Shown here: piece after piece, positions 1 to 64,000 of the stretch | Position numbering within the stretch: position 1 is the stretch's first letter | How the letters are laid out: every line of letters begins with the position of its first letter | NCBI GenBank assembly: GCA_022828125.1 | Contig: JAJEJD010000012.1 | Location: 257,309-321,308 of the forward strand | DNA: 64,000 nt | Origin: a bacterium | Lineage (GTDB): Bacteria > UBA8248 | Direction of reading: 5' to 3' | The notes under the pieces: generated by a model | What the model saw: the letters and a program-made list of their open reading frames with translations, nothing else | Databases searched by the model: none | What the model was told of the DNA's origin: nothing | Position numbers and translations under genes: made by a program

Positions 1-1336
1 GTCCCATCCCCATGATGAGGCACCCGATGATGATCAGGAACATGGCGAAAAACAGCTTGCCGCCCGATGCGCCGATGAGGCCCGAGGAGAACTTGAGGGC
101 CAGGTTCGACTGGATGGCGACGGCGATGATGATCCCGATGGCCGCGATGGGCACGGCGATTTCCGCGGCCTGGCGCGCGCCGCTGCGCACCACTTCGCAC
201 CAATCGGAGATGCTCAGCCAGCTTCTGCGGTGAAAATAGGTGACCACGGCGCAAGACGCCGTGCCGATGACGGCGGCGTATGTGGCCGAAAAGCCCGCGA
301 CCAGCATGGCGATAAGCACCAGCGGCGGCAGGAGTAGATACAGCCTTCCCGCGATGGGGTCTTCGGGCGTCAGTTCGCCCGCACCGAGCGCGAGCGCACC
401 CTCGGCCCGCGCGCGCAGGTCGATGAAGATGAAAATGGCGGCGTAGAACGCGAGTGCGGGGATGAGCCCGGCCGCGGCGATGCGCGCGTAGGATATCTGC
501 AGCAACTCCGCCATCACGAACGCGGCGATGCCCATGATGGGCGGCATCAACTGGCCGCCGGTGGAAGCGATGGCCTCCACCGCGCCCGCGTGCGCAGGGC
601 CGTAGCCGGTCTTTCGCATGAGCGGGATGGTGAAAACGCCCGTCGTCGCCACGTTCGCCACGGCGCTGCCGCTGATCGAACCCATCAGGCTCGAACTCAC
701 GACGGCGGCCTTCGCAGCCCCTCCGGCGAAGCGGCCCGCCACCCTGAGCGACAGGTCGATGAACAACTGCCCGCCGCCTATCCCTGAGTAGACCGCGCCG
801 AAGAGCACGAAGTAGAAGACGAACTGAAGCGAAGTCGCCGTCGTGATGCCCAGTACGCCGTTGGTCGTCATGGTCATGATCTCGACCACTTCGTCGATCG
901 TGAAGCCCCGGAAGCCGAATGCGCCGGGCAGCATCTTGCCGATGAACGCATAGGCGAAAAAAACGAGCAGAACGCCCAGGAGCGGCCAGCCCACCGTGCG
1001 GCGCACGCCCTCGAACAGCAACACCATGATCGCCGCGAAGGCCGCCACGTCCACGGCGAGCACCGGGTCGATGGTCTCCATGCGTTCGGTGAGGCGTGTC
1101 GAGGCGAGTGCGTAATACGCAAAGACGGCCAGCGTTCCCGCCAGCAGCAAAGCGTCCGTCAGGCGGGCGCGCCGCAGCGGAGCGCTCCTTTTACTCAGCG
1201 GATGAAAGAGCAGGACGAGCGCCAGCGCCAGAAGCAGGTGGAGGGGCCGCTCGACCAGCGGTGCCTGGGGGTAGAAGACGATCCACATTTGGAACGCCAG
1301 CCAGAGGGCGCCAATAGCGAGCGTGACCATGCGCAT
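1..1336 (-). CDS. TRAP transporter fused permease (4TM/12TM), TAXI-TRAP type, 3' end outside window
   Basis: Integral membrane subunit of a TRAP transporter, which takes up an organic acid using an ion gradient. The reading frame stays open from the start to the window edge, so about 445 residues are visible and the C-terminus is missing. Hydrophobic helices alternate with short loops. The DctM-like core is recognisable: a GGGQLFIDLS loop, the SGSAVANVATTGVFTIP segment and the ASTGGQLMPPIMG motif. The start is ATG at 1336 or ATG at 1330; neither has a strong ribosome site. It lies 73 bases downstream of the TAXI binding-protein gene on the same strand, so the two form one operon. The second permease in this window (3591-5465) has the same motifs. 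The substrate is unknown. Confidence 0.92.
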   Translation of the reverse strand, partial: MRMVTLAIGALWLAFQMWIVFYPQAPLVERPLHLLLALALVLLFHPLSKRSAPLRRARLTDALLLAGTLAVFAYYALASTRLTERMETIDPVLAVDVAAFAAIMVLLFEGVRRTVGWPLLGVLLVFFAYAFIGKMLPGAFGFRGFTIDEVVEIMTMTTNGVLGITTATSLQFVFYFVLFGAVYSGIGGGQLFIDLSLRVAGRFAGGAAKAAVVSSSLMGSISGSAVANVATTGVFTIPLMRKTGYGPAHAGAVEAIASTGGQLMPPIMGIAAFVMAELLQISYARIAAAGLIPALAFYAAIFIFIDLRARAEGALALGAGELTPEDPIAGRLYLLLPPLVLIAMLVAGFSATYAAVIGTASCAVVTYFHRRSWLSISDWCEVVRSGARQAAEIAVPIAAIGIIIAVAIQSNLALKFSSGLIGASGGKLFFAMFLIIIGCLIMGMG

Positions 1337-1364
1337 GGCTCATGAAACCCCGATGCGAGAAAAC

Positions 1365-1398
1365 GGGGCGGAAGATGAAACTCTCTGTCCTCCGCCCC
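1365..1398 (-). promoter_or_regulatory. Hairpin between TAXI binding-protein gene and permease gene
   Basis: GGGGCGGA at 1365-1372 pairs with TCCGCCCC at 1391-1398. Read on the minus strand the stem is followed by GTTTTC. Such hairpins after a binding-protein gene often act as partial terminators or mRNA stabilisers, so that more binding protein than permease is made. The stem is visible; its role is inferred. Confidence 0.5.
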
Positions 1399-1409
1399 GC
1401 ATTGGTCGA

Positions 1410-2423
1410 CTAGAGCCAGCCTTTTTCCTTGAAATACTTCGCCGCGCCCGGATGCAGCGGCACCCCGGTGCTGGCCGGTTTGCCGCCGTTTTCGGGCTTG
1501 AAGAACCTCCAGGCCGCGTGGGCCTTGCCCATGGCCTTCTTGTTCTCGGCCAGCGTTTTCGTGATGGTGTAGGCGAGTGAATCCGGCATGTCCTTGTGCG
1601 CGATGAGCACGGTGCCGAGGTCGACCGCCAACACCTTGCCCTTGATGCCCTTGAACCACTTGCCCGGCACGGCCGCCGTCCGCAGGCCATGGGCGGCGAG
1701 GGCCTTGAGCGCCTTGGGCGGGAAGCTCAGGAAGCGCATCGCGTTGGTGGTCGTGACTTCCGTCACCGTCGGGTGCCTGGGGATAGCGACCTCGAAGTAG
1801 AGGTCCGCGCGACCGTCCTTGATGATCGCCGGAATCTGGTTCGCGGCCACCTGGATGATCTTGCCTCCACGCGCTTTCATGTCCTTGCGGCTGGTTCCAA
1901 GCGCGGCCATCAGCATGTCGGCGACGACGGGGACGGTGCTGCCCGCCGGCTTCATGACGATGCGCGCGGGCGGCTTGGAGAGCAGCGCCTTCTCGAGCGT
2001 GTCGTTGCCCGTTCGCTTGATGTAGCTTTCTGTCACCATGGCGGTGACGCGCACCTTGTTCAGCCCGCCGATGAGCGCGCGGATGCCCTCGTGCTTTTGT
2101 TTGTAGACGCCTTTCAAGCCGTTATAAGCCCAAAGCGCAGAAGCCACGTTCGAGAGCGCGATGGTCGCCTTTTTCTTGTCCACGGCGGCGGGATTGCTCA
2201 CGCCGCCGCCGCGCGCGATGACCTCGGGGTTGCTGCCCTTGGGCAGGCTGGGCTTGAGCAGTTGCGCCAGCGTGGCGCCGAAGACGTACCAGGCCGAACC
2301 GGGCCGCATCGCGCCGATGCTGAACGAATCGGCGGCGTATGCCGCAGGGCCTGCGCCCGTTATCAGGGCAGCCAGCAAAAGGCCGAGCGTCAGACCCTTG
2401 AAGCGCATTCTATTCTTGAGCAT
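1410..2423 (-). CDS. TAXI family TRAP transporter solute-binding protein
   Basis: Periplasmic substrate-binding subunit, 337 aa. The N-terminus has a signal peptide: basic MLKNRMRFKG, a hydrophobic stretch, and probable cleavage after AAYA. The mature part begins DSFSIGAMRPGSAWY, close to the usual TAXI opening (IGTGGTGGxYYP-like). The C-terminus has the HPGAAKYFKEKG motif typical of TAXI proteins, here also seen as HPGAARYWKEKG in the paralogue at 5553-6551. ATG at 2423 follows GGGAGGG at a good distance. It is followed by the fused permease gene, with the DapA-family gene upstream. Ligand not predictable; TAXI proteins often bind dicarboxylates or glutamate-like acids. Confidence 0.92.
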   Translation of the reverse strand: MLKNRMRFKGLTLGLLLAALITGAGPAAYAADSFSIGAMRPGSAWYVFGATLAQLLKPSLPKGSNPEVIARGGGVSNPAAVDKKKATIALSNVASALWAYNGLKGVYKQKHEGIRALIGGLNKVRVTAMVTESYIKRTGNDTLEKALLSKPPARIVMKPAGSTVPVVADMLMAALGTSRKDMKARGGKIIQVAANQIPAIIKDGRADLYFEVAIPRHPTVTEVTTTNAMRFLSFPPKALKALAAHGLRTAAVPGKWFKGIKGKVLAVDLGTVLIAHKDMPDSLAYTITKTLAENKKAMGKAHAAWRFFKPENGGKPASTGVPLHPGAAKYFKEKGWL

Positions 2424-2465
2424 GGGTTCCCTCCCCTCGTTGGTTTCTCCTTGAGAGATGAATGT

Positions 2466-3419
2466 CTATCCGGTTGTCGCGCCTTCGAGTTCCAGCAGCC
2501 CCGATTCCTCCACGGCGCTTTTGATCGCCTCGAACGTGCGCCCCTTGGCGACCTCGCTCGGGGGGCGCACGACCGCCGACTTGAAGCGCCCGGCGAGCAC
2601 CATCGCCGTCTTCATGCGCGCATGGGCCTCGCCTGAGGGCTCGCCGCTCGAATAGACGACTTCCTTGAGCGGCAGAATCCGCGCCTGTATCTCCTGCGCG
2701 CGGTGCAGGTCGCCCGCCTTGACGGCCTCGTAGAGCGCCACGATGAGGTCGGGGATGAACGAGGCGAACCCGACGAGCGCGCCGTCCACGCCCTGCACCA
2801 TCGAGGCGAGGAGATATTCGTCGTGACAGGTGAGGATCGTCGTATCGGGCGCGTTCTCGCGGATGGAGGCGATATCGCGCGCGTATTGCGACATCTCCCG
2901 CGTGCCGACCTTGAAGCAGGTGACCCAGGGAATCCGGCCGAGTTCGCCCAGAAGCTCCGAGCTGTAGCTCGCCTTCGTCCACGCGGGATAGACGTGCACC
3001 ACGAGGTTCAGGTCGGACGCCTCGCCGACTGCCGTGAAGTAGTCGATGACGTGCTGCGGGCGGTGCCCGAAGCGCAGCCAGTGGTGAAACGGCATCACGA
3101 GCAGCCCGTCGGCCCCGGCTTCCCTGGCCATCTCGGCGTGCTCAATGCCGTCGCGGATGCCCTCGCATGCGAGACCCGAGATGACCGGCACGCTCCCCCC
3201 GACGGCGTCGACGACAATCCGCGTCACTTCGGCGCGCTCACGCGCCGTGAACGAGAACACCTCGCCCGTGTGGCCGTTGGTCACGAGTCCGTTCACCCCC
3301 TCGAATCCGGCCAGCCACCCGGAGAAGCGGCGAAGTTCGGCCTCGTCGACATCCATGTTGTCCAGCATGGGAACCTGCATCGCGGGCAGGATTCCCGAAT
3401 AGCTTCTGCGTTCCACCAT
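2466..3419 (-). CDS. DapA-family aldolase/synthase (dihydrodipicolinate synthase-like)
   Basis: A 317-aa (beta/alpha)8-barrel of the DapA/N-acetylneuraminate lyase superfamily, which forms or breaks C-C bonds next to a pyruvate-type Schiff base. The barrel opening GLVTNGHTGEVFSFT replaces the usual GTTGE motif. The conserved Tyr lies in VVHVYPAW and the Schiff-base Lys in CFKVGT. Start ATG 3419 follows AGGAGG. It sits 42 bases upstream of the TAXI gene on the same strand, so it is probably the first gene of a TAXI-TRAP operon and may act on the imported acid. True lysine-pathway DapA is unlikely because the substrate loops differ and no other lysine genes are near. The exact reaction is unknown. 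Confidence 0.82.
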   Translation of the reverse strand: MVERRSYSGILPAMQVPMLDNMDVDEAELRRFSGWLAGFEGVNGLVTNGHTGEVFSFTARERAEVTRIVVDAVGGSVPVISGLACEGIRDGIEHAEMAREAGADGLLVMPFHHWLRFGHRPQHVIDYFTAVGEASDLNLVVHVYPAWTKASYSSELLGELGRIPWVTCFKVGTREMSQYARDIASIRENAPDTTILTCHDEYLLASMVQGVDGALVGFASFIPDLIVALYEAVKAGDLHRAQEIQARILPLKEVVYSSGEPSGEAHARMKTAMVLAGRFKSAVVRPPSEVAKGRTFEAIKSAVEESGLLELEGATTG

Positions 3420-3552
3420 GCCTTGATCTCCTCCTAAGCGCGTTTCGGCCGCCGTATGGCGCGGCTTCAGAAACGAATAATTTCAGTACCGGGACAATAG
3501 ACTGTAGCAATTATCATTGTAGCCGAGCAGATATGAAATGCAATTCACGATT

Positions 3553-3572
3553 CTGAATGCCATTTTATTCAG
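3553..3572 (-). terminator. Hairpin downstream of the second TRAP permease
   Basis: CTGAAT (3553-3558) and ATTCAG (3567-3572) form a short stem about 20 bases beyond the permease stop codon. The surrounding bases are AT-rich, but the stem is short and there is no long U run, so it is a weak terminator or possibly an operator for the divergent start of the DapA-like operon. Confidence 0.3.
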
Positions 3573-3590
3573 AAAAGGAGATTTTCCGGC

Positions 3591-5465
3591 TTACGTCTGG
3601 CTTCCGGCCCATTTCTGGGAAACCAGCACGCCCGCCAGACCCAGGAACCCCAGCACGCGCAGAAGCAGCGAAGGCGTGAAGAGGAGTACGGCGGACACCC
3701 CCAGCAGGGCGCGGAGCGGCGGCGAGACGGGCGCCAGAAGATACCCCTGCAGGGCGCCGACCATGGCCAGAAAACCGAGTGTGACGCTGACGGCCGTCAG
3801 CAGCATGGGCCCAAAATTGCCCACGTCCAGGAGGTTCGTGTAGGCGAAAAGGAATGGCGTGATGAGGAGCGCGAGCGACATGCGCAGCGCCGCGTAGGCC
3901 GTCTGGTTGACGTCTGATTGCGCGATACCCGATGCCGCGAAGGCAGCTAAAGCAACCGGCGGGGTAACGCCCGAGGTGAGGATGAACCAGAAGACGACCA
4001 GGTGAGAGGCCAGAAGCGGAACGCCCAGTTGCTGCAGGGCGGGCACAGCGATGACGGAGACCACGACGTAGGCGGCCACCACCGTCATGCCCATCCCCAG
4101 GATATAGCAGACGACGCCCACGAGCGTGAGGGTGAGGAACAGGTAGCCTCCGGTGGCGTTGATGATGAAATCGCTGAACTTGATCCCAAGGCCCGTCAGC
4201 ATGATGGCGCCGATCATCAGGCCCACCACGCCGGCCGTGGCGCCCACCACCAGCGAATTCCGCGCCCCCAGCACGAGAGCGTCCAGAAGACGCTGCGGGG
4301 TCAAACGCGTCTCGCGGCGCAGAAAACTCACCACGAAGACGGAATAGATGGCCACCACGGCGGCCAGGTTGGGAGAGTGCCCCTGGATGAGGACGAAAAC
4401 CATGAGGAAGGCGGGCAGGAGCAGGTGGCCCCCGCTCATGAGAACGCTCTTCAAGGCCGGAACCTCTTCGGCCGGAACCAGGCGAATACCTTCTTTGGCC
4501 GCCTCGATATGAACGAAGAAGAGAACCGACAGGAAGTAGACCACGGCGGGAACGGTGGCGACCGCGATGACGTTCACATAGGGAATCTCCGTGATCGCCG
4601 CGATGATGAACGCGGCTGCTCCCATGATGGGCGGCATGAACTGGCCTCCCGTCGAGGCGGCCGCCTCCACCGCGCCTGCGATGTGGGGCCGGTAGCCCGT
4701 GCGCTTCATCAAGGGGATGGTGAACGACCCCGTGGCGACCACGTTGGCGACGCCGCTGCCCATCATGGAGCCCACGAAGCCGCTGGAGATGACCGCCACC
4801 TTGGCCGGTCCGCCCCGGCTGCGTCCGGCCAGGGCGTTGGCGAACTGAACCAGGAACTCTCCGCCGCCGGCCGCTTCCAGGAAGGCGGCGAAGGCGATGA
4901 ACAAAAAGACGTAGGACGCATACGCGTTGATGACCACGCCGAACACCGCCACCTCCGAAGCCATGAACTCCAGGATGCGCTGCGCGCTGAATCCCTTGTG
5001 GGCGAAGACGGTGTCCGGAAGCCAGGGACCCACGTAGGCGTAAACGATGAAGATCAGCGCCAGGATCGGCAGCACGTTTCCCAGCACCCTTCTGCCCATC
5101 TCGAGGGAGACGACGATCAGCATGCCGCCGATGACCATGTCCATCGCCGTGGGCTCGCCCATGCGTTCCGCGCGGTAGGGCGTGTCCCAGATCCAGTAAT
5201 AGGCGGCGAAGACCGTGAGCGCGATCAGCAACCAGTCGACTGCGCTGGGCCGGGTCTGCGGAGAGGAGGCGCCCGCCGGGTAGAGGAGGAAGAGGAGAAT
5301 GCCGGTGAATATCAGGTAGAACCCCCGGTGGCTGTGCGTCGAGAATATCCCGAAGGTTCCCGTGTAGATGTAAAAAAGGGAGAATACGACGGCGACCGCC
5401 ACCATCGCGTAACGCACCGCTCCTTCGAGCCGCCTCGTCTGGGGCAGTCCTGGTTGACGAGCCAT
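3591..5465 (-). CDS. TRAP transporter fused permease (DctQM fusion), TAXI type
   Basis: 624-aa membrane protein joining the small (DctQ) and large (DctM) permease parts. About residues 20-190 give four to five helices including DctQ-like MDMVIGGMLIVVSLEMGRR. The DctM part carries AGGGEFLVQFANALAGRSRGG, SGFVGSMMGSGVANVVATG and ASTGGQFMPPIMGAAAFI. An upstream ATG at 5516 is in frame, but ATG 5465 follows GAGGAGT and is the better start. The TAXI binding protein ends 87 bases upstream on the same strand; together they are a complete second transporter. Some C-terminal helices after about residue 560 may be the accessory DUF3394-like tail seen in fused TAXI permeases. Substrate unknown. Confidence 0.92.
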   Translation of the reverse strand: MARQPGLPQTRRLEGAVRYAMVAVAVVFSLFYIYTGTFGIFSTHSHRGFYLIFTGILLFLLYPAGASSPQTRPSAVDWLLIALTVFAAYYWIWDTPYRAERMGEPTAMDMVIGGMLIVVSLEMGRRVLGNVLPILALIFIVYAYVGPWLPDTVFAHKGFSAQRILEFMASEVAVFGVVINAYASYVFLFIAFAAFLEAAGGGEFLVQFANALAGRSRGGPAKVAVISSGFVGSMMGSGVANVVATGSFTIPLMKRTGYRPHIAGAVEAAASTGGQFMPPIMGAAAFIIAAITEIPYVNVIAVATVPAVVYFLSVLFFVHIEAAKEGIRLVPAEEVPALKSVLMSGGHLLLPAFLMVFVLIQGHSPNLAAVVAIYSVFVVSFLRRETRLTPQRLLDALVLGARNSLVVGATAGVVGLMIGAIMLTGLGIKFSDFIINATGGYLFLTLTLVGVVCYILGMGMTVVAAYVVVSVIAVPALQQLGVPLLASHLVVFWFILTSGVTPPVALAAFAASGIAQSDVNQTAYAALRMSLALLITPFLFAYTNLLDVGNFGPMLLTAVSVTLGFLAMVGALQGYLLAPVSPPLRALLGVSAVLLFTPSLLLRVLGFLGLAGVLVSQKWAGSQT

Positions 5466-5552
5466 CGAATCACTCCTCGGCGAGGGAGAGCCCGGGCCGC
5501 GCGGCCGATGAATCATGCCGCGAGACCCGAGCCAAATACCCGGCTTCGAGAT

Positions 5553-6551
5553 TTAGTTAATACCCTTCTCTTTCCAGTATCTGGCCGCGCCCGGGTGCAT
5601 GGGCAGACCGGACTTCTTCGCCTCCTCCACTCCGTTGGCTATCCCGCGCATCAGCCTGTGGATCTTCGGCAGCGTCTTCTTGACCTTGGGTGTGAAGACC
5701 GTCTTGACGATGTCGTAGGCGATCTTCTCGGGAACCCGCTTGTTCGCCACCCAGAAGACCGAGTTCCAAATCGTGGGGTAGGGATCCTTGATGGTCTTGA
5801 ACACCTTCGTCGGATCGTAAGTCTTCGCCCAGAATCCTGCATACGTCTTGAGGAACAACTGGCGCTGCGCCTCGCTCATGCGCACGAGGCGTAGGGGGCG
5901 CTGGGCGTCCAGCGAGAGCGTCCAGGCCGAGTGCAACCCGTTCTGGGCCGCGGCGTCGAGCGTGCCGTCGATCATGGCATTGGTCTCGTCGGCGTAGGTC
6001 AGGTACCTGATCTTTACAGTGTCCAGCAAACCGAAGGCCTTGAGGGCCATCTTGAAGTTCTTGATGCTTCCGCTGCCCGCCGGGCCGCCCGCGATGGTCT
6101 TTCCCTTCAGATCGTCGAAGGTCTTGATGCCCGATTTCTGGAGCGTAAGCACACCGAAGGGGCTGTCGTAGAATTTCATGAGCACGCGGACGTCCTTGGC
6201 CGGTTTCTTCCCCTTGAAGGAGCGGACGCCGAGATACGCCTCCGCCATGGTCGGCGCGTGGACGATGGCCATGTCCAGATCCCCGGTGGCCATGCGGCGC
6301 ACGTTCTCCACGTCGCCCTGGGTGGATTCCGCCACCACGTTGAGGTTCTTAATCTCGCGGGTCAGGATGGGCGAGAGGCCGCCCGCCATGTAGAACCAGC
6401 CGCCGCCGGGCCGGCTGCCCGCGAAGTTGAGATACACCTTGGCGGCTTCTACGGGCGCGGAACTCAAAAGGACGCCTGCGAGGGACATGGTCACCAGGCC
6501 TGTCAGGGCGACTCCACGGACGTGGAGGAGACGCCGGAGTCTGTTACGCAT
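5553..6551 (-). CDS. TAXI family TRAP transporter solute-binding protein (second copy)
   Basis: 332-aa periplasmic binding protein. ATG 6551 (MRNRLRRLLHVRG) follows AAGGAGG exactly, so the longer in-frame start at 6614 is not used. The signal peptide has a basic start, a hydrophobic core and a cleavage region near APVEA-AK. The mature protein opens VYLNFAGSRPGGGWFYMAGG, a TAXI-type glycine-rich ligand loop, and ends HPGAARYWKEKG. It pairs with the permease at 3591-5465. It is clearly a paralogue of the protein at 1410-2423 but diverged, which suggests a different ligand. Confidence 0.92.
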   Translation of the reverse strand: MRNRLRRLLHVRGVALTGLVTMSLAGVLLSSAPVEAAKVYLNFAGSRPGGGWFYMAGGLSPILTREIKNLNVVAESTQGDVENVRRMATGDLDMAIVHAPTMAEAYLGVRSFKGKKPAKDVRVLMKFYDSPFGVLTLQKSGIKTFDDLKGKTIAGGPAGSGSIKNFKMALKAFGLLDTVKIRYLTYADETNAMIDGTLDAAAQNGLHSAWTLSLDAQRPLRLVRMSEAQRQLFLKTYAGFWAKTYDPTKVFKTIKDPYPTIWNSVFWVANKRVPEKIAYDIVKTVFTPKVKKTLPKIHRLMRGIANGVEEAKKSGLPMHPGAARYWKEKGIN

Positions 6552-6959
6552 GATCCGTACCTCCTTTTGGGGGATGGAAAGAACGACCGGCGAACGGATT
6601 TTGACGCCGCTCAACCGGAGGAAACGCTACGAAATGTGGTCGGGGGAAGCGAAGACGGCGTATTGCAGATGAAAACAACGCGCATTTCGTGCCCATCGGT
6701 AGCCCTCCACAACGAGGAAAGCTGCAGCAAGGAAAGAATGATGGACCAAATATGACGTTGAATGTATGAACCTATAGTAGGCTACGGAAGGCTCGCGGCG
6801 CAAGCATGCGACCGAATCCGGTGTCGGCGCACTGGCGCTCTATGTTCGGGTGAGCCTGAGACGCTCTTTCATCTTTTCACGCGGGCGCGCGGGTGCCAGG
6901 CGATGCGGACTCATTGTACAATCGGCGAAATCGACACCTTCAATGAGAGGAGGCGCTTC
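6552..6959. other. Divergent intergenic region, no gene seen
   Basis: 408 bases between the TAXI gene (minus) and the acyl-CoA dehydrogenase-type gene (plus). Open frames here lack a ribosome site and family resemblance. It should hold both promoters, but I see no convincing -35/-10 pair or strong dyad. Confidence 0.5.
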
Positions 6960-7943
6960 GTGGATTCCCGGGTGGCTGTGGTGGGCGCAGGCATGATGGG
7001 CCACGGCATCGCCCTTCATTGCGCGATCACCGGCGCAAACGTGGCCCTGACGGACAAGGACCCGACCCGGCTCGAATCCGCCCTGGAGTGGATGGAGGGC
7101 GACCTGCGCATCCTGTGCGAATACGGCCTGGCGCCCGAGGAGACTCCCTCTCCGCTGACTGAGCGCGTATCTCTCGCCACAAGCCTGGAAGAAGCAGCGG
7201 CGCAGGCCGATTTCGTCTTCGAGGCGGTATATGAAGACCTGAGCGTCAAACAAGGCGTCTTCCGGGAACTGGACGAGCACGCCCTGCCCGGAGCCGTGCT
7301 CGCCACGACCACCTCATCGCTCCGCGTGGGAGATATCGCCAATGTCGTTTCCGAACCCGGCCGCGTACTCGGCGCTCACTGGGCGAACCCTCCGCACATT
7401 CTCCCGCTCGTGGAAGTGGTTCTCGGCCCCGCCACGAGCGAAGAGGCGCATGGCAGGCTCATCGCCTTCTTGAGAAAGGTCGGCAAGGCGCCCGTCTCTT
7501 GCCGCGACGTGGCCGGCTACATCGTGAACCGCCTGCAATACGCCATGCTGAACGAGGCCGTCAGCCTGGTGGAGCGGGGGCTCACCACGCCCGAGGACGT
7601 GGACGAGGCCGTTCGGCACGGCTTCGGAATCCGTCTGGCCTGCAAGGGACCGTTCGAATGGAACGATCTCCTCCACGACGCCGACATCACGCTGAACGTT
7701 TTCGAGAACCTCTACAGGGCCGAAGGCGACGCCAAGTTCAAACCCTCAGCGTTGTTGTTGAAGCAGATCGAGCGAGGCGAACTCGGTCTTTCCACCGGAA
7801 AGGGATGGCGCGACTATGGAGGGCGGTCGCGCGAGGAACTCATCGAGGAGAGGGATACGACCGTACTGCGAGCGGTGCGGGCCTTGCGGGAGTTGGGGAT
7901 TATCCAGGGTGCGCCAACAGACCGGACAGACCGGCCATCCTGA
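6960..7943 (+). CDS. 3-hydroxyacyl-CoA dehydrogenase family protein (L-gulonate/carnitine dehydrogenase-like)
   Basis: NAD-dependent dehydrogenase of 327 aa. The Rossmann motif VAVVGAGMMGHGIA lies at the N-terminus, followed by the acidic NAD-selecting residue in LTDKD. Catalytic-region motifs are visible: TTTSSL, the His in GAHWANPP, and IVNRLQYAMLNEAVSLVERG with the conserved Asn. The C-terminal helical domain (PEDVDEAVRHGFGIR... GPFEWNDL) matches short stand-alone members such as carnitine, gulonate and 3-hydroxybutyryl-CoA dehydrogenases. GTG 6960 is chosen because GAGAGGAGG precedes it; the frame is open further upstream without a site. It stands alone, divergent from the TAXI system. 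The substrate is unresolved. Confidence 0.85.
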   Translation: MDSRVAVVGAGMMGHGIALHCAITGANVALTDKDPTRLESALEWMEGDLRILCEYGLAPEETPSPLTERVSLATSLEEAAAQADFVFEAVYEDLSVKQGVFRELDEHALPGAVLATTTSSLRVGDIANVVSEPGRVLGAHWANPPHILPLVEVVLGPATSEEAHGRLIAFLRKVGKAPVSCRDVAGYIVNRLQYAMLNEAVSLVERGLTTPEDVDEAVRHGFGIRLACKGPFEWNDLLHDADITLNVFENLYRAEGDAKFKPSALLLKQIERGELGLSTGKGWRDYGGRSREELIEERDTTVLRAVRALRELGIIQGAPTDRTDRPS

Positions 7944-7969
7944 AAAACACCCGATCCGTTACAAAATCA

Positions 7970-9505
7970 TCACGCATCTTCATCCTCGACAAAGCGCACC
8001 TCGGGTTCCAGCCCCATCAGAGCGGCCAGGGCCTCGAAGCGGCGCACGACAACCTCGCCCAGCATGTTTTGGTCGCTCCGGCGGCACTTGAGCTTGAGCG
8101 CGCCCCGTCGCAGGGAGGGCTTGAGCGAAAAGCGCCCCAGCACCCCGGGCGCGCCGCCGCACAAGGTTTCGCCCAGGCGAACGGCCGAGCCCATGATTCG
8201 CGCGCGACCGGCGGTTTCCTCGTCCAGCAGCCTCTCGACGGTGCGCAACTCGCCGCGGGTCTCGCGGCCCGTATAACGGCTGAAGACGGCCAGCGCGAGA
8301 AACACCCGCTCCTGGTGATTGACGTGCAGGGTGCGCGCATGCAGCACCTCCGCGCTGGCCTGGGCGGCCCGATAGTCGGGGTGCACCCGCCAGCCGACGT
8401 CGCTGAGCAGGCAGACGGCGTGGCGCAGGCGGCGCTCGGACCCGCTTTCTTCGGGAAAAAGGTTTTCCGTCCACTCGAGCAGTTCGGGGACGTGATCGGG
8501 AAAGCGCGCGGTGCGGGCATGGATGTCGCCCACCGCGCTGAGCAGCGGGTCCTCGTTCCTGCCTCGCTCGCCCAGGCACGCAAAGGTGAGCCCCTCGCGC
8601 AAACCGTGCGCGGAGAATACGACGTCGCGGGGCGCGGCGTCCGCCAGCAAACGGTCCATCACCAGCGCCGCGAGCGGCAGCAAATCGAGCCTCCTGTTCG
8701 AAACGCCGCGTATGCCCGACAACGATTCGCGGCTCTGGCGGGAGATCAGGTCGGTGATTTTCGCAAGGTCGCCGCGCCGCAGCCGATAATGGTGAATGAT
8801 GTTGAGCGGATAGCCCGAATGCGCCATGTGGGCATGCGCCAAAGCCCGCCAGTTGCCGCCGACGGCGTAGAAAGCGCGCCCCCGCATTTTGGCGAGCCAG
8901 GACAACCCGGCCAAAGCTTCGTCGATAATCTTCCGCGCGCGCTTGCGCTGGCCGCCCGAGGCGGCGAAGAGGTTGAGCGGCCCCAGAGGCAGGGTGGCCT
9001 GCTCGGCGATGACACCATCAACCAGATGGACCAACTCTAAGCTGCCGCCGCCCAAATCGCCCACGACGCCGTCCGCCCCCGGTATTCCGCTCAACACGCC
9101 GAGCGCAGCCATTTCGGCTTCTTCAGCGCCCGAGAGCACGCGCACGCGGAAACCGCAACGCCGCTCCACTTCTGCGGCGAACCCGGCCCCGTCCTCGGCG
9201 TCGCGCACCGCCGCGGTGGCGATGGCGTCGAAGCGCGCCACCCCCATTGCGCGCAACAGGCTGCCGAACCGCTCGATGTTCAGGAGCGCCCCCTCGACGC
9301 CTTGCGGATCGAGCCGTCCGGTGTCGTGCAGACCGCGGCCCAGGCCGCACAGGATTCTTTCGTTGAACATGGGGAGCGGCGCGCGCGACAATCCCTCGAA
9401 CACGACCAGACGGATCGAGTTGGAACCAATGTCGATTACGCCATAACGTTCTTGAGAGCCGGTCGCCTCTTCGGCGAGGCATGGTCGTTCAGCCGTCTTC
9501 CGCAA
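7970..9505 (-). CDS. ppx: Exopolyphosphatase / guanosine pentaphosphatase family (Ppx/GppA)
   Basis: 511-aa cytoplasmic enzyme of the ASKHA fold that hydrolyses inorganic polyphosphate ends or pppGpp. The first phosphate loop is [17 protein letters not shown], the second DLGGGSLEL, with VDGVIAE between. The C-terminal half looks like the HD-type helical domain found in long Ppx proteins ([28 protein letters not shown]). The start overlaps the end of ppk1 by 17 bases on the same strand, so the two genes are translationally coupled. Having kinase and phosphatase together argues for polyphosphate turnover rather than only pppGpp hydrolysis. Confidence 0.93.
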
Positions 9506-11648
9506 TACGCAACCTCGCCGGGCCGCCGGCCCGTCTGAGTGCGCTTCCGCGACCAGACAGACTCGGATTCGTCATGAAGTAGGTGTGCGCCGTGAAATCC
9601 TCTTCCCCGAGCGGCGCGCGCTCGTAGCCGCCGTCGCCGGCCATGTTCCAGCTTTGGGCGTCGTCCTTGAAATTCGCCACCATGATCTGATCGAGCACCT
9701 GCCGGTGCACGGTCTCGTTCTCGATCGGCACCAACACCTCGCAGCGGCGATCGAAGTTGCGCGGCATCCAGTCGGCCGAGGTAATGAAGACTTTCGCGTG
9801 AGGCGAAGGCAGCGGGTGGCCGTTGGCGAAACACACGATGCGCGAGTGTTCGAGAAAACGCCCGATGATGCTCTTGACCCGGATGTTCTCGGACAGGCCC
9901 GGCACGCCCGGACGCAGGCAGCAGATGCCGCGCACCACCAGGTCGACCTGCACGCCCGCGGCGCTCGCCTGATAGAGCTTGTCGATGACCGTCCCATCAA
10001 CGAGTGAGTTCATCTTCGCCCAGACCCCGGCCGGTCTTCCGGCCTCGGCGTTGGCGATCTCCTCGTCCATCATCTCCAACAAGCTTTTTCGCAGCCCCGA
10101 GGGCGCCACGGCGACGCACTCGAAGCTGCTCGGCAGCGCATAGCCGGTGGTGAGGTTGAAGACCTGCGCGGCGTCGTGGGCGAGCCGTTCGTCGCAGGTG
10201 AAAAACGAAAGGTCCGTATAGATGCGCGCGGTGATCGGGTGATAGTTGCCCGTGCCGAAATGCACGTAGCTGCGCAGATCGTCTCCCTCGCGCCGCACCA
10301 CGCAGGTCACCTTGGCGTGGGTCTTGAGCTTCATGAAGCCGTAGACCACGTGGACGCCGGCGCGCTCCAGAGAACGCGAGAGCTTGAGGTTCGTCTCCTC
10401 GTCGAAGCGCGCCTTGAGCTCGACCAGGGCGGTGACCGATTTGCCCGATTCCGCCGCCGCGATGAGCGCCTTGACGATCGGCGACTCGGCAGTCGTGCGG
10501 TAGAGCGTCTGCTTGATCGCCAGCACGTTCGGGTCCGCCGCGGCCTGTTCGAGAAACTGCACCACCACGTCGAAACTCTCGTAGGGATGATGGACGACGA
10601 TGTCCTTCTGGCGGATTGCCGCGAAGCAATCGTTGTCGTACTCGCGGATGCGCTCGGGAAAGCGCGCCCGATAGGCGGGGAAAATCAGATCCTCCCGCCC
10701 GCAGTCGATCAATTCGCCGAGTTGCGCCATGCCGATCGTGCCGGTCAGTTCCACGATGTCCTCGGGCTGGGCGTCGAACTCGTCAATCACCAACTCACGC
10801 AGCGAGTCCGGCATTTCGGCGCTCAGGTTCAGGCGCACCACGCCGCCGAGCCTCCGGCGGCGCAGCATGGTTTCGAACAACAGGACGAGGTCTTCGGCCT
10901 CTTCTTCGTATTCGATGTCGCTGTCGCGGATCAGCCGGAACACGCCGCTGCCGACGATCCGGTAGCCGGGGAAGAGCTGATCGACGCACAGGCGCACCAG
11001 ATTCTCCAGCGCGATGAAGCGGATCTCCTCACCCGGGATGCGGATGAAACGGCGCACCTGGTCGGGCAGCGGCACCAGCGCCCGCATCTTCCGGGGGGTT
11101 TCGATGGCTTCGAGTTCCAGCGCGAGAGAAAAGCCGCGGTTGGCGATGAAGGGAAACGGATGCGCCGGGTCGATGGCCAGGGGCGTCAGCACGGGAAAGA
11201 CCTGCTTCAGGAAATAGTCGCCGAGCCAGTCGATATCCTCCGCGCTCAAGTCCTTTGCGGTGACCACCGAGATGCCGGCCTCGGCGAGTTCAACCTGCAG
11301 GCGCCGCCACACGGCCTCCTGCTCGTGGATGAGACGCGCGCTCTCCCGGGCGACTTCGAGCAACTGCTCGGCGGGCGTGCGCCCATCGAGGCTCTTCTGG
11401 GTCACGCCGTTGGCCACCTGTCCCTTGAGGCCCGCCAGGCGCACCATGAAGAACTCATCGAGGTTGCTCGCCGATATCGAGAGGAAGCGCAGCCGTTCCA
11501 GCACGGGATGGCGGAGATTGCTCGCCTCGGCGAGCACGCGCCAGTTGAAGGAGAGCCAGGAGAGCTCGCGGTTCAGGTAGCGGCGGCGCGGGTCGAGGCT
11601 CGGCTCTGCGGCGATGGCGGAGGATTCATCTTCGGCCAGGCGCGACAT
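9489..11648 (-). CDS. ppk1: Polyphosphate kinase 1
   Basis: 719-aa enzyme that makes polyphosphate from ATP reversibly. N domain starts with [17 protein letters not shown], a hallmark of Ppk1, followed by [16 protein letters not shown]. The two catalytic phospholipase-D-like His sites are present: [12 protein letters not shown] (autophosphorylated His) and [17 protein letters not shown]. The ATP-site signature FGTGNYHP is also intact. Length matches the family. It lies upstream of and overlaps ppx. The opposite-strand sulfatase begins 366 bases away. No Pho-box was evident in that gap. Confidence 0.97.
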
Positions 11649-12014
11649 GCTCTGCGTCCTCTATGGATGCCTTGTGGAACATACCGGTTCACGGCGACGC
11701 GAACCCGGACAGATTATTCGAAACAACCGGAAAGGCCCGGCGACGCCGCCTCGAAGACGGGCGCATTTTAATCCGCGCGAATGCCGGAATGCAACGAAGC
11801 GCGGAGGGCAAAGAACTGGAGGGGGCCCGGCAGGTTGGCCGAGCGCGGATTTTAGAGTATGCAAAGCGCGGCGGCGGGCGCGCTCACTTCACAGAAACAG
11901 CATTTTCACCTACGATGGAGTCTACGCTTCGCGTTCGCGAATGAGATGGAAGCGGCGCCCCCGAACTTCGATCACCTCGCCGAACCCAGCCTGAATTTTC
12001 CTGGAGAGTGACAC
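11649..12014. other. Divergent intergenic region between ppk1 and sulfatase
   Basis: 366 bases without a supportable gene. A 9-base inverted repeat, AATCCGCGC at 11770-11778 and GCGCGGATT at 11843-11851, is the only structure I noticed and may be chance. Promoters for both flanking genes must lie here. Confidence 0.4.
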
Positions 12015-13526
12015 ATGCAAACGAGACCGAACGTCCTCTTGATCAACACCGACCACTGGTCCTCGCCCCTCCTGGGGGCGGCAGGGCATCCCTGCATCCT
12101 GACGCCGACGCTCGACACCTTCTGCAAGAACGGCGTGCGCTTCACGAACGCCTATTCCGAACACCCCTTCTGCATCCCGGCGAGGCGGACGCTGATGACC
12201 GGCGCCAGCGCCCGCGCGCACGGCGACCGCGTGTTCAGCCCGACGATGCTGATGCCCGACCACCTGCCGACGATGGCGCAGACCTTCCGCGACGCGGGCT
12301 ACCAAGCCTACGCGGTCGGGAAGATCCACGTCTATCCCCAGCGCGACCGCATCGGCTTCGACGACGTGATTCTCGACGACGAGGGCCGCTCGATCTACAA
12401 CGTCGCCGACGATTACGACATTTATCTCGGCGACATCGGCCACACGGGCCGCCAGTTCGACCACGGCATGGGGAACAACCAGTACACCTACCGGGCGTGG
12501 CATCTGCCTGAGGCGACGCACCCCACGAACTGGACGACCCGCATGATGGCGCGAACCATAAAGCGGCGCGACCCGAGGCGGCCGGCCTTCTGGTACCTCT
12601 CCTACCGCCATCCGCACCCGCCGCTCGTGCCGCTGCAGGCCTATCTGGACATCTACCGCGAGATTCCCATCGATGAGCCGTTCGTGGGCGAGTGGGCGCG
12701 CGATCGCGGCGAACTCCCCTACAACGCGCAGGCCACCCAGTCGCGCGGCGACCTCTACAATGAGGGGGCGGTTATCGACGCGCGCCGGGCGTTCTACGCG
12801 CTGTGCACCCACATCGAGCACCAGATACGCATCATCATCGGCACCCTGCGCGAGGAGAGCCTCACCAACGACACCATCATCTGCTTCACCTCCGACCACG
12901 GCGACATGCTCGGCAACCACGGCATGTGGGCCAAGCGCGTCTTCTACGAGTATTCCGCCGGAATCCCGATGATCCTGGTGGGCCTCCCGGACGATGCGCG
13001 CGTAGGCAATAACCGGGTCGACGACCGCCTCGTGGGACTTCAGGATGTGATGCCCACCCTGCTCGATCTGTGCGGCATCGATATCCCCGAGACGGTGGAG
13101 GGCATCTCGATGGTGGGCGAGGAGAGGCGGGAATTCCTCTTCGGCGAGGCGGGCGAGGACGCGCATTCCTCGCGCATGATCCACGACGGACGCCACAAAC
13201 TCATCTACTACCCGGTCGGGCATTACTTCCAGCTCTTCGATTTAGCAGAAGACCCGAATGAAATGGTGGATCTCTTCAGAGACCCCGCCTACGCCGACGT
13301 GCTCGCCCGGCTGACCGAAACGCTGGAGGGGCAGATGTACGGAAGCGACGAGAAATGGCTGGATGACGGAAAGCTCGTCGGCGAGCCGGCCCGGCGGTTC
13401 CAGCCCGGCCCCGACCGCACGCTGTCCGCCATGCGGGGAGACCAGTGGCCCTTCCCGCCCGCCACCGAAGAAGGTTTTCTCGAATGGTTCCCGGAGACGA
13501 AGAGCGAGGAGGGTGGAGGTTGTTGA
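12015..13526 (+). CDS. Sulfatase (Cys-type, formylglycine-dependent)
   Basis: 503-aa alkaline-phosphatase-superfamily hydrolase. The activation motif C-x-P-x-R is present as CIPAR at Cys53, so an FGE maturase would convert that Cys to formylglycine. Metal-site pieces include NTDHW near the N-terminus, VGKIHVYP, and TSDHGDMLGNHGMWAK. No signal peptide is visible, so it is probably cytoplasmic; substrates may be sulfate esters or phosphonate monoesters as in related choline-sulfatase/PMH-like enzymes. ATG follows GGAGAG. The last codons, GAG GAG GGT GGA GGT TGT TGA, run into the TGTTGAAAAA border of a repeat element, which supplies the stop; the original C-terminus may be altered. Confidence 0.9.
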   Translation: MQTRPNVLLINTDHWSSPLLGAAGHPCILTPTLDTFCKNGVRFTNAYSEHPFCIPARRTLMTGASARAHGDRVFSPTMLMPDHLPTMAQTFRDAGYQAYAVGKIHVYPQRDRIGFDDVILDDEGRSIYNVADDYDIYLGDIGHTGRQFDHGMGNNQYTYRAWHLPEATHPTNWTTRMMARTIKRRDPRRPAFWYLSYRHPHPPLVPLQAYLDIYREIPIDEPFVGEWARDRGELPYNAQATQSRGDLYNEGAVIDARRAFYALCTHIEHQIRIIIGTLREESLTNDTIICFTSDHGDMLGNHGMWAKRVFYEYSAGIPMILVGLPDDARVGNNRVDDRLVGLQDVMPTLLDLCGIDIPETVEGISMVGEERREFLFGEAGEDAHSSRMIHDGRHKLIYYPVGHYFQLFDLAEDPNEMVDLFRDPAYADVLARLTETLEGQMYGSDEKWLDDGKLVGEPARRFQPGPDRTLSAMRGDQWPFPPATEEGFLEWFPETKSEEGGGC

Positions 13527-13803
13527 AAAACCCTTATTCCGTAATTCGGCATATGGGCCGCCAAGGGAGGAAGAAGACAACATTCCCCTCTGTAGAGCAT
13601 TTAACAATCACTCCCCCCTTGAGGGGGAGTCGATGAAGCCGAACGGTTTGTGCGAAGGCTGAATCGGTGGGGGGTGAATCGCGTTTTATCGCCATTCCGA
13701 ATTATACCCCCCACCGGTTCGCTTGCGGGCTTACGCCCTTAGCTCACCGACTCCCCCTCAAGGGGGGAGTGATTTAGTCCGACCCACAAGGGCTTTTTCA
13801 ACA
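13521..13803. repeat. Composite palindromic element bounded by TGTTGAAAAA/TTTTTCAACA
   Basis: Left border TGTTGAAAAACCC (13521-13533) and right border GGGCTTTTTCAACA (13790-13803) are inverted repeats. Between them is a complete 160-bp inner element (13611-13770) plus a purine-rich spacer. Same-type borders recur at 16520-16532, 16628-16640, 23276-23288, 47393-47613, 53782-53955 and 60991-61003. No transposase lies inside, so this is a non-autonomous, MITE-like or REP-like unit. It overlaps the sulfatase stop codon. Confidence 0.75.
13611..13770. repeat. 160-bp inner element, copy 1 (reverse orientation)
   Basis: Ends CTCCCCCCTTGAGGGGGAGT and CTCCCCCTCAAGGGGGGAGT are each palindromic and inverted to one another. 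The interior (GAATCGGTGGGGGG, ATTTTATCGCCATTCCGAAT) matches the copies at 47422-47580 and 60791-60950 but in the opposite orientation. Noncoding; no frame is conserved among copies. Confidence 0.85.
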
Positions 13804-13811
13804 GGCCCGAG

Positions 13812-13872
13812 CCGGCGGGAGTGCGAACCCGCCTCCGCTAGGCTTCCGTCGCGAGCGTCTACGCGCGCCTAG
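13812..13872 (-). repeat. Degenerate copy of the tmRNA 3' end (possible att remnant)
   Basis: These 61 bases match 14742-14799, the last part of the tmRNA gene, at about 90 percent by eye in the same orientation. Shared blocks include CGGCGGGA, CGAACCCGC and AGGCTTCCGTCG, then GAGCGTCTACGCGCG. The copy lacks the CCA end and has a one-base insertion in the T loop, so it is not functional. The stop codon of the NYN gene (13869-13871) lies at its inner edge. Confidence 0.8.
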
Positions 13873-14684
13873 TCATCGAGTTGCGCGCTCTTCACGATGT
13901 ATCCGCCGGATTTTTTGTCGAACTCCAGTTCCAGCATCCCGCGGGCTTTCGCGTCTTCGAGCAAGTGCTTGAACGTCTTGTATCCGTGATAGGACTCGCT
14001 GAATCCCGGCTTGCGGCGTTTCAGGGCCTGTTTCACCATCGATCCCCAGACCTTTTCTTCCTCGCCCCGCTCCCGCGACAGGTCCTCGGTCGTCTCCAGG
14101 ACCAGATTGAGCCCTTCCAGCCGTTTTTCCTCTTCGCCGTCGACGACTTTCTTTCTTCCGGCGCGGGCGGCCGGCCGTTTCCGTTTGGCCTTTCCCTGCT
14201 TTTCGGATTCGCGCATCAAGTCTTCGTAATAGATGAACTCGTCGCAGTTCGAGGTCAGCAAGTCGGAGGTCGAGTTCTTCACGCCGACGCCGACGACCGC
14301 CTTGTTGTTCTCGCGGAGCTTGCTGACCAAAGGCGAAAAATCGGAGTCGCCGCTGATGATCACGAAGGTATCGACGTGCGACTTGGTGTAGCAGAGGTCC
14401 AACGCATCGACGACCATGCGAATGTCGGCGGAGTTCTTGCCGGACCTGCGGACGTGCGGTATTTCGATCAACTCGAAGGCCGCCTCGTGCATGGGCGCCT
14501 TGAACTCCTTGTAGCGCGCCCAATTGCAGTAGGCTTTCTTGACGACAATGCTGCCCCTGAGGAGCAAGCGCTCCAGCACTCTTTGGATATCGAAATCCGC
14601 GTACTTGGCGTCGCGCACGCCCAGGGCGATATTTTCGAAATCACAAAACAGCGCCATGTTCTGAATCGTGCTTTTTTCGGTCAT
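13869..14684 (-). CDS. NYN domain (PIN-like) ribonuclease-type protein with C-terminal LOTUS/OST-HTH-like domain
   Basis: 271 aa. The NYN domain occupies about residues 10-155 with the acidic residues expected for a PIN-like nuclease: ALFCDFENI, SADIRMVVDAL and ISGDSDFSPL. A basic linker (KRKRPAARAGRKK) follows, then a helical C-terminal domain of about 80 residues (VKQALKRRKPGFSE, YHGYKTFKHLLEDAK) resembling OST-HTH/LOTUS RNA-binding domains. ATG 14684 (MTEKSTIQN) is the start; the longer frame upstream runs through the tmRNA gene and is spurious. It is flanked by the tmRNA gene on one side and a damaged copy of the tmRNA 3' end on the other, suggesting arrival on a small integrating element. 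Likely RNA target unknown. Confidence 0.85.
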   Translation of the reverse strand: MTEKSTIQNMALFCDFENIALGVRDAKYADFDIQRVLERLLLRGSIVVKKAYCNWARYKEFKAPMHEAAFELIEIPHVRRSGKNSADIRMVVDALDLCYTKSHVDTFVIISGDSDFSPLVSKLRENNKAVVGVGVKNSTSDLLTSNCDEFIYYEDLMRESEKQGKAKRKRPAARAGRKKVVDGEEEKRLEGLNLVLETTEDLSRERGEEEKVWGSMVKQALKRRKPGFSESYHGYKTFKHLLEDAKARGMLELEFDKKSGGYIVKSAQLDD

Positions 14685-14733
14685 TTGAACTCCCGTCCGG
14701 GCGGCGGCGCACCGCGCCGCGAGTATTGTCATC

Positions 14734-15094
14734 TGGTGGAGGCGGCGGGAATCGAACCCGCGTCCGAAAGGCTTCCGTCGTGAGCGTCTACGCGCGTAGC
14801 CGGTGGTGAGGGTTTCGCCCGGTCTCAAGCCCACCGGCGGGCCATCCTCCGGGCTAGTCCGATTCAAATTCGCCTAGCAGGCTCCGGACCGAAACCTGGG
14901 TCGGCTAGTCCGCATCATGACGTTCCACACCCCGCCCGCGGACGAGGAGAGGGGGAACGCTCGCTAGCGTCTAGGCCGCGAGAGCCAGCTCGTTATCGGC
15001 TGGTGTGATTTTGCCACATTGATAACGGGGCCAAGTGGCGTCCCCGGCGCGCAGCTCAGACTTCAAATCCTCCCGTCGAAACCGGATCGCCCCC
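14734..15094 (-). ncRNA. ssrA: Transfer-messenger RNA (tmRNA)
   Basis: 361 nt, rescuing stalled ribosomes with SmpB. The 5' end GGGGGCGATCCGGTTTCGAC is the classic tmRNA opening. The 3' end is a T arm (GCGGGTTCGATTCCCGC) followed by CGCCTCC and ACCA. Acceptor strands GGGGGCG and CGCCTCC pair with a G3-U pair, the alanine identity element. The tag frame lies at 14971-15015 and reads GKITPADNELALAA before TAG, with the LAA-type protease-recognised end. The smpB gene is upstream on the same strand with one small gene between. Confidence 0.97.
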
Positions 15095-15154
15095 ATGAGA
15101 GATGAACACAGGTTCCGGAGCGGCGATCATCGCCCCGGACCCGTTTCGTATACG

Positions 15155-15352
15155 CTATTTCCGCCTTCTCCACATCTCGGGATAGAAGACGTAGCTCAGA
15201 TACGCGGCGGGCAGCAGGAATATCAGCCATATCCACAGCAGCCGGCCCTCGAACGCTCCCGGCCAGGTGGCGCCGACGGCCAGGCCGAACGCGGCCATCG
15301 AGAGTTTGAGCAGACTCACCTGCCACCAGCGCATCGTGTAGTCCCTGAACAT
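15155..15352 (-). CDS. Small two-helix membrane protein next to smpB
   Basis: 65 aa, MFRDYTMRWWQVSLLKLS at the start and PEMWRRRK at the end. Two hydrophobic helices (about residues 13-28 and 39-57) separated by an EGR turn suggest an inner-membrane hairpin. It starts 8 bases after the smpB stop on the same strand and ends before tmRNA, so it is probably co-transcribed with smpB. I do not recognise a family. Frame, spacing and composition support a real gene. Confidence 0.6.
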   Translation of the reverse strand: MFRDYTMRWWQVSLLKLSMAAFGLAVGATWPGAFEGRLLWIWLIFLLPAAYLSYVFYPEMWRRRK

Positions 15353-15360
15353 GTCCCGTA

Positions 15361-15822
15361 TCACCGGTTCCTCTCCCTGAGGGCGCGCTCGATCTCGCGG
15401 TTCGCGTCGCGCTTTTTGAGCTCCTCGCGGCGGTCGTGGAACTTCTTGCCCTTGCCGACGCCGATCTCCACCTTCGCGCGGCCACGGGCGAAATACATCT
15501 TCATCGGCACGAGCGTCATCCCCCGCTCGTTCACGCGGCCGATGAGGCGCCCGATCTCGCGCTTGTGGAGCAGGAGCTTTCTGCGGCGCGTGGGCTCGTG
15601 GTTGTGGATGTTCCCGTGCCCGTAAGGGCTGATGTGGCAATCCACCAGCCAGGCCTCGCCACCTATAATGTCGCCGTAGCTTTCCTTCAGGTTCGCGCGG
15701 CCCTCGCGGAGCGCCTTCACCTCCGTGCCCGTGAGGACGAGGCCCGCCTCGTAGGTCTCGTCGATCGCATAATCGGCGCGGGCGCGCCTGTTCTCCGCAA
15801 CGATCTTGATCCCGCCCGCCAT
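15361..15822 (-). CDS. smpB: SsrA-binding protein SmpB
   Basis: 153-aa RNA-binding partner that delivers tmRNA to stalled ribosomes. Characteristic segments: NRRARADYAIDETYEAGLVL, the GTEVKALREGRANLKESY core, and HEPTRRRKLLLHKREI. The basic C-terminal tail (KKFHDRREELKKRDANRE) is the part that enters the mRNA channel. A GTG one codon upstream (15825) is in frame, but ATG 15822 with AGAGGTG before it is preferred. Its gene lies beside ssrA, a common arrangement. Confidence 0.97.
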   Translation of the reverse strand: MAGGIKIVAENRRARADYAIDETYEAGLVLTGTEVKALREGRANLKESYGDIIGGEAWLVDCHISPYGHGNIHNHEPTRRRKLLLHKREIGRLIGRVNERGMTLVPMKMYFARGRAKVEIGVGKGKKFHDRREELKKRDANREIERALRERNR

Positions 15823-15845
15823 CACGACACCTCTTGAATCTCAGG

Positions 15846-15871
15846 AAAAAGAAAAAGGAGCGCATCGCTCC
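15846..15871 (-). terminator. Intrinsic terminator upstream of smpB (minus strand)
   Basis: On the minus strand, GGAGCG-ATG-CGCTCC is followed by TTTTTCTTTTT. It lies between the repeat cluster and smpB, so it would stop read-through from rnr and isolate the smpB-ssrA unit. Confidence 0.65.
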
Positions 15872-15958
15872 CCGCGTCTCCCCCTTTATCGAGAAACAAT
15901 ATAGCCCCTCACGGGATTTTCCGCCACCAGGGGAATTTTATGGGGAAACGTAAGGGGT

Positions 15959-16640
15959 TGTAGAAAAAATCCCCCTCCTCAGGGGATAAAGGCAACCCCC
16001 CCTACCCCCCCTTGTCAGGGGGGTATAAAAAGGCGATGCGCCCCCGCCGGGCTGAGGGGGTTTTGCTTTTTCTTGCCCCCCTGTTAAGGGGGGGTAGGGG
16101 GGGTTGGTTTTCAAGGCGAGTAGAGCGTGCCGAATCCGCCTTTGGCCGTCATTCCGGCGAAAGCCGGAATCCATTTTCGCCTTTGCCTTTTCGCCTCCTC
16201 GCTCGGACGTCTTTACTCCCAGGCGGAGAGGAGCAGAATCGAACACAAAAACGAAAGGCGAATCCTCTGCATTCCGCATCCAGACGCCGCGCGACAACAA
16301 GGTCGTGGCCGCCCCGCCCGATGAAAAGTCAAAATGGATTCCGGCTTTCGCCGGAATGACGAACAAAACCACACCGCCTCATCCTGAGTAGCGGCGAAGC
16401 CGCGTATCGAAGGATGCCCTCTCGCCACGGCGCGAGCCTCCTCGCCCTTCGATACGCCGCCTTCGGCGGCTACTCAGGGTGAGGAAAGAGGTGTCAGCGG
16501 TTTCCAAAGGACACATACAGGGCTTTTTAACAGCCCCTTGGGGGGGAGTGATTGGTTGGCGCTCTGCAAGGGATGAGTAAAGTTTCATCCCTCCCCGGTC
16601 GGCTACATATCTTGAATCACGAAATCCGGCTTTTTCAACA
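15959..16640. repeat. Cluster of four dispersed-repeat families, no gene
   Basis: Fills almost all of the 860-base gap before rnr. Contents in order: a worn TTGTAGAAAAAATCC border; a C/G-run element at 15992-16107; inverted ATTCCGGC-GAAA-GCCGGAAT units at 16148-16173 and 16335-16360; a CCTCATCCTGAGTAG...TATCGAAGG unit at 16377-16416 and its inverted mate at 16444-16484; then right borders GGGCTTTTTAACA (16520-16532) and GGCTTTTTCAACA (16628-16640). Open frames here only reflect repeat sequence. Confidence 0.8.
15992..16107. repeat. C/G-run palindromic element, copy A
   Basis: Starts CAACCCCCCCTACCCCCCC and ends with the inverted form GGGGGGGTAGGGGGGGTTG, with a partly conserved interior of about 70 bases (CGCCCCCGCCGGGCTGAGG). 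Other copies: 49756-49872, 53807-53924, a short form at 36435-36480, and split halves at 60726-60759 and 61005-61102. Confidence 0.85.
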
Positions 16641-16683
16641 AGCCCATAAGGGCTGAGAATTTAAACTCAGGCGTTTTTGATCC

Positions 16684-18966
16684 TCAGCGGCGTCTCCCCC
16701 GCCTGGGCGACGCATTTCCCCTCTTCCTGCGCCGGGGAGCGGGGGATTTCTCCTTGCGCGGGCGGCGGGTGCCCGCGAGGTTCGCCGCGCGGCGCGATTC
16801 GGCCGCATCACCGACCACCTCCCGCGTCCCGCCCGCCATGAGCTGAAACGTGACGCGGCGCGACGCCAGGTCCACACCCTCTACCCGCACGGTGACGGGA
16901 TCCCCAAGACGGAACCGCCGGCCCGTCCTCCGGCCCAGGACCGCGTGTTCCTCGGGGATGAAGGCGTAATAGTCGTCCGTCATGAATTCGAGGGGAACCA
17001 TGCCCTCAACGTATATATCTTCCAACTCCACGAAAACACCGAAATTCGCGACGCCCGAAACGTGGCCGCGAAAGCGCTCGCCGACTTTATCGCGCATGAA
17101 GAGCGCCTTCATGAAATCCACCATCTCGCGCGAGGCGGCCTCCGCCACCCGGTCTCGCTCTGAAATATCGCGGCAAAGGGCGGCGAGGGGCTTCGCCTGC
17201 GGTTTGCGCTTGTCGCGCATGAGCCTCCCGAGCCTCCTGTGGACGCACAGGTCCGCATAGCGGCGGATGGGCGAGGTGAAGTGCGTGTAGCGCTCGAAGC
17301 CAAGCCCGAAGTGGAGAGCGGGAGCGGCCTCATAGCGCGCGAGCTTCATGCTTCTCAAGGCGGCGAAATTCACGTAACGCTCCACGTCCGAGCCGCGCAC
17401 GGCGTCGAACACCTCCTGAAACCCGCCCGGCCGCTTGAGCGCTTCCAAGCGGGGGGCCTTCAGGCCCAGTTTGGAGAGGATCGCCCTCAGACCTTCCAGG
17501 TTCTCCTCGGCAGGAGGCTCGTGGACGCGGAAGACCGAAGCGCCGCCCGCCTCGGCGAGATATTCCGCCACCGCCCGGTTCGCCGCCAGCATGCACTCCT
17601 CGATGAGCCGGTGCGCGGATGTCCTCGGCGCGCGCGCAACTCCCGTCGGCATCCCCTCCCCATCGAGCAGCACCTGCGCTTCGGGCAGGTCGAAATCGAG
17701 ACTCCCCCGGCGCATGCGTTCCGCGTGGAGCTTATCCGCAAGGGCCGAGAGTTCCCGCAGCGGCGCTTCGAGCGCGCGGGCGCATTCGGCCTCGTCTTTC
17801 TCGGGAATTTCAGTGCCTTCGAGAACGGCGGCCGCACCGCGATAGGTCAGAGAAGCGCGCGAGCGGATGCGCGCGAAGGTGAGCCGCATCCCCGTCCGGT
17901 TTCCGTAGCGGTCGAAATCAATAAAAATGCTCAAGGTCCTGCGAACGGCCCCCTCGCGCAGCGAGCACACCTCGCCCGTCAAACGGGGCGGCAACATGGG
18001 CACCGCCCGGTCCGGCAGATAGACGCTCGTCCCCCGGTCGCGGGCTTCTTTATCTATCGCGCCGCCCTCTTTCACGTAATGGCCCACGTCGGCGATGTGG
18101 ACGCCGAGGCGGCAACCGTTTCCGATTTTTTCAATCGAGACCGCGTCGTCGCGGTCCCTCGCGTCGAACGGGTCAATGGTGAACGCGCACAGATCCCTTA
18201 AATCCTCCACACCTTCCGGGAAAGGATCGTCTTCCCCGGGCGGAGAGAGCCTCTTTTCCTCCTCCAGCACTTTTTTCGGGAAATCCTCGCGTATCCCGTG
18301 CTTGGCGAGCACCATCCGCCCTTCGGCGGCGGGGTCCTCGGGATAGCCGAACGAGCGCAGAATGCGCCCTCGGGCGGGTTCATTACGCGCCGGATAGCGG
18401 GTGATCTCGACCTCCACCCATTCGCCCCGCCTGGCTCCTTCCCGGCTCCCCGCGCCCAGCACCACGAGGTGCGGTATACGCTCTTGCTGGGGCTCCACCC
18501 ACGCGCTCCGGCCCTCCACGCAGAGCCTGCCCACCAGGGTTTCGTGCGCGCGCTCCACCACGTCGAGCACGCTCCCCTCGCGCCTCCCGTCGGGATGGAC
18601 CTTCTCCACCCGGGCGGATACCAGATCGCCGTCCATCGCGCCCCGGGTGCGGGTTTTCTTGATCATGATGTCGGGGGATTTTTCCTCACCCTCGACCCGG
18701 CCCGGCGCAACGAACCCGTAGCCCTGCGCGTGCCCCCGGAAGACGCCCTGATAGATGGAGAGGGAACCCGGCGTCGAGTAGCGGCCGCGAACGCGGACGA
18801 GCGCGCCCTCTTCCGCCATGGCGCGCAGGCGCTTCCTGAGCGCGGGCCGCACGGCGGCGGGTACTTCGAGCAGGCGCACGAGTTCACGCACGGCCATCGG
18901 CCTGCCCTCTTTGGCGATCAGGCGCTGTATCTTCTTGTCGTCCGGAATCTTTAAGGTTCGCTTCAC
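16684..18966 (-). CDS. rnr: Ribonuclease R
   Basis: 760-aa 3'-5' exoribonuclease of the RNB family that degrades structured RNA, including mRNAs freed by tmRNA. Order: N-terminal winged helix (REGRPMAVRELVRLLEVP-like), cold-shock domains, the RNB catalytic core with DPFDARDRDDAVSIEK (the four metal-binding Asp), then the S1 domain (GERFRGHVSGVANFGVFVEL) and a basic tail KRGNASPRRGRRR. GTG 18966 is the start. It follows the phosphatase gene by 12 bases. Placed one operon away from smpB/ssrA, its functional partners. Confidence 0.96.
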   Translation of the reverse strand: MKRTLKIPDDKKIQRLIAKEGRPMAVRELVRLLEVPAAVRPALRKRLRAMAEEGALVRVRGRYSTPGSLSIYQGVFRGHAQGYGFVAPGRVEGEEKSPDIMIKKTRTRGAMDGDLVSARVEKVHPDGRREGSVLDVVERAHETLVGRLCVEGRSAWVEPQQERIPHLVVLGAGSREGARRGEWVEVEITRYPARNEPARGRILRSFGYPEDPAAEGRMVLAKHGIREDFPKKVLEEEKRLSPPGEDDPFPEGVEDLRDLCAFTIDPFDARDRDDAVSIEKIGNGCRLGVHIADVGHYVKEGGAIDKEARDRGTSVYLPDRAVPMLPPRLTGEVCSLREGAVRRTLSIFIDFDRYGNRTGMRLTFARIRSRASLTYRGAAAVLEGTEIPEKDEAECARALEAPLRELSALADKLHAERMRRGSLDFDLPEAQVLLDGEGMPTGVARAPRTSAHRLIEECMLAANRAVAEYLAEAGGASVFRVHEPPAEENLEGLRAILSKLGLKAPRLEALKRPGGFQEVFDAVRGSDVERYVNFAALRSMKLARYEAAPALHFGLGFERYTHFTSPIRRYADLCVHRRLGRLMRDKRKPQAKPLAALCRDISERDRVAEAASREMVDFMKALFMRDKVGERFRGHVSGVANFGVFVELEDIYVEGMVPLEFMTDDYYAFIPEEHAVLGRRTGRRFRLGDPVTVRVEGVDLASRRVTFQLMAGGTREVVGDAAESRRAANLAGTRRPRKEKSPAPRRRKRGNASPRRGRRR

Positions 18967-18978
18967 GAGCGATTCAAC

Positions 18979-19641
18979 TTATTCCACTTCCCGCGAGGAA
19001 ACCTGGTGGCATTCCACGAGTTCGCCCTCGGCGAGCTGCACGCATGTCAGGCGCCCGCCGTGCACGGCGCTCGTGTCGATGCCCAGATAAAAGGGAAGCT
19101 CGTTTTTTATCTCCCACCCCGGTGTGTGCCCGAACACGACGGGCTTTCCGAAATCGTATTGCGCATGGAAAAACTCTTCCCGTATCCAGACCATATCCAT
19201 CGGGTCCTGACTGTCGATGGGAACGTCCGGCCTCAGGCCCGCATGCACGAAGATGAATCCACGGCTCATATGAATCCATTCGAGAGCGTTCAAGAATTTC
19301 AGATGCTCGGGCGGGAGGTGAACGTCGCCTCTCTCATCACGGTAGTTCTCCAGCGTCGCATCGCCGCCGTTCATGACATAGACACCCGGATAATAGCTCC
19401 CGCCGCCTGCGAGGTAATCCAGGAGCATGTCCTCATGGTTGCCGCGCAGGAACACGGTGTTGGGATATTCACGCTTGAAACCGAGGAGGAACTCGACCAC
19501 GGCCTTGGAATCCCGCCCCCGGTCGATGAAATCGCCGAGAAAGACGATCTCATCCTCTTCCCGGAAGGGCACGCGCTCCACCAGGGCTTCCAGCATATGA
19601 ATCTGGCCGTGGATGTCGCCGACCGCGTAGAGATTGGACAT
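18979..19641 (-). CDS. PPP-family metallophosphatase (serine/threonine phosphatase or ApaH-like)
   Basis: 220 aa. All PPP motifs are present in order: GDIHGQ, GDFIDRGRDS, GNHEDM, VHAGLRP and FGHTP. This is the bacterial PrpA/PrpE type that can act on phosphoproteins or dinucleoside polyphosphates. ATG 19641 (MSNLYAVGDIHG) follows GGAGGC; an in-frame ATG at 19725 has no ribosome site. It precedes rnr by 12 bases. A 59-base copy of its 5' end lies just after polA (20308-20366), which indicates that it once directly followed polA before the hicBA segment was inserted. Confidence 0.9.
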   Translation of the reverse strand: MSNLYAVGDIHGQIHMLEALVERVPFREEDEIVFLGDFIDRGRDSKAVVEFLLGFKREYPNTVFLRGNHEDMLLDYLAGGGSYYPGVYVMNGGDATLENYRDERGDVHLPPEHLKFLNALEWIHMSRGFIFVHAGLRPDVPIDSQDPMDMVWIREEFFHAQYDFGKPVVFGHTPGWEIKNELPFYLGIDTSAVHGGRLTCVQLAEGELVECHQVSSREVE

Positions 19642-19749
19642 GCAGAACGCGCGCCTCCCGGAGAACCCGACCGTGCCGAGGAAAGCTACGAACCCGGGCC
19701 CGTGGCCGGCGGCATGTGGCGTCAAGGGGTGTCATGCCGTTTTTTTGTT

Positions 19750-19962
19750 TCACAAAAGCCTGCGGAATTCGTCGACGCTCAACCCGGCGGCCCTGACAAT
19801 TACCCCCATCGTGATCGCATTCACGGGGTTGTTCCTCGGGATCGTCAACACGCGAACGCCATCCGACATCACGATGTGCTTGCCTTGGCGAAGTATGCGG
19901 AAGCCTGCCTTTTCCAGGGCGCGCACCGCATGCAGATGGTTGACCCCCGGGATCTTCGGCAC
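19750..19962 (-). CDS. hicA: HicA-type mRNA interferase toxin
   Basis: 70-aa YcfA/HicA double-stranded RNA-binding fold. GTG 19962 overlaps the hicB stop codon region (GTGGCCGTCTAG then GTGCCG is read from the end of hicB). Motifs: VPKIPGVNHLHAVRALEKAG, the catalytic His in RQGKHIVM, and LTIPRNNPVNAITMGVIVR. Usual length is 55-80 aa. The gene order is antitoxin first, the reverse of the classical hicA-hicB order but common in this subfamily. Confidence 0.9.
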   Translation of the reverse strand: MPKIPGVNHLHAVRALEKAGFRILRQGKHIVMSDGVRVLTIPRNNPVNAITMGVIVRAAGLSVDEFRRLL

Positions 19963-19963
19963 G

Positions 19964-20161
19964 CTAGACGGCCACTTCGATTTCCCGTATATCTCCGCCC
20001 TCCAGGAGATCCTCCACGGCGCTGAGATATTCCCTGGCGGCAGTTTCGATGTTGGAGATCGCCTCGGCCTCCGTTTCTCCCTGTGAGCAACAACCCGGCA
20101 GGCCCGGTACCCACACGCTGTAGCCCTCATCGGAACGGTGAAGAACGATTTTGTACTTCAT
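19964..20161 (-). CDS. hicB: HicB-type antitoxin
   Basis: 65 aa, MKYKIVLHRSDEGYSVWVPG then LPGCCSQGETEAEAISNIETA, the partial RNase-H-like HicB fold (EGY..PG.PGC.S.G.T..EA..N..EA). No DNA-binding helix is visible after this domain (ends IREIEVAV), so repression, if any, would rely on the short form. ATG 20161 follows GGAGGCGCGCC. It is coupled to hicA by near-overlap. The pair sits in a 650-base insertion between polA and the phosphatase gene. Confidence 0.88.
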   Translation of the reverse strand: MKYKIVLHRSDEGYSVWVPGLPGCCSQGETEAEAISNIETAAREYLSAVEDLLEGGDIREIEVAV

Positions 20162-20307
20162 GGCGCGCCTCCTTGCCTCAAAGTTTCGGATCATCAGGCA
20201 TTCTATGTTTCCCTGCCCGGCTTTTCAACGACGGTTTGACGGAGCCGGGTACGGCACGGCGTCCGGATGAGTTTTCTTGAAGGAGACTGCCGGGGCGCCC
20301 GGCCGGC

Positions 20308-20366
20308 GAATCTGGCCGTAGATGTCGCCGACCGCGTAGAGATTGGACATGCCGAACGTACGCCTC
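20308..20366 (-). pseudogene. Duplicated 5' fragment of the phosphatase gene
   Basis: Matches 19599-19656 with only a handful of differences, including ribosome site, ATG (20350) and the first codons, MSNLYAVGDIYGQI. It then diverges and stops after about 41 codons. The key His of GDIHG is Tyr here. It ends 2 bases from the polA stop codon. A non-functional leftover of the insertion of hicBA. Confidence 0.85.
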
Positions 20367-20368
20367 CG

Positions 20369-23101
20369 CTACTTGAGCTCGCCCCAGTTCTCGCCCGTGC
20401 TCACGTCCACGTCGAGCGGAACGTGCAGGGGGGTCGCGCCGCGCATCTCCTCTGCGACCAAGGCGGCCACGGCCTCGATTTCTGCGGGCGGTATCTCGAA
20501 CAAGAGTTCATCGTGCACCTGCACGAGCATGCGCGCCTGCTTCTCTTCTCTCTTCAGGCGATCGGCGATGGCTATCATCGCGAGCTTGATGACGTCGGCG
20601 GCGCTCCCCTGGATGACGGAGTTCACCGCCGTCCGTTCGGCGGCGTTTTTCGCGTTGCGGTTCCGGCTGTTCAGATCGGGCAGATACCTGCGCCGGCCCA
20701 TGATGGTGGAAACGTAGCCGCGCTCGCGCCCTCCCTCGATGGTCTCATCCACGAAGGCGGGCACGGCGGCGAAACGCTCGAAATAGGTGTCGATGAACGA
20801 GCGCGCCTCGGACTGGGGGATGCCGATGGCCTGGGAGAGGCCGAAGGCGCCCTGCCCGTAGATGATGCCGAAATTCACCGCCTTGGCGACGCGGCGCATC
20901 TCGGAGTCGACACCTTCGAGCGGCACGCCGTAGACGGCCGATGCGGTCGTGGCGTGGATGTCCTCCCCCTTGCCGAAGGCGTCGACGAGGGCCGGGTCGT
21001 TCGTGAAGTGCGCCAGCACTCTTAATTCGATCTGGCTGTAGTCCGCAGACAAGAGCTTCCAGCCCTCCTCGGGCAGGAAGGCCCGGCGTATCTGGCGGCC
21101 CAACTCCGTGCGGATGGGGATGTTCTGCAGATTGGGGTCCGAACCGCTCAGGCGGCCCGTGGCGGCGACCGTCTGGTTGAAGCGCGCGTGGATGCGGCCC
21201 GTCTGCGCGTTCACGAGTTCGGGCAGGGTGTCCACGTAGGTGCTCTTGAGCTTCGACAGCTGCCGGAAGTTCAGAATCTCCTGGGGCAGGGGGTGCTGCG
21301 GCGCCAGCCGCTCCAGCGTGTCGATGTCGGTGGAAGGCCCCGTTTTCGTTCGCTTGATCACGGGCAAGTTCAGCTTTTCGAACAGGATGACGCGCAACTG
21401 CTGGGTGGAATTGATGTTGAACTCCTCGCCCGCCAGCCCGTGGATGTCGCTCGTCATTTGCTCCAGGCGCGCTTCGAGTTCCTTGCCCATATTCTGCAGG
21501 AATTCCCGATCCAGCCGGATGCCCGCGCGCTCCATTTCGAGCAGGACGCGCAGGAGGGGGACTTCCAATTCCTCGAAGAGATTCATCAGCCCGTCTTTTT
21601 CGAGCTGCGGAGCCATCTCCAGGGCCAGGCGGAAAGTGATGTCCGCATCCTGGCAGGCGTAGGGAGCCGCCGCCTCGACCGGCACGTGTGAGAAGGGAAT
21701 CTCCTTGGCGCCCTTGCCGCACAGATCGGCGTACTTGATGGTCGTCACGCCGAAATACTCCTGCGCCAGATGGTCCATCCCGTGGCTCCTGCGGCTCGAA
21801 AGCAGGAGGTAGGAGGCGAGCATGGTGTCGAACAGGGGGCCGCGAACCTCGTGGCCCGTCTCTTTGAGCACCGCGATGTCGTATTTGATGTTCTGGCCGA
21901 TTTTCTCAATATCGGGCGATTCGAGCAGCGGCGAGACTTCGGCGAGCACGTCTTCGAGTGAAAGCTGTGGGCCTGCGTCCATCATCTCGTGCCCCACCGG
22001 GACGTAGAACGCGCGGCCCGCAGCGGCGGAGAAGCTGAAGCCAACGACCCGCGCCTTCATGGGGTCGAGCGAGGTGGTTTCCAGGTCGAACGCGAAACGC
22101 CCCGCCTTTTCGAGTTCCGCGAGCATCGACTTGAGATCATCGAGCGTTCGGATGGTGTGGTAGTCGCGCTCCTCCTCTTCGGCTGCGGGATCCGCCTCCC
22201 CGGACGCATCCTCCTCGGCGTCGGACTCGCTGTAGCCGGGGAGTTGTTCGATGATGTTCTTGAATTCCAGTTCATCGACGAAAAGTTTCCGGCCCGCCTC
22301 GATGTCGGCGTCGCCGAGACGGCAGGATTCCAGGTCTCCTTCGAGCGCCAGGTCGCGCTTGATGGTGCAAAGCTCCCGCGAGAGGCGCGCCATATCGACG
22401 TTTTCCTCGATGTTCTCGCGTTGTTTGGGACGCTTTATCTCTTCCGTCGAAGCGAGCACTTCTTCGAGTCCGCCGAACTGCTGTATGAGGGCGACGGCGG
22501 TTTTCTCCCCGATGCCCGGCACGCCGGGGATGTTGTCCGTCGAATCGCCCATCAATGCCTGGACCTCCACGAATTTCTCGGGCGGCACGCCCCATTTCGC
22601 CTCGATCTCCGCAGGCCCCATCTCCTCGTCCTTCATCGGATCCCAGATGCGCACTTTATCGGAGACAAGCTGTGCGAAATCCTTATCCGCGGTCACCAGC
22701 ACGACCTCGAAGTCCTCCGCTTCGGCGCGCGCGGCCAGCGTGCCGATGATGTCGTCCGCCTCGGCCCCGACCTGCACGAGAAGCGGAATGCGCAGCACCT
22801 CGACCACGCGGTGCATGTAGGGGATCTGTTCGACCAGGTCTTCGGGCGCCGCGTCGCGGTTTCCCTTGTAGGCGGGGTATATCTCGTGGCGGAAGGTGGG
22901 TTCGGGGCGGTCGAAGGCGATGGCGACGTATTCGGGCGCGCGCTCGCGGATGACTTTGAGGAGCATTCGGGCGAAGGCCAGCGTGCCGCCCGTGGGCACA
23001 CCCTTCGAGTTCGAGAGACGCTGGCGCATCGTGCCGTAATAGGCCCGGAACATATAGCCCGAGCCGTCGATGAGATAGATTCGCTTCTTGTCTTCCGTCA
23101 T
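20369..23101 (-). CDS. polA: DNA polymerase I
   Basis: 910 aa, full length, three domains. The 5'-3' exonuclease starts RIYLIDGSGYMFRAYYG and keeps VTADKDFAQLV and GDSTDNIPGVPGIGEKTA. The 3'-5' proofreading domain looks active: FAFDLETTSLDP, QNIKYDIAVLK and YACQDADITF carry the metal ligands. The polymerase domain has motif A LLSADYSQIELRVLAHF, motif B RRVAKAVNFGIIYGQGAFGL and motif C VQVHDELLFEIP. ATG 23101 (MTEDKKRIYL) is the start although the frame stays open for 100 codons upstream. First gene of the polA-(hicBA)-phosphatase-rnr run. Confidence 0.97.
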   Translation of the reverse strand: MTEDKKRIYLIDGSGYMFRAYYGTMRQRLSNSKGVPTGGTLAFARMLLKVIRERAPEYVAIAFDRPEPTFRHEIYPAYKGNRDAAPEDLVEQIPYMHRVVEVLRIPLLVQVGAEADDIIGTLAARAEAEDFEVVLVTADKDFAQLVSDKVRIWDPMKDEEMGPAEIEAKWGVPPEKFVEVQALMGDSTDNIPGVPGIGEKTAVALIQQFGGLEEVLASTEEIKRPKQRENIEENVDMARLSRELCTIKRDLALEGDLESCRLGDADIEAGRKLFVDELEFKNIIEQLPGYSESDAEEDASGEADPAAEEEERDYHTIRTLDDLKSMLAELEKAGRFAFDLETTSLDPMKARVVGFSFSAAAGRAFYVPVGHEMMDAGPQLSLEDVLAEVSPLLESPDIEKIGQNIKYDIAVLKETGHEVRGPLFDTMLASYLLLSSRRSHGMDHLAQEYFGVTTIKYADLCGKGAKEIPFSHVPVEAAAPYACQDADITFRLALEMAPQLEKDGLMNLFEELEVPLLRVLLEMERAGIRLDREFLQNMGKELEARLEQMTSDIHGLAGEEFNINSTQQLRVILFEKLNLPVIKRTKTGPSTDIDTLERLAPQHPLPQEILNFRQLSKLKSTYVDTLPELVNAQTGRIHARFNQTVAATGRLSGSDPNLQNIPIRTELGRQIRRAFLPEEGWKLLSADYSQIELRVLAHFTNDPALVDAFGKGEDIHATTASAVYGVPLEGVDSEMRRVAKAVNFGIIYGQGAFGLSQAIGIPQSEARSFIDTYFERFAAVPAFVDETIEGGRERGYVSTIMGRRRYLPDLNSRNRNAKNAAERTAVNSVIQGSAADVIKLAMIAIADRLKREEKQARMLVQVHDELLFEIPPAEIEAVAALVAEEMRGATPLHVPLDVDVSTGENWGELK

Positions 23102-23275
23102 GTTCCGGCGCGTGAAAGAGGAATGGAAGCGGCCCTGGTTCAAATTTGCACGGAAGCGGTTTTCCCGCAACTCCGGCCCGAAACGGCGATCATCCGCCCG
23201 GCCCTTTATACAACGCCTCGCGCCCGTTGTAATCCGCCGCATCGGCCGCAGCCGCCGGGCGGACCGGGGGGGGAT

Positions 23276-23366
23276 TGTTGAAAAAGTCATCCTCGGTCGG
23301 GTTCGCCCCCACCCTCCCTCGCCGGGGGCATCGCCTTTACCCCTGAGGAGGGGTCTTCTTGAACGG
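23276..23366. repeat. Partial TGTTGAAAAAGTC-bordered element
   Basis: Left border TGTTGAAAAAGTC (23276-23288) and a worn right side (GGGGTCTTCTTGAACGGCCCC, ending near 23366) enclose a short GC-rich core with CGGGTTCGCCCCCACC. It lies upstream of the polA start. The rest of the 583-base gap (23102-23684) holds no gene besides the dyad listed next. Confidence 0.5.
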
Positions 23367-23490
23367 CCCCGTCCCGCTCGGCTTTGACGCGCATTTCCCC
23401 GCAATTGCCGCAGCGGCGAAGGTCCGCAGGCATGGCGCGACTCCCCCGCGAACCGGTGAGGCGGGTCGTGCCGGAATTTCCGAAAAATTC

Positions 23491-23533
23491 GATAAATTCA
23501 CGGGGTTTTTCGATAAAAAACTGTGAATTTATC
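23491..23533. promoter_or_regulatory. Perfect 11-bp inverted repeat upstream of arsM
   Basis: GATAAATTCAC (23491-23501) and GTGAATTTATC (23523-23533) are exact inverted copies spaced by 21 bases, in an unusually AT-rich patch about 150 bases before arsM. It is followed by TTGATATATAATAC, which contains a TATAAT-like -10. It could be a metalloregulator operator or an mRNA hairpin. Confidence 0.5.
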
Positions 23534-23684
23534 CTATTGATATATAATACGTTACGCTTAAAAATGCCATTTTGGGCGGCAGACGGACATGCCCCCTTCC
23601 CCCCTCTCGCGCATCCTTGCTATCCTGTTCATCCGGTGCGTCTGCTCCGGATGCCTGAAAACCATCAGGGAGGAGTTTCGGTTC

Positions 23685-24461
23685 ATGTCCACAGGATGCT
23701 GTAGTGATGAGAGCCAGATAAAAAGCGCGGTTCGCGAGCTCTATGCGAGAGTCGCCGCCGGCGAGGTTACCTGCTGCGGGGATTCGAGCGCCGAGATGCC
23801 CGCGGGCGCTGAGAACGTCGAGAGCATCGGCTATGCGAAAGAGGCCGTGGAGGAGCTTCCCTCGGACGTTCTGAGCGCGAACGCGGGGTGCGGGACCCCG
23901 ATTCTGGACGCAGCGCCCAAGCCGGGCGAGACGGTGCTGGATCTGGGTTCGGGCGCGGGGCTGGACTGTTTTCTCGCCGCGAAGGAGGTGGGGCCTCGCG
24001 GGAGCGTCATCGGCCTCGACATGACGGACGCCATGCTGGAGAAGGCGGAGCGAAACAGACGGAGCATGGGCGTTCAAAACGTCTCTTTCAGAAAGGGCGA
24101 GATGGAGAACATGCCGGTTGAAGGCGCCTCGGTCGACGTCGTCATCAGCAACTGCGTCATCAACCTCTCGCCCGACAAGCCAGCCGTTTTCCGCGAATCG
24201 TTTCGCGTGCTGCGTCCGGGCGGGCGCTTCGTCGTATCGGACGTCATCAGAGCAGGCGATGCGGCGGGAGACGCAAACACCGAGCCTCCTGAAGAAGCCT
24301 CCATCGCGGACTGGTGCGCGTGCATCGCGGGCGCGATCAGCGAGGATGCTTACGTCGCAGGACTGCGGGAGGCCGGTTTCGTCGACGTGGAAATCATCGG
24401 GCGCAAGCCCTACGTCACACCCGAACTCGCAAGCGCGACCATCCGGGCCGTGAAACCCTGA
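23685..24461 (+). CDS. arsM: Arsenite methyltransferase (ArsM-like)
   Basis: 258-aa SAM-dependent methyltransferase. SAM motif I is [12 protein letters not shown]. The three As(III)-binding Cys positions of ArsM are visible: [17 protein letters not shown] and [10 protein letters not shown]-terminal CC pairs (TGCCSDE and VTCCGDSS) are also present. ATG 23685 follows AGGGAGGAG. It is a single gene behind an AT-rich dyad, and no arsR or arsB is adjacent. Methylation gives volatile or exportable arsenicals. Confidence 0.92.
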
Positions 24462-24614
24462 ATCTTTTTTTTCGAGTCGACACGGAAGCCTTGAGAACTC
24501 ACCGGATTCCCCCTGTCCTCGCCCCACCCGATAGATGAAGCCTTATCATTGACACCTCTCGTTCACGGGTGCTAACAATCCGGTTCGACCTTTCCCACAA
24601 CGGAGACGATAAGA

Positions 24615-25598
24615 ATGCACATTGACGCTCATTGCCACATATACCCGGACGAATACTTTGAAATTCTCGAAAAAGAGGGCCCGCGCTACGGGGTGAAGCT
24701 CATGACGAACGCCGAGGGCGAGCGCGTCGTGGACATCAAGGGGATGATGCACCCGCCCATCGAGCCTTTCACCAACGTGGACTTGAGGCTCCAGACCATG
24801 GACGAGATGAACCTGGACATGAACATTCTGTCCTTCTCGTCGAACCCGGGCTGCTACTGGGCGGACGACGGCCTGGCCGATGAACTCTGCAAAACGGCGA
24901 ACGACGCCTACGCCGACATCATCGAGAAACACCCCACGAAATTTCATGGGCTGGCCTCCCTGCCCGCGCAGAACACCGAGCTTTCGGTGAAGGAACTTGA
25001 GCGATCCGTGAACAAGCTCGGCCTCAAGGGAGGTTTTCTCAGCACGAACGTGAACGGCCGCTATCTCGATGATGAGCGTTTCTACCCCATCTACGAGGCG
25101 GCAGCGGGCCTGAACGTGCCCATCATCGTTCATCCGGCCAATCCGGCGGGTGCTGCGCAGATGAAGGAATACCACCTGTTCAACTTGGTCGGCTTCCCCA
25201 CGGAGAGCGCGAACAGCATCGGACGGCTCATCTTCTCGGGGCTTTTCGACAGGCTGCCGAACCTGACCTTCATCTTCCTGCACGGCGGGGGAACCGCGCC
25301 CTATCTGGTCGGCCGCTTCGCCCACGGGTGGAAGGTGCGCCCCGAGTGCAAGAAGATATCGCGCCCGCCTATCGAGTATCTGCGCTCGAACTTCTACCTG
25401 GACATGCTGGTGTTCCATCCGCCCGTCGTGCGCTTCCTGGTGGACGTGATGGGAGGAGACCGGGTCGTGCTGGGCACGGACCTGCCCTACGACATGACGG
25501 ACACCGAGGCGGTCGAAACGCTTAAGCAGTCGGGACTGAGCCAGGAAGAATACGAGAACGTCTCGCACAAGAACATCCAGCGCCTGTTGAACCTCTAA
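24615..25598 (+). CDS. Amidohydrolase family protein (ACMSD-like, amidohydrolase 2)
   Basis: 327-aa TIM-barrel metal hydrolase/decarboxylase. Metal ligands appear in order: HIDAHCHIYP (HxH), IIVHPANP (His), IFLHGGG (His) and LGTDLPYD (Asp). This arrangement fits the ACMSD/gamma-resorcylate decarboxylase group, whose members often decarboxylate aromatic acids and act without an N-carboxy-lysine. ATG 24615 follows GGAGACGATAAG. The next gene, a TauE-type carrier, begins 18 bases after its stop, so the two may be co-transcribed. Substrate unknown. Confidence 0.88.
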   Translation: MHIDAHCHIYPDEYFEILEKEGPRYGVKLMTNAEGERVVDIKGMMHPPIEPFTNVDLRLQTMDEMNLDMNILSFSSNPGCYWADDGLADELCKTANDAYADIIEKHPTKFHGLASLPAQNTELSVKELERSVNKLGLKGGFLSTNVNGRYLDDERFYPIYEAAAGLNVPIIVHPANPAGAAQMKEYHLFNLVGFPTESANSIGRLIFSGLFDRLPNLTFIFLHGGGTAPYLVGRFAHGWKVRPECKKISRPPIEYLRSNFYLDMLVFHPPVVRFLVDVMGGDRVVLGTDLPYDMTDTEAVETLKQSGLSQEEYENVSHKNIQRLLNL

Positions 25599-25616
25599 GC
25601 GGACTCACTCGAACCG

Positions 25617-26360
25617 ATGTGGCCTGCCTGGGATATCACGCTTCTCGTTTTCGCCGCGGCGTTTCTCGAAGGAGCCGCGGGGATTGACTTCGGCCTCCTG
25701 GCGACGCCTGCGCTGGGCGCTCTCATCGGGGTCCGCGATTCCGTGCTCACCCTTTCGCTGCCGAACCTGATCCTCATGGCGATTCGCGCGATAGGCGGCG
25801 GCGTTCCCGCCGCATCTCTCAAACGCCTTATGCCTTTCCTGGGCGCGGGCGCGGCAGGCGCCGCCGTGGGCGTGCTGACCCTGATCTCCAGCCCGCCCAC
25901 GTTCCTCAAGTGGTCGGTGGGCGTCCTCGTCCTGTTGTTCGCCGTCTACAGCATCTCGCGGCAGAGAGTCCAACTCGACATGCGGGACGAAACCTTCTTC
26001 ACCTATCTGGCCGGGTTCTTCGCGGGCGGCCTGAGCGGCTTCTCATACGCGGGCAACCCCATAAGCATCATGTATCTCGACAGCACGGGCGCGGGCCGCG
26101 CCCGGATGATGCGGCTCACCTACACCGCAGCACTTGTGTTCGCGAGTGTTCAGATTGCCATCCTGAGCGGCTCGGGCGCGCTGGGGGCCTTCGAGTCGGC
26201 GCGCTCCGCCGTATCGATTCTGCCCGCCGCCGCCGGATTCCTGCTGGGCAGGCTGCTTCGCGGACGCATCCCGCCCGCTCTGAGTTTCGCGGGTGGTATC
26301 GTGCTGATGACAGCCGCAGCGCTCTGTCTTTTGATTTTCGGGCCTTCGGGGTGGAAGTGA
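25617..26360 (+). CDS. Sulfite exporter TauE/SafE family membrane protein
   Basis: 247 aa with about seven to eight hydrophobic segments and repeated TauE-like loops. Opening ITLLVFAAAFLEGAAGIDFG and the second-half repeat YLAGFFAGGLSGFSYAGNP show the internal duplication of this family. Members export small organic or sulfonated anions. It closely follows the amidohydrolase on the same strand, so it could move a substrate or product of that enzyme. Its 3' end faces kdsD convergently. Confidence 0.85.
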   Translation: MWPAWDITLLVFAAAFLEGAAGIDFGLLATPALGALIGVRDSVLTLSLPNLILMAIRAIGGGVPAASLKRLMPFLGAGAAGAAVGVLTLISSPPTFLKWSVGVLVLLFAVYSISRQRVQLDMRDETFFTYLAGFFAGGLSGFSYAGNPISIMYLDSTGAGRARMMRLTYTAALVFASVQIAILSGSGALGAFESARSAVSILPAAAGFLLGRLLRGRIPPALSFAGGIVLMTAAALCLLIFGPSGWK

Positions 26361-26417
26361 GGGACGGGCCGATGCCGCGCCCGGATGATTCGAGAATTCA
26401 GCCTGAGGGGAAAACCC

Positions 26418-27380
26418 TTACACCACGCCTGCACGCAACAGATGGTGCAGATGCAGCACGCCCGCCAAGCGTCCATCAGGGCCGGCGGTGACCGCCAGGC
26501 ATGTGATGGCGCTCGCCTCCATCATCTGAACCGCGGCGGCGGCCATTTCGTCCTGGTCGATCGTCTTCGGAGCGGACGTCATCAGATCCTGAGCCTTCAA
26601 GTCGGGCAGGTCCCCGATCTTTTCCATCGCGCGCCTCAAGTCCCCGTCCGTGACGACGCCGCGCAGTTCCTGCTCCGCGCCCGTCACGCACGTCATCCCC
26701 AGCCTCTTGGCGCTCATCTCGCGAACGACCTGAGACAGAGGGGCCGCCTCCTCCACCTGCGGGACGTTATCGCCCGTGACCATCAACTCCTTCACGCGAA
26801 TGAGCTTCTTCCCCAAAACCCCGCCGGGATGAAAGCGGGCGAAATCCTCGGGCTGAAACCCGCGCGCCTCCAGAACGGCCATCGCCAGCGCATCGCCCAT
26901 CGCCAGGGCGGCGGTGCTGCTCGCCGTGGGCGCGAGTTGAATCGGGCAGGCCTCTTCTTTCACGTGAATGTTCAACACGGCCTGCGCCGCGCGCCAGAGG
27001 GTGGAGTTCTCGGTCCCGGTGATGGCGATGAGCGGCGCCCCCAGGCGGGCGAAGACGGGCAGGATGCGCACCACCTCGTCCGTCTCGCCGCTGTAGGAGA
27101 GCGCGACGACGGCGTCGTCTTTCGTCACCATGCCCAAATCGCCGTGGACGCCCTCGGCAGGATGCAGAAAATAAGAGGGCGTGCCCGTACTCGCAAGAGT
27201 GGCGGAGATTTTCTGCCCGATCAGACCGCTCTTCCCCATGCCGGTGACCGCGACCTTGCCCCTACACCCCAGAACGATATCGACCGCCTGGATGAACCCC
27301 TCGTCCAACCGAGCGATGAGCCCGGCGAGCGCCTCGGCCTCGATCCGAAGGGTCCGCACGCCTCGTTCGACGGGATTCAT
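26418..27380 (-). CDS. kdsD: D-arabinose 5-phosphate isomerase (KpsF/GutQ/KdsD family)
   Basis: 320 aa, full length. The SIS sugar-isomerase domain has GMGKSGLIGQKISATLASTG, the catalytic His in YFLHPAEGVHGDLG, and SYSGETDE. After residue 190 two CBS domains follow (MVTGDNVPQV... VVTDGDLRRAME; LMTSAPKTIDQDE). It converts ribulose 5-phosphate to arabinose 5-phosphate for KDO, which supports an outer membrane with LPS. Isolated on the minus strand between plus-strand genes. Confidence 0.95.
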   Translation of the reverse strand: MNPVERGVRTLRIEAEALAGLIARLDEGFIQAVDIVLGCRGKVAVTGMGKSGLIGQKISATLASTGTPSYFLHPAEGVHGDLGMVTKDDAVVALSYSGETDEVVRILPVFARLGAPLIAITGTENSTLWRAAQAVLNIHVKEEACPIQLAPTASSTAALAMGDALAMAVLEARGFQPEDFARFHPGGVLGKKLIRVKELMVTGDNVPQVEEAAPLSQVVREMSAKRLGMTCVTGAEQELRGVVTDGDLRRAMEKIGDLPDLKAQDLMTSAPKTIDQDEMAAAAVQMMEASAITCLAVTAGPDGRLAGVLHLHHLLRAGVV

Positions 27381-27626
27381 CGATGATACTGTTTTTTGAG
27401 CACTCAGGACCCACCCTCCCCGGAAATGTCTGGCGGAAAAATATCACCTCAGCACACGAGTGTCCACGCGAAATGTTTCAGGTGGGAACCGGCTCCAGAT
27501 CATTCAAGTCTTTACTCCCACCGCCCCCCATGCTAGAAATTATAGTCAGAATGCCTCATGAAGACGAATGCCCTTCGGCTGGAGAGTGAGAGAACCCACC
27601 GCAGGAGAATCGCAGGAGTACCCGTC

Positions 27627-28376
27627 ATGTCCGGTCATTCCAAATGGAGCACCATCAAGCGGAAAAAAGGCGCACTCGACGCCAAGCGCGGCAAGATTTT
27701 CACCAAACTCATCAAGGAAATCACCATCGCGGCCCGGCTCGGCGGGGGAGACCCTGACGGCAATCCCCGGCTGCGCACGGCCATCCAGACGGCGAAAGGG
27801 GCCAACATGCCCCAGGACAACATCACGCGCGCCATCGCCAAGGGGACGGGCGACCTCGAAGGCGTGAACTACGAGGAATGCGCCTATGAGGGCTACGGCC
27901 CCAACGGCGTGGCCATCCTCATCTCTGTGCTCACCGACAACCGCAACCGCACGGGCGCCGAAATCCGCCACATCCTGACGAAGAACAACGGCACCATGGC
28001 CGAGCCGAACGCCGTGGCGTGGAATTTTGAGAAAAAGGGCTTGTTCCTCGTCCTCCAGGAGAGCGTGGATGAGGAAACGCTCATGGAACTCGCCCTCGAA
28101 GCGGGGGCGGAGGACTTCGAATCCACTGACGATCTGTTCGAAATCCATACCTCGCCGGATGCGTTCGAAACCGTGCGCGAGGCGCTCGAGCAAAGCGGGA
28201 TACCGACGGAATCGGCCGAGCTCGCCATGCTGCCCAAATCGACGGTGAAGCTCGAGGGCAAGGAAGCCGACCAGATGCTCCGCCTCATGGAGGCGCTCGA
28301 GGACAACGACGACGTGCAGAACGTCTACGCGAACTTCGACATCTCAGAAGAACAGATGGCGGAAGCATCCGCATAA
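27627..28376 (+). CDS. yebC: YebC/PmpR family transcriptional or translational regulator
   Basis: 249 aa. Starts [20 protein letters not shown], the family signature, followed by [20 protein letters not shown] and [14 protein letters not shown]. The acidic C-terminal part ([19 protein letters not shown]) is also typical. Recent work assigns YebC proteins a role at ribosomes stalled on proline stretches; older work describes a transcription regulator. ATG 27627 follows AGGAG. First of a five-gene yebC-ruvC-ruvA-ruvB-DUF2905 run, a widely conserved order. Confidence 0.97.
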
Positions 28377-28407
28377 ACGCACAACCCACCGCCCGTGGGG
28401 TTTTCTC

Positions 28408-28941
28408 TTGACGCAACCTGAAAACACATTCCGCGTGCTGGGCGTGGACCCCGGCCTTGGCGTGACGGGCTACGCCGTCTTGCGCCTCGATGAGGGCGAA
28501 TACGAACCATCCCTCGTGGACGGCGGCATCCTCAAAAACGACCCGAGCGCGCCCATCGAGAAGCGCCTCTATGAATTGCACAAGGACCTCGCCCACATCA
28601 TCGAGACAAACGAGCCCCACGTCATGGCCGTGGAAAACCTCTACAGCCACTACAAGCACCCCCGCACCTCCATCATCATGGGACACGCGCGGGGGGTGAT
28701 CTTCCTCGCCGCATCGCAGGCGGGCGTAGAGGTAGTCAGCTATGCGGCCACGGAGATCAAGAAATCGCTCGTCGGCGCCGGGCGCGCCACAAAGTCGCAG
28801 GTGCAGCACATGGTCCAGCAGCGGCTCCGATTGCACGATCTGCCCGAACCCGCCGACGTGGCCGACGCCATCGCCGCCGCGTACTGCCACATCGACCGCA
28901 GCCACTTGAGAAACGACCAAGCGGTCGGGAGCAGCTCATGA
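28408..28941 (+). CDS. ruvC: Holliday junction resolvase RuvC
   Basis: 177-aa RNase H-fold endonuclease that cuts Holliday junctions as a dimer. Acidic catalytic residues lie in RVLGVDPGLGVTGYAV, MAVENLYS and PADVADAIAAAYCH. TTG 28408 is the only reasonable start in frame before the first strand; the ribosome site is weak (GGGG). The stop overlaps the ruvA start as ATGA, so ruvA is translationally coupled. Confidence 0.95.
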   Translation: MTQPENTFRVLGVDPGLGVTGYAVLRLDEGEYEPSLVDGGILKNDPSAPIEKRLYELHKDLAHIIETNEPHVMAVENLYSHYKHPRTSIIMGHARGVIFLAASQAGVEVVSYAATEIKKSLVGAGRATKSQVQHMVQQRLRLHDLPEPADVADAIAAAYCHIDRSHLRNDQAVGSSS

Positions 28942-29573
28942 TCCGGCAGATATCGGGAGAGATCATCGACGTCCAAGCCGAATGCGTCATCCTGAAGACG
29001 CCGACCGGGGTCGCCTATGAAATACAGGTGGGCGGATACGCGGTGCATGAACTCCAGGCGCTCATGGGCGCGCGCGAGGCGGTGGAACTCCACACCCACC
29101 ATTACCTGGAGGGAAACGTGGCCACGGGCCAACTCCTGCCCCGGCTGGTGGGTTTCCTGTCGGCGGAAGAGAGGGCGTTTTTCCTCTCTTTCATCAAGGT
29201 GCCCGGCATCAGCCCCAAGAGCGGCGTGCGGGCGATGAGCCTGCCCCCCCTCCAGATAGCGGAAGCCATCGCGGCGGCGAACGCCACGATGCTCACCAAG
29301 CTGCCCGGCATCGGCAGGAAAAAGGCCGAACAGGTGATCTCGACGCTCAGAGAGGAGATCGCGGAACTTCAACTGATGGGAGAGGTCGCGCTCCCGACCG
29401 CGGAGCGGCAAGAGGCCGCGCCCCTGCACGGGGACGTCATGGCCGTGCTGGTGGGACAGCTGGGCTACCGCACGCCCGAAGCGGAGAACCTCGTGGAGCG
29501 CGCCGTCGCCTCGCTTGGAACGGACGCGGAGGCAGAGGCCATCCTGCAGGAAGTCTTCCGGCTGAGTCGGTAG
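28938..29573 (+). CDS. ruvA: Holliday junction branch migration complex subunit RuvA
   Basis: 211 aa. Domain I begins MIRQISGEIIDVQAECVILK; domain II has the helix-hairpin-helix pieces FIKVPGISPKSGVRAM and LTKLPGIGRKKAEQVI; the C-terminal domain III (LVGQLGYRTPEAENLVERAV) binds RuvB. RuvA holds the junction in an open square for the RuvB motor. ATG overlaps the ruvC stop; ruvB follows 10 bases later. Confidence 0.96.
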   Translation: MIRQISGEIIDVQAECVILKTPTGVAYEIQVGGYAVHELQALMGAREAVELHTHHYLEGNVATGQLLPRLVGFLSAEERAFFLSFIKVPGISPKSGVRAMSLPPLQIAEAIAAANATMLTKLPGIGRKKAEQVISTLREEIAELQLMGEVALPTAERQEAAPLHGDVMAVLVGQLGYRTPEAENLVERAVASLGTDAEAEAILQEVFRLSR

Positions 29574-29583
29574 GGAGAAAAAC

Positions 29584-30648
29584 ATGGTCATCGAGCGGCG
29601 CGTGAGCGCGAAGGCGGCGAGCCCGGCGGAGGAGCGAACCTTCACCTCGCTCAGACCCACGAGGCTCGAAGAATACGTGGGCCAGACCGACCTGGTGGCC
29701 AAGCTGCGGATTGCGCTCGAAGCGTCGCGCAGGAGAAACGAACCTCTGGGCCACATCCTCTTCCACGGGCCGCCGGGCCTCGGGAAAACCACGCTCTCGC
29801 ACATCATCTCGGAAGAGATGGGCACGCGCCTCGTGAAGACCTCCGGCCCTTCCCTCTCAAGACCCGCCGACCTCATGGGAATCCTCACGGGTTTACAGCA
29901 GGGCGACGTGCTGTTCATCGACGAGATCCACCGGATGCCCAGCGCGGTGGAGGAATTCCTCTACCCCGCGATGGAGGATTACCGCGTGGATTTCGTCGTG
30001 GATCGCGGCCCCATGGCCCGCACCATCAATTTCCCCTTGAAGATATTCACGGCCGTGGGCGCCACGACGCGCCCCGGCGCCCTGACCGCCGCTCTGAGGG
30101 AACGCTTCTATCTCGTCTACCACGTGGATTTCTATTCCGAAGAGGAACTCGTGCAGATCCTCCTCAGGAGCGCCGTGCGCCTCGACGCCCCGATTGAAGA
30201 AGAGGCGGCGCGCGAACTCGCCCAAAGAAGCAGGGGCACGCCCCGGACGGCGAACCGACTGCTGCTCTGGACGCGCGATTTCTGCCAGGCGCGTGGCGAC
30301 GGCGCCATCAGCCTATCCAAAACACGCGAGGCGCTCGCCATGGAGGGCGTGGACGAACTGGGCTTGGACGCGCTGGACAGAAAATATCTGCGGACGATCA
30401 TCGATCAATACGGCGGCGGCCCCGTGGGGGTGGAGGCCATCGCCGCCACCATGAACGAGGAAACGGATACCCTGGTGGACATGGTGGAGCCATTCCTGCT
30501 GCGGGCGGGTTTCGTGCAGCGCACGCGCGGCGGCAGGCGCGCGCCCTCGGCGGCGTATTCACACCTGGGCGTCGCGCTGCCCCAAGGGGTTCAGCGTGAA
30601 CTCTGGGACGGCGCCGCGGAGGATGAGGAAGCCGATACGTCCGCTTAA
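29584..30648 (+). CDS. ruvB: Holliday junction branch migration ATPase RuvB
   Basis: 354-aa AAA+ motor. Opening segment TSLRPTRLEEYVGQTDLVAK is typical. Walker A is GPPGLGKTTL, Walker B LFIDEIHRM, sensor I VGATTRPGAL and the arginine finger region LRERFYLVYHVDFY. The C-terminal winged helix ends GFVQRTRGGRRAPS. It is full length and follows ruvA in the operon. Confidence 0.97.
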   Translation: MVIERRVSAKAASPAEERTFTSLRPTRLEEYVGQTDLVAKLRIALEASRRRNEPLGHILFHGPPGLGKTTLSHIISEEMGTRLVKTSGPSLSRPADLMGILTGLQQGDVLFIDEIHRMPSAVEEFLYPAMEDYRVDFVVDRGPMARTINFPLKIFTAVGATTRPGALTAALRERFYLVYHVDFYSEEELVQILLRSAVRLDAPIEEEAARELAQRSRGTPRTANRLLLWTRDFCQARGDGAISLSKTREALAMEGVDELGLDALDRKYLRTIIDQYGGGPVGVEAIAATMNEETDTLVDMVEPFLLRAGFVQRTRGGRRAPSAAYSHLGVALPQGVQRELWDGAAEDEEADTSA

Positions 30649-30662
30649 GAGGGAAAAAGCAG

Positions 30663-30887
30663 ATGGAGCCTTTCGGCGGATTCGGTAAAACGCTGATTCT
30701 GCTCGGCGCAGTCCTGATGGTCCTGGGTGTGGTGTTCGTCCTGGCGCCCAAGATCCCGTTTCTGGGGAAACTGCCGGGCGATATTCACCTGAAGGGCAAG
30801 AACTGGAGTTTTTCCTTCCCGGTGGTGACCAGCATCGTGATCAGCATCGTGCTGACGCTGCTCCTGAACCTATTTTGGAGAAGATGA
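30663..30887 (+). CDS. DUF2905 family small membrane protein
   Basis: 74 aa with two hydrophobic helices (TLILLGAVLMVLGVVFVLAP and SIVISIVLTLLLNLFW) around a conserved KIPFLGKLPGDIHLKGKNW loop, the family signature. DUF2905 genes often follow ruvB, as here (14 bases). Function unknown; probably inner membrane. Confidence 0.9.
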   Translation: MEPFGGFGKTLILLGAVLMVLGVVFVLAPKIPFLGKLPGDIHLKGKNWSFSFPVVTSIVISIVLTLLLNLFWRR

Positions 30888-30899
30888 CCCAACGGCGTC

Positions 30900-31664
30900 C
30901 TACTTCCAGCCCCCGCCGCCGTTTGCGTACACGGTATCCGCTGTCATGAACTCGCACGCATCGGAACACATGAACAACACCAGTTCGCCGATTTCCTCCG
31001 GCGTGCCGAAGCGGCCCATCGGTATCTGAGCGCGCATCGACTCCCTGAGTTCCTCCGAGGAGACGTCGTGAAACGGCGTGTCGATGGGTCCCGGCGATAT
31101 GGACATGCACCGGATTCCCCTGTCGGCATATTCGCGGCCCACGCCCATGCTCATCGTCACCACCGCGCCCTTGGCCGCCGCGTAGTGCACGGAGTGGCCC
31201 GGCCCGCCGCGCTTGTGCGCCATGCTGCCGATGTTGACGATGACGCCCTTGCCGTTTTCGAGCATTTCGGGAATCGCGGCCTGCATGCAGTAGAAAACGC
31301 CCTTGACGTTCAGGTCGAACGTCCGCTCCCATAGGTCGTCGTCGATGCCCAAGAAATCCGAACGCTTGAGAGCGGCGCCTGCGGAGTTGAGCGAGAAATC
31401 GACCCGGCCGAACCTCTCTTTGGCGCGCCTCGTCATCTCGAACGCCTCCTCGCGCGAGGTGACGTCCACCTTCATGTGAACGCCCCGGCCCCCGTTCTCC
31501 GTAACGCGTTCGGCCACATCGGCGGCGCCTTCCTCATCCAGGTCCGCGCAGAAGACGTTGGCCCCCTCGCGCCCGAATATCAGGGAAGTCTCCTTGCCGA
31601 TGCCGCTGGCCGCGCCGGTGACGATGATGGTTTTTCCCGCGAAATAATCAGGTGTCTTGGGCAT
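30900..31664 (-). CDS. Short-chain dehydrogenase/reductase (SDR)
   Basis: 254-aa classical SDR. NAD(P) motif TGAASGIGKETSLIF; the acidic residue in CADLDEEG favours NAD. NAG-type motif is changed to LNSAGAAL; catalytic Ser lies in IVNIGSMA and Tyr/Lys in VHYAAAKG. ATG 31664 with GGAG upstream is preferred to TTG 31667. The 2-hydroxyacid dehydrogenase gene lies 40 bases upstream on the same strand, so the two probably form an operon. Substrate unknown. Confidence 0.9.
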   Translation of the reverse strand: MPKTPDYFAGKTIIVTGAASGIGKETSLIFGREGANVFCADLDEEGAADVAERVTENGGRGVHMKVDVTSREEAFEMTRRAKERFGRVDFSLNSAGAALKRSDFLGIDDDLWERTFDLNVKGVFYCMQAAIPEMLENGKGVIVNIGSMAHKRGGPGHSVHYAAAKGAVVTMSMGVGREYADRGIRCMSISPGPIDTPFHDVSSEELRESMRAQIPMGRFGTPEEIGELVLFMCSDACEFMTADTVYANGGGGWK

Positions 31665-31703
31665 CAAATGACTCCAATGTTTGGGAGAGTATGATTTTCC
31701 GGT

Positions 31704-32705
31704 TTACGCGTTCGCGTCGGCGGTGATGATGCGCTGCATCTCGTATTCCTCATCCGGCACGAGTCCCGGAATCGGCTCCCCCGCCAGAAAACACAGGACG
31801 TTTTCCGTCGCGTCCAGTTCCATCTGCAGACGCGAGGAGCGCGCCCTCGCGCCGAGATGCGCGGTGAGAATGCAGTTGGGCGCGCCCACGAGGACGCCCC
31901 GGTAGGGCTCTTCGGGGAAAACGTCAATCCCGGCGCCCCCCAAGTAGCCCGAGCGCAGCGCCCGAGCGAGCGCCTCATCGTCCACGATGACGCCGCGCGC
32001 CGTGTTGATGAGGAAAGCGCCTTTTTTCATCATCGCGATTTCGTCTTCCCCCACCATGTGAATCGTTTTCGGCGTGGCGGGAACGTGCAGGGAGACGGCG
32101 TCGGCGCGTCGGTAGATATCTTCCTTTTCAACCCATTCCACGCCGTAGCGCTCGCTGAATTCCGTATCGGGTATTAAATCGTTCGCGATGATTTTCGTCC
32201 CGAATGCGGATAAGTGGCGTATCACCCGCTTGCCGATGCGACCCACGCCGATGACGCCCAAGGTGATCTCATCGAGCGTACGGCCCATGTACTGGAGCCA
32301 CTCGCCGCGCAAGAGCGCGTTGTGCGAATGTTGGACGCCCCGCAGGAGCGAGAGCAGGTGGCTCAGCGTCAGTTCCGCCACGGCTTCCGAATTGGCCCCG
32401 GGGGTGTTGGCAACAAGAATATCCCGCTCGCGCGCGGCGTTCAGGTCCACCGTCTCGAGACCCACCGTGGCGCGCGAGATGAACCGCAAACCTTTCGCCA
32501 AATCCAGAATCCTCGGATTGAACGGCTCGAGACCCGCGATGACGGCGTCGAAACCATCGCGGATCATATCGGCGAATTCATCCTCGTTCGGCCGTTTGCC
32601 CAGCGTGTTTCGCACGTACTCCACGCCCGCGCTTTCGAGCATCTCGATGGGCCTGGGGTCGATCTCACCGAACGGCGTGGTGGAGACGAGTATGCGGGGA
32701 GCCAT
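31704..32705 (-). CDS. D-isomer 2-hydroxyacid dehydrogenase (phosphoglycerate dehydrogenase-like)
   Basis: 333 aa. Rossmann motif LGVIGVGRIGKRVIRHL, catalytic Arg in INTARGVIVDDEAL, Glu in GIDVFPEEPY and His in LTAHLGARA. There is no ACT or other regulatory tail, so it is unlikely to be feedback-controlled serine-pathway SerA. ATG 32705 (MAPRILVSTTPFG) is chosen over ATG 32726. Likely reduces or oxidises a small 2-hydroxyacid together with the downstream SDR. Confidence 0.9.
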   Translation of the reverse strand: MAPRILVSTTPFGEIDPRPIEMLESAGVEYVRNTLGKRPNEDEFADMIRDGFDAVIAGLEPFNPRILDLAKGLRFISRATVGLETVDLNAARERDILVANTPGANSEAVAELTLSHLLSLLRGVQHSHNALLRGEWLQYMGRTLDEITLGVIGVGRIGKRVIRHLSAFGTKIIANDLIPDTEFSERYGVEWVEKEDIYRRADAVSLHVPATPKTIHMVGEDEIAMMKKGAFLINTARGVIVDDEALARALRSGYLGGAGIDVFPEEPYRGVLVGAPNCILTAHLGARARSSRLQMELDATENVLCFLAGEPIPGLVPDEEYEMQRIITADANA

Positions 32706-33076
32706 GCTAAATCTCCCGAAAAACACGAGTGACGAAACCAGAACCGATTTGCGGCTGGTGCAAGAATTATCTCAATGGGTTAAAGTATGAAAAACCCAGC
32801 GGAGATTACATGCCTCGATAAAGCGCTGTCAAACTCGGAGAGGCATCTGATAGAATCGGCATTCACACACTTGGCGACAAGCGGTGCACCAGGCATGTGA
32901 TCTGGTTGCGCCGAACAGCGAGCGTATGGAGCAATACCCGAAAACCGGGATGTGGAGATAGAAATGGGTTGACCAATAGATGCGTCGGGCATGTCCTCCC
33001 GCTCGACCCTTAGGCAGAACGCCGTATGGATGATCGAGGCGTGGCGCTTTTCGCCTCGACGAACAGGAGGAAAAAA
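32706..33076. other. Divergent intergenic region
   Basis: 371 bases with no supportable gene. A 6-base inverted repeat TGCCTC (32811-32816) / GAGGCA (32840-32845) is the only structure seen. Promoters for both neighbours should lie here. Confidence 0.4.
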
Positions 33077-34297
33077 ATGGGTCCCCCAACCGCGGCGAGT
33101 GAGTCATACGAAACGCTGATGGATCTGAAATACGACAAAGAGGTCATCGACAAAATAAAAGCCCTCGCGCCACAGATGGAAGAGCTGGCGGCCGAGATCG
33201 ACCGCGAGGGCCGTTTCCCCACCGAGAACTACAAGCTGCTCAACGACGCGGGCCTGAACGCCCTGTGCATCCCCGAGGAATGGGGCGGTTCGGGGGCGAA
33301 TTCCCTCACCTACAACATGGCGCTCGCCGAACTCGGCAAGGTTTGCGCCTCCACGGCGCTGACCTGGAACATGCACCAGACCTGCGTGAGCCTCTTTTTC
33401 GCCCTGGCGAACGATGAGCAGAAAAAGCGCGTACTCCCCGATATCGTCGAGAACGGAAAACTTTTCTCCTCCGTCACGGCGGAGCGCGGCATGAGCTTCC
33501 GCCATCTCGTGACGCTCAAGACCATCTTCTCTCCCGTCGAGGGCGGCTACCGCCTGAGCGGCAGGAAGATTTCCGCTTCGATAGGCGAACACGCCGATTA
33601 CTACTTCACCACCGGGTTCCTGGAGGGGAAGAAGACCGCCGCCGAGGCCATCATGACCGCCGTGCTCCACAAGGATTACGGGGGTTCATCCGTGGAGGTG
33701 GTGTGGGACACCATGTCGATGCGGGGAACGGCGAGCGACGACATCATCTTCGAGGACACCTTCGTGCCGAACGAGGACATCCTGGGGGGGGAGAACTTCA
33801 TCGGCGCGCTCGGGAAAATCGACATCACCATGTTCCACCTGGGCTTTTCCGCCGCCTACCTCGGCATCGCGGAAGGCGCCTACAACCATCTGGCGGAGTA
33901 CGTGAGAACGACGCAGTACCCGCCCAATCCCGAGCCCTTGAGCCACAACGAGATGTACCAGACCACGGTCGGCGAGTTGAGCTCCGAGATCCGAGCCGCG
34001 CGAATGCTCCTCTACGAGGCATCTCACGTGAAAGAACAAGGGGACGGCATGGCGAACCAGGACACGGTAAAAACCGTCATGCAGTCCAAATACGTCTCAT
34101 GCGAGGTCTGCGCCAAGGTGGTGCAGCACGCGATGCGGCTCGTGGGGGGCCGCTCCATCGCGCGGCGCTATCCCTTCGAACGATTCTACAGAGAGGGCAT
34201 TACCGGCGTCGTCATGCCGCCTGCGAACTCGCGCTGCATCGAGGTGGCCGGCTGCATCGAACTGGGTCTGCCGGGCATGGTCCTGCAATACGGCTAG
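33077..34297 (+). CDS. Acyl-CoA dehydrogenase family flavoprotein
   Basis: 406 aa. N-terminal helical domain (DKIKALAPQMEELAAEIDRE, GLNALCIPEEWGGSGA), the central beta domain (SSVTAERGMSF... GGYRLSGRKISASIGEHAD) and the C-terminal helical domain are all visible. The end (RYPFERFYREGITGVVMPPAN) differs from classic beta-oxidation enzymes and resembles the wider group with monooxygenase-like and nitroalkane-type members. ATG 33077 follows AGGAGG. It stands alone, opposite to the operon at 34369-35949. Confidence 0.85.
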   Translation: MGPPTAASESYETLMDLKYDKEVIDKIKALAPQMEELAAEIDREGRFPTENYKLLNDAGLNALCIPEEWGGSGANSLTYNMALAELGKVCASTALTWNMHQTCVSLFFALANDEQKKRVLPDIVENGKLFSSVTAERGMSFRHLVTLKTIFSPVEGGYRLSGRKISASIGEHADYYFTTGFLEGKKTAAEAIMTAVLHKDYGGSSVEVVWDTMSMRGTASDDIIFEDTFVPNEDILGGENFIGALGKIDITMFHLGFSAAYLGIAEGAYNHLAEYVRTTQYPPNPEPLSHNEMYQTTVGELSSEIRAARMLLYEASHVKEQGDGMANQDTVKTVMQSKYVSCEVCAKVVQHAMRLVGGRSIARRYPFERFYREGITGVVMPPANSRCIEVAGCIELGLPGMVLQYG

Positions 34298-34368
34298 GGG
34301 GTCATTTGTTCCACCGCAGCGCTGTCTGGCTGGAACCGACACGTCGCTGCGCACTGGAATAACAAGTC

Positions 34369-34713
34369 CTACTCCAGCAACGAAATGGGCCGGCGACCGG
34401 CGAACCCGCCATCGTAGCTGTGAAAATGTTCGATGTCCTCCTCGCCGAGCTTCCAGCAGTAGTAATAGCCGTCTCCCGAATCGAAATCCGCCAGCCACAA
34501 GCCTTTGACTTCCACGCCCAGGTTTCTGACGGCCTCGACCCACTCGCCGACCGCGTCATTCATGAGTCCTTCGAGGCGCTTGACATCACTCGACTCTTCG
34601 AGGGTTTCCAGCTGTTCGCGCATCTCCTCCACGACATCGTAATAATGCTGCGTCACTTCCCTGACCTGCGGCAGCAGGTCACGGGCTTCCTGCAACGTAA
34701 AGATAGCCATCAT
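34369..34713 (-). CDS. DUF2203 domain-containing protein
   Basis: 114 aa: IFTLQEARDLLPQVREVTQ, a long helical middle, then VKGLWLADFDSGDGYYYCWK and LGEEDIEHFHSYDGGFAGR. This pattern (AR.LLP.. then GLVDF....GR.V.LCW..GE..I..WH....GF.GR) is DUF2203. Function unknown; the helical part may bind a partner or cofactor. It lies 75 bases downstream of an acyl-CoA dehydrogenase gene on the same strand. Confidence 0.9.
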   Translation of the reverse strand: MMAIFTLQEARDLLPQVREVTQHYYDVVEEMREQLETLEESSDVKRLEGLMNDAVGEWVEAVRNLGVEVKGLWLADFDSGDGYYYCWKLGEEDIEHFHSYDGGFAGRRPISLLE

Positions 34714-34788
34714 GGTTCCTTTGCAATACGATCTGGGTTTATCGCTCTCTGGGTAACGACGTCAAAAGCCACGTAGCCGGTGGTCTTC

Positions 34789-35949
34789 TCACTCTCCCCG
34801 GCGCTGCGAGAATTTTCTCCCGAAAATGCCTGAGGCGATGACGTTTCGCTGCGCCTGGGTGGTGCCGCCGCCGATGGTGAACATCCGCACGTCGCGCGCC
34901 ATGCGCTCGATCGGCAAATCGCGCGAATAACCTGCGGCTCCGAAAATCTGGAGCGCGTCGTTCGTCACCTTGATCGAGGCTTCCGCCGAAAACGTCTTGG
35001 CGATGGCGGCAAGGTGCATGTCGGGAAAGCCCGTTTTGGGGTCTTCCTGCACCGCCGCCCGGTGAAGCAGGAGCCGCGCGGCGTTGAGTTGAATGCGCCC
35101 ATCCGCCAGAATCCACTGAAGCCCCTGGAACTCCGATATCGGGCGGCCGAACTGTTCGCGCTTTTTCGCGTATTCCACCGCCTGCGCAAAAGCGCCCTCG
35201 GCGAGCCCCAAGGCCACCGTGCCGGCACCCACGCGCTGGGCGTTGTAGGCGGCCATCAGGCGGCCGAAGCCCACCGTCACCAGGTTTTCACTCGGCACGC
35301 GGCAGTTCTCGAAGATCTCCTCACTCTCGGGAATCCCCCGCAAGCCCATCATGAAGGCGCGCTCCCCGATGCGGAAGCCCTCCGCGCCCAATTCCACGAT
35401 CAGCGCGCCGATTCCCTGCTCGTCCCCGCCGTGCACCACGCGGGCGAAGACGAGGTTGATGTGGGAGACGCCCGCGCCGGTGATCCATTTCTTCTTGCCG
35501 TTCAATATATATTCATCGCCGTCGAGCACGGCCCGCGTCGTCATGTCGGTGGCGGCGCTTCCCGCCTCGGGCTCGGTGATGACGATGGCGGGCTTATCGC
35601 CTGCGAGCACCATGGGCAGATACTTTTTCTTCTGCTCCTCGGTGCCGTACTTGATGATCGCCCCCACCACGCCCATGTTGGAGTCCACCACGATGCGCCC
35701 CGTGATGCCGCAGACCTTGGCCATCTCCTCGACCACCAGGACGGCCTCGATGAGCGGGCGCTCGGGGCCGCCGAATTCCCCGGGGATGTTCATGCCCATG
35801 AAACCCGCATCCGCGAGTATACGGGCGTTCTCCCAGGGGTATTCCTCGGTCTCGTCCCAATGCGCCGCCTTGGGCGCTATCCTGCTCTCCGCGATTTCGC
35901 GGGCTTTCCGCTGGATTTCCCGCTGAGAGTCGGTGAGGTCGAAGTCCAC
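34789..35949 (-). CDS. Acyl-CoA dehydrogenase family protein (FadE-like)
   Basis: 386-aa flavoenzyme: FDLTDSQREIQRKAREIAE at the start, ITEPEAGSAATDM and KKKWITGAGVSHI in the FAD/substrate region, and GAAGYSRDLPIERMARDVR near the end. The usual catalytic Glu position is Gly (TIGGGTTQAQRN), and the alternative helix-G position also shows no obvious Glu (YNAQRVGAG). Such GGGT members are known among FadE proteins that work as heteromers. GTG 35949 follows AAAGGAGG. DUF2203 follows downstream. Confidence 0.88.
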   Translation of the reverse strand: MDFDLTDSQREIQRKAREIAESRIAPKAAHWDETEEYPWENARILADAGFMGMNIPGEFGGPERPLIEAVLVVEEMAKVCGITGRIVVDSNMGVVGAIIKYGTEEQKKKYLPMVLAGDKPAIVITEPEAGSAATDMTTRAVLDGDEYILNGKKKWITGAGVSHINLVFARVVHGGDEQGIGALIVELGAEGFRIGERAFMMGLRGIPESEEIFENCRVPSENLVTVGFGRLMAAYNAQRVGAGTVALGLAEGAFAQAVEYAKKREQFGRPISEFQGLQWILADGRIQLNAARLLLHRAAVQEDPKTGFPDMHLAAIAKTFSAEASIKVTNDALQIFGAAGYSRDLPIERMARDVRMFTIGGGTTQAQRNVIASGIFGRKFSQRRGE

Positions 35950-36057
35950 CGCGGCCTCCTTTCAGGTGAGAGTGGAGGTAGCTTGCGAGATTCCGTTATG
36001 CAACGACTCGCACGGGCGCGCAAGGTGGGGGAGTGGAAACCAGCCATAGAGAGTGGC

Positions 36058-36219
36058 GTAGGGGCGGACCCGCGTGTCCGCCCGTGTGACGCGAGAACCC
36101 GCCTTTGTCCGTAGGGGCGGTTCGCGAACCGCCCCTACAAAATGCAATTGTTCTCTCTTGTCGCAATTGTCCGACAGGAAATTCCAGAAATAAGGGCGGA
36201 CACACGGGTCCGCCCCTAC
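36058..36219. repeat. GTAGGGGCGG palindromic repeat group
   Basis: Three related units: GTAGGGGCGGACCCGCGTG... from 36058 to 36085, a perfect 28-base palindrome at 36111-36138 centred on TTCGCGAA with GTAGGGGCGG arms, and the inverted mate ending GGGTCCGCCCCTAC at 36194-36219. The outer two are inverted copies. This type of GTAGGGGCG repeat is known from many phyla. Confidence 0.8.
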
Positions 36220-36288
36220 GCAAAAAATCTTTTTGACCGAGATGCAACCTCCAAAGAAGAAATACCGATGGGACATTCCACAGAAAAA

Positions 36289-36541
36289 ATCTCCCCCCAC
36301 CAGCTCGCTTGCGGGCTAACGCCTTTACCTCGCTGACTCGCCCTCAAGGTGTTATTGAATAAGTCCTTGTCGGGGGATATTGCCTTTAGCGGGCAGGCCA
36401 CTATCGCGCAAAGTTCCGACCTCCCTCATCGAAACCAACCCCCCCTACCCCCCCTTGTCAGGGGGGGTAGGGGGGGTTGCCGTTATGGGATTTCGCTTTC
36501 AAGGGGGTTGCCATTACCCTCTCAGGGTTTTTTTCAACAAG
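36289..36541. repeat. Nested remnants of the composite element
   Basis: A half copy of the 160-bp family (36289-36350, CCCCCCACCAGCTCGCTTGCG), a worn border TGTTATTGAATAAGTCC at 36352, a short C/G-run unit (36435-36480) in which both arms meet around CCTTGTCAGG, and a right border TTTTTTTCAACAAGC near 36528-36541. With 36058-36219 this accounts for most of the 649-base gap; I see no gene. Confidence 0.7.
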
Positions 36542-36598
36542 CTCCCTCAAGGGGGAGTGGTAATAACCCTTACAGGGGGAGCAACATCGCCCCACCCC

Positions 36599-37354
36599 CT
36601 ATCGGCCCGTAAAGCGCGGTTGTCTTTTCTCCTTGAAGGCGCGCACGCCCTCTTCGGCGTCTTCGGTCTCGAGGAGGCGCTTCAGGATCACGTCGCCGAA
36701 GCGAAGGGCGTCTTCCATCGTCATGTCGCGCGCGCGGACGGTGATCTCCTTGATGGCGCGCACCGCCAGAGGCGCGTTCGCCAGCACCTGCCGCGCGATC
36801 TTTTCGGTCTCCTCCAGAACTTTCTCTTTTGGCACGACCTTGTTGACGAGACCGAGTCTCAGCGCGGTCTCCGCGTCGATGGGCTCGCCGGTGAACAGAT
36901 GATAGTGCGCGAGATTGAAAGGCAGTTGCTTCGCCAGGAGAATCGGCCCGCTCACCGAAGAGATGCCGCGCATCACCTGCGGCCAGCCGAGTTGCGTGTC
37001 CTCGGCCATCACGCGCACGTCGCAGGAGAGCGCGATGCCCGCACCGCCCGCCAGACAGAACCCGTTGATCGCCGCAAAGCAGGGCTTAAAAAGCTCCATG
37101 ATGACCTGGTAGAGGTCGGAGACGGGTTTGACCTCCCTGTCCTCGGGCGGCGGCTCGGTGAGGTCGTGCCCGCTCGAAAACGCTTTCCCGTTTCCCGTAA
37201 TCAGGCAGCCCCACACGCCGGGGTCGCGCTCCATCTCGTCGAACAGCGCGAAGATGCGCTCGCTCATTTCGTGGTTGATCGCGTTCATCTTCTCCGGCCT
37301 GTTCAGCGTGATGCAGGCCAGCTTGTCTCTCACCTCATATTCCACCAGCGCCAT
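36599..37354 (-). CDS. Crotonase-fold protein (enoyl-CoA hydratase/isomerase family)
   Basis: 251 aa. CoA-site and oxyanion-hole segments are present: ITLNRPEKMNAINHEM, GKAFSSGHDL and NGFCLAGGAGIALSCD. The two catalytic Glu of classical hydratase are missing: the QPE position reads GWPQVMRG and the second reads AHYHLFTGEP. So hydratase activity is doubtful; isomerase, decarboxylase, hydrolase or C-C lyase chemistry is possible. ATG 37354 with GAGAGGA upstream. Last gene of the mutase/CoA-transferase operon. Confidence 0.88.
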   Translation of the reverse strand: MALVEYEVRDKLACITLNRPEKMNAINHEMSERIFALFDEMERDPGVWGCLITGNGKAFSSGHDLTEPPPEDREVKPVSDLYQVIMELFKPCFAAINGFCLAGGAGIALSCDVRVMAEDTQLGWPQVMRGISSVSGPILLAKQLPFNLAHYHLFTGEPIDAETALRLGLVNKVVPKEKVLEETEKIARQVLANAPLAVRAIKEITVRARDMTMEDALRFGDVILKRLLETEDAEEGVRAFKEKRQPRFTGR

Positions 37355-37377
37355 ATCGTCCTCTCTATCTCGTAAGG

Positions 37378-38166
37378 CTAGCCGCCGGGCAGATGCGGCA
37401 TCAGTTCGTCGAGCGTCTTGACTTCCAGATCCGCCGTCACGTCCGGGTCCCCGGCAATCACGCCCCAGCGGTTCACCCACACGGTGGCCATCCCCACTTT
37501 CTCGCCGCCCGCGATGTCCGTCCTCAGGTTGTCCCCCACCATGACGGCGTGGCCCGCCTCCACGCCCAGTTCTTCGAGCGCTTCTTCAAAGAGAAAAGGC
37601 TCGGGCTTCCCGAAAAACACCGGCTCCCGGCCCGCTGCCGCCCGCACCGACGCCACGATGGCGCCCCCGCCGAGCGAGAACGAACCGTCTTCGCTCGGCA
37701 GGCGCACGTCGGGGTTCATGGCGACGAAGCGCGCCCCCCGGCTCACCGCCCGCGCGGCGGCGCTCAGCGTCCGGTAGGTGAGGTCTTCGTCCAGACCGAC
37801 GAGTACGACGTCGGCTCTCTCTTCCTCCTCCGGCCCCAGTATCTCGAAACCGCCCGATGCGACCGCACGTTTCAGCGAATCCGTCCCCAGCACATACGCC
37901 CGGCCCGATCCGAAGTTCTTCCTCAAAAACGAGCCGACGCGATCGAGCGCGGCCACGATGAGGTTCTCCCCGGGGTCCAAGCCGATGCCCGCCATGTGGG
38001 CGCGAATCTCGGCCGCCGTGCTGCGGCTGATGTTCGTGATGAAGCGATGGGGTAGGTTTCTCGCCTTGATGGCCCGCATCAACTCCCGCCCGCCGGGCAT
38101 CACCTCGTCTCCGGCGAAAAAGACCCCTTCCAGGTCGAACACGAAAGCCTTCTTGTCATGGAACAT
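37378..38166 (-). CDS. HAD-IIA family hydrolase (NagD/HDHD2-like)
   Basis: 262 aa. Motif I reads FVFDLEGVF: the nucleophile Asp is kept but the second acidic residue is Glu rather than Asp. Motif II is ITNISRST, and motif IV VMVGDNLRTDIAGG is complete. A C2-type cap lies in the middle. Typical substrates are small phosphoesters. It sits between the CoA transferase (10 bases upstream) and the crotonase-fold gene (23 bases downstream), with no obvious link to CoA chemistry. Confidence 0.87.
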   Translation of the reverse strand: MFHDKKAFVFDLEGVFFAGDEVMPGGRELMRAIKARNLPHRFITNISRSTAAEIRAHMAGIGLDPGENLIVAALDRVGSFLRKNFGSGRAYVLGTDSLKRAVASGGFEILGPEEEERADVVLVGLDEDLTYRTLSAAARAVSRGARFVAMNPDVRLPSEDGSFSLGGGAIVASVRAAAGREPVFFGKPEPFLFEEALEELGVEAGHAVMVGDNLRTDIAGGEKVGMATVWVNRWGVIAGDPDVTADLEVKTLDELMPHLPGG

Positions 38167-38176
38167 GACAGGCCCC

Positions 38177-39385
38177 TTAAATCGCCTTGCGTTCCTTTAA
38201 CCTTTCGATTTCCGCATCACCCAGGTCGAGCACTTCCCTGAGCACTTCTTCGGTGTGCTCGCCCATCAGGGGAGGCGGCGAGGGAGTAGACCCCCACGTG
38301 CCCTCCATCTTGATGGGCGTGTTGAACGTGTTCATCTCGCCGAGTTCCGGGTGCGTCATCTCCACCACCATCTCGCGCGAGCGCGTCTGGGGGTCGTTCA
38401 GCGCCTCGTCGATGCTCTGAATCGGCCCGCAGGGAACCCCGTGCGCATCGATTCTCTCGATCCAGCGCGCGGCGGTATCCGTCTTGTAGACTTCCGAGAG
38501 CTTGGCATCCACATATTCGCGGTTCTCAAGGCGTGTGGGGCGATCCTTCATCCGGGGGTCGTCCTTCCATTCGGGATGCCCCAGCGCGTCGCAAAGGCTC
38601 TCGAAGAAATGATCCAGAATGGCGTCGAGCACGAGCCACTTGCCGTCGCCGCACTGATACGCGCCGATGGGAACGGCCGATGCGTGGCCCGTGCCCATCG
38701 GCTCGGCCACGTCGCCCGCCGTCAGGTAATACTGCGCGCGGTAGCTTGCGAGATAGAGCTGGGAATCAAGGAGCGAGACGTCCACCTTCTGGCCCACGCC
38801 AGTTCGCTCGCGCTTGTAAAGCGCCGCCAGAATCCCGTGGGCGGCGAACATGCCGCCGCCCATGTCCCCCATGGGCACGCCCAGGCGTACGGGCGGCCGG
38901 CCCGGCTCGCCGGTGAAACTCATGATGCCGCCGCGCCCCTGGATGATGAGGTCGAGCGCGGGCTTGTCCTTCTGGGGGCCGGTGAGTCCGTAGCCGGTGA
39001 CGGAGGCGCTGATGATCCTGGGATTCACCTTCTTGAGCGTCTCGTAGTCCGCACCCAGCCGCTCCAAGACGCCGGGGCGGTAATTGTCATAGACGACGTC
39101 TGAGCGCTTCACCATCTCGCAGAAGACGCGGTAGCCCTCCTCGTCTTTCAGATTCAGGAAAATACCCCGCTTGTTCCTGTTGAGCGCGATGAAGTAGGCG
39201 CTCGTCTCGCCGACGTAGTGCGGCGGCATGGTGCGGACGAGGTCTCCCCGGCCCGGCACCTCTATCTTGATGACGTCCGCGCCCAGATCGGCCAGCACCA
39301 TGCTGCCGTACGGGCCGGCAAGCAGGGCGGAAAGATCGAGTATGCGCACGCCCTCCAGCGGCTTTTCCAAAACTTGGTCCCCCAC
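38177..39385 (-). CDS. Family III CoA transferase (CaiB/BaiF type)
   Basis: 402 aa. Signature LDLSALLAGPYGSMVLADLGADVIKIE-like opening (split here as DLSALLAGPYGSMVLADLGA and DVIKIEVPGRGD), RNKRGIFLNLKDEEG, and the catalytic Asp in KPALDLIIQGRGG. The GGGMFAAHGILAAL helix is also typical. It swaps CoA between carboxylic acids with a mixed anhydride intermediate. GTG 39385 is the start, 15 bases after the mutase small-subunit stop. It probably activates the substrate of the mutase or returns CoA from its product. Confidence 0.93.
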   Translation of the reverse strand: MGDQVLEKPLEGVRILDLSALLAGPYGSMVLADLGADVIKIEVPGRGDLVRTMPPHYVGETSAYFIALNRNKRGIFLNLKDEEGYRVFCEMVKRSDVVYDNYRPGVLERLGADYETLKKVNPRIISASVTGYGLTGPQKDKPALDLIIQGRGGIMSFTGEPGRPPVRLGVPMGDMGGGMFAAHGILAALYKRERTGVGQKVDVSLLDSQLYLASYRAQYYLTAGDVAEPMGTGHASAVPIGAYQCGDGKWLVLDAILDHFFESLCDALGHPEWKDDPRMKDRPTRLENREYVDAKLSEVYKTDTAARWIERIDAHGVPCGPIQSIDEALNDPQTRSREMVVEMTHPELGEMNTFNTPIKMEGTWGSTPSPPPLMGEHTEEVLREVLDLGDAEIERLKERKAI

Positions 39386-39400
39386 GAAAATGCGCCGCCG

Positions 39401-39814
39401 TCAGGCCGCGCCAGCTGCTGCGTTGTTCCTGATGTAGGAGACGACTTCGGCCATCTCCGCATGGTGGTTGAAGACTTCGGCTATTCCTAGGGATTTGAGC
39501 CCCGCCACGTCGCGCTCCAGGATGTTCCCGCCCAGGATGACGAGGCAATCATCGAGCTCTTCTTCCTTGATTCTCGCCATGAGCCTGCGCGCAATCCTCA
39601 TGTAGGAGCCCGAGAGGATGCTCAGGCCGATCACGTCCACGTTCTCCTGGATCGCGACGGAGACGATCTGCTCGACCGTCTGTCTCAATCCTGAGTAGAT
39701 CACCTCCATCCCTGCGTCTCTCAGCGCGTGGATGATGACCTTGACCCCCCTATCGTGCCCGTCGAGGCCCGGCTTCGCCATCAGCACCCGTATGCGCTTG
39801 GTCCCGCTCGCCAT
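39401..39814 (-). CDS. Acyl-CoA mutase small subunit, B12-binding domain
   Basis: 137 aa. The cobalamin motif DxHxxG...SxL...GG is clear: KPGLDGHDRGVKVI supplies His, IGLSILSGSYM the Ser-x-Leu, and VILGGNILERD the Gly-Gly. This is the separate small subunit as in split isobutyryl-CoA or methylmalonyl-CoA mutases. ATG 39814 overlaps the large-subunit stop by one base, so translation is coupled. Confidence 0.95.
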   Translation of the reverse strand: MASGTKRIRVLMAKPGLDGHDRGVKVIIHALRDAGMEVIYSGLRQTVEQIVSVAIQENVDVIGLSILSGSYMRIARRLMARIKEEELDDCLVILGGNILERDVAGLKSLGIAEVFNHHAEMAEVVSYIRNNAAAGAA

Positions 39815-41463
39815 CAGACGACCGACGGCTCCACGTAGGCGCCGAATACGCCGCGCATCACCCCGGTCATCTCCCCCACCGTGAGGCGCGCGCGGGCGGC
39901 GTCCATGAGATAAGGCACGAGGTTCTCCTTCGACTCGCACGCCCTCGCCAGTTTTTCCAGTTGTTCAGCCACCTCGCCCGCATCGCGGGCGGCCTTCACT
40001 TCTGCAAGACGCGCCATTTGTTTCTCGAGCGCCGAATCGTCCGCCTCGTAGAGGCCCTCGCCCGCGCCCATGCGGTCTTCCTCTTCCGAAGTGAACTTGT
40101 TCACCCCCACCCACACCTGCTCGCCATCCGCTATCTTTCGCTGGTGCTCATAGGCCTGCCGCGCGAGGAGCCTTTGGATCTCGCCGCTCTCGATGAAGGG
40201 GACGATTCCCCCACGCGATTCGTAATCATCCACGATGGCCTGAATCTCCTCTTCGACCTGATCCGTCACGGCTTCCACCGCGTAGCCGCCCGCCAGCGGG
40301 TCCACCGTGTCGGCCACGCCGCTCTCATGGGCGATGACCTGCTGAATCCGGAGCGCCGTGCGGATGGACTCGTCCGAGGGAATCTCGAATGCCTCGTCGA
40401 AGCACGCCATGTTGACCGAGCGCGTGCCGCCCAGCACGGCGGCCAGGGTGTAGAGCGTCTGGCGCACGATGTTGTTGAGCGGCTCGCGCGCCGCCATGCG
40501 GCTGCCGCAATTGCCGGTCGAGAACTTGAGTTGCATGGTCCTCGGGTTTTTCGCGCCGTATCTTTCCTTCATCGTGCGCGCCCAGATGCGCCGCGCGGCC
40601 CGCAGCTTGCCGATAGATTCGAGCAGGTTGAACGGCCCCACGCCGCCGCCGACCGAGAGGTGAAACGACATCGTGGGCACGAAATCATCCACGTGGAGGC
40701 CGCGCCCGGTGAGTTCGCGTATGTAGGCCAGCGCATTCAGGATGGGAAAGGCGACGTCCTGCGCGAGGGTCGCGCCCGTTTCGGCGATGTGGGTGGCCGA
40801 GACGCTGATGGCGTTCACGCGCGGGCAATGCTTCGCGTTGTACTCGATGATGTCGGCAACGAGGCGCATGGAGGGTCTCGGGGGGAATATCCACGTGCCC
40901 CGGCCGATGTATTCCTTGAGCATGTCGTTCTGGAAGGTGCCGCGCAGCTTATCCAGCGCGACCCCCTGGCGCTCGGCGGCGATGAGCCAGAACGCCTGGA
41001 TGATGGCGGCGGTGGAGTTGATGGTGTGCGAGACGCTCACCCTGTCGAGCGGTATCCCCTCGAAAACGTCCGCCATGTCCTCTACAGTGTCCACGGCGAC
41101 GCCCAGGCGGCCCACGTCGTCCTGCGCCGCCTCATCGTCCGAATCGAGGCCCAACTGCGTGGGGAGATCGTAGGCCATCGAGAGGCCCGTCTGACCGTTT
41201 CCGAGCAGAAAATGAAACCGCGCGTTGGTGTCTGCCGAGGTGGAAAAACCCGCGTACTGGCGCATCGTCCAGAGCGAACCCCGGTACATCGTGGGGTAGA
41301 TGCCCCGCGTGTAGGGGTATTCCCCCGGCGCGCCGAGCTTTTCGCGGTACGCCGCATCGGGTGAATCCGGCCCATAGACCACGGGTACGGGCTTGCCCGA
41401 GTTGTAGGCCGCATCGCGGACGGGGCGCTCTTTTTTCACGCCGTTATCCCTGGGCTTCGCCAT
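39814..41463 (-). CDS. Methylmalonyl-CoA mutase family large subunit
   Basis: 549-aa TIM-barrel subunit without the B12 domain, which is encoded by the next gene. Segments YPYTRGIYPTMYRGSLWTMR, QYAGFSTSADTN and SHTINSTAAIIQAFW are characteristic. At the two selectivity positions, RQYAGF keeps Tyr (Phe in isobutyryl-CoA mutase) and KEYIGRGTW keeps Arg (Gln in isobutyryl-CoA mutase), so a dicarboxylyl-CoA such as methylmalonyl-CoA is favoured. No MeaB/ArgK chaperone gene is adjacent. First gene of a five-gene minus-strand operon. Confidence 0.95.
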   Translation of the reverse strand: MAKPRDNGVKKERPVRDAAYNSGKPVPVVYGPDSPDAAYREKLGAPGEYPYTRGIYPTMYRGSLWTMRQYAGFSTSADTNARFHFLLGNGQTGLSMAYDLPTQLGLDSDDEAAQDDVGRLGVAVDTVEDMADVFEGIPLDRVSVSHTINSTAAIIQAFWLIAAERQGVALDKLRGTFQNDMLKEYIGRGTWIFPPRPSMRLVADIIEYNAKHCPRVNAISVSATHIAETGATLAQDVAFPILNALAYIRELTGRGLHVDDFVPTMSFHLSVGGGVGPFNLLESIGKLRAARRIWARTMKERYGAKNPRTMQLKFSTGNCGSRMAAREPLNNIVRQTLYTLAAVLGGTRSVNMACFDEAFEIPSDESIRTALRIQQVIAHESGVADTVDPLAGGYAVEAVTDQVEEEIQAIVDDYESRGGIVPFIESGEIQRLLARQAYEHQRKIADGEQVWVGVNKFTSEEEDRMGAGEGLYEADDSALEKQMARLAEVKAARDAGEVAEQLEKLARACESKENLVPYLMDAARARLTVGEMTGVMRGVFGAYVEPSVV

Positions 41464-41497
41464 CGTCCACCCCTGCGCTAGGGAACCCGAAAACCAC

Positions 41498-41509
41498 TCT
41501 CAAATGAGA
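41498..41509. promoter_or_regulatory. Small dyad in the divergent mutase/SDR promoter region
   Basis: TCTCA-AA-TGAGA lies about 35 bases before the mutase start, in an AT-richer part of the 187-base gap between two divergent operons. It could be an operator serving both; the arms are short, so this is tentative. Confidence 0.3.
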
Positions 41510-41650
41510 ACGGAAAATAGCAGAAATTCTCCCTATTGATTATCACACTCTCCCCCCAAGGCCAACGAGAAGGCCCTGCGCCCATTGACCCCGAACGCCC
41601 CGGTGGAGAGAATCGGGAAAAACCGATACCCCTAAAAAGGAGAACCACAC

Positions 41651-42430
41651 ATGAGTCAATCCCTTTTCGACCTGAGCGGAGCGAAGGCGCTCGTTACGGG
41701 CGCTGCGCGCGGCATCGGGCGCACGCTGGCCGAGGGCTTCGCCGCCGCGGGCGCTGACGTCGTCATCGCGGACATCGACATCGAACCCGCAGGCGAGGCC
41801 AAAGAAGCCATCGAGGGTATGGGCCGCAAGTGCGCGCTCATCCAGGCCGACGTGACCGACATGGAATCCGCCGAACGCATGGTGGTGGAAGCCGCCGCCG
41901 CACTCGGCGGCCTCACCATTCTGGTGAACAACGCGGGCACGAACGTGCGGAAAACACTCTGGGACATCAGTGAGGCGGACTGGGACAGGATCCTCGACCT
42001 CAATCTCAAGAGCATCTTCTTCATCACGCGGCGGGCGGGCGAGGAGATGAAAAAAGCGGGCGGCGGCAAGGTGATCAACATCTCATCCCTGATGGGCTGG
42101 TCGGTCTTCAGAAACCCCAGGCAGCAGTGCTACGGGCCTTATACGTCCTCCAAAAGCGGCCTCATCGGCCTGACGCGCGTTTTCGCCCGTGAATATGCGA
42201 CGGACAACATCCAGGTAAACGCCATCTGTCCCACCTTCATCGAGACGGAGCTCACCGCCTCCCTGCAGGAGGACGAACTCATCTACGACGCCATCTGCGA
42301 GAGAACGCCCATGGGCCGCTTCGGGCAGATGAGCGAACTGGTGGGGCCGGCCATCTTCCTCGCTTCCGAGGCGAGCAGCCTCGTCACGGGCACGTCGCTC
42401 CTGGTGGACGGCGGATGGTATGCCACCTGA
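41651..42430 (+). CDS. Short-chain dehydrogenase/reductase (gluconate 5-dehydrogenase-like)
   Basis: 259-aa classical SDR. TGAARGIGRTLAEGFAAAG is the cofactor motif with Asp in IADIDIEPAG, NNAGTNVRK the structural motif, and the catalytic Ser/Tyr/Lys lie in INISSLMGW and YGPYTSSKSG. ATG follows AAAAAGGAG. The gene overlaps the ATP-grasp gene by 11 bases, so both are made together. Substrate unknown; polyol, sugar acid or 3-oxoacyl type are all possible. Confidence 0.9.
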   Translation: MSQSLFDLSGAKALVTGAARGIGRTLAEGFAAAGADVVIADIDIEPAGEAKEAIEGMGRKCALIQADVTDMESAERMVVEAAAALGGLTILVNNAGTNVRKTLWDISEADWDRILDLNLKSIFFITRRAGEEMKKAGGGKVINISSLMGWSVFRNPRQQCYGPYTSSKSGLIGLTRVFAREYATDNIQVNAICPTFIETELTASLQEDELIYDAICERTPMGRFGQMSELVGPAIFLASEASSLVTGTSLLVDGGWYAT

Positions 42431-43673
42431 AAAAGGAAAGCGCGTTCTCCTGTTGATGACGACGGCCACCTACCGCGCCACCGCCTACATGGCGGCGGCG
42501 GGGGAGATGGGCGTCCGCGTCACGGTGGGAACCGACCAGCCCGACCTTCTGGCCGACTTGAACCCGGGCGGCTCCATCACGCTCGATTACGGGCGTCCTG
42601 AAGCGGGCGCGGCCCTCATCAATTCGTTCGCGAAGGAATTCCCCATCGACGCTATCGCGCCCGTGGACGACGACACGCTCATCCTGGGCGCCATGGCCGC
42701 CGAAGCGCTGGGGCTGCCCTATCACCCCGTGGAAGCCGCCCGCACGACGCGGAGCAAGTACGAACTGAGAAAGGTGCTTTCGGAAGAGGGCCTGCCCTCG
42801 CCCTCGTTCAGGCTCGTCTCGGCCCAGGAGGAGCCTGAGAAAATCGCCCAAGGTCTCCGCTATCCCTGCGTGCTGAAACCCACCTTTCTGGCCGCAAGCC
42901 GGGGGGTGATTCGCGTGAACGACGCGGCTGAATTCGCGGAAGCCTACCGCCGGGTCGGAGCGATACTGGATGATCCCGACACCATCGCCCGGGGCGGAGC
43001 GGAAGCGCGGATGATCCTGGTGGAGGATTATCTCGACGGCGTCGAAGTGGCGGTGGAGGGCCTCGTCGTGCGCGGCGAGGCGCACATACTCGCCATCTTC
43101 GACAAGCCCGACCCGCTCGAAGGCCCCTTTTTCGAGGAAACCATCTACGTTACGCCCTCAAGGCTGCCCGATGAGATGCAAGAGAAAATCCGCGAGGAAA
43201 CCACCCGCGCCGCCCGGGCCATCCGTCTGCGCGAGGGGCCTCTCCACGCGGAGCTTAGAATTAACGACGCGGGTGAAATCCGGGTGATCGACGTGGCGAG
43301 CCGCGCCATCGGCGGGAAATGCTCGGGCGCGCTCGAGTTCGGGGGCGGCGCCTCGCTCGAACACCTCATCCTCTCCCAGGCGCTCGGCGTGGCGCCCCCC
43401 TCTATGGAACGCGAGAAAAATGCTTCCGGCGTCATGATGATTCCCATCCCCGGTGCGGGGGTGCTGAAGGGGGTCGAGGGCAAGGAGGAGGCGCTCGCCG
43501 TGCCCGGGGTCGTGGAGGTCGACATATCCATCCACGTCGGCGGGCGCGTCGTGCCGCTGCCGGAGGGAGAGAGATACCTGGGCTTCATCTTCGCCAAGGG
43601 AGAGCGGCCAGAAGAGGTGGAGGCCGCCCTGCGCGACGCGCACGGGAAACTGCGCTTCGATATCGGGGAATAG
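42420..43673 (+). CDS. ATP-grasp domain ligase
   Basis: 417 aa. Pre-ATP-grasp Rossmann part (KRVLLLMTTATYRATAYM), then ATP-grasp core: YELRKVLSEEGLPSPSF, the lysine in YPCVLKPTFLAASRGV, hinge ILVEDYLDGVEVAVEG, and metal ligands in GPLHAELRIN and IRVIDVASRAIGGK. This resembles the carnosine-synthase/L-amino-acid ligase and PurK/CarB-like group. It would join a carboxylate to an amine through an acyl phosphate. Coupled to the SDR; together they may make a small amide or peptide-like compound. Substrates cannot be read from sequence. Confidence 0.85.
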   Translation: MPPEKGKRVLLLMTTATYRATAYMAAAGEMGVRVTVGTDQPDLLADLNPGGSITLDYGRPEAGAALINSFAKEFPIDAIAPVDDDTLILGAMAAEALGLPYHPVEAARTTRSKYELRKVLSEEGLPSPSFRLVSAQEEPEKIAQGLRYPCVLKPTFLAASRGVIRVNDAAEFAEAYRRVGAILDDPDTIARGGAEARMILVEDYLDGVEVAVEGLVVRGEAHILAIFDKPDPLEGPFFEETIYVTPSRLPDEMQEKIREETTRAARAIRLREGPLHAELRINDAGEIRVIDVASRAIGGKCSGALEFGGGASLEHLILSQALGVAPPSMEREKNASGVMMIPIPGAGVLKGVEGKEEALAVPGVVEVDISIHVGGRVVPLPEGERYLGFIFAKGERPEEVEAALRDAHGKLRFDIGE

Positions 43674-43680
43674 GCCCCAA

Positions 43681-43708
43681 GAAAAAAGGCCGGCCAAACG
43701 GCCGGCCC
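43681..43708 (-). terminator. Intrinsic terminator of nfuA
   Basis: On the minus strand GGCCGGCC-GTTT-GGCCGGCC is followed by TTTTTTC. A textbook Rho-independent terminator 22 bases past the nfuA stop. The stem could also slow plus-strand transcription from the ATP-grasp gene. Confidence 0.85.
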
Positions 43709-43730
43709 TCTATCTTATAGTGAGAAAAAC

Positions 43731-44279
43731 TTACTTTTTCGTCGGCGCGTAGTAGGGGTTCGTGCCCGCCGCGTGGTCGGTGGTGTCGACCACCTGGATC
43801 TCGGGGTCGAGCTGCTGCAGCCGCGCCTCGACGCCGGACTTGAGCGTCACGTCCGCCATGCCGCAGCCCGCGCAGCCGCCGCCCATCTGGACGAACACGC
43901 GCTTTTCCTCCACGTCCAGCAGGCTGATGTAGCCGCCGTGGGACGCCACGGCCGGGTTGATCTCCGTGTCGATGATCTCCTGAATCTGATCGAGGAGGGA
44001 CGTATCTCCGTCGGTCATCTCGCGCGTCACCTTGAAGCCGCTCGTCGGGCCTTCGGTCACGAACTCGATCTGGGCCTTCTCTGCCCTGTCGACGTGCTCG
44101 GGCGAGGCGAAGACGCCCAGCAGGGGATTCTCCACCCGGATGTATTCAGCCGCATCCTCATCTTTCACCAAGTCGAGCTTGTAGCCGCCCTCGAAACTGA
44201 TGAGGATTCCGGCGAAACCGCCGCCGTTTTGCTCCATGATCTCCTTGACTTTATCCGCCGCCGCCTCAGTTATCTTCAT
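43731..44279 (-). CDS. nfuA: Iron-sulfur cluster carrier, NfuA-type
   Basis: 182 aa with two domains. The N-terminal part (MKITEAAADKVKEIMEQNG...) is a degenerate A-type/IscA-like scaffold without the usual three Cys. The C-terminal NifU-like domain (DTEINPAVASHGGYISLLDV) contains the cluster-binding CxxC in GGGCAGCGMADVTLK. NfuA dimers carry a 4Fe-4S cluster to client enzymes. ATG 44279; single-gene unit with its own terminator. Confidence 0.93.
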   Translation of the reverse strand: MKITEAAADKVKEIMEQNGGGFAGILISFEGGYKLDLVKDEDAAEYIRVENPLLGVFASPEHVDRAEKAQIEFVTEGPTSGFKVTREMTDGDTSLLDQIQEIIDTEINPAVASHGGYISLLDVEEKRVFVQMGGGCAGCGMADVTLKSGVEARLQQLDPEIQVVDTTDHAAGTNPYYAPTKK

Positions 44280-44428
44280 GGCTTTGCTCCCGAATGATTT
44301 GTCTCGTATATATGCGCCAATTCCCCATGCCCCTCAAGAATACCACGGCGTGCGGAAAAGACAAAAGATAAAACACATGGAACACCTATTCCCGTATTCC
44401 GCCGGGCCTTGAAAGCGCCGATGCGCCG

Positions 44429-45286
44429 CTAGAGCGGCGTCCGCGCCTGGATGTCCGCTTCGGTCACGTCGCCCATGTAGACGTAGCCCGTCTCCGCCAC
44501 GCTCCCGCTGCCGATGTAGATGCCCACCGCCTCGATGGGTTCGGTATCGCTCAGGTTGTGGAGCCAGTGCTCCACCCCCCTGGGGATGTAGTGGAAGTGC
44601 CCGCCGCGCACCTCGACGCGGTCCGGCCCCGCCCCCGCCAGGCCGTGGCCGCTGATGATGTAGTAGATCTCCTCGCAGTTGTCGTGCCTGTGCTTCTTGT
44701 GAACCGCCCCCGGGAAAAACCGCGCGCGGAACAGCGTCGTATCGCTGCCGTTGTGCCTGCCCAGCGGGAGCCTGAAGTCGGTGATCGACCAGCCCTCCCC
44801 CTCGTTCATGTTCTCGGGCTGCACGTCGTCCAGATGCACCAGGATGCCTTCGGTCAGCCCCTCGCGCGGCATGTCGAGGTCGGCTTGCGTCACGTCGCCG
44901 TGAAATTCATAGCCCGTGCCCGCCACGCTCGGCGCGCCGAGGTAGAAGCCGACCACCATCGCCTCTTCGTCCTTCGTCTCGTTGTAGAAGAAATGCGTCG
45001 AGCCCTTCGGCATGAGGCGGCAGTGGCCCTCGCGCACCTCGGCGCGCTGGTCTCCCTGGCCGACCACGCCGTGGCCCTTGAGATACACCGCGATTTCCTC
45101 GCACTCGGAATGTGCGTGCTTCGCGTGCGTGGAGCCGGGCCGGAAGATGGAGTGAAAGGCCGTCGTCGAGCTTCCGTGCGCGCCGGTGATGGGCAGCCGG
45201 AACTCCGAGATCGCCCAGCCTTCCTTTTCCTCCATCTTCTCGGGTGCGATGTCGTCTACGTGGACAAGTGGGTATTGAAGCGGCAT
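44429..45286 (-). CDS. Bicupin protein, both metal sites complete
   Basis: 285 aa made of two cupin domains (about residues 40-120 and 180-265). Domain 1: HAKHAHSECEEI with PKGSTHFFYN. Domain 2: HKKHRHDNCEEI with PRGVEHWLHN. Each keeps the His-x-His, Glu and distal His of an active metal site. The short sequences VHVDDIAPEKMEEKEGW and VHLDDVQPENMNEGEGW show the internal duplication. It could be a dioxygenase, isomerase or sensor of a small acid. 39 bases separate it from the paralogous bicupin upstream, so they are co-transcribed. Confidence 0.88.
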   Translation of the reverse strand: MPLQYPLVHVDDIAPEKMEEKEGWAISEFRLPITGAHGSSTTAFHSIFRPGSTHAKHAHSECEEIAVYLKGHGVVGQGDQRAEVREGHCRLMPKGSTHFFYNETKDEEAMVVGFYLGAPSVAGTGYEFHGDVTQADLDMPREGLTEGILVHLDDVQPENMNEGEGWSITDFRLPLGRHNGSDTTLFRARFFPGAVHKKHRHDNCEEIYYIISGHGLAGAGPDRVEVRGGHFHYIPRGVEHWLHNLSDTEPIEAVGIYIGSGSVAETGYVYMGDVTEADIQARTPL

Positions 45287-45325
45287 GTATCGTTCCTCAC
45301 AAATTGGTTGTTCTTACAAGAAGCG

Positions 45326-46198
45326 CTATTCGACCACGCCCGTCCGTTGTTTCAGGTCCTCGTCCGTCACGGGCCCCAGGTACTCGAAGCCGCTCTCGTC
45401 CAGCCCGCCCACGCCGATGTACCAGCCGGGCGCGGAGAGGTCCTCGGTGTCGTCGATGTTCGCGAGCCAGTGCTCCGCCCCGGCGGGGATGTAGTTCACG
45501 TCGCCCGCGAACACTTCTCCGCGATCGTTCCCGATGCCCGCCAGGCCGCGGCCCTTCAGAATGTAGCAAATCTCCTCGCAGTTGTTGTGGCGGTGCTTCA
45601 TGTGCACGGTTTTGGGGCCGAAATATCCCTGCATCCAGCACGATCCCGCGCCGACGCTGCGGTTCAGCGGCTCGTTGAAGTAATCCTGCGTCCAGCCCTC
45701 CTCATGCGACACCTTGACGTGGGGAACCTCGTCGTTGTGTACGAGGGGATGCTGAAGAGCGGCTGCGCTCAGCGCGCGCGGGGCGGCGATGTCGGCCTCG
45801 GTGATATCGCCGAGATAGACGTGCCCGGTGTCCCTGAAATAGGGAACGCGGTCGTAGAACCCGATGATGACCAGGGGATCGTGCCGGCCCAGGTTCACGA
45901 GCCAGTGCTCCACGCCCTTGGGGATCAGGTGGAAGTGGCCCGCGTGCACTTCTACGCGGTCCTCCCCCGCTCCCGCCAGGCCGTGGCCGCTCACGACGTA
46001 ATACTGCATCTGGCAGTTCTCGTAGCGGTGCTTGTGGTGGCGATCGCCGGGTGCCAGCGTGGCGTGGTACATGATGGAAGAGGACCCCTCCTTCCCGCTG
46101 ACGACGACCCGGAAATCGGAGACGCTCCAGCCCTCTTTCTCGTCCAGTTTCTCGGGCGTCACGTTAGCGATGCGAATGAATGGGTGTTCAAAAGCCAT
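45326..46198 (-). CDS. Bicupin protein with a degenerate first metal site
   Basis: 290 aa, paralogue of the next gene. Domain 2 has HMKHRHNNCEEI and PAGAEHWLAN, a full metal set. In domain 1 the same stretch reads HHKHRYENCQMQ: the second His has become Tyr and the Glu has become Gln, while the distal PKGVEHWLVN is kept. So only one domain is likely to bind metal by the standard set. ATG 46198 follows AAAGGAGG. The alcohol dehydrogenase gene lies 45 bases upstream on the same strand. Confidence 0.88.
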   Translation of the reverse strand: MAFEHPFIRIANVTPEKLDEKEGWSVSDFRVVVSGKEGSSSIMYHATLAPGDRHHKHRYENCQMQYYVVSGHGLAGAGEDRVEVHAGHFHLIPKGVEHWLVNLGRHDPLVIIGFYDRVPYFRDTGHVYLGDITEADIAAPRALSAAALQHPLVHNDEVPHVKVSHEEGWTQDYFNEPLNRSVGAGSCWMQGYFGPKTVHMKHRHNNCEEICYILKGRGLAGIGNDRGEVFAGDVNYIPAGAEHWLANIDDTEDLSAPGWYIGVGGLDESGFEYLGPVTDEDLKQRTGVVE

Positions 46199-46243
46199 GA
46201 CAACCTCCTTTGCCGGAGACAGGCCCGCGGTGGTCTGCGGGCG

Positions 46244-47272
46244 TCAGTTCGCTATCTCGATCACCGCCCGGAGCGTGCCGCCGTCTCCGCCCGCGTCGAC
46301 GAACTCGAAGCCCGCCTGAATCTCATCGAGTGCGAAGTGGTGGGTGACGAGGGGTTCCAGGTCGATTTGCCCGGTCGCCACCAGACGGATGGCGCTCTCG
46401 AAATCCTCCGGCAGCCCCGCGCGCGAGCCGATGACGGTCAGGTCCTTGAAGTAGTAGGCCTGCCCCGGCACCCCGTCGACCGCAGCCGGCCCGATGCCGA
46501 ACTGGAGAATCGCCCCGCCGGGCCGCACCATGTCGTAGGCCTGCACCATGGTCTCGGCCGCTCCGGCAGTTTCGATGACGATGTCCGCTCCCAGTCCGTC
46601 GGTGAGGTCGCGCACGGCCTCGACGGGGTCCACCTCGCCCGCGGGCACGATTTCATCCGCACCCATCTCTTTCGCCACCTCGAGCTTCCACTTGCTCCTC
46701 GTCACGGCGATGACGGACGCCGCGCCCGAGACTTTCGCCAACTGCGTATGGAGCAGGCCGCTGCTCCCCTGCCCGAGAACCGCCACGCGCGCGCCCGCGA
46801 TGTAGGGCGCCTTTCTCTGGCTGTAGACGACCGTGTAAAGGCCCACGAAGTTCGTCGCCGCGGCGAAGCTCACCTGTTCGGGGAAGGCGAACGCCTCGGT
46901 CTCGCGCACGGCGATGTACTCGGCGAAGGTGCCCGGCACCTCGCGGCCTCTCAGGCCGCCGTGCAGGCAGATGTTCGTCAGCCCGCGCACGCAGTAGAAG
47001 CACGTCCCGCAACTCGAAAGCGGGTTCAGCACCACCCGGTCGCCCACTTTGAGCCTCGTCACGCTCTCGCCGACCTGCTCCACCGTGCCCGTGCACTCAT
47101 GGCCGGGAATGAGGGGGATGCGCGCGGGCATCTTTCCCGCCCAGATGGATACGTCCGTGCCGCAGATGGCCGAAGTCGCCACCCGCACCAGCGCGTGGTC
47201 TGCGGGCAGGCCGGGGTCGGGCTGATCCCCCACACTCATCAAGCGCGTTTTTTCAAGCAAAGCCGCTTTCAT
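46244..47272 (-). CDS. Zinc-dependent alcohol dehydrogenase, MDR family
   Basis: 342 aa. Catalytic zinc ligands: Cys in SAICGTD, His-Glu in PGHECTGTV. Structural zinc Cys group: LSSCGTCFYCVRGLTNIC. Cofactor motif VAVLGQGSSGLLHTQLA. Closest in look to sorbitol or threonine 3-dehydrogenase-type enzymes. ATG 47272 follows GGAGAAT. It heads the ADH-bicupin-bicupin unit and may feed or drain the bicupin step. Confidence 0.92.
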   Translation of the reverse strand: MKAALLEKTRLMSVGDQPDPGLPADHALVRVATSAICGTDVSIWAGKMPARIPLIPGHECTGTVEQVGESVTRLKVGDRVVLNPLSSCGTCFYCVRGLTNICLHGGLRGREVPGTFAEYIAVRETEAFAFPEQVSFAAATNFVGLYTVVYSQRKAPYIAGARVAVLGQGSSGLLHTQLAKVSGAASVIAVTRSKWKLEVAKEMGADEIVPAGEVDPVEAVRDLTDGLGADIVIETAGAAETMVQAYDMVRPGGAILQFGIGPAAVDGVPGQAYYFKDLTVIGSRAGLPEDFESAIRLVATGQIDLEPLVTHHFALDEIQAGFEFVDAGGDGGTLRAVIEIAN

Positions 47273-47392
47273 GAAATTCTCCGTCGGAACATGAGGTTAC
47301 GTTTTGGAAAAATGGGAATCGCCAAGGCCCAAGAATACGGCATCGCGCCAACGAGGAAAAGCGCGGCCGGAAAAAGCCTTTCGTTTCGGGGC

Positions 47393-47613
47393 TGTTGAAA
47401 AAAGCGGAAAAAAATGAATCACTCCCCCCTTGAGGGGGAGTCGAAGAGCTGAGGGCGTAAGCCCGAAAGCGATTCGGTGGGGGGGCTAATTCGGAATGGC
47501 GATAAAACACATTCTCCCCCCACCGAGTCAGCCTTCGCACAAACCGCTCGGCTTCCTCGACTCCCCCTCAAGGGGGGAGTGATGTCTGCTGTCTCATCAA
47601 GGCTTTTTCAACA
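47393..47613. repeat. Composite element with TGTTGAAAAA borders
   Basis: Left border TGTTGAAAAAAGC (47393-47405), right border GGCTTTTTCAACA (47601-47613). Inside is a full 160-bp family copy at 47422-47580. After it a further fragment (CCCCCTTGAGGGGAGTGG) reaches 47633. Together this explains the 396-base gap 47273-47668; no gene is seen. Confidence 0.8.
47422..47580. repeat. 160-bp inner element, copy 2
   Basis: Begins CTCCCCCCTTGAGGGGGAGT and ends CTCCCCCTCAAGGGGGGAGT. Interior blocks GAGGGCGTAAGCCCG, CTAATTCGGAATGGCGATAA and GCCTTCGCACAAACCGCTCG match copies at 60791-60950 (same orientation) and 13611-13770 (opposite). Confidence 0.85.
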
Positions 47614-47668
47614 ACCCCCTTGAGGGGAGTGGTTGGTTATTCTCAAGGAGGAGTGTTGTCTCGCCTCC

Positions 47669-48832
47669 TCACCTTGCCTCGAAAAAGCGGCGCACGGCGT
47701 GGTCTGGAGCGAAGCAGCCGCTGATAGCGTCGCGCAGCCAGTCGGCCACCATGAGGTAGAAATCGGGCAGGCGTCCGCCCATCGTGTGGGCCTCGTTCTC
47801 ATAGACCCAAAGCTCCTTCGGGCCGCCCAGCAAGTCGAAGAGCTGCTCGGCGTCTTCCAGGGGACACAACTCGTCGAACTCGCCCATCGCCAGAAGCGTG
47901 GGACACCTGATGTCGCCCGCGATATGCTCCAGCGTCATCTGCTCGGCCATGGCGTCGAATTCATCCTCGTCATGGATGTTCGACATGTACTGGTAGTTCG
48001 CGCGGTAGGCGGGCTTTCCGCCCTTGAAGATGGAGTCCTTCTGGAGATACACGCCCATCGCGCCCACGCAGGCCTTGAGACGCGGGTCGTGCGCCGCCAC
48101 GCGCGGCCCCCAGTAGCTGCCCATGCTCCAGCCGTAGAGGCCGACTCGCCCGGCGTCCACCTCGGGGCGTGATTCGAGATAGTCGATGGCGGCGGAACCC
48201 GCGCGCTCGAAGTTGTCGAGCGTCACCCAGGTCTCGCGCGTGTTGCTCTCCCCCTGGCCGGGACCGTCGATGCTGAGCGTGGCGAGGCCGCGCCGCCTGA
48301 AATGGTTGTGGTAGGGATTGGGGAGAAACTCCTTGATGGTGTCCATCCCCGGCACGATGATGACGCAGGGAGCGTTTTCGACCCCCGGCACGGTCTGCAA
48401 AATGCCCGGTATCGTCTTCCCGTTCTCGAAGGGAATTTCCACGCGCTCGACGGGCGCCTCATCGAAAAGCTCGATGAACTTCTCGTAGCAGGCGATCATC
48501 CTGGCGTAGAGTTCGAGTTTCTGCGGCGTGTTCTTGTGGATGACGCCGCAGGCGGGGCCGTAATAGAGCGCTGCGCGGTGGTAGAACTCCGCCGCCGATT
48601 CGCGGTGGCCGGCGGCCTCGGCCTCCTTGGCGAGGGCTTCTTCCTGGGCGGCGGTGCGCGCCCATTCCTTGGGCACGGAGCCGGGCAATTTGATGCGCTC
48701 GGTGGTCCTCCTCACGTCGGCGGGCCGGAAGCCCCACTCCACGTACATCACCGAGCGGAAGGCGTAGACGTCGTGAACCTTGTAGAACTCCTCCGTCACC
48801 CACTGCTGGCCGCGGCGGCTCTTGTCGCTCAT
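47669..48832 (-). CDS. Alpha/beta hydrolase (FrsA/DUF1100, dihydropseudooxynicotine hydrolase-like)
   Basis: 387 aa. An N-terminal helical region of about 150 residues precedes the hydrolase fold. Nucleophile elbow GLYGWSMGSYWG holds the Ser; the acid lies near AMGEFDELCPLEDAE and the His in YENEAHTMGGR. Oxyanion segment VIIVPGMDTIKEF. The family includes C-C bond hydrolases in aromatic and nicotine breakdown. It starts 7 bases after the maleate-isomerase-like gene stop, so they are a pair. Confidence 0.87.
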   Translation of the reverse strand: MSDKSRRGQQWVTEEFYKVHDVYAFRSVMYVEWGFRPADVRRTTERIKLPGSVPKEWARTAAQEEALAKEAEAAGHRESAAEFYHRAALYYGPACGVIHKNTPQKLELYARMIACYEKFIELFDEAPVERVEIPFENGKTIPGILQTVPGVENAPCVIIVPGMDTIKEFLPNPYHNHFRRRGLATLSIDGPGQGESNTRETWVTLDNFERAGSAAIDYLESRPEVDAGRVGLYGWSMGSYWGPRVAAHDPRLKACVGAMGVYLQKDSIFKGGKPAYRANYQYMSNIHDEDEFDAMAEQMTLEHIAGDIRCPTLLAMGEFDELCPLEDAEQLFDLLGGPKELWVYENEAHTMGGRLPDFYLMVADWLRDAISGCFAPDHAVRRFFEAR

Positions 48833-48839
48833 ATAGAAC

Positions 48840-49562
48840 CTAAGCGCGGCGGGCGGGCGCTAGATGCTCGCGCATGAGCGCGCCGCCTGCGGTGGCCACT
48901 TCGTCAAAACCCGCGGCCCGGAGCGTGTGCCACATGGCCGTGGTGTTGCTCGTGAGCACGGGTTTTCCGAGCGCGGCTTCGAGCTTGTCGACCGATTCGA
49001 GCGAGCGGAAGTTCGTGCAGCTGATGAAGACCCCGTCGGCTTCGGGACAATCCACCTCGCGCGCCAGGGCTTCCGAGTTCTCGGGCGGCAGGAAGGCGGG
49101 GCACTCGACGTTCTGGCCCCGCTCGGCCACCACCTCGATCCCTTTATCTTTCAGGAAAGTGGTGAGCCGCTCGTTCAGCCACTGCGGATAGGGAGAGGCG
49201 AGCGCGACCTTCGCGACGCCCATCTCGCGCATGGCCTCGGTGAGGGCGGTGGAGGTCGTCGTGGCGGGGATGCCCGTCCGCTCCTCGATGACCGCGATGA
49301 TGTCCGCATCCATGCCGGGACGCACGAAACTGCCGCCGGTGCAGCCGAAGCAGATGGCGTCGAGGCTCGCGTGGCCGAGCAGGTCGGCGAGTTCGGGCAC
49401 CACCTCGATCATGTGCAGGAGGGTTTCCTCCTCATCGTCGGTGTGGGCGATGCGCGTGAAGTGGACCGATACGCCCGCAGGCGCCATGCGCTGGCATTCG
49501 TACTCCATCACCGTGTTCCAGGATGGAACGATGAAGCCGAGCTTTTTCTTCCAATCCGTCAT
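48840..49562 (-). CDS. Maleate isomerase / arylmalonate decarboxylase family (Asp/Glu racemase superfamily)
   Basis: 240 aa. LGFIVPSWNTVMEYECQRMAP-type start, with the first catalytic Cys in AICFGCTGGSF and the second in GVFISCTNFRS. Both Cys are needed for cis-trans isomerisation or racemisation in this superfamily. ATG 49562 follows GGAGGATAT; the longer frame upstream has no site. Paired with the alpha/beta hydrolase. Maleate-to-fumarate conversion at the end of an aromatic or N-heterocycle route would fit, but the substrate is not proven. Confidence 0.87.
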   Translation of the reverse strand: MTDWKKKLGFIVPSWNTVMEYECQRMAPAGVSVHFTRIAHTDDEEETLLHMIEVVPELADLLGHASLDAICFGCTGGSFVRPGMDADIIAVIEERTGIPATTTSTALTEAMREMGVAKVALASPYPQWLNERLTTFLKDKGIEVVAERGQNVECPAFLPPENSEALAREVDCPEADGVFISCTNFRSLESVDKLEAALGKPVLTSNTTAMWHTLRAAGFDEVATAGGALMREHLAPARRA

Positions 49563-49668
49563 GGGATATCCTCCGGTGCGGGGAGTCGGAATCTGTTCGA
49601 TGGGGGAATGATAAAGAAGAGGAAGGCTTAAGTCCATCGCCCTGATTACGTCCCGCGACGAAACTTCA

Positions 49669-49976
49669 CCCTCATCCCGAGTAGGCGCGCTCGCGCGCCG
49701 TATCGAGGGTTTGACCCGGCCGGGGAGGGAGGGTCAAACAACCCCTGCATGAAAGGCAACCCCCCCTACCCCCCCTTGACAGGGGGGTAAAAAAAACCAA
49801 AACCCCGCCGCCGCTGTGGTAGAGGGGTTGCTCTTTCTTACCCCCCTGTCAAGGGGGGGTAGGGGGGGTTGGTTTTTAAGGCGACCTCGGACAGGCACGG
49901 GGGCCTGTCCCTACGAACCTCCCTCCCCGGTTGGCTCCATACGCAGAATCACGGAATCAGGACTTTTACAACGTCC
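49669..49976. repeat. Repeat cluster with C/G-run element, copy C
   Basis: A CCTCATCCCGAGTAG unit with GGCGCGCTCGCGCGCC palindrome (49669-49709), the full C/G-run element at 49756-49872, a GACAGGCACGGGGGCCTGTCCCTAC palindrome-like unit near 49890-49914, and a worn right border GGACTTTTACAACG near 49959-49973. Explains the 525-base gap 49563-50087 together with the terminator; no gene. Confidence 0.75.
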
Positions 49977-49997
49977 CCCTCAGGCCTGGCCGTGAAG

Positions 49998-50027
49998 AAA
50001 AGGGCGGCCCTCGCGAGCCGCCCTTTT
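49998..50027 (-). terminator. Terminator after the DRE-TIM enzyme gene
   Basis: AAAAGGGCGGC (49998-50008) pairs with GCCGCCCTTTT (50017-50027) around a CCTCGCGA loop. It lies 60 bases past the stop codon and works in either direction by symmetry. Confidence 0.8.
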
Positions 50028-50087
50028 CGTTTCTATTGCTGCCGTGCGCGGGGAGAAAACCAGCCCGCGTCTGCCGAAGCAGGAAAC

Positions 50088-51308
50088 CTACTTCGCGCCC
50101 GCCAGTTCCTTGAACTCGTCCATCGTGAGGAGGCGATGGAGGCTCAGGGATTTTTCCTTCACGTCCATCAGGAGCGCCATCTTCTCTTCCTCGGACGCCG
50201 TGATGCCCAGCTGCTCCAGGAACAGGTTGATGGAATCGATGCCGCTTCCCTTGCCGATGACGGGCTCGGGTTCGCTCTGGCCGACGAGGCCGGCGCGGAA
50301 GGGCACGAGTTCGGTCGGGAAGTCCTTCTCGCAGTTCTTGAGCCAGCTCACGATGATGCCGCTCTCGATGTCGTAGAGGTTGTCGCCCACGACGCAGCGG
50401 TTTGGCGCCAGGCTGATGCGCCCGCACTCCTGCACGAGGCGCGAGACCTCGGTGAACTTCTCCGTCTTCAAGCCCATATCCACGTCGTACATGGTGAGCA
50501 TCGCCAGGGCCAGCTCCTCATACGCCGCGTTGCCCGCGCGCTCGCCGATGCCGCTCACGGAAGTCTGCGCCACCTGGCAGCCCTCGGCCATCGCCATCAA
50601 CGTATTCGCCACGCCCATCCCGTAGTCGTCGTGGAAGTGGGGCTCGAAAGGTTCGTCCGGGAAGACCTCGCGCATCTTCTTGATGACGTAGGGCACGGTG
50701 TGGGGGCTGAGCACGCCGAACGTATCCACGATCGCCAGCGCGTCCATGTGGCCCTCGGTCGCCACTTTCTTTAACAGGCCCAGCACCCAGTCGAGCGGGG
50801 CGCGGGAGAAGTCGATGGGGAAGAACACGGTGTAGAGGCCGCATTCCTTCGCCACCTGGGTAGCCTTGACGGAGGTGTCGATGGCCTTGTCGAGCTCCCA
50901 CTTGTAGGCGCGCTCGATCATGTGCGTGGAACTCGGCACCTCCATGACGACGCCCTTGACGCCCGTGTCGGCGGAGCGCTTCACGTCGTCCGCCATGCAG
51001 CGCGCGAAGCTGAAGACTTCCGTATCCGTGCCTTCGAGGCGCTTGACGATCTCGCGGATCGCCGCCTCATCCGACGGCGAGACCACCGGCATGCCGGCCT
51101 CGATGCGGTGCACGCCCGTCTCGGCGAGGGCTTCGGCGATGCGGATCTTCTCGTCCTTGTTGAACATGACGCCCGCCTGCTGCTCCCCGTCCCGGAGCGT
51201 CACGTCGTGGATCTTGGGGTTGGGGTCGAAATTGATATCGGAGGTCACCTCGCCCTCGAAGTTCCACGGGCTGGTGAACCACATATCGGTGTTCCAGGGT
51301 TCGCTCAT
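50088..51308 (-). CDS. DRE-TIM metallolyase family (HMG-CoA lyase / isopropylmalate synthase-like)
   Basis: 406 aa. Motif KIHDVTLRDGEQQAGVMF supplies the Arg-Asp pair; the metal-binding His pair is in EPHFHDDYGMG, and the Asn lies in GNAAYEEL. There is no LeuA regulatory domain. An acidic C-terminal helical extension of about 110 residues follows. Could catalyse aldol-type synthesis or cleavage of a 2-oxo or 3-hydroxy acid, with or without CoA. It follows the M24 gene with a 114-base gap and ends at a strong hairpin, so these two are the core of the GntR-controlled unit. Confidence 0.88.
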   Translation of the reverse strand: MSEPWNTDMWFTSPWNFEGEVTSDINFDPNPKIHDVTLRDGEQQAGVMFNKDEKIRIAEALAETGVHRIEAGMPVVSPSDEAAIREIVKRLEGTDTEVFSFARCMADDVKRSADTGVKGVVMEVPSSTHMIERAYKWELDKAIDTSVKATQVAKECGLYTVFFPIDFSRAPLDWVLGLLKKVATEGHMDALAIVDTFGVLSPHTVPYVIKKMREVFPDEPFEPHFHDDYGMGVANTLMAMAEGCQVAQTSVSGIGERAGNAAYEELALAMLTMYDVDMGLKTEKFTEVSRLVQECGRISLAPNRCVVGDNLYDIESGIIVSWLKNCEKDFPTELVPFRAGLVGQSEPEPVIGKGSGIDSINLFLEQLGITASEEEKMALLMDVKEKSLSLHRLLTMDEFKELAGAK

Positions 51309-51422
51309 CTCATGATTCTCCTATTCGCCTTTTTCGGGAGGCGATTCCCCTGCACTGCGAACATGAAAAACGCTCCCGCCCGCGCCCCAGGCGGCGGGGA
51401 CACGGACGGGAGGCAACAACCG

Positions 51423-52772
51423 CTATTCGGGCAGCTCGAAGCGGGGCTCGCCGCGCGACTTCGCCGAGAAGTCGAAGTAGGGCGAATCCTCGATGCACTC
51501 GTCGTAGTGCGAGGAGCCCGTGAAGACGACGGGGCCGTCGGGGCCGACGAGTACGTTCTCTTCCAGGCGCACGGTCTGGGGAAGCCCCGGATGCCCTGCG
51601 AACGTCTCGATGGCGAAGTACATGTTCTCCTTGATCTCGACCGGGTAATCCAGGCTGTAGGCGCGGCTGATCCACATGCCCTCGTAGAGGTCGAGGCCGA
51701 TGGAGTGCGCGAACTGCTGGAGCGTCACCGTGCCGTACTTGTCGTCGGCGTAGACGGGGAACTGCTCGGCAACGTCTTTCGACGTCTTGCCCGGCACGAG
51801 CTGGGTCATGCCCGCGTACATCGTGTCGTAGACCTCTCTGTAGAGCTCTTTTTCCTTCTTCGTCCAGCCGCCGCCGCATTTGAAGCAGCGCACGTAATCG
51901 ACGAAGTAGCCGCCGGGGCCGATGGCGTTGATGTCGACGACGACGAGGTCGCCGTCCCTGATCATCTTGTCGGTGTGCCAGCGGCGGTAGGGGCTGGTGT
52001 TCCCGCCCGAGGCGACGATGATGTCGTAGACGAAGTCGAAGCCCTCTTCATAGAGCAGGTTGTTGACCCACGCGGTGAGGTCGCACTCGCGGATGCCGGG
52101 CTTGAGCCACTCGTTCCTGATCTTCCACATGCAGGTGTCGCCGATGGTCGAGCTAATCTTCAGGCACTCGATCTCCTCGGGCGTCTTGATGACGCGCGCC
52201 TCGCTCATCGCCGGCCACGCGTTCACCAGGTTCACGCCCTTCTCGGTGAAGGCGCTGTAGGCCTGCATGTCCATGATGTCGATGCCGATCCGGCCGTTGA
52301 GCGGAATGTTGTTCTCCTTGAGAACGTCGATGACCGAATCCGCCATGCGGTTCACCATCATCTGCTCGGCGGTCTCGGACCACTTCCAGGTGATGGCGGG
52401 GCGGATGTTCCCCTCGAGCCAGGGCGCGTCGATCTTGGCGCACTCATAGTCCGAACCCGCCGTCTCGAAGAGCACCGGCGTGTCCGCTCCCCGGCAGAGC
52501 ACGGCGTAGCGGATGAAGATGTTGTTCTTCCAGTTGCCCTGGAAGACCGACGCGGTGTAGCGGATGTTCTCGCCCTTGTACATGATGATGGCGTCCATGT
52601 CGTGCTTTTCCATCATCGCCTTGGCGCGGGCGAGCCGATCTTTGCGCATCTGGTCGAAGTCGACACGGCGCTGCCAGTCACTGCCCGTCTGGCTGAAGAC
52701 GCGCCGGGGGGACTGGTAGTGCTCTCTCTGCAGAAAGTCCATCGGCATGCCCTGTTTGCTCATTTCCACCAT
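51423..52772 (-). CDS. M24 family metalloenzyme (aminopeptidase P/creatinase-type)
   Basis: 449 aa. N-terminal creatinase-like domain (AMMEKHDMDAIIMYKGENIR), then the pita-bread domain with the full two-metal ligand set: VVVDINAIG (Asp), YFVDYVRCF (Asp), FAHSIGLDLYEG (His), AIETFAGHPG (Glu) and RLEENVLVG (Glu). All ligands present means a dinuclear enzyme is possible. M24 relatives include Xaa-Pro peptidases and non-peptidases such as creatinase and the DMSP lyase DddP; this one is not close enough by eye to assign. ATG 52772 follows AGGAGG. It is the first gene after the GntR regulator. Confidence 0.85.
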   Translation of the reverse strand: MVEMSKQGMPMDFLQREHYQSPRRVFSQTGSDWQRRVDFDQMRKDRLARAKAMMEKHDMDAIIMYKGENIRYTASVFQGNWKNNIFIRYAVLCRGADTPVLFETAGSDYECAKIDAPWLEGNIRPAITWKWSETAEQMMVNRMADSVIDVLKENNIPLNGRIGIDIMDMQAYSAFTEKGVNLVNAWPAMSEARVIKTPEEIECLKISSTIGDTCMWKIRNEWLKPGIRECDLTAWVNNLLYEEGFDFVYDIIVASGGNTSPYRRWHTDKMIRDGDLVVVDINAIGPGGYFVDYVRCFKCGGGWTKKEKELYREVYDTMYAGMTQLVPGKTSKDVAEQFPVYADDKYGTVTLQQFAHSIGLDLYEGMWISRAYSLDYPVEIKENMYFAIETFAGHPGLPQTVRLEENVLVGPDGPVVFTGSSHYDECIEDSPYFDFSAKSRGEPRFELPE

Positions 52773-52865
52773 GAAAATTCCTCCTGGTAATGGGGGTGAA
52801 GCGTTACAAAAACGACATGAAAACGTCCGAAAATTACGACAACCATAAAGCGCGCCCGCTCTTTC

Positions 52866-53624
52866 TCAGACGCGCACTGCACCTCCGTTTCGCGATACGG
52901 CCAGCGCCTCTTTCAGCCGCGCGCCTTCGGCCGCCATGTGCTCGCGCATGGCGAGCGCTGCTTTCTCCGGGTCACCCGCCTCGACCGCCGCCAAGAGTTT
53001 TTCATGCTGGCGCAGCGCCTCGTCGGGCTGGCCGGGCGTGCCGATGATCCGGCGCTGGCTCTTCTCGATCAGCCCCGCGATGGCCTCCCACACGGTCCGC
53101 AGGACGGCGTTCTCCGCCGCCTCGCACAGCGCGCGGTGCCAGGCGACGCCCGCGCGCACGAAGGCTTCGGGCTTGTCGATGCGCTTTCGCATCTCCTCGG
53201 TGTGGCCGCGCAGGCGCTCGATCTGCTCCTCCGTCCGGCGCTCTGCCGTGAGGCGCGCGATTTGTTCTTCCAGACCCTGCCGCACCTCCCAGAGTTCGAG
53301 CAGGGTGTCTTCCTTCACGTCGAGCAGAAAGGCCAGACTCTCGCGCACGGTTGCGAGATAGGGGTCCACCGTGAGGTTGCGGAGATATGCGCCCTGCCCG
53401 CTTCTGACTTCAATCAGCCCCGTGGTGTCGAGGGCGCGCAGGGCCTCTCTCACCGAAGGCCTCCCGATGCCGAGCGTCGCCGCGAGTTCGCGCTCAGAGG
53501 GCAGCCTGTCGCCGGGCGCGATCTTGCGCTTGCGGATGAGCTGCTGGATCTGCTCCACCACGTCTTCGTAGAGCCTCGTTTTTCTCACCGGCCTGAGCAA
53601 GAAACCGCCTCCCTGGGGACGCAA
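52866..53624 (-). CDS. FadR-subfamily GntR transcription regulator (FCD domain)
   Basis: 252 aa. Winged helix at about residues 15-85: KIAPGDRLPSERELAATLGI then GRPSVREALRALDTTGLIEV, the GntR signature. The FCD ligand domain has metal-site His residues in GVAWHRALCEAAENAVL, LRQHEKLLAAVE and AMREHMAAEG. It probably senses a carboxylic acid and controls itself and the genes downstream. A matching dyad lies about 70-80 bases upstream of the start (53691-53709). The M24 gene begins 93 bases downstream. Confidence 0.93.
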   Translation of the reverse strand: MRPQGGGFLLRPVRKTRLYEDVVEQIQQLIRKRKIAPGDRLPSERELAATLGIGRPSVREALRALDTTGLIEVRSGQGAYLRNLTVDPYLATVRESLAFLLDVKEDTLLELWEVRQGLEEQIARLTAERRTEEQIERLRGHTEEMRKRIDKPEAFVRAGVAWHRALCEAAENAVLRTVWEAIAGLIEKSQRRIIGTPGQPDEALRQHEKLLAAVEAGDPEKAALAMREHMAAEGARLKEALAVSRNGGAVRV

Positions 53625-53690
53625 GCCATCCCGAGCGATGAGGGAAACCGAACGGGGATTATCACTGTTTTTATCAACCTGAAAACTTCC

Positions 53691-53709
53691 TGGTCAGATG
53701 GTATGACCA
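53691..53709. promoter_or_regulatory. Probable GntR operator
   Basis: TGGTCAGATGGTATGACCA contains TGGTCA-N7-TGACCA and, inside it, TGGT-ATG-ACCA. The latter fits the TGGTNNNACCA consensus of FadR/PdhR-type regulators exactly. It lies 67-85 bases ahead of the regulator gene, consistent with autoregulation. Confidence 0.7.
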
Positions 53710-53781
53710 CTACCAGCCCGCACCCGCCCTTGTCAACAGGTGTGAGGCGATTTTTCAACTTGTGAGCAGCGCGTGTGGGGT

Positions 53782-53955
53782 TGTTGGAAAAGTCATTGCC
53801 AAAGGAGCAACCCCCCCTACCCCCCCTTGTCAGGGGGGTAAGAAAGAGCAAACCCTCCACCACAGCGGCGAGGGGCGTCGCCTTTTTTTACCCCCCTGAC
53901 AAGGGGGGGTAGGGGGGGTTGCCTTTATCCCCTGACAAGAGAGGCTTTTCCAACA
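53782..53955. repeat. Composite element with covarying borders, holding C/G-run copy D
   Basis: Left border TGTTGGAAAAGTC (53782-53794), right border GGCTTTTCCAACA (53943-53955). Both ends carry the same change (GG for GA) relative to other copies, so pairing is kept. Inside is a C/G-run element at 53807-53924 whose middle matches copy C in inverted orientation. It occupies most of the gap between the regulator and the next operon. Confidence 0.8.
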
Positions 53956-53976
53956 CCCCCCGCATCCGGCCCCGCG

Positions 53977-54006
53977 TTGCCGCTCTTATCTTGAAGGGCG
54001 TATAAT
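53977..54006 (+). promoter_or_regulatory. Sigma70-type promoter of the sugar cluster
   Basis: TTGCCG (53977-53982), 18-base spacer, then a perfect TATAAT (54001-54006). The first codon is at 54055, giving a leader of about 40 bases. It directly follows the repeat element. Confidence 0.7.
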
Positions 54007-54054
54007 CGCGCCCCATCTGGCGCGCTTCACCGCCCCCTCACCGAAGGAAATCCC

Positions 54055-54906
54055 TTGGCACGCGACTACGGCCTCTCCGCGCACCTGTTCGCCTATGAAT
54101 CTCTCCGCTTCGAGCACTTAAAAGAGGCGGCCGACGCCGGTTTCTCGAAAATCGAACTGTGGGCGATGACGCCCAATTTCGACGCGGGCGATGAAGGCAA
54201 GTTACAGGCTCTCAAGGGCTGGATGGCGGACCTCTCCCTCACGACATCCACCTTCCATGCGCCTTTTTACGCCGACCTCGACGAGGCGAGACAAGGACGC
54301 TGGCTCTCCCTCGCCGCCCCCGACGCCGGTGCGCGCGAGGCGGCCATCGAGAAAACAATCCAAGCCCTGCGCGCCTTCCGCCCCCTGGGCGCGAGAATCG
54401 CCGTGCTCCACCCGAGCGCGCCGGGCAAGGCGGGGGACGGGGACACATACGAGGCGCTGGAGGAGAGCATCACGCACCTCATACCCTTGGCTGAGGAGAC
54501 CGACGCCGTCCTTGCACTCGAAAACATCCCCTCCGCCCTGGGCTGCGCGGAGCCGCTCGCCGATTTCGTCTCCCGCATCGATCACCCGAGGCTCAGAATC
54601 TGCATCGACACCGGCCACGCCCTCATCACGGAGGGGGAAAACACCCAAAACGCCATCGAGCGGCTCGCGCCCATGTGCATCGCGGCGCATCTGCACGACA
54701 ACGACGGGCGAAACGACGCGCACCTCATCCCCGGCGAGGGCGCGTTCGAGTGGCCCTCTTTCTTCGCTGCGCTCGACGCCCGAGGCTACTCGGGGACGCT
54801 CGCGCTCGAACTCAGAAGAAAAGACGAGCCTTACGCCGAGACGCTGGCCGCCGCGGCGCGCGCCATGAAGACGCTCACTCCACATATCAAGCCGAGTCCC
54901 GCATGA
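54055..54906 (+). CDS. Sugar phosphate isomerase/epimerase family (xylose-isomerase-like TIM barrel)
   Basis: 283 aa. LSAHLFAYESLRFEHLKEAA opening, metal-site segments ALENIPSALG (Glu), ICIDTGHAL (Asp, His), AAHLHDNDGR (His) and LALELRRK (Glu). This is the IolE/endonuclease-IV-like barrel. TTG 54055 follows GAAGGAAAT. Its ATGA overlap with the next gene shows translational coupling. First gene of the seven-gene cluster; it may epimerise or isomerise the sugar that the kinase uses. Confidence 0.87.
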   Translation: MARDYGLSAHLFAYESLRFEHLKEAADAGFSKIELWAMTPNFDAGDEGKLQALKGWMADLSLTTSTFHAPFYADLDEARQGRWLSLAAPDAGAREAAIEKTIQALRAFRPLGARIAVLHPSAPGKAGDGDTYEALEESITHLIPLAEETDAVLALENIPSALGCAEPLADFVSRIDHPRLRICIDTGHALITEGENTQNAIERLAPMCIAAHLHDNDGRNDAHLIPGEGAFEWPSFFAALDARGYSGTLALELRRKDEPYAETLAAAARAMKTLTPHIKPSPA

Positions 54907-55919
54907 AGGCGAACTTCGCGGAGCAGACGCACGAGCGCCTGAAAACACTGGCGCAGGATTATTTCGGCGCGGGCGTCTCTTCGCTCACGCCGCTTGCCGG
55001 CGACGCTTCGACGCGCGACTACGTACGCCTCACTCACCCTGGCGGCGCGCGGCCGAGTTCGGTCGGCATGATCATGCCCGAGCCCTTCACGAAAGAGACG
55101 CTCCCCTTCATCGACGTGTGCGCGCATTTTAGTGAGATCGGCGTCAGGGTCCCTCAGATTTTCGCGGTGGACGAGGAGTCGGGCGTGATCCTCCTGGAAG
55201 ACTGCGGCGATGAATCGCTCGAAGACGCTTGGCGGGGCGGGGGATGGGAGGAAGTCAGGCCGCACTACGACGCCGCGATGGAGATGATGACCCTCATGCA
55301 GGAAGCGCCGACCTCGCCCGCAAGCGGGAGAGTTGCGCTGGCGCGGCGTTTCGACGCGGAATTTTTCACGAACGAACTCCACCACACGCGCAAATACGCC
55401 TTCGAGAGCCTCCTGGGGATGAAAACCGATGAGCGCGCGCTGGATGCGGCGTTCCGCGAATTGTGCGATGAAATCTGCCGGATTCCCTTCCGCCTCACGC
55501 ACCGCGACTACCACAGCAGGAACCTGATGGTGCTGGATGAAGCGGTGTTCGCCATCGATTTTCAGGACGCGCGCATGGGGCCGGCCACGTATGATCCGGC
55601 CTCCCTCATCTTCGACAGCTACGTCGATTTGGGGGCCGGCGCGCGGGAATACCTCATCGACCGCTACTGGGAGACTTGCGGCCAACGCCTCTTCTCGGAT
55701 AAAGAAGAATACGAACGCGCCTTGCGCGGGACAGCCATACAACGAAACCTGAAGGCCATCGGCACGTTCGCCTATCAGAAGGCGGCCCGCGGGGCGGAGC
55801 GCTATCTGGCGAGCATTCCGCATACCGTCCGGATGGTGCAGGAGCATTTCGAAAAAAGGAGGGACTTGGGGCCTCTTCATGCTTCGCTCAAGCCTTTCCT
55901 CGACGCGCTTCCCCAATAA
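54903..55919 (+). CDS. Aminoglycoside-phosphotransferase-fold kinase, AmgK-like
   Basis: 338 aa. N lobe has GDASTRDYVRLTHPGGARPSS and VILLEDCGDESL; the catalytic loop RLTHRDYHSRNLMVLD and metal motif AIDFQDARMGPATYDPAS are the AmgK pattern. AmgK phosphorylates N-acetylmuramate or GlcNAc at the anomeric carbon in cell-wall recycling, then MurU makes the UDP sugar. No MurU gene is adjacent. ATG 54903 overlaps the upstream stop. NagZ at the end of the cluster supports an amino-sugar role. Confidence 0.88.
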   Translation: MKANFAEQTHERLKTLAQDYFGAGVSSLTPLAGDASTRDYVRLTHPGGARPSSVGMIMPEPFTKETLPFIDVCAHFSEIGVRVPQIFAVDEESGVILLEDCGDESLEDAWRGGGWEEVRPHYDAAMEMMTLMQEAPTSPASGRVALARRFDAEFFTNELHHTRKYAFESLLGMKTDERALDAAFRELCDEICRIPFRLTHRDYHSRNLMVLDEAVFAIDFQDARMGPATYDPASLIFDSYVDLGAGAREYLIDRYWETCGQRLFSDKEEYERALRGTAIQRNLKAIGTFAYQKAARGAERYLASIPHTVRMVQEHFEKRRDLGPLHASLKPFLDALPQ

Positions 55920-55934
55920 AGGAGTCATCCCCTT

Positions 55935-56528
55935 TTGGATTTCCTGAAAAATACATTCCTCACGTCGGTGGAGCTTTGTCTCTACGACTTTCTGCACACA
56001 GAAGAAATACCGCCGAGCGAGGCGAGAATCGAGGTGGAGCACATCATCCTCGAAGCCGCCTCGGAGAATCGCCACCTCATTTCCGACGTTCAGGGCGAAA
56101 GCATGACGGCGAGGCGCTTCGAGCGGGGCGAGAAGTGCTTCGTCGCGCTCGAAGACGGCAAGGCGGTGAGCTACATCTGGGGAGCGCGCGGCGTGGTGGG
56201 CGTGGAGGAGATCGACAAGGCCGTGAAGGCTGGACCTAAGGAAATCTATCTCTACGACGCCTTCACGCTGGAGCCCTGGCGGGGGCGGAACCTCTACCCC
56301 GCCGTGCTCAGGCGCGCGCTCGAATACGCCGAGGGGCTGGGCCTCACGCGCTCTCTCATCTTCGTGGAGGCGAGCAACACGGCTTCGAGGCGCGGCGTGG
56401 ACAAGGCGGGCTTCATCCAGTTTCAGACGCTCTACCACAACCGGTTTTTCGTCTTCAGCCGCTCGAACCTCTCGGACCCCCTGGAGGGACACCCGACGGC
56501 CACGTTCGTAGGTCTTGAGTTCGCGTAG
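55935..56528 (+). CDS. GNAT family N-acetyltransferase
   Basis: 197 aa. The acetyl-CoA pyrophosphate loop is LEPWRGRNLYPAVLRRALEYA, near the usual Q/RxxGxG/A; beta-5 follows as SLIFVEASNTAS and RRGVDKAGFIQF. The N-terminal half (EIPPSEARIEVEHIILEAA) is unlike standard GNATs. TTG 55935 after AAGGAG. Could acetylate an amino sugar or a sugar-linked amine made by the deacetylase in this cluster. Confidence 0.75.
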   Translation: MDFLKNTFLTSVELCLYDFLHTEEIPPSEARIEVEHIILEAASENRHLISDVQGESMTARRFERGEKCFVALEDGKAVSYIWGARGVVGVEEIDKAVKAGPKEIYLYDAFTLEPWRGRNLYPAVLRRALEYAEGLGLTRSLIFVEASNTASRRGVDKAGFIQFQTLYHNRFFVFSRSNLSDPLEGHPTATFVGLEFA

Positions 56529-56578
56529 CGGCGGAATCAACGCGCGCCCACGGGCGCGGTGGATGCGAAGGAATCCAG

Positions 56579-57598
56579 ATGTCGCAAAGTTCATGCTCCT
56601 CGTTGCAGATAGAAGCCTTCACGTCTCCCGAGGTGTTCAAAGAGCTCGAATCCGAGTGGCGCGCGCTGATGGCCCGCTCCGCCCACGCGCATCCTTTCTA
56701 CGACCCCGCGTGGCACGCCGCGTGGTGGCGCAATTTCGGCGCGGGCGAACTGCGCGTCTACGCCCTGCGCGATGAGAGCGGCGCGCTGGCGGGCGTGGCG
56801 CCCTTCGTTCTGAGCGAGGGCGGGCGGCTGCGCCTGACGGGCGGGGACGATCTCTCCGATTACCTGGACATCATCGCCGCAGACGGTGCGCACCTCGCCT
56901 GCTGGCGGGCGGTTCTCGCCGCCCTGGATGAGCCGGGCGCGCCCGATTGGCGTGAACTCTCCCTGCGCGGAATTCCCGAAGCCTCCCCCACGGTCGCGGC
57001 GATAGAGGAGTTGGCGAGCGGGGCGGCCTCGGTGACAGAAGAAGAGGTCTGCCCCGTCATCGCGCTTCCCGACTCGTGGGATGAATACACCGGGATGCTC
57101 GCGCCGCGGGACGAGCGCGACCTGAGGCGCAAGATTCGCAAGGCCAACATGGAGGCGGGGCTGGAATACGAGCGGACGGAATCGGCGGACGCCCTCGCCT
57201 CCGATCTGGAGGACTTCATCGCCCTCCATGCGCTGAGCCAGCCGGAAAAGGCGGATTTCTGGAACGCCGACAGGAGGGCCTTTTTCGGTGACGTGACCAA
57301 GGCGATGCTCGAACTCGGCTGTCTGGACTTGAGCATCATGCGGGTGGACGGGCATCCCGTCGCGGCCAATCTCTCCTTCGATTACAGCGACAGGATATAT
57401 CTCTACAACTCGGGCTTCGACCCGGTGGAGCACGAACTGAGCGGGGGTCTGGTGCTGCTCGCCCACAACGTGGAAGAAGCGATTCAGGCGGGGCGCACGA
57501 GCTTCGACCTCTTGCGGGGCGATGAGGCCTACAAATACCGCTTCGGCGCGCAGGATGAGCGCGTGATGCGCGTGCGTATCGAGAGGAGCAGCGAATGA
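56579..57598 (+). CDS. CelD/BcsL-type GNAT-fold protein (FemAB-like)
   Basis: 339 aa with two GNAT-like halves. Typical features: HPFYDPAWHAAWWRNFGAGE near the start, LRRKIRKANMEAG before the catalytic half, then MRVDGHPVAANLSFDY and a C-terminal SFDLLRGDEAYKYRFG, the hallmark of this family. Members are annotated as cellulose or polysaccharide acetyltransferases; FemAB relatives add amino acids from aminoacyl-tRNA. The stop overlaps the glycosyltransferase start by 4 bases. Confidence 0.83.
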   Translation: MSQSSCSSLQIEAFTSPEVFKELESEWRALMARSAHAHPFYDPAWHAAWWRNFGAGELRVYALRDESGALAGVAPFVLSEGGRLRLTGGDDLSDYLDIIAADGAHLACWRAVLAALDEPGAPDWRELSLRGIPEASPTVAAIEELASGAASVTEEEVCPVIALPDSWDEYTGMLAPRDERDLRRKIRKANMEAGLEYERTESADALASDLEDFIALHALSQPEKADFWNADRRAFFGDVTKAMLELGCLDLSIMRVDGHPVAANLSFDYSDRIYLYNSGFDPVEHELSGGLVLLAHNVEEAIQAGRTSFDLLRGDEAYKYRFGAQDERVMRVRIERSSE

Positions 57599-58899
57599 GC
57601 GCAGAAGCGGCCCGTCTCGCCATCCTCTCCATGCACACCGACCCCCTGGCTCCCCTGGGAGGAGACTTCACGGGCGGCATGAACGTCTACGCCCGCGAGG
57701 TCGCAAAGGCCCTCGCAAGCCTCGGCGTCGTTGCGGACGTCTTCACCCGACTGGAATCAGACACCTCCGCCAGAGAGGTCCCCATCGCGGCGGGGGCGCG
57801 CCTCATCCGGGTCGAGGCGGGACCCAGGGAAAGGCTCGACAAGGACGCGCAAGTCGAACACGCCGACGCCTTCGCGCGGGGCATCGCAGCGTTTGCGGAG
57901 AAAGACGGGACGCATTATGACGGCGTATCCGCCCACTACTGGCTCTCGGGCCTTGCGGGAGAGACGCTCGCCAAAACCTGGGGCGTTCCCCTCGCCCTCC
58001 GTTTCCACACCCTGGCCGCGCTCAAAAACGACGCCCTGCCTGAAGACACCAGACGTGAGTCGGATATGCGGCTGGCGAGCGAACCCCGGCTTGCACAGAC
58101 GGCAGATGCGATTCTGGCCTCATCACCCGCCGAGGCGCGCGCAATCAGCGAAATATCGGGCGGGTCGGAAGTCCACGTCGTCCCCTGCGGCGTGGACCTG
58201 GAGACGTTCAGGCCTCATCCAAAGGCCGAGGCGCGCGCGCGGCTGGGCCTCAAGCCCGACCCCGCATACATCCTTAGCGTGGGCCGCATCGAGCGCGTGA
58301 AGGGTCTCGACCGCCTGATAAAGGCCTTCGCCCTCATGCGCAAAGAGCGCCCGGAACTCGATGCGCGTCTTCTGCATTTAGGCGGCGAGATAAAAGATGG
58401 CGCGGTGAGAACCGGAGAAAGCTGTCGCGCAGCGGATTTCGCCTCCCCCGCGCAGGCGGCGGAGGTCGCGCGTCTGGAGGAATTAGCGCAAAGGCTCGGC
58501 GTGGCGGATCGAATTATCTTCCTGGGCGCCAAGCCGCAGGAGGCGTTGCCGCTTTATTATTCTGCTGCCGACCTCTTCGCCCTGCCCTCGCGCTATGAGA
58601 GTTTCGGCATGACGGCTGTCGAGGCGACCGCGTGCGGTGTGCCGACGCTGGCCTTCGACGTGGGGGGTCTCTCCCAGGCGGTGAGTGAGGGCAAAAGCGG
58701 CCACCTCATCGCGGACGGCGATATCACCGCCTACGCGCGGAAGATGATGGAGATGCTGGAAACCCCTCGCGAAAACCCTGACCGCCAAGCTGTCAATTGG
58801 GCGGAATCGTTCGCCTGGAGGCGGATTGCCGAGGCGGAACTCGATATCTGGGCGCGCCTGCGAGATACGGCTGCGCTCTCATCACCACACGCTTCATAG
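57595..58899 (+). CDS. GT4 glycosyltransferase, MshA-like
   Basis: 434 aa GT-B fold. MHTDPLAPLGGDFTGGMNVY and the downstream SAHYWLSGLAGETLA and FHTLAALKNDAL closely follow the pattern of MshA (GlcNAc transfer to inositol 1-phosphate) and sucrose-type enzymes. Donor site: ILSVGRIERVKGLDRLIKAF and the EX7E region around LPSRYESFGMTAVEA. Followed 18 bases later by a PIG-L deacetylase, the same order of reactions as MshA then MshB. The acceptor is unknown. Confidence 0.9.
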   Translation: MSAEAARLAILSMHTDPLAPLGGDFTGGMNVYAREVAKALASLGVVADVFTRLESDTSAREVPIAAGARLIRVEAGPRERLDKDAQVEHADAFARGIAAFAEKDGTHYDGVSAHYWLSGLAGETLAKTWGVPLALRFHTLAALKNDALPEDTRRESDMRLASEPRLAQTADAILASSPAEARAISEISGGSEVHVVPCGVDLETFRPHPKAEARARLGLKPDPAYILSVGRIERVKGLDRLIKAFALMRKERPELDARLLHLGGEIKDGAVRTGESCRAADFASPAQAAEVARLEELAQRLGVADRIIFLGAKPQEALPLYYSAADLFALPSRYESFGMTAVEATACGVPTLAFDVGGLSQAVSEGKSGHLIADGDITAYARKMMEMLETPRENPDRQAVNWAESFAWRRIAEAELDIWARLRDTAALSSPHAS

Positions 58900-58917
58900 A
58901 CACGGAAGGAAACGCCA

Positions 58918-59610
58918 GTGAGCCAGGAGGAATTCAGAAACATACTCGTCGTCGTCGCCCACCCCGACGACGCGGAACTGTCCTCGGGGGGCAGCATCGC
59001 CCGCTGGACGCGGGAGGGCGCGACCGTGCGAACGGTCGTCTGCACGAACGGGGACAAGGGAACGAAGGATGACATCAGCCCCTTCGACCTCGCCAGGACC
59101 CGCGAGGCGGAACAACTCGAAGCCTCCCGCATCCTGGGCGTCAGGGAGACCCTGTTCCTGCGCCACCGCGACGGGGAACTCGAGGACACGCGCGCGTTCA
59201 GGAACCAGATCGCCTTCCTGATTCGCCACTTCAAACCCGACACCATCCTCACCCACGACCCCTGGCGAACCTACTACCAGCACCCCGACCACCAGGCCAT
59301 CGGCCACGCCACGTTCAAGGCGGTGGTCTACGCGCGGGATCACCATTTCCTGCCCGAACTCACCTACGCCGGCATCGGCGCGCACCACACGAAGAACCTG
59401 CTCTTTCTCAACACGCGCGAACCGAATTTCTTCGTGGACATCACCGAGACGTTCGATACGAAAGTCCGCGCGGTGTGCGCGCACAAGTGCCAGATCAAAA
59501 ACCCCGAAGCGTTCGAGAAGCGCACGCGCCAGCGGCTCGAAGACGCAGGCCGCGCGGCAGGCTTCCCGGTAGCGGAGTCGTTCGTCATCACGCGGATGCG
59601 CGAAGGCTAG
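58918..59610 (+). CDS. PIG-L/LmbE family zinc deacetylase (MshB/BshB-like)
   Basis: 230 aa. Zinc motif VVVAHPDDAELSSGGSIARW (His, Asp-Asp) and the second His in YYQHPDHQAIG. RTREAEQLEASRILGV is also typical. These enzymes remove N-acetyl from GlcNAc linked to inositol, malate or other groups. GTG 58918 follows GGAAGGAAA. Sits between the MshA-like glycosyltransferase and NagZ. Confidence 0.93.
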   Translation: MSQEEFRNILVVVAHPDDAELSSGGSIARWTREGATVRTVVCTNGDKGTKDDISPFDLARTREAEQLEASRILGVRETLFLRHRDGELEDTRAFRNQIAFLIRHFKPDTILTHDPWRTYYQHPDHQAIGHATFKAVVYARDHHFLPELTYAGIGAHHTKNLLFLNTREPNFFVDITETFDTKVRAVCAHKCQIKNPEAFEKRTRQRLEDAGRAAGFPVAESFVITRMREG

Positions 59611-59617
59611 GGCGCGC

Positions 59618-60802
59618 ATGAGCGAGGAGACGCCGGAGACCAGGGCCGGCCGGCGCATCATGGCCGGTTTCGAGGGAACCGCCCCCCCGGCCTCTCTCCT
59701 CGCTCGCGTCCGCGCGGGCAGGGTCGGCGGCGTCATTCTTTTCCACAGAAACATCGAAAACGCCCGCCAGACGGGGGCGCTCATCGCCTCCTTGCAAGAA
59801 GCCGCCCTCGCCTCCCCGCTCGAAGCTCCCCTGCTCGTGGGAATCGACCAGGAGGGCGGGCGCGTGAGCAGGCTCTCCGATGACTTCACCATCTTCCCGG
59901 CGGCGCGGGGTTTCGGGGACGCGGGCGAACCCGCCCTAGCCAGGGAAGCCGCACGTATCACAGGGGTGGAACTAGAGGCGGTCGGTGTGAATATGAACTT
60001 CGCACCCGTCGCCGACATCCTCACGAACCCCGAATGCGCCGTCATCGGCGATCGCGCCTTTGGCGAATCATCCCGAGTCGTCGCTCAAATGGGTGAGGCC
60101 GCAACCCAAGGCTTACAGGAAACGGGCGTCGCCGCGTGCGCCAAGCATTTCCCCGGCATAGGCGACATGGCCCCCGACCCCCACGAGGTGCTGCCGACCT
60201 CACGCCTCACGCTCGACGATCTGAGAGCGCGCGAACTGGAGCCGTTCCGGCATCTCATCCGCCGCACGCCTCCCGCCTGTGTCATGGTCGCCCACGCGGT
60301 TTTCGAGGCGATAGACAAAACGACTCCTGCGAGCCTCTCTCCTGTCTTTCTTCAGGAAATACTGCGCGGAGAACTCGGTTTCCGGGGCGTCGCCGTCACC
60401 GACGATCTGGACATGGGCGCGATAGATGACCCCGCAGAGGCGGCGCTTCAAAGCATCCTCGCCGGGGCCGACATCGCCCTCATCTGCCACTCGGAAGACG
60501 CGCAGGAGGCCGCCGTCGATGCGGTCGCGGAGGCCATCAGAGACGAACGCCTCCCCCCCGAACAGGAGGAAGCGTCATCGGACCGGATACGCAGATTGAA
60601 AGAGAGCTACTGCCGCCCGAATTGGCGCAAAGAGATGCTCGAAGTTATCGGGTGTGCGGAGCATCGGGCTGCGAGGGAGAGAATCCTCGCGGCACTGGAG
60701 GGGGCCGGACAGTCAGGGGACAAAGGCAACCCCCCCTACCCCCCCTTGTCAGGGGGGTATGAAAGAGCCCCGATGAACGAGCAAGATAAACTCCCCCCTT
60801 GA
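59618..60802 (+). CDS. nagZ: Beta-N-acetylhexosaminidase (GH3, NagZ-like) with repeat-encoded C-terminus
   Basis: 394 aa. GH3 motifs: VGGVILFHRNIEN, LVGIDQEGGRVSRL, KHFPGIGDMAPDPHEVLP (the catalytic His loop), VMVAHAVFEAID and VTDDLDMGAI (the nucleophile Asp). No clear signal peptide, fitting cytoplasmic peptidoglycan recycling. The last 25-30 residues, including NPPYPPLSGGYERA, are coded by a C/G-run repeat (60726-60759) and are not homologous to the family. The enzyme core seems complete without them. Confidence 0.9.
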   Translation: MSEETPETRAGRRIMAGFEGTAPPASLLARVRAGRVGGVILFHRNIENARQTGALIASLQEAALASPLEAPLLVGIDQEGGRVSRLSDDFTIFPAARGFGDAGEPALAREAARITGVELEAVGVNMNFAPVADILTNPECAVIGDRAFGESSRVVAQMGEAATQGLQETGVAACAKHFPGIGDMAPDPHEVLPTSRLTLDDLRARELEPFRHLIRRTPPACVMVAHAVFEAIDKTTPASLSPVFLQEILRGELGFRGVAVTDDLDMGAIDDPAEAALQSILAGADIALICHSEDAQEAAVDAVAEAIRDERLPPEQEEASSDRIRRLKESYCRPNWRKEMLEVIGCAEHRAARERILAALEGAGQSGDKGNPPYPPLSGGYERAPMNEQDKLPP

Positions 60803-61102
60803 GGGGGAGTCGAAGAGCTAAGGGCGTAAGCCCGCAAGCGATTCGGTGGGGGGTATAATTCGGAATGGCGATAAAACGAGATTCACCCCCCACCGATTCA
60901 GCCTTCGCACAAACCGCTCGGCTTCATCGACTCCCCCTCAAGGGGGGAGTGAAATTCAAAAACTTGCACTCAACCAAAATCACTCCACGGGACTTTTTCA
61001 ACAACCTCTTGTAAGGGGGCAAGAAAAAACAAAAGCCCCTCTACCGGCGGCGGGCGTCGCCTTTTTTTACCCCCCTGTCAAGGGGGGGTAGGGGGGGTTG
61101 GT
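60726..61102. repeat. C/G-run element split by a 160-bp family element
   Basis: Left half of a C/G-run element (60726-60759), a full 160-bp family copy (60791-60950, same orientation as 47422-47580), a right border GACTTTTTCAACA (60991-61003) and the right half of the C/G-run element (61005-61102). The order shows one repeat inserted into or recombined within another. Covers the 311-base gap after nagZ and the last 75 bases of nagZ. Confidence 0.8.
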
Positions 61103-61113
61103 TTTGAGTTGCG

Positions 61114-62166
61114 CTATACGTTAAACCGCACGTGGAAGATGTCGCCGTCCTTGACGACGTAGTCCTTGCCTTCCAGTCTCAAGGTTCCCCTCTCCCGCGC
61201 CGCTCCGAGCGAGCCCGCCGCCATGAAGTCGGGGTGCGAGATCACCTCCGCGCGGATGAAGCCCCGCTCCAAGTCGGAATGAATCGTCCCCGCCGCATGA
61301 AGCGCGATAGTGCCTGCGCGCACCGGCCAGGCGCGCACCTCCTCCTCGCTCACCGTGAAGAAACAGCGGAGATTCAAAAGCGAGAACGCCGCCTGAATCA
61401 CCTTGTCGAGCGCTGAGGATTCGAGAGAATAATCGGCGAGAAACTCCGCCCGCTCCTCGTCGGGCAGTTGGGCAAGTTCTTCTTCGAGCCTCGCGGCGAG
61501 GACGACGGGCGTCTCTCCGTTCATCTTGGGAAGAACGTCCCCCAGCTGATTCTCGCCCACGTTCACCACGAAGAGCAGCGGCTTGGCGGAGAGAAAGCCG
61601 AATCCTTTGACGGAGCGCGCTTCCTCCTCGCTCATCTCCATCGAGCGGACCGGACGGCCCTCTTCGAGCGCCTCACGGATGCGGCCCAGTAAGGCGAACT
61701 CCGCCGCCTCGGCCGGGTCGCGTTTCAACTTCACCAAGCGTTCGAGACGCTCCATGCGGCGCTCGACGACCGCGAGGTCGCGCAGCATCAGGTCGAAGCG
61801 CACGTCGGCCAGATCGCGCGCGGGGTCGACGCTCTCCTTCGGGTGCGGAACGCCCGCATCCTCGAAGGCGCGCACCACCACCAGGAGCGCGTCCGCGCCT
61901 TCCAGCGCCTGCGGGATGGCCTCGGCGCTCTTCGCGGCGCCCGCATCGCCCACGCCCGGCGCATCCACGAAGTTGACGCTCGCATGCGTCGTCTTCTTGG
62001 GCCTGAAAACCCCGCTCAGGGCGTCCACCCGGGCGTCCGCCACCGCCGCAGCACCGATGTTCACGCGCGCCGCGCCGTATCCCCCCGTCGTTGCCGCGCC
62101 GCCCGTGAGCGCGTTGAACAGCGTCGTCTTGCCAGCGGCGGCCGGGCCGATGATGCCGATTTTCAC
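61114..62166 (-). CDS. ychF: Ribosome-binding ATPase YchF
   Basis: 350 aa Obg-family protein. Walker A is GIIGPAAAGKTTLFNALTGG; the switch region has FVDAPGVGDAG; the usual NKxD is changed to VVNVGENQ, which favours ATP over GTP as in YchF. A coiled-coil insert (ERRMERLERLVKLKRD) and the C-terminal TGS domain (WPVRAGTIALHAAGTIHSDL) are present. GTG 62166 follows GAAGGAG. The end is 11 bases from a repeat element. Confidence 0.95.
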   Translation of the reverse strand: MKIGIIGPAAAGKTTLFNALTGGAATTGGYGAARVNIGAAAVADARVDALSGVFRPKKTTHASVNFVDAPGVGDAGAAKSAEAIPQALEGADALLVVVRAFEDAGVPHPKESVDPARDLADVRFDLMLRDLAVVERRMERLERLVKLKRDPAEAAEFALLGRIREALEEGRPVRSMEMSEEEARSVKGFGFLSAKPLLFVVNVGENQLGDVLPKMNGETPVVLAARLEEELAQLPDEERAEFLADYSLESSALDKVIQAAFSLLNLRCFFTVSEEEVRAWPVRAGTIALHAAGTIHSDLERGFIRAEVISHPDFMAAGSLGAARERGTLRLEGKDYVVKDGDIFHVRFNV

Positions 62167-62392
62167 CTGCGCACTCCTTCAGAAATTTGAGCTGGCAAAC
62201 GCGCGGGAGTGTAAGAGAACGAGGGCGAGAGGTCAAAAGGGTCAGGCCTGAGTGAAGAAGGAGAGGCTGTCGAGTGAGAAGGGAGAGATTATCTTCTAAG
62301 GAAGGGGTGTTTGACGTCCAAGGAGGTGAAGTAGCCAAATCTGAAAATGGGGGAATTGATGGGGCGTATTCTGTTATGCGGGAATGTGTGGC

Positions 62393-63244
62393 TTATTTTT
62401 TTGTGAGATCTCGCAATGCTTGCTGCGTCAAGTGAACGAGTTTCCTGTCGCCTGTTCGGCGAGCAATATCGCCCGCTTTCTTGATATCTGGTATTGCTTC
62501 ATCTATTAGGCCCAAATCGTACTTCGCAACACCTTTATTGAAATAAGCATGAGCATTGTCCGGTTTCAGGCTTATGGCCTTGTTGAAATCCGCAATAGCA
62601 GCCTTGTATTTTCTTACAGCTCTGTTAGCGTTACCCCGGTTACTGTAGGCGGGAGCATATTCTTTATCCAGACTTATCGCCTTGTCGAAATCCTTGATAG
62701 CATCTTTATATTGCCTTAATACACCCTTCGATTTGCCCCGGTTGTTGTAGGTGACAGCCATATCCGGTTTCAACTGGATCGACTTAGTAAAAGCGTCGAT
62801 CGCTTTTTTGTGCTCGTTCAATGCCTGATATGAAACGCCGATGGAAAAGCAGGCGCGTGCAGAAAGATTGTTGTCATTTCCTTTAGAATATTTCTTGATT
62901 TCTAACCATTTTTTGATGGCATCTTCAAACTTACGCTGCTGCTGGTATGATTCTGCCTCCGCTATCATCTGGTCGATGTCTAATGATTGGAAGGGATTCC
63001 ATAACCAGACAATTCCAAAAAGAATAATGAAAAGCCCAACGAATATCCCAATTTTTTTTAAAAACCAGTTGCCGAAAGGCAATACCTTGTTTTCTTGCTC
63101 CCCAAATGGCTCAGTATCACTTTGAGAATTTCTTCGGGTTTTCGAGAAGTAGCCTTTAGCAGTGAGAATAGTAATCAATATGGTGATAACGGCAATAATC
63201 CAACCTATATAATCTTTGATCTCAGGCAAGCGTTCATTCCTCAA
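62393..63244 (-). CDS. Membrane-anchored TPR protein
   Basis: 283 aa. Two hydrophobic segments near the N-terminus (YIGWIIAVITILITILTA, and FVGLFIILFGIVWLW at about residue 72-86) are followed by a soluble region with four to five tetratricopeptide repeats: ACFSIGVSYQALNEHKKAID, VTYNNRGKSKGVLRQYKDAI, PAYSNRGNANRAVRKYKAAI and HAYFNKGVAKYDLGLIDEAI. TPRs bind protein partners. The base composition is clearly richer in AT than the rest of the window, a sign of recent acquisition. TTG 63244 is the apparent start. Confidence 0.85.
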   Translation of the reverse strand: MRNERLPEIKDYIGWIIAVITILITILTAKGYFSKTRRNSQSDTEPFGEQENKVLPFGNWFLKKIGIFVGLFIILFGIVWLWNPFQSLDIDQMIAEAESYQQQRKFEDAIKKWLEIKKYSKGNDNNLSARACFSIGVSYQALNEHKKAIDAFTKSIQLKPDMAVTYNNRGKSKGVLRQYKDAIKDFDKAISLDKEYAPAYSNRGNANRAVRKYKAAIADFNKAISLKPDNAHAYFNKGVAKYDLGLIDEAIPDIKKAGDIARRTGDRKLVHLTQQALRDLTKK

Positions 63245-63903
63245 TCTGGTTAAGAACCGCTGAATTTCAACTTCAATGCAAATTTCACCAAATCTGAATG
63301 CAGAACTTCTTCCTAAGGTTCACTTTCAACCATCTAGTTCTTCGTTCCCAACGGGTGCACTTCTGGCGCATGCGCAAGGTGGACTAAAATATAAATCTTG
63401 GTTCTTGATTGTGTCGCTGAAGGAATTGCAGCCACGGCGTCCGTCGATTCGTCAATCAAAATACATTCCTCCATTGGACACATCCTCTGGTACGCGCCCA
63501 GGATGGACCCCGCGATTCGCTATTAATTCAGTCGCGGAAGAAAAATTATGAAACCAAGTCCATCAGTGGGATATCTGGAAAACCCCCTAAACTCACATTT
63601 TAATACAATTACATTGAATTACATTAATCTAATGTATCATTTTTCTAGGTAGGCACGTCAAGAGAAAACTTTCCACCCTTCACATCTCACACATATCGAT
63701 CTCGACAATGTCTAGCTACCTTCTACTTGGAGCATGCGCACACGCTAGTATCGGGAGTCTTTCACCTACAAAAAACATGGCGCTTTCGCCGCGGGGAGCC
63801 TATATTTCGTCTTAAGGAGGGAAACGGAGACTCAACCCAGCGGGACATTCAGCAACGAAACCCTACATTCAGACATCATCGCCGCCGGAAAAAGGGATCA
63901 GCG
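63245..63903. other. AT-rich intergenic stretch
   Basis: 659 bases with no supportable gene; the one longer open frame lacks codon bias and a ribosome site. It holds the dyad at 63620-63636 and a small GGCG-CTTT-CGCC hairpin near 63779-63790. Composition resembles the TPR gene rather than the main chromosome. Confidence 0.5.
63620..63636. promoter_or_regulatory. Strong 17-bp dyad, possible operator
   Basis: TACATTA-ATC-TAATGTA is a perfect 7-base inverted repeat, preceded by a direct repeat AATTACATT (from ATTACATTGAATTACATT). It is about 270 bases before the last gene in the window. Typical of a dimeric repressor site. Confidence 0.5.
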
Positions 63904-64000
63904 ATGAGAAAGATACTGTTCGCCGCACTGGTTGCGACGGGATTGGCGTTCGGCGTTGCGAATCCGGGATTCGCCCACGACGTCAAGAACGAGCACCAAG
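63904..64000 (+). CDS. Start of an exported protein, truncated by window end
   Basis: 32 codons are visible: MRKILFAALVATGLAFGVAN then PGFAHDVKNEHQ. This is a typical signal peptide with basic start, hydrophobic core and likely cleavage after GFA. AAAGGGA lies before the ATG. Too short to assign a family. Confidence 0.7.
   Translation, partial: MRKILFAALVATGLAFGVANPGFAHDVKNEHQ

Follow-up and report, generated by a model that had tools for sequence, protein, structure and literature searches.

In the window, a 64,000-nucleotide stretch of a bacterial genome, the tmRNA gene ssrA is followed by a single foreign gene for a NYN-domain protein and then by a decayed copy of the 3′ end of ssrA itself. 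We suggest that this is what remains of a genomic island. A tyrosine recombinase would have inserted the island at ssrA, its other genes would later have been lost, the NYN gene was kept and the distal site is decaying. We consider this course of events probable.

The ssrA locus and its duplicated 3′ end

The tmRNA gene is located on the minus strand at positions 15094–14734. It encodes the tag ADNELALAA, is called complete by both ARAGORN and Rfam (RF00023, 165 bits, E = 2e-65) and is the only tmRNA gene in the window. The last 66 nt of ssrA match positions 13867–13809 on the same strand with 88% identity over 59 columns and one gap (blastn, E about 3e-15); the ungapped core of 44 nt is 91% identical. 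As this 66-nt tail matches only two places in the whole genome, the ssrA end and the distal copy, the duplicate is real and not a chance similarity. The original prediction had placed a NYN gene between the tmRNA and a decayed copy of the tmRNA 3′ end, in the same orientation and with roughly 90% identity. The ARAGORN and Rfam calls, the blastn repeat and the position of the NYN open reading frame confirm this layout, and the repeat coordinates were right to within a few bases.

All parts of the unit lie on the minus strand. The proximal copy comprises the last 63 nt of ssrA (14734–14796), and the repeat is exactly the 3′-terminal part of the gene, up to the CCA. A leader of 49 nt (14685–14733), in which a GC hairpin and the ribosome-binding site GGGAG are located, then leads to the ATG of the NYN gene (13869–14684, 271 aa, protein P0001). 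A longer version of the reading frame with a TTG start extends back into the tmRNA gene; homologues, however, begin at the ATG at 14684. The stop codon is only 2–3 nt away from the distal copy (13809–13867). This copy lacks the CCA in the window genome, and a tRNA-like fold is not possible for it, as the 5′ half of the acceptor stem is missing. The span from repeat to repeat is 0.93 kb and contains the NYN gene as its sole open reading frame. As had been claimed from the sequence, there is thus one cargo gene and no integrase between the two copies in the window. Neither an integrase nor an integrase remnant is present inside any copy of the unit in the genus.

The distal copy is abutted and truncated by a MITE-like element at 13522–13803 with terminal inverted repeats of 13–14 nt (TGTTGAAAAA(G)CCC; TGTTGAAAAACCC at 13522 and GGGCTTTTTCAACA at 13790–13803) and an inner inverted repeat of 31 nt. 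Related ends are seen again at 16520–16537 and 16628–16645, and the element supplies the stop codon of the neighbouring sulfatase reading frame.

We compared the window genome (G000) with six congeners (G001–G006), of which G006 has an unassembled ssrA. The NYN gene is found about 50 bp behind ssrA in G001, G002, G003 and G005, in the last of these broken by an assembly gap of N. Both copies of the ssrA tail are seen in four genomes of the genus with 88–98% identity. The distal copy is best preserved in G001 (98% over 63 nt, with CCA), followed by G005 (94%), G002 (89%, CCA kept) and the window genome (88%). In G003 the NYN gene is kept and the distal copy is gone; dispersed repeats begin just past the NYN stop codon. 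Of the four distal copies, those of G000, G002 and G005 have an extra base in the T-loop in common, which points to a single event with inheritance in place.

G004 is the only congener with an assembled ssrA locus that lacks the NYN gene, and it lacks the duplicate as well. Directly after the tmRNA CCA it carries an insert of 1.17 kb with 33–37% G+C (L062, 3229–4396), which has two small coiled-coil/membrane reading frames and extends into the beginning of a hicB-like gene; G001 and G002 have this gene behind the distal copy. The insert has no relatives in the other family genomes, in phages, in viral contigs or in PHROGs. With the NYN unit in the carriers and a different AT-rich insert in G004, the ssrA site took up foreign DNA at least twice. 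A clean empty ssrA site was not seen in the genus, the site of G004 being filled by the other insert. Trees of ssrA-linked genes place G004 outside the carriers (support 68/95 and 93/96), but adding unlinked genes rejects this placement (p-AU 3e-7), so that linked and unlinked genes conflict over whether the NYN gene was gained after the split of G004 or lost in G004. As a further feature of the locus, a HicA-toxin-like protein (PF07927) is encoded together with a HicB-like partner downstream of ssrA in several congeners (L063, L064, L065); this pair is missing here in the window.

The NYN gene, its product and its origin

P0001 matches the NYN family PF01936 with 126.5 bits (E = 1.5e-36; Pfam cut-off 24.2 bits), and the acidic residues D15, D87, D93, D113 and D115 are invariant in an alignment of 42 sequences. 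In a structure model (AlphaFold2 on 42 aligned sequences, mean pLDDT 78) the closest solved folds of the NYN domain are 2qip (Z 20.8) and the NYN domains of MARF1 (Z 18–19). The C-terminus is modelled as a winged-helix domain with a modest match to the LOTUS domain of TDRD7 (Z 7.3), among other winged helices. As Pfam has no match for this domain, LOTUS/OST-HTH included, its resemblance to LOTUS is suggestive only. P0001 thus shares the NYN fold, the invariant acidic residues and a winged-helix/LOTUS-type C-terminal domain with the NYN RNases and animal MARF1. Unlike MARF1, it is a bacterial two-domain protein without RRMs. Judging from family and fold, P0001 is most likely a metal-dependent RNA endonuclease with a C-terminal domain that aids RNA binding. 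RNA cleavage has been reported for human MARF1 (PMC6294520), and for P0001 this role is deduced from membership in the NYN family.

The closest proteins to the NYN proteins of the genus are from Pseudomonadota (L077 with 84% and L078 with 79% identity, then a long series at 70–78%, and 65–84% overall), whereas the NYN proteins of its own family reach only 50–55%. In the tree, the genus groups with L077 and L078 (support 99) inside a large, mostly pseudomonadotal clade (support 100), apart from the NYN proteins of the family. DNA homology to L077 spans from 8 nt upstream of the ATG to 3 nt past the stop codon. The tree hence indicates that the gene is foreign and was acquired from a proteobacterium.

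Other genera of the family have a native NYN gene in a conserved row, with a gene judged BatA-like by eye in front of it and a conserved gene of 280 aa behind it. In our genus these two neighbours are about 350 bp apart, compared with about 1,500 bp in the other genera, and no remnant of a native NYN gene was found between them. By this comparison the native gene was lost from its usual place. At that place (L214, L212, L217) there is a GC-rich intergenic block of about 100–130 nt which is strongly conserved in the genus; it has no Rfam match and may represent a structured RNA or else a dispersed element. As the native gene is gone and most members carry an alien one at ssrA, we read the change as a xenologous replacement or a re-supply of the function. 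In G004 (79% complete) neither version seems to be present, and the native place is assembled there and holds no NYN gene; the gene is therefore probably not essential.

Between carriers the dN/dS of the NYN gene is 0.014–0.091, a pattern of substitutions that indicates purifying selection. For this reason we regard the gene as useful to the host. The far attachment site is not kept: across the same genomes it has decayed to the point of absence while the protein hardly changes.

Probable integration at ssrA and the competing explanations

In sister genera the region downstream of ssrA encodes a tyrosine recombinase (379 aa; Phage_integrase, E = 1e-32) and an excisionase-like HTH_17 protein, with the 3′ end of the recombinase gene about 10 nt from the 3′ end of the tmRNA. 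The recombinase gene is intact in G013 and frameshifted in G015; in G012 only the part for the C-terminal 93 residues remains. Integrase-bearing forms of the locus, which the original prediction proposed to look for, do exist. With such integrases beside it, the tmRNA 3′ end is a used integration target in this family. Integrases with 75–83% identity to the ssrA type adjoin tRNA-Gly(GCC) in G011 and G017, and the T-arm of this tRNA resembles that of the tmRNA. The G011 locus (L201, about 3700–9145), with its integrase and a primase-like reading frame of 739 aa, looks like a complete small integrative element. The ssrA-type integrase is absent from the window genome and from every other NYN-carrier genome of the genus; the tyrosine recombinases of the carriers share only about 30–40% identity with it, and up to 48% in short pieces. 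Tandem pairs of tyrosine recombinases are frequent in the genus (for example G000 C19:328813–330908 and C9:77513–79578; 29 matches in G002) and recall recombinase-in-trio elements.

We suggest that the locus arose in the following steps. In an ancestor of most of the genus, a tyrosine recombinase would have put a genomic island into the 3′ end of ssrA; since the copies of the unit hold neither an integrase nor a remnant, this enzyme is postulated from the sister genera. By the standard tDNA mechanism the island's own copy of the 3′ end would have regenerated ssrA, and the original 63-nt end of the host would have moved to the far side. The island would have brought the gene for the NYN-LOTUS type RNase, of pseudomonadotal origin according to the tree, and probably re-supplied the NYN function after loss of the native gene. 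Later the integrase and all other island genes would have been deleted, leaving the 0.93 kb with leader, NYN gene and far attachment site. The latter decays by substitution and by insertion of the MITE-like element, and the NYN gene is retained by purifying selection.

Three findings support this stripped island: G004 lacks both gene and duplicate, sister genera have integrases at this site, and the combination of NYN gene and duplicate does not occur outside the genus. A search for distant relatives with both at the same place, which would have spoken against the island, found none; in other genera the NYN gene lies elsewhere and without the duplicate. Against a stripped island speak the missing integrase, the lack of a clean empty site in the genus and the tight packing around one gene; random deletion would produce such packing only by chance or under selection.

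One rival explanation is a minimal element without an integrase, in which the NYN gene sits between two ssrA attachment sites and is moved in trans by the integrase of another element, that is, a cis-mobilizable unit. The unit does have two attachment sites and no integrase of its own. It is tightly packed, with 2–3 nt between stop codon and attachment copy and 49 nt between ssrA and the ATG. In G001 the two sites have 98% identity over 63 nt, and ssrA-type integrases exist in the family. But the unit is known from one location only, no carrier genome has an ssrA-type integrase, the sites decay, and the history of the NYN gene within the genus looks vertical as far as can be told. Viral contigs contain neither NYN relatives nor the exact tmRNA tail, and in phage records the NYN matches are partial and below 35%. 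Plasmids have NYN matches of 61–65% (Caballeronia, Eleftheria); of two viewed in context one is near an integrase and transposases and neither is at a tmRNA. A scan of 78 NYN loci for flanking repeats found a strong repeat outside the genus at L088 (Mariprofundales) only. There the NYN gene lies between copies (830–952 and 2362–2484) of a hairpin-rich dispersed repeat of 123 nt. As a third copy is inverted and the repeat is MITE-like, we rejected these copies as attachment sites. At L091 a tRNA-Leu was likewise rejected, as it lies downstream with its 5′ end towards the NYN gene. Thus, the close NYN relatives examined outside the genus show neither an attachment-type tRNA or tmRNA nor flanking repeats of the ssrA-tail kind. 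We therefore consider such a mobile unit unlikely. Slightly less likely still is the notion that leader, RNase gene and a tmRNA-derived attachment site at the stop codon act like a gene cassette that is mobilized at ssrA by the integrases of other elements; the tight packing is its sole basis. The original prediction had left open whether the locus is a stripped island or an unusual small integrating unit. We favour the stripped island; the second option found no positive support.

About as improbable as the trans-mobilized unit is an origin without site-specific recombination, in which a break beside ssrA took up a foreign NYN gene and template-switch repair placed a copy of 63 nt of the ssrA 3′ end on the far side. 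The unit lacks an integrase, and a short GGCG-type microhomology at the junction of NYN stop codon and repeat is also present in the donor-like gene L077. The repeat, however, is precisely the segment that tDNA integrases usually target, and the site has integrases in sister genera and another foreign insert in G004. It is very improbable that the second copy serves the NYN mRNA, for instance as its 3′ end or as a processing signal. It does come directly after the stop codon in all carriers but one, but it decays beside a nearly constant protein, is absent from G003, which keeps the gene, and cannot adopt a tRNA-like fold.

Relation to known islands

The Islander catalogue lists islands in tDNA and ssrA with a length of 2–200 kb and leaves out candidates that are shorter than 2 kb or have no integrase (PMC4383910). 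As in its islands, the tmRNA gene is intact and regenerated, a 3′ fragment with the same orientation is displaced downstream, the DNA between the two is foreign and tyrosine recombinases are present at the site in sister genera. Unlike them, the unit has no integrase and a length of only 0.93 kb, and we therefore file it as an island relic and not as an active island. In Dehalococcoides, the cargo is likewise flanked by ssrA and by direct repeats of its 3′ end, and some of these units have no integration module; they are thought to be moved in trans ('cis-mobilizable') or to be fixed (PMC3146451). Those islands use a serine recombinase, a 20-bp repeat and a much larger cargo, whereas here the ssrA enzyme of the family is a tyrosine recombinase, the repeat has 63 nt and the cargo is one gene. 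On this reading the NYN unit is ordinary island biology.

Such remnants are probably undercounted, as standard island finders reject them by size and missing integrase; scans for tmRNA fragments without these filters would recover them. As a worked example, the locus shows how an ssrA island comes to its end, with loss of the mobility genes, decay of the far site and one useful gene still under selection. It would also be a case of xenologous replacement, in which a genus without its native NYN RNase bears a proteobacterial one in an island relic.

Follow-up and report, generated by a model that had tools for sequence, protein, structure and literature searches.

A hicBA toxin-antitoxin pair at a polA-phosphatase junction, enclosed by a long duplication of the phosphatase start

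By what route do toxin-antitoxin pairs reach chromosomes when no mobile element carries them? The question is raised by a locus in the window (the whole stretch of DNA analysed, 64,000 nt), where a hicBA pair separates polA from a phosphatase gene and the first codons of that gene occur on both sides of the pair. According to the accessible text of a 2020 review (PMC7167474), the mechanisms by which toxin-antitoxin systems move and integrate remain unelucidated.

The duplicated phosphatase start and the genes it encloses

Read along the minus strand, polA is followed by a copy of the phosphatase start (59-60 nt), hicB, hicA, the phosphatase gene and an RNase R-like gene (Table 1). The polA stop codon (20369-20371) is followed by 1 base, a GGAGG ribosome site, an ATG at 20350 and 14 phosphatase codons (MSNLYAVGDIYGQI), after which an unrelated tail keeps the frame open to 20225. 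The original prediction had placed this copy 2 bases after the polA stop, a figure corrected here to 1 base, and had described 20308-20366 as a near copy of 19599-19656. The latter observation holds and can be extended. A repeat search of the window returned a direct repeat of 78 nt at 85% identity (19581-19658 and 20290-20367), and self-BLAST a core of 60 nt at 93.3% (19599-19658 and 20308-20367; E approximately 1e-18), of which there are 2 copies only in the 861,308 bases of the window genome that were searched. The starts of the two copies are 709 nt apart.

The related genome G003 has an empty site with one copy only, and both copies in the window match it (see below). The polA-side copy is identical to this clean junction at 55 of 59 nt, and one of its 4 differences turns the His of GDIHG into Tyr, whereas the hicA-side copy is identical at 57 of 59 nt (2 differences). 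The polA-side copy is therefore a dead, decaying stub, and the hicA-side copy belongs to the working gene.

Table 1. Features of the polA-phosphatase junction and its insert, in minus-strand order (positions in the window)
Feature	Position	Strand	Remarks
polA, DNA polymerase I, upstream housekeeping gene	20369..23050	-	PF00476, PF02739, PF01612; 97% identical in G003
Stub: truncated duplicate of phosphatase start	20309..20367	-	Ribosome site, ATG 20350, 14 codons
Open frame, 41 codons: stub plus unrelated tail	20225..20350	-	
Spacer between stub and cassette, 57 nt	20252..20308		Outside cassette alignment
hicBA cassette	19722..20251	-	Conserved with copies at other loci: G002 84%, G006 84%, G001 89% DNA identity
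Promoter-like TTGAAA-17-TAGAAT ahead of hicB, inside cassette	20200..20228	-	Visible in 4/4 cassette copies
hicB, 65-aa antitoxin, ATG 20161 (start by inspection)	19964..20161	-	PF15919
hicA, 70-aa toxin (HicA match weak), GTG 19962 (start by inspection)	19750..19962	-	PF07927
Spacer between cassette and leader, 49 nt	19673..19721		
Phosphatase leader, 20 nt	19653..19672	-	19/20 identical to phosphatase leaders of G001, G004; absent from clean junctions
Intact repeat copy: ribosome site, ATG, first phosphatase codons	19599..19658	-	Repeat search, self-BLAST
Phosphatase, 220 aa, calcineurin-like phosphoesterase, ApaH/PrpE-like, intact	18979..19641	-	PF00149
RNase R-like gene, downstream conserved neighbour	16684..18966	-	PF00773; adjoins phosphatase in relatives

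The HicB product scores above the Pfam cut-off (36.5 bits vs 27), while HicA falls below it (21.9 bits vs 27, E 2e-4) and had no match in NCBIfam, PADLOC or PDB; it carries GKH residues, which we take to resemble the HicA His motif. The hicA start lies 1 base after the hicB stop. The pair is like a HicAB type II toxin-antitoxin system in its HicB family match, its small HicA-like partner and its tight arrangement with a promoter-like element of its own, but differs in that the antitoxin gene comes first and the HicA match is below the Pfam cut-off. The NCBIfam models matched by the phosphatase, for bis(5'-nucleosyl)-tetraphosphatases and for protein phosphatases, all score under their cut-offs. 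Among the ORFs of the insert (19659-20308) there is no integrase, recombinase, transposase or other mobility gene, and the repeat search of the region revealed no inverted repeats at the cassette ends. Neither the 57-nt nor the 49-nt spacer found a convincing match beyond itself in 21 genomes.

The junction and the cassette in related genomes

Six congeneric genomes (G001-G006), all draft metagenome assemblies with one genome per species, were compared. In G002, G003 and G005 the polA stop is followed by 18 bases and then the phosphatase ATG, with neither stub nor hicBA. DNA identity places G003 as sister to the window genome (polA 94.8%, phosphatase 94.5%), with G002 the most distant from it in polA. 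An ancestral polA-phosphatase junction, as originally predicted, is thus present in three congeners, and the proposal that hicBA had been placed into it, leaving the repeat behind, is borne out by clean relatives without either, the sister included. The clean junctions indicate, therefore, that hicBA was gained at this locus and that the fragment is its scar. It had also been suggested that co-variation of stub and hicBA be checked across relatives: they co-vary in 6 of the 7 genomes, the seventh, G006, being indeterminate. At this locus the gain of a toxin-antitoxin pair is well supported, and the scar is a dated one.

The G001 and G004 junctions have neither stub nor hicBA, and hold other DNA. 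In G001 this amounts to about 5 kb (L041 1340-6490) with a LuxR-type regulator, a TbpB-like lipoprotein and a Slam-like protein; in G004 genes similar to those of the G001 island are split over two contigs. The TbpB-like and Slam-like proteins of the G001 stretch represent a surface lipoprotein system in a Nitrospinota-like bacterium. In G006 (L034 1-414), the first 9 codons of the phosphatase follow polA and then give way to unrelated DNA; 366 nt later the contig stops. The phosphatase was not found in the genome, and the junction may be a rearrangement or an assembly chimera. The opposite strand of the joined DNA reads, by eye, like a cobalamin-synthesis membrane protein. In family-level relatives, the gap between polA and the phosphatase carries an NYN-domain gene in G011, a similar one in G015 (by eye), a cyclic-nucleotide-binding protein in G007 and no clear gene in G013, and none of these four gaps has a copy of the phosphatase start. 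The polA-phosphatase junction is a recurrent landing place.

The hicBA pair is not new to the genus, as close copies occur elsewhere in G001, G002 and G006. The conserved unit is about 500 bp long and extends from just ahead of the promoter-like element to just past the hicA stop. In G002 and G006 it lies between a gene for a 341-aa protein and leucyl aminopeptidase (the latter named by eye), a site unoccupied in both the window genome and G003, and in G001 between katG and atp genes (named by eye). The cassette thus occupies three loci across four genomes, with no mobility gene inside. Values of dN/dS are 0.03-0.08 for hicB (three comparisons, with the copies in G001, G002 and G006) and 0.045-0.055 for hicA (two comparisons, with G002 and G006; hicA is frameshifted in G001), so that both genes have been maintained by selection.

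The G002 copy of the cassette has informative flanks. Aligned with the empty site of G003, the left flank gives a match of 49 nt and the right flank one of approximately 60 nt. The two matches overlap by about 33 nt, a stretch that is therefore present to either side of hicBA; either flank-to-empty-site score was reached by 0 of 2000 shuffles. The direct left-to-right comparison is weaker (score 26, shuffle maximum 27, p approximately 0.001). These flanks form a second long target duplication around the same cassette. The automatic repeat test gave no match at the hicBA sites of G001, G002 or G006; the G006 site has lost most of its left copy, and a 62-nt repeat close to the G001 pair stands beside it without enclosing it.

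Route of entry and alternative explanations

The hicBA cassette was probably inserted at the ancestral polA-phosphatase junction after the split from G003, duplicating the phosphatase start in the process. As reconstructed from the genome comparison, the most likely route is recombination that was homologous on one side only. A self-contained cassette would have entered the junction after the two lineages separated, on incoming DNA that carried hicBA beside the phosphatase start of an island-bearing congener. One side would have formed by homologous recombination within the phosphatase, the other by illegitimate joining near codon 14 of the resident phosphatase. What remains would be a resident start cut short, followed by the cassette, a leader of donor type and an intact phosphatase gene. 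The donor-type signal is short, a leader of approximately 34 nt. In the 966 kb scanned at up to 3 mismatches, its sequence, GGTCGG[A/G]TTCTCCGGGAGGC, was confined to the window, G001 and G004, and the TGC before the phosphatase ATG of the window matches G004, not G003. Since the leader is shared by the two island-bearing congeners and missing from the clean junctions, the one-sided homologous route is favoured over a staggered break. A donor carrying hicBA next to a phosphatase of this type was not found among the genomes compared. Homology-facilitated illegitimate recombination (de Vries and Wackernagel) is reportedly known from transformation experiments; one homologous and one illegitimate junction would give the structure of the present locus, although the process is experimental there and would be deduced from genomes here.

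Tandem duplication of the junction alone can be ruled out because the insert is a cassette found at other loci. A staggered double-strand break with ends about 60 nt apart, filled in while capturing foreign hicBA, is rather unlikely. Both copies would then be resident, and no homologous donor would be involved. Such a break accounts for two direct copies around the insert, each joined to its correct outer neighbour, and for the same pattern in G002, but the right side, with a leader that matches G001 and G004 and not the clean junction, is unlike resident DNA alone. Duplications of gene ends are typical of integrase-type elements, and the window also has a duplicated tmRNA 3' end around an NYN gene (see below). 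It is nevertheless very unlikely that the locus is what remains of such an element, with the phosphatase start as attachment site and the rest, including the integrase, deleted: the 709-nt interval has no integrase or other mobility gene, the 5' start of a gene is an uncommon attachment site, and the cassette copies in congeneric genomes show no common attachment sequence. No integrase-bearing element was seen at the junction in G001-G005 (G004 over two contigs).

Transposition of hicBA mediated by an IS or MITE is scarcely probable. The left end of the cassette does resemble a motif, GTTGAAAAGCCGG, with 4 matches in the window at up to 3 mismatches where 0.1 are expected, but there is no transposase, the cassette ends have no inverted repeats, and 60 nt is far beyond the length of IS target duplications. 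An artefact of metagenome assembly is improbable in the extreme, even though the genomes are draft bins and the G006 junction looks chimeric, as the locus lies within a contig of 389,501 bases, the interior is conserved coding sequence, and the two copies differ at 4 sites and so cannot be one read path used twice.

Insertion of a cassette by one-sided homology, the reading preferred here, has a precedent in its outcome. Insertion with long target duplication is described, in the accessible parts of the sources, for restriction-modification genes, mainly of Helicobacter pylori (Nobusato et al. 2000, Gene 259:99; PMC1643837, PMC3874152). The present locus, with single-copy empty sites in relatives, 60-nt direct copies and no transposase, integrase or terminal inverted repeats, appears to match this class, the movement itself being deduced from genomes. 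As far as those accounts go, the two share the lack of a mobility gene, a long and variable direct copy of the target, an empty site in a close relative and an addiction-type pair. They differ in that the module here is a type II toxin-antitoxin system in a Nitrospinota-like genome and not a restriction-modification system, and in that the scar is old (93%) and accompanied by a leader pointing to a homologous donor. A comparable position is occupied by the ccd toxin-antitoxin system at the folA-apaH junction of E. coli (PMC7167474, PMC7232551), which, in the accessible parts of these papers, likewise lies next to a phosphatase of the ApaH kind, in a plastic housekeeping junction, and is absent from relatives. 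That system belongs to another toxin family, and the descriptions of it in those parts do not mention a long target duplication. A full-text literature search, with most subscription journals outside it, found no report of long target duplication for toxin-antitoxin pairs. The class of mechanism has been described before; in the literature searched, it was not met for toxin-antitoxin pairs. The present case carries a mechanism put forward for restriction-modification genes over to a second kind of addiction module.

Flanking repeats at other toxin loci and elsewhere in the genome

Loci from other genomes were surveyed with fixed criteria: direct repeats of at least 30 nt and at least 72% identity, E at most 1e-3, and the two copies lying to either side of HicA, no more than 1600 nt away. 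In a first set (30 loci fetched, 6 dropped as too short), 4 of 24 loci were positive, compared with 5 of 300 random windows. Among 40 new loci in a second set, 7 were positive, vs 4 of 209 control windows taken from those same stretches of sequence (Fisher p 3e-4), and the counts were 5 of 40 vs 2 of 209 when at least 50 nt and at least 75% identity were required (Fisher p 1.4e-3); three of these 40 loci were cut short by a contig end, one of the three being positive. Together, 11 of 64 HicA loci and 9 of 509 control windows were positive, counts that are not fully independent because several loci share genomes.

In one of the clear cases, a copy of the first 29 codons of nuoG (87 nt, 91%) separates nuoF from hicA and an intact nuoG follows, the same architecture as at the polA-phosphatase locus of the window. 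In another the 3' end of a PEPCK gene is duplicated (71 nt, 98.6%), and in a further case the start of a TPR gene (75 nt, 93%). Less clear cases involve the ends of glycosyltransferase genes, intergenic copies and a tRNA-like 3' end, and three are of 31 nt only. The 30 GNAT loci yielded 0 positives. VapC, considered as a second toxin family with this pattern, is only weakly shown to have it (2 of 26 loci, none strict, p approximately 0.1; 4 dropped as short). Control repeats were few in the background scan, and one of them, an 83-nt direct repeat in an unrelated genome (G064; L226 41-123 and 1012-1094), likewise surrounds a PIN-type toxin-antitoxin-like pair (identified by eye).

It is possible, and is put forward tentatively, that long target duplication is a main way in which chromosomal HicAB pairs, and perhaps others, settle in housekeeping junctions as autonomous units. 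The duplication would arise where incoming DNA recombines by homology at one end and is joined illegitimately at the other, with the neighbouring gene rebuilt from the donor and the resident stub left behind. The dated empty site, the second site of the cassette and the excess of scars at HicA loci make the question of entry testable by sequence survey.

A genome-wide excess of such repeats in the window genome was not found: it has 8 unique two-copy repeats of at least 40 nt in 861 kb, and three unrelated genomes (400 kb) have 2 two-copy pairs and one three-copy pair, which is about as frequent. Motifs like TTGTTGAAAAAGCCGGA, which resembles the left end of the cassette, occur at 13520-13536, 16625-16641, 47392-47408 and 47598-47614 of the window. 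The tmRNA gene (14734-15094, minus strand) also has a second copy of its 3' end (13809-13867 and 14739-14796; 59 nt, 88%), which lies beyond an NYN-domain gene (approximately 13869-14687). The same arrangement and repeat occur in G001 and G002; it is therefore older than the hicBA insertion, and was rejected as a recent parallel to it. In G000:C31 another NYN-domain gene lies between two copies (L217 14679-14733 and 15519-15573; 55 nt, 89%) of the 3' end of an arginase-family gene; an NYN gene is also present in the polA-phosphatase junction of G011. A mutase-like 3' end has an 88-nt copy around a periplasmic binding protein gene (G000:C19; L207 14796-14883 and 16149-16234). Finally, an abundant repeat family (L203, L211, L245, L249, L257), rich in CCCCCCTGACAAGGGGGGG-like stretches, gave approximately 75-120 matches in 861 kb for most pairs.

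Follow-up and report, generated by a model that had tools for sequence, protein, structure and literature searches.

Mycothiol is synthesised in actinobacteria by the Ino1-MshA-MshB-MshC-MshD pathway, and bacillithiol by the BshA-BshB-BshC pathway, in which a GT4 glycosyltransferase (GT) is followed by a PIG-L deacetylase and then by the addition of an amino acid. To our knowledge, the nature of the protective thiol of Dehalococcoidia, of many sulfate reducers and of the uncultured bacteria of the family discussed here (the host family) is largely open. The genes mshA-D have been reported only in Actinobacteria (PMC6282198), while almost none of the mycothiol genes are found in archaea (PMC7278568). 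Among the aminoacyl-tRNA-dependent transferases, Orf11 is a FemX-like, Gly-tRNA-dependent enzyme that aminoacylates an amino-sugar intermediate (PMC12945691).

The window, i.e. the whole stretch of 64,000 nucleotides that was analysed, contains an operon of seven open reading frames free of internal stops (forward strand, 54055-60802). Two pairs of genes overlap, at 54903 (where the ATG of the kinase lies inside the stop of the TIM-barrel gene) and at 57595, the remaining intergenic gaps measure 15, 50, 18 and 7 nt, and a single sigma-70-like promoter was found, ahead of the first gene; the tight coupling described in an earlier note on this DNA was thus found in all its elements. The gene order is kept in the whole host family, whose MAGs are labelled Nitrospinota or Tectomicrobia. 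Identities are 78-98% within the genus and about 37-69% over the family as a whole. Such conservation is far beyond chance, and the lack of synteny in relatives, named by the earlier note as speaking against its proposal, was not found. The domains are those given in that note, except that one of its two “GNATs” is a PF13480 protein of FemX fold. The first gene, unnamed in the note's title, encodes a xylose-isomerase-like TIM barrel, for which no NCBIfam model scored above its cut-off.

Table. Features of the operon and its upstream region, in positions of the window.
Feature	Position	Strand	Basis
Sigma-70-like promoter, TTGCCG-18-TATAAT	53977..54006	+	Consensus scan only
Xylose-isomerase-like TIM barrel (PF01261), sugar/inosose isomerase-like	54055..54906	+	Pfam 138.8 bits
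APH-fold small-molecule kinase, distantly AmgK-like	54903..55919	+	PF01636; start ATG 54903
GNAT1, single-domain GNAT	55935..56528	+	PF00583; model pLDDT 93
FemX-fold PF13480 protein	56579..57598	+	Pfam domain; AlphaFold pLDDT 94.4; Foldseek; invariant K319
MshA-like GT4 glycosyltransferase	57595..58899	+	TIGR03449 316 bits; acceptor residues; tree; best PDB match CgMshA
PIG-L deacetylase (MshB/BshB role)	58918..59610	+	PF02585; AHPDDAE and HPDH motifs intact; strongly conserved gene
NagZ-type GH3 beta-N-acetylhexosaminidase	59618..60802	+	PRK05337 242.5 bits, above cut-off 207

Three of these genes, encoding the PF13480 protein, the MshA-like GT and the PIG-L deacetylase, form a core that was also found in 25 loci outside the host family, titled Chloroflexi/Dehalococcoidia, Deltaproteobacteria, Aminicenantes, Nitrospirae, Spirochaetota and, in one case, an archaeal MAG. 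Its distribution includes several unrelated phyla previously believed to lack mycothiol. In a search on mycothiol in Dehalococcoidia, Chloroflexi/Chloroflexota and Deltaproteobacteria, confined to the open literature and thus to the exclusion of most subscription papers, we found no description of this system.

The window GT is proposed, on the basis of its sequence, to be a UDP-GlcNAc:inositol-1-phosphate transferase. MshA is its best NCBIfam model, with 316 bits against about 100 for the next, although the equivalog cut-off of 462 is reached by none of the core GTs (276-413 bits); the BshA model gives 98 bits, below its cut-off of 273.7. In the alignment, all 34 core GTs retain the MshA residues M24, H109, Y110, T134 and R154; K78 is shared by the majority, and the position of N25 is occupied by N or S. 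Sucrose-phosphate synthase (SPS; Tll1590) belongs to the same GT4 group and has the phosphate-binding residues in common, but SPS enzymes carry Gln (Gln51), Asn and Ser where the core GTs have Met, His and Thr at the positions of M24, H109 and T134, respectively. SPS-type sequences also occupy their own branch in the tree (97/94), and MshA clusters with two of the core GTs (97/93). A placement with sucrose or LPS enzymes, which the earlier note had considered damaging to its proposal, was not seen in the tree for the former and is ruled out for the latter by model score only.

The PF13480 protein, which the earlier note did not identify as a likely ligase, is proposed to attach an amino acid, putatively cysteine, to the freed amino group. 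A double-GNAT FemX fold was predicted by AlphaFold, and the top Foldseek matches of the model were FemX (E 2e-13, TM 0.67) and the aminoacyl-tRNA-dependent Sba18/Sbb17; unlike these structural matches, a sequence search against the PDB returned no significant relative, solved FemX chains included. K319 is invariant in 39 PF13480 proteins, and its C-terminal place, judged by position, resembles that of the catalytic lysine of FemX (K305) and DhpH-C (K329), of which it is a candidate counterpart. The FemX fold is general among PF13480 proteins and so is no proof of aminoacyl transfer by itself; nor does anything in the sequence specify cysteine, which we infer as the substrate, and a dependence on tRNA is likewise putative. 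An apparent fusion of GNAT1 with PF13480 in one locus (L177) was rejected, the two matches lying in different frames.

The PIG-L protein scores best with the BshB models (BshB1 106 bits; MshB 58 bits), none of them reaching its cut-off, and a PIG-L scan taken alone is unspecific, with matches at 31-36% identity in the absence of the core. GNAT1, also linked to the core in other genomes, is the candidate N-acetyl- or acyltransferase of a last step; its predicted structure matches GNATs, with MshD at ranks 12 and 15, and a sequence search against the PDB gave no significant relative. The window operon contains this single GNAT and not the MshD-like double GNAT described below. An unlinked double GNAT of the window genome (G000:C21), considered as the missing MshD, proved at best weakly MshD-like.

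Outside the host family the core is frequently accompanied by an MshD-like double GNAT (best NCBIfam model and best PDB match both MshD, at about 80-104 bits, below the MshD cut-off of 163) and by a GloB-like metallohydrolase. The GloB-like subfamily, at more than 210 bits, occurs in 16 of 366 sampled genomes, all 16 of which carry the core, and the window genome harbors an orthologue unlinked to the operon. In two further genomes, both lacking Ino1 and a linked GT, a TIGR03084 protein (a mycothiol-dependent-enzyme family), above cut-off, lies beside PF13480 and MshD-like genes, adjoined in one of them by PIG-L as well.

The earlier note had reported neither MshC nor BshC at the locus, and this absence extends to the whole window genome: its one CysRS-like protein reaches 291 bits against an MshC cut-off of 485, and no PF10079 match to BshC was found. 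MshC above cut-off was found in none of 38 core genomes, and BshC in 1 of 29. Ino1, which the same note proposed to look for, is present in the window genome (PF01658 above cut-off; mycothiol_INO1 is its top NCBIfam model, at 435 bits against a cut-off of 638) and in 33 of the 38 core genomes, compared to 156/366 in the sample, an enrichment that is marginal at family level (p about 0.05). One core genome (G049) has no Ino1 and has BshC.

Taken against the known pathways, the window genome resembles that of a mycothiol producer in its MshA-type GT with MshA acceptor residues, PIG-L, Ino1 and GNAT, as do genomes with related loci in their MshD-like and TIGR03084 partners; it differs in that a FemX-fold protein stands in the place of MshC, in that the genes are clustered and in that the host is not an actinobacterium. 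The order of GT4, PIG-L and amino-acid addition recalls bacillithiol synthesis, from which the locus departs in the GT scores and the missing BshC. The architecture, gene association, conservation, MshA-type acceptor site and predicted FemX fold are supported by the sequence, and a thiol is the product we infer. We propose, at a probability of about 0.52, that the product of the operon is a low-molecular-weight thiol resembling mycothiol (cysteine on glucosaminyl-inositol), with the FemX-like protein replacing MshC and probably using Cys-tRNA. The MshA-like GT would join UDP-GlcNAc to inositol-1-phosphate, supplied by Ino1 from elsewhere in the genome; an unlinked phosphatase would then remove the phosphate and the PIG-L enzyme the acetyl group, giving glucosaminyl-inositol. 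The FemX-like protein would couple an amino acid, for which cysteine from Cys-tRNA is the likeliest candidate, to the 2-amino group of this product, and a GNAT would acylate the cysteine (GNAT1 here; in the other phyla, the MshD-like double GNAT). Thiol conjugates would be the substrates of the unlinked GloB-like hydrolase, and GlcNAc for the donor may come from salvage by NagZ and the AmgK-like kinase.

The same order of enzymes would also serve to make a non-thiol N-aminoacyl or N-acyl glucosaminyl-inositol, such as a compatible solute, a signalling molecule or a glycolipid headgroup, with the PF13480 protein adding a non-cysteine amino acid or an acyl group. Several amino acids serve as substrates of FemX-type enzymes (PMC12945691), and in the sampled genomes PF13480 proteins are also seen away from the core, in loci of surface-polysaccharide type (in the 366-genome sample, matches below about 250 bits were excluded from the core, and those of them that were inspected sit in EPS-type loci). 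We consider this less likely, given the recurrent MshD-like, GloB-like and TIGR03084 partners, typical of thiol metabolism, and since the core was not seen to be accompanied by membrane or export genes. That GT4, PIG-L, FemAB-like and GNAT genes would assemble a surface polysaccharide or exopolysaccharide is very improbable: EPS loci commonly contain members of the GT4, PF13480 and PIG-L families, and further GT4 genes exist elsewhere in the window genome, but the operon lacks a polymerase, flippase and priming transferase, its GT groups with MshA and not SPS, and each family genome has one strongly matching GT copy in a fixed gene order.

Peptidoglycan or amino-sugar recycling, in which NagZ, the AmgK-like kinase, the deacetylase and the GNATs would process GlcNAc/MurNAc, formed the other half of the earlier note's proposal, and it fared worse than the thiol half, which gains from the MshA-type GT, synteny, Ino1 and the partners found elsewhere. 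NagZ exceeds its model cut-off and shows KHFPG and DPH motifs in its sequence, the kinase has the APH fold with intact catalytic motifs (HRDYHSRN and DFQD), and all genes are conserved together in the host family. However, the kinase scores 105.6 bits against an AmgK equivalog cut-off of 550, and recycling leaves the MshA-type acceptor site unexplained. The TIM barrel, the kinase and NagZ were not found beside the core in loci outside the host family, and for this reason we regard them as accessories, i.e. lineage-specific additions. Recycling as the function of the operon is accordingly rather improbable.

Apart from MshC, in whose slot the FemX-like protein lies, the steps of the mycothiol pathway find candidates in the core, which makes the mycothiol-like thiol a concrete proposal. 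Its extension is tentative: a widespread thiol pathway, new to the literature, in which a FemX-type transferase would load cysteine from Cys-tRNA onto glucosaminyl-inositol, possibly supplies uncultured lineages outside the actinobacteria (Dehalococcoidia, Desulfobacterota, Tectomicrobia-like bacteria and perhaps an archaeon) with mycothiol or a closely related compound. If true, this would represent a tRNA-dependent synthesis of a redox cofactor, and evolution would have reached the cysteine-amide bond by a second path, borrowing a charged tRNA instead of remodelling a CysRS.

All seven open reading frames described in the earlier note are present on the + strand, with zero internal stops; the two overlaps are both of the ATGA type, the remaining gaps measure 7–50 nt, and the proposed single promoter agrees with one promoter-like site ending ~49 nt upstream of the first gene. 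According to domain and model matches, the operon encodes, from 5′ to 3′, a TIM barrel, an APH-fold kinase, a single-domain GNAT (GNAT1), a PF13480 protein, a GT4 glycosyltransferase (GT), a PIG-L deacetylase and NagZ. The window genome is a 3.9 Mb MAG, and its relatives are titled Nitrospinota or Candidatus Tectomicrobia MAGs. Operon order was conserved in every family relative with enough contig, flanked by GntR/M24 genes on one side and YchF on the other. PIG-L identity was 93–98% in the genus and 65–69% across the family, and that of GT and PF13480 79–94% and ~37–60% (full-length matches). The adjoining HMGL-like/M24 pair (98–100% in the genus, ~81–97% in the family) exceeds the operon's own conservation. 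The repeat found on both operon sides is predicted to form a hairpin, and its 14-mers occur ~10 times in the window; the C-terminal tail of NagZ resembles read-through of a dispersed repeat rather than enzyme sequence.

Coordinates of the features discussed (window positions unless a compared locus, L, or a contig, C, of the window genome G000 is named)
Feature	Position	Strand
Seven-gene operon	54055-60802	+
Gene overlaps	54903; 57595	+
GNAT1	55935-56528	+
NagZ C-terminal tail NPPYPPLSGGYERAP	60645-60802	+
GC-rich dispersed repeat CCCCCCTGACAAGGGGGGGTAGGGGGGG	53882-53918; 61061-61097	
HMGL/isopropylmalate-synthase-like gene	50088-51308	-
M24 peptidase/DddP-like gene	51423-52772	-
GloB-like hydrolase, window genome	C15:555846	
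Double GNAT, window genome (G000:C21)	L132:5389-6333	
Radical SAM/SPASM genes	L044:2299-3465; L070:3064-4191	
GT4 neighbourhood, Burkholderia multivorans plasmid	L189:5995-12397	
TIGR03084 genes	L172:6292-7086; L173:3527-4315	

Core loci were located by a PIG-L profile scan followed by comparison of the surrounding DNA. PF13480, GT and PIG-L were found together at 25 loci beyond the host family, titled Dehalococcoidia, Anaerolineae, Deltaproteobacteria, Desulfobacteraceae, Aminicenantes, Nitrospiraceae, Nitrospinota, Spirochaetota and one Bathyarchaeota MAG. As the source genomes are MAGs, a taxon represented once, like the archaeon, may reflect a binning error. In the DNA compared outside the family, TIM, kinase and NagZ did not travel with the core, and GNAT1 accompanied it partly (L082, L174–L178). 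An AhbD/NirJ-like radical SAM/SPASM gene lies immediately upstream of the core at two loci (Deltaproteobacteria, Nitrospiraceae). A description of this core was not found in the open literature searched.

Among curated models, the operon GT matched MshA best (316 bits, next-best ~100), and core GTs of other phyla scored 276–413 bits, below the cut-off of 462. In the alignment, M24, H109, Y110, T134 and R154 (C. glutamicum MshA numbering) were kept in all core GTs examined and K78 in most, while position N25 was N or S. In the MshA structure, K78, Y110, T134 and R154 hold the inositol phosphate. A sucrose or LPS enzyme was the alternative raised in the earlier note. Fructose contacts in sucrose-phosphate synthase (SPS) are Ala48 and Gln51 (PMC7264703), whereas the Gln51 position is Met in MshA and every core GT. 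In an unrooted tree SPS-type sequences branched apart (support 97/94), and actinobacterial MshA proteins grouped with two Chloroflexi core GTs (97/93); the grouping with sucrose enzymes raised in that note was not seen, and grouping with LPS enzymes was set aside on model scores, not on the tree. On a Burkholderia multivorans plasmid, a GT4 (34% identical) with SPS-type residues has a PIG-L deacetylase and another glycosyltransferase in its neighbourhood. Ino1, for which a search had been suggested, was found in the window genome and all complete family members, in 33/38 core genomes versus 156/366 sampled genomes, and in 20/21 where the GT is linked (p ~2e-7 by genome, ~0.05 by family).

The PF13480 structure model (pLDDT 94.4) had as top solved relatives Weissella FemX, including peptidyl-RNA complexes, followed by LPG-synthase domains and by Sba18/Sbb17, which are aminoacyl-tRNA-dependent peptide synthases in complex with streptothrisamine. 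K319, invariant in 39 core PF13480 proteins, may be the counterpart of the FemX catalytic K305. Since this fold is common to PF13480 proteins generally, the case for aminoacylation by this candidate ligase comes from context.

A double GNAT (~310 aa) occurs at 19 of the 49 examined loci, mostly adjoining PIG-L; its best curated model (~100 bits vs a cut-off of 163) and closest solved relative are both MshD. At 20/49 loci there is a GloB-like metallohydrolase (213 aa), whose subfamily scored >210 bits in 16 of the 366 sampled genomes, all with the core (next score 171 bits); at family level, 4 of the 4 families with it lie among the 7 core families (p ~2e-7); the window genome carries it unlinked to the operon. 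In genomes G041 and G336, TIGR03084 (345 and 339 bits vs a cut-off of 248), of the mycothiol-dependent maleylpyruvate-isomerase type, adjoins PF13480 and an MshD-like gene, in G041 with PIG-L as well. Because both genomes are without Ino1 and a GT linked to the PF13480/MshD-like genes, they may represent a variant or have the GT elsewhere. The TIGR03084 genes of L172 and L173, in host genomes without Ino1 or MshC, adjoin genes for MshD-like and PF13480 proteins and also have acyl-CoA carboxylase-like and enoyl-CoA-hydratase-like genes as neighbours. The double GNAT of G000:C21, which is conserved across the family and in relatives adjoins an fxsA-like membrane gene, is at best weakly MshD-like.

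The putative operon pathway would work like the mycothiol pathway, but it is not a member of it, because the MshC of that pathway was not found above cut-off in the 38 core genomes (top matches at ordinary CysRS-level scores) and no operon or core protein reached the equivalog cut-off of MshA, MshB or MshD. The absence of MshC and BshC noted earlier was borne out, the sole BshC among the core genomes searched being in G049, not the window genome. In the proposed pathway, Ino1 would supply inositol-1-phosphate. Strong sequence evidence favours the GT and PIG-L steps: GT would add GlcNAc and PIG-L would remove the acetyl group, giving glucosaminyl-inositol. A phosphatase would act between these two steps. 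Acylation of an added amino acid would fall to GNAT1 here and to an MshD-like protein in other lineages, and NagZ and the kinase perhaps return GlcNAc to the donor pool, which is a guess. Based on fold and gene association, the PF13480 protein would attach that amino acid to glucosaminyl-inositol at its 2-amino group; most likely it would be cysteine from Cys-tRNA, the identity of the amino acid being judged from the core's partner genes, which point to thiol metabolism.
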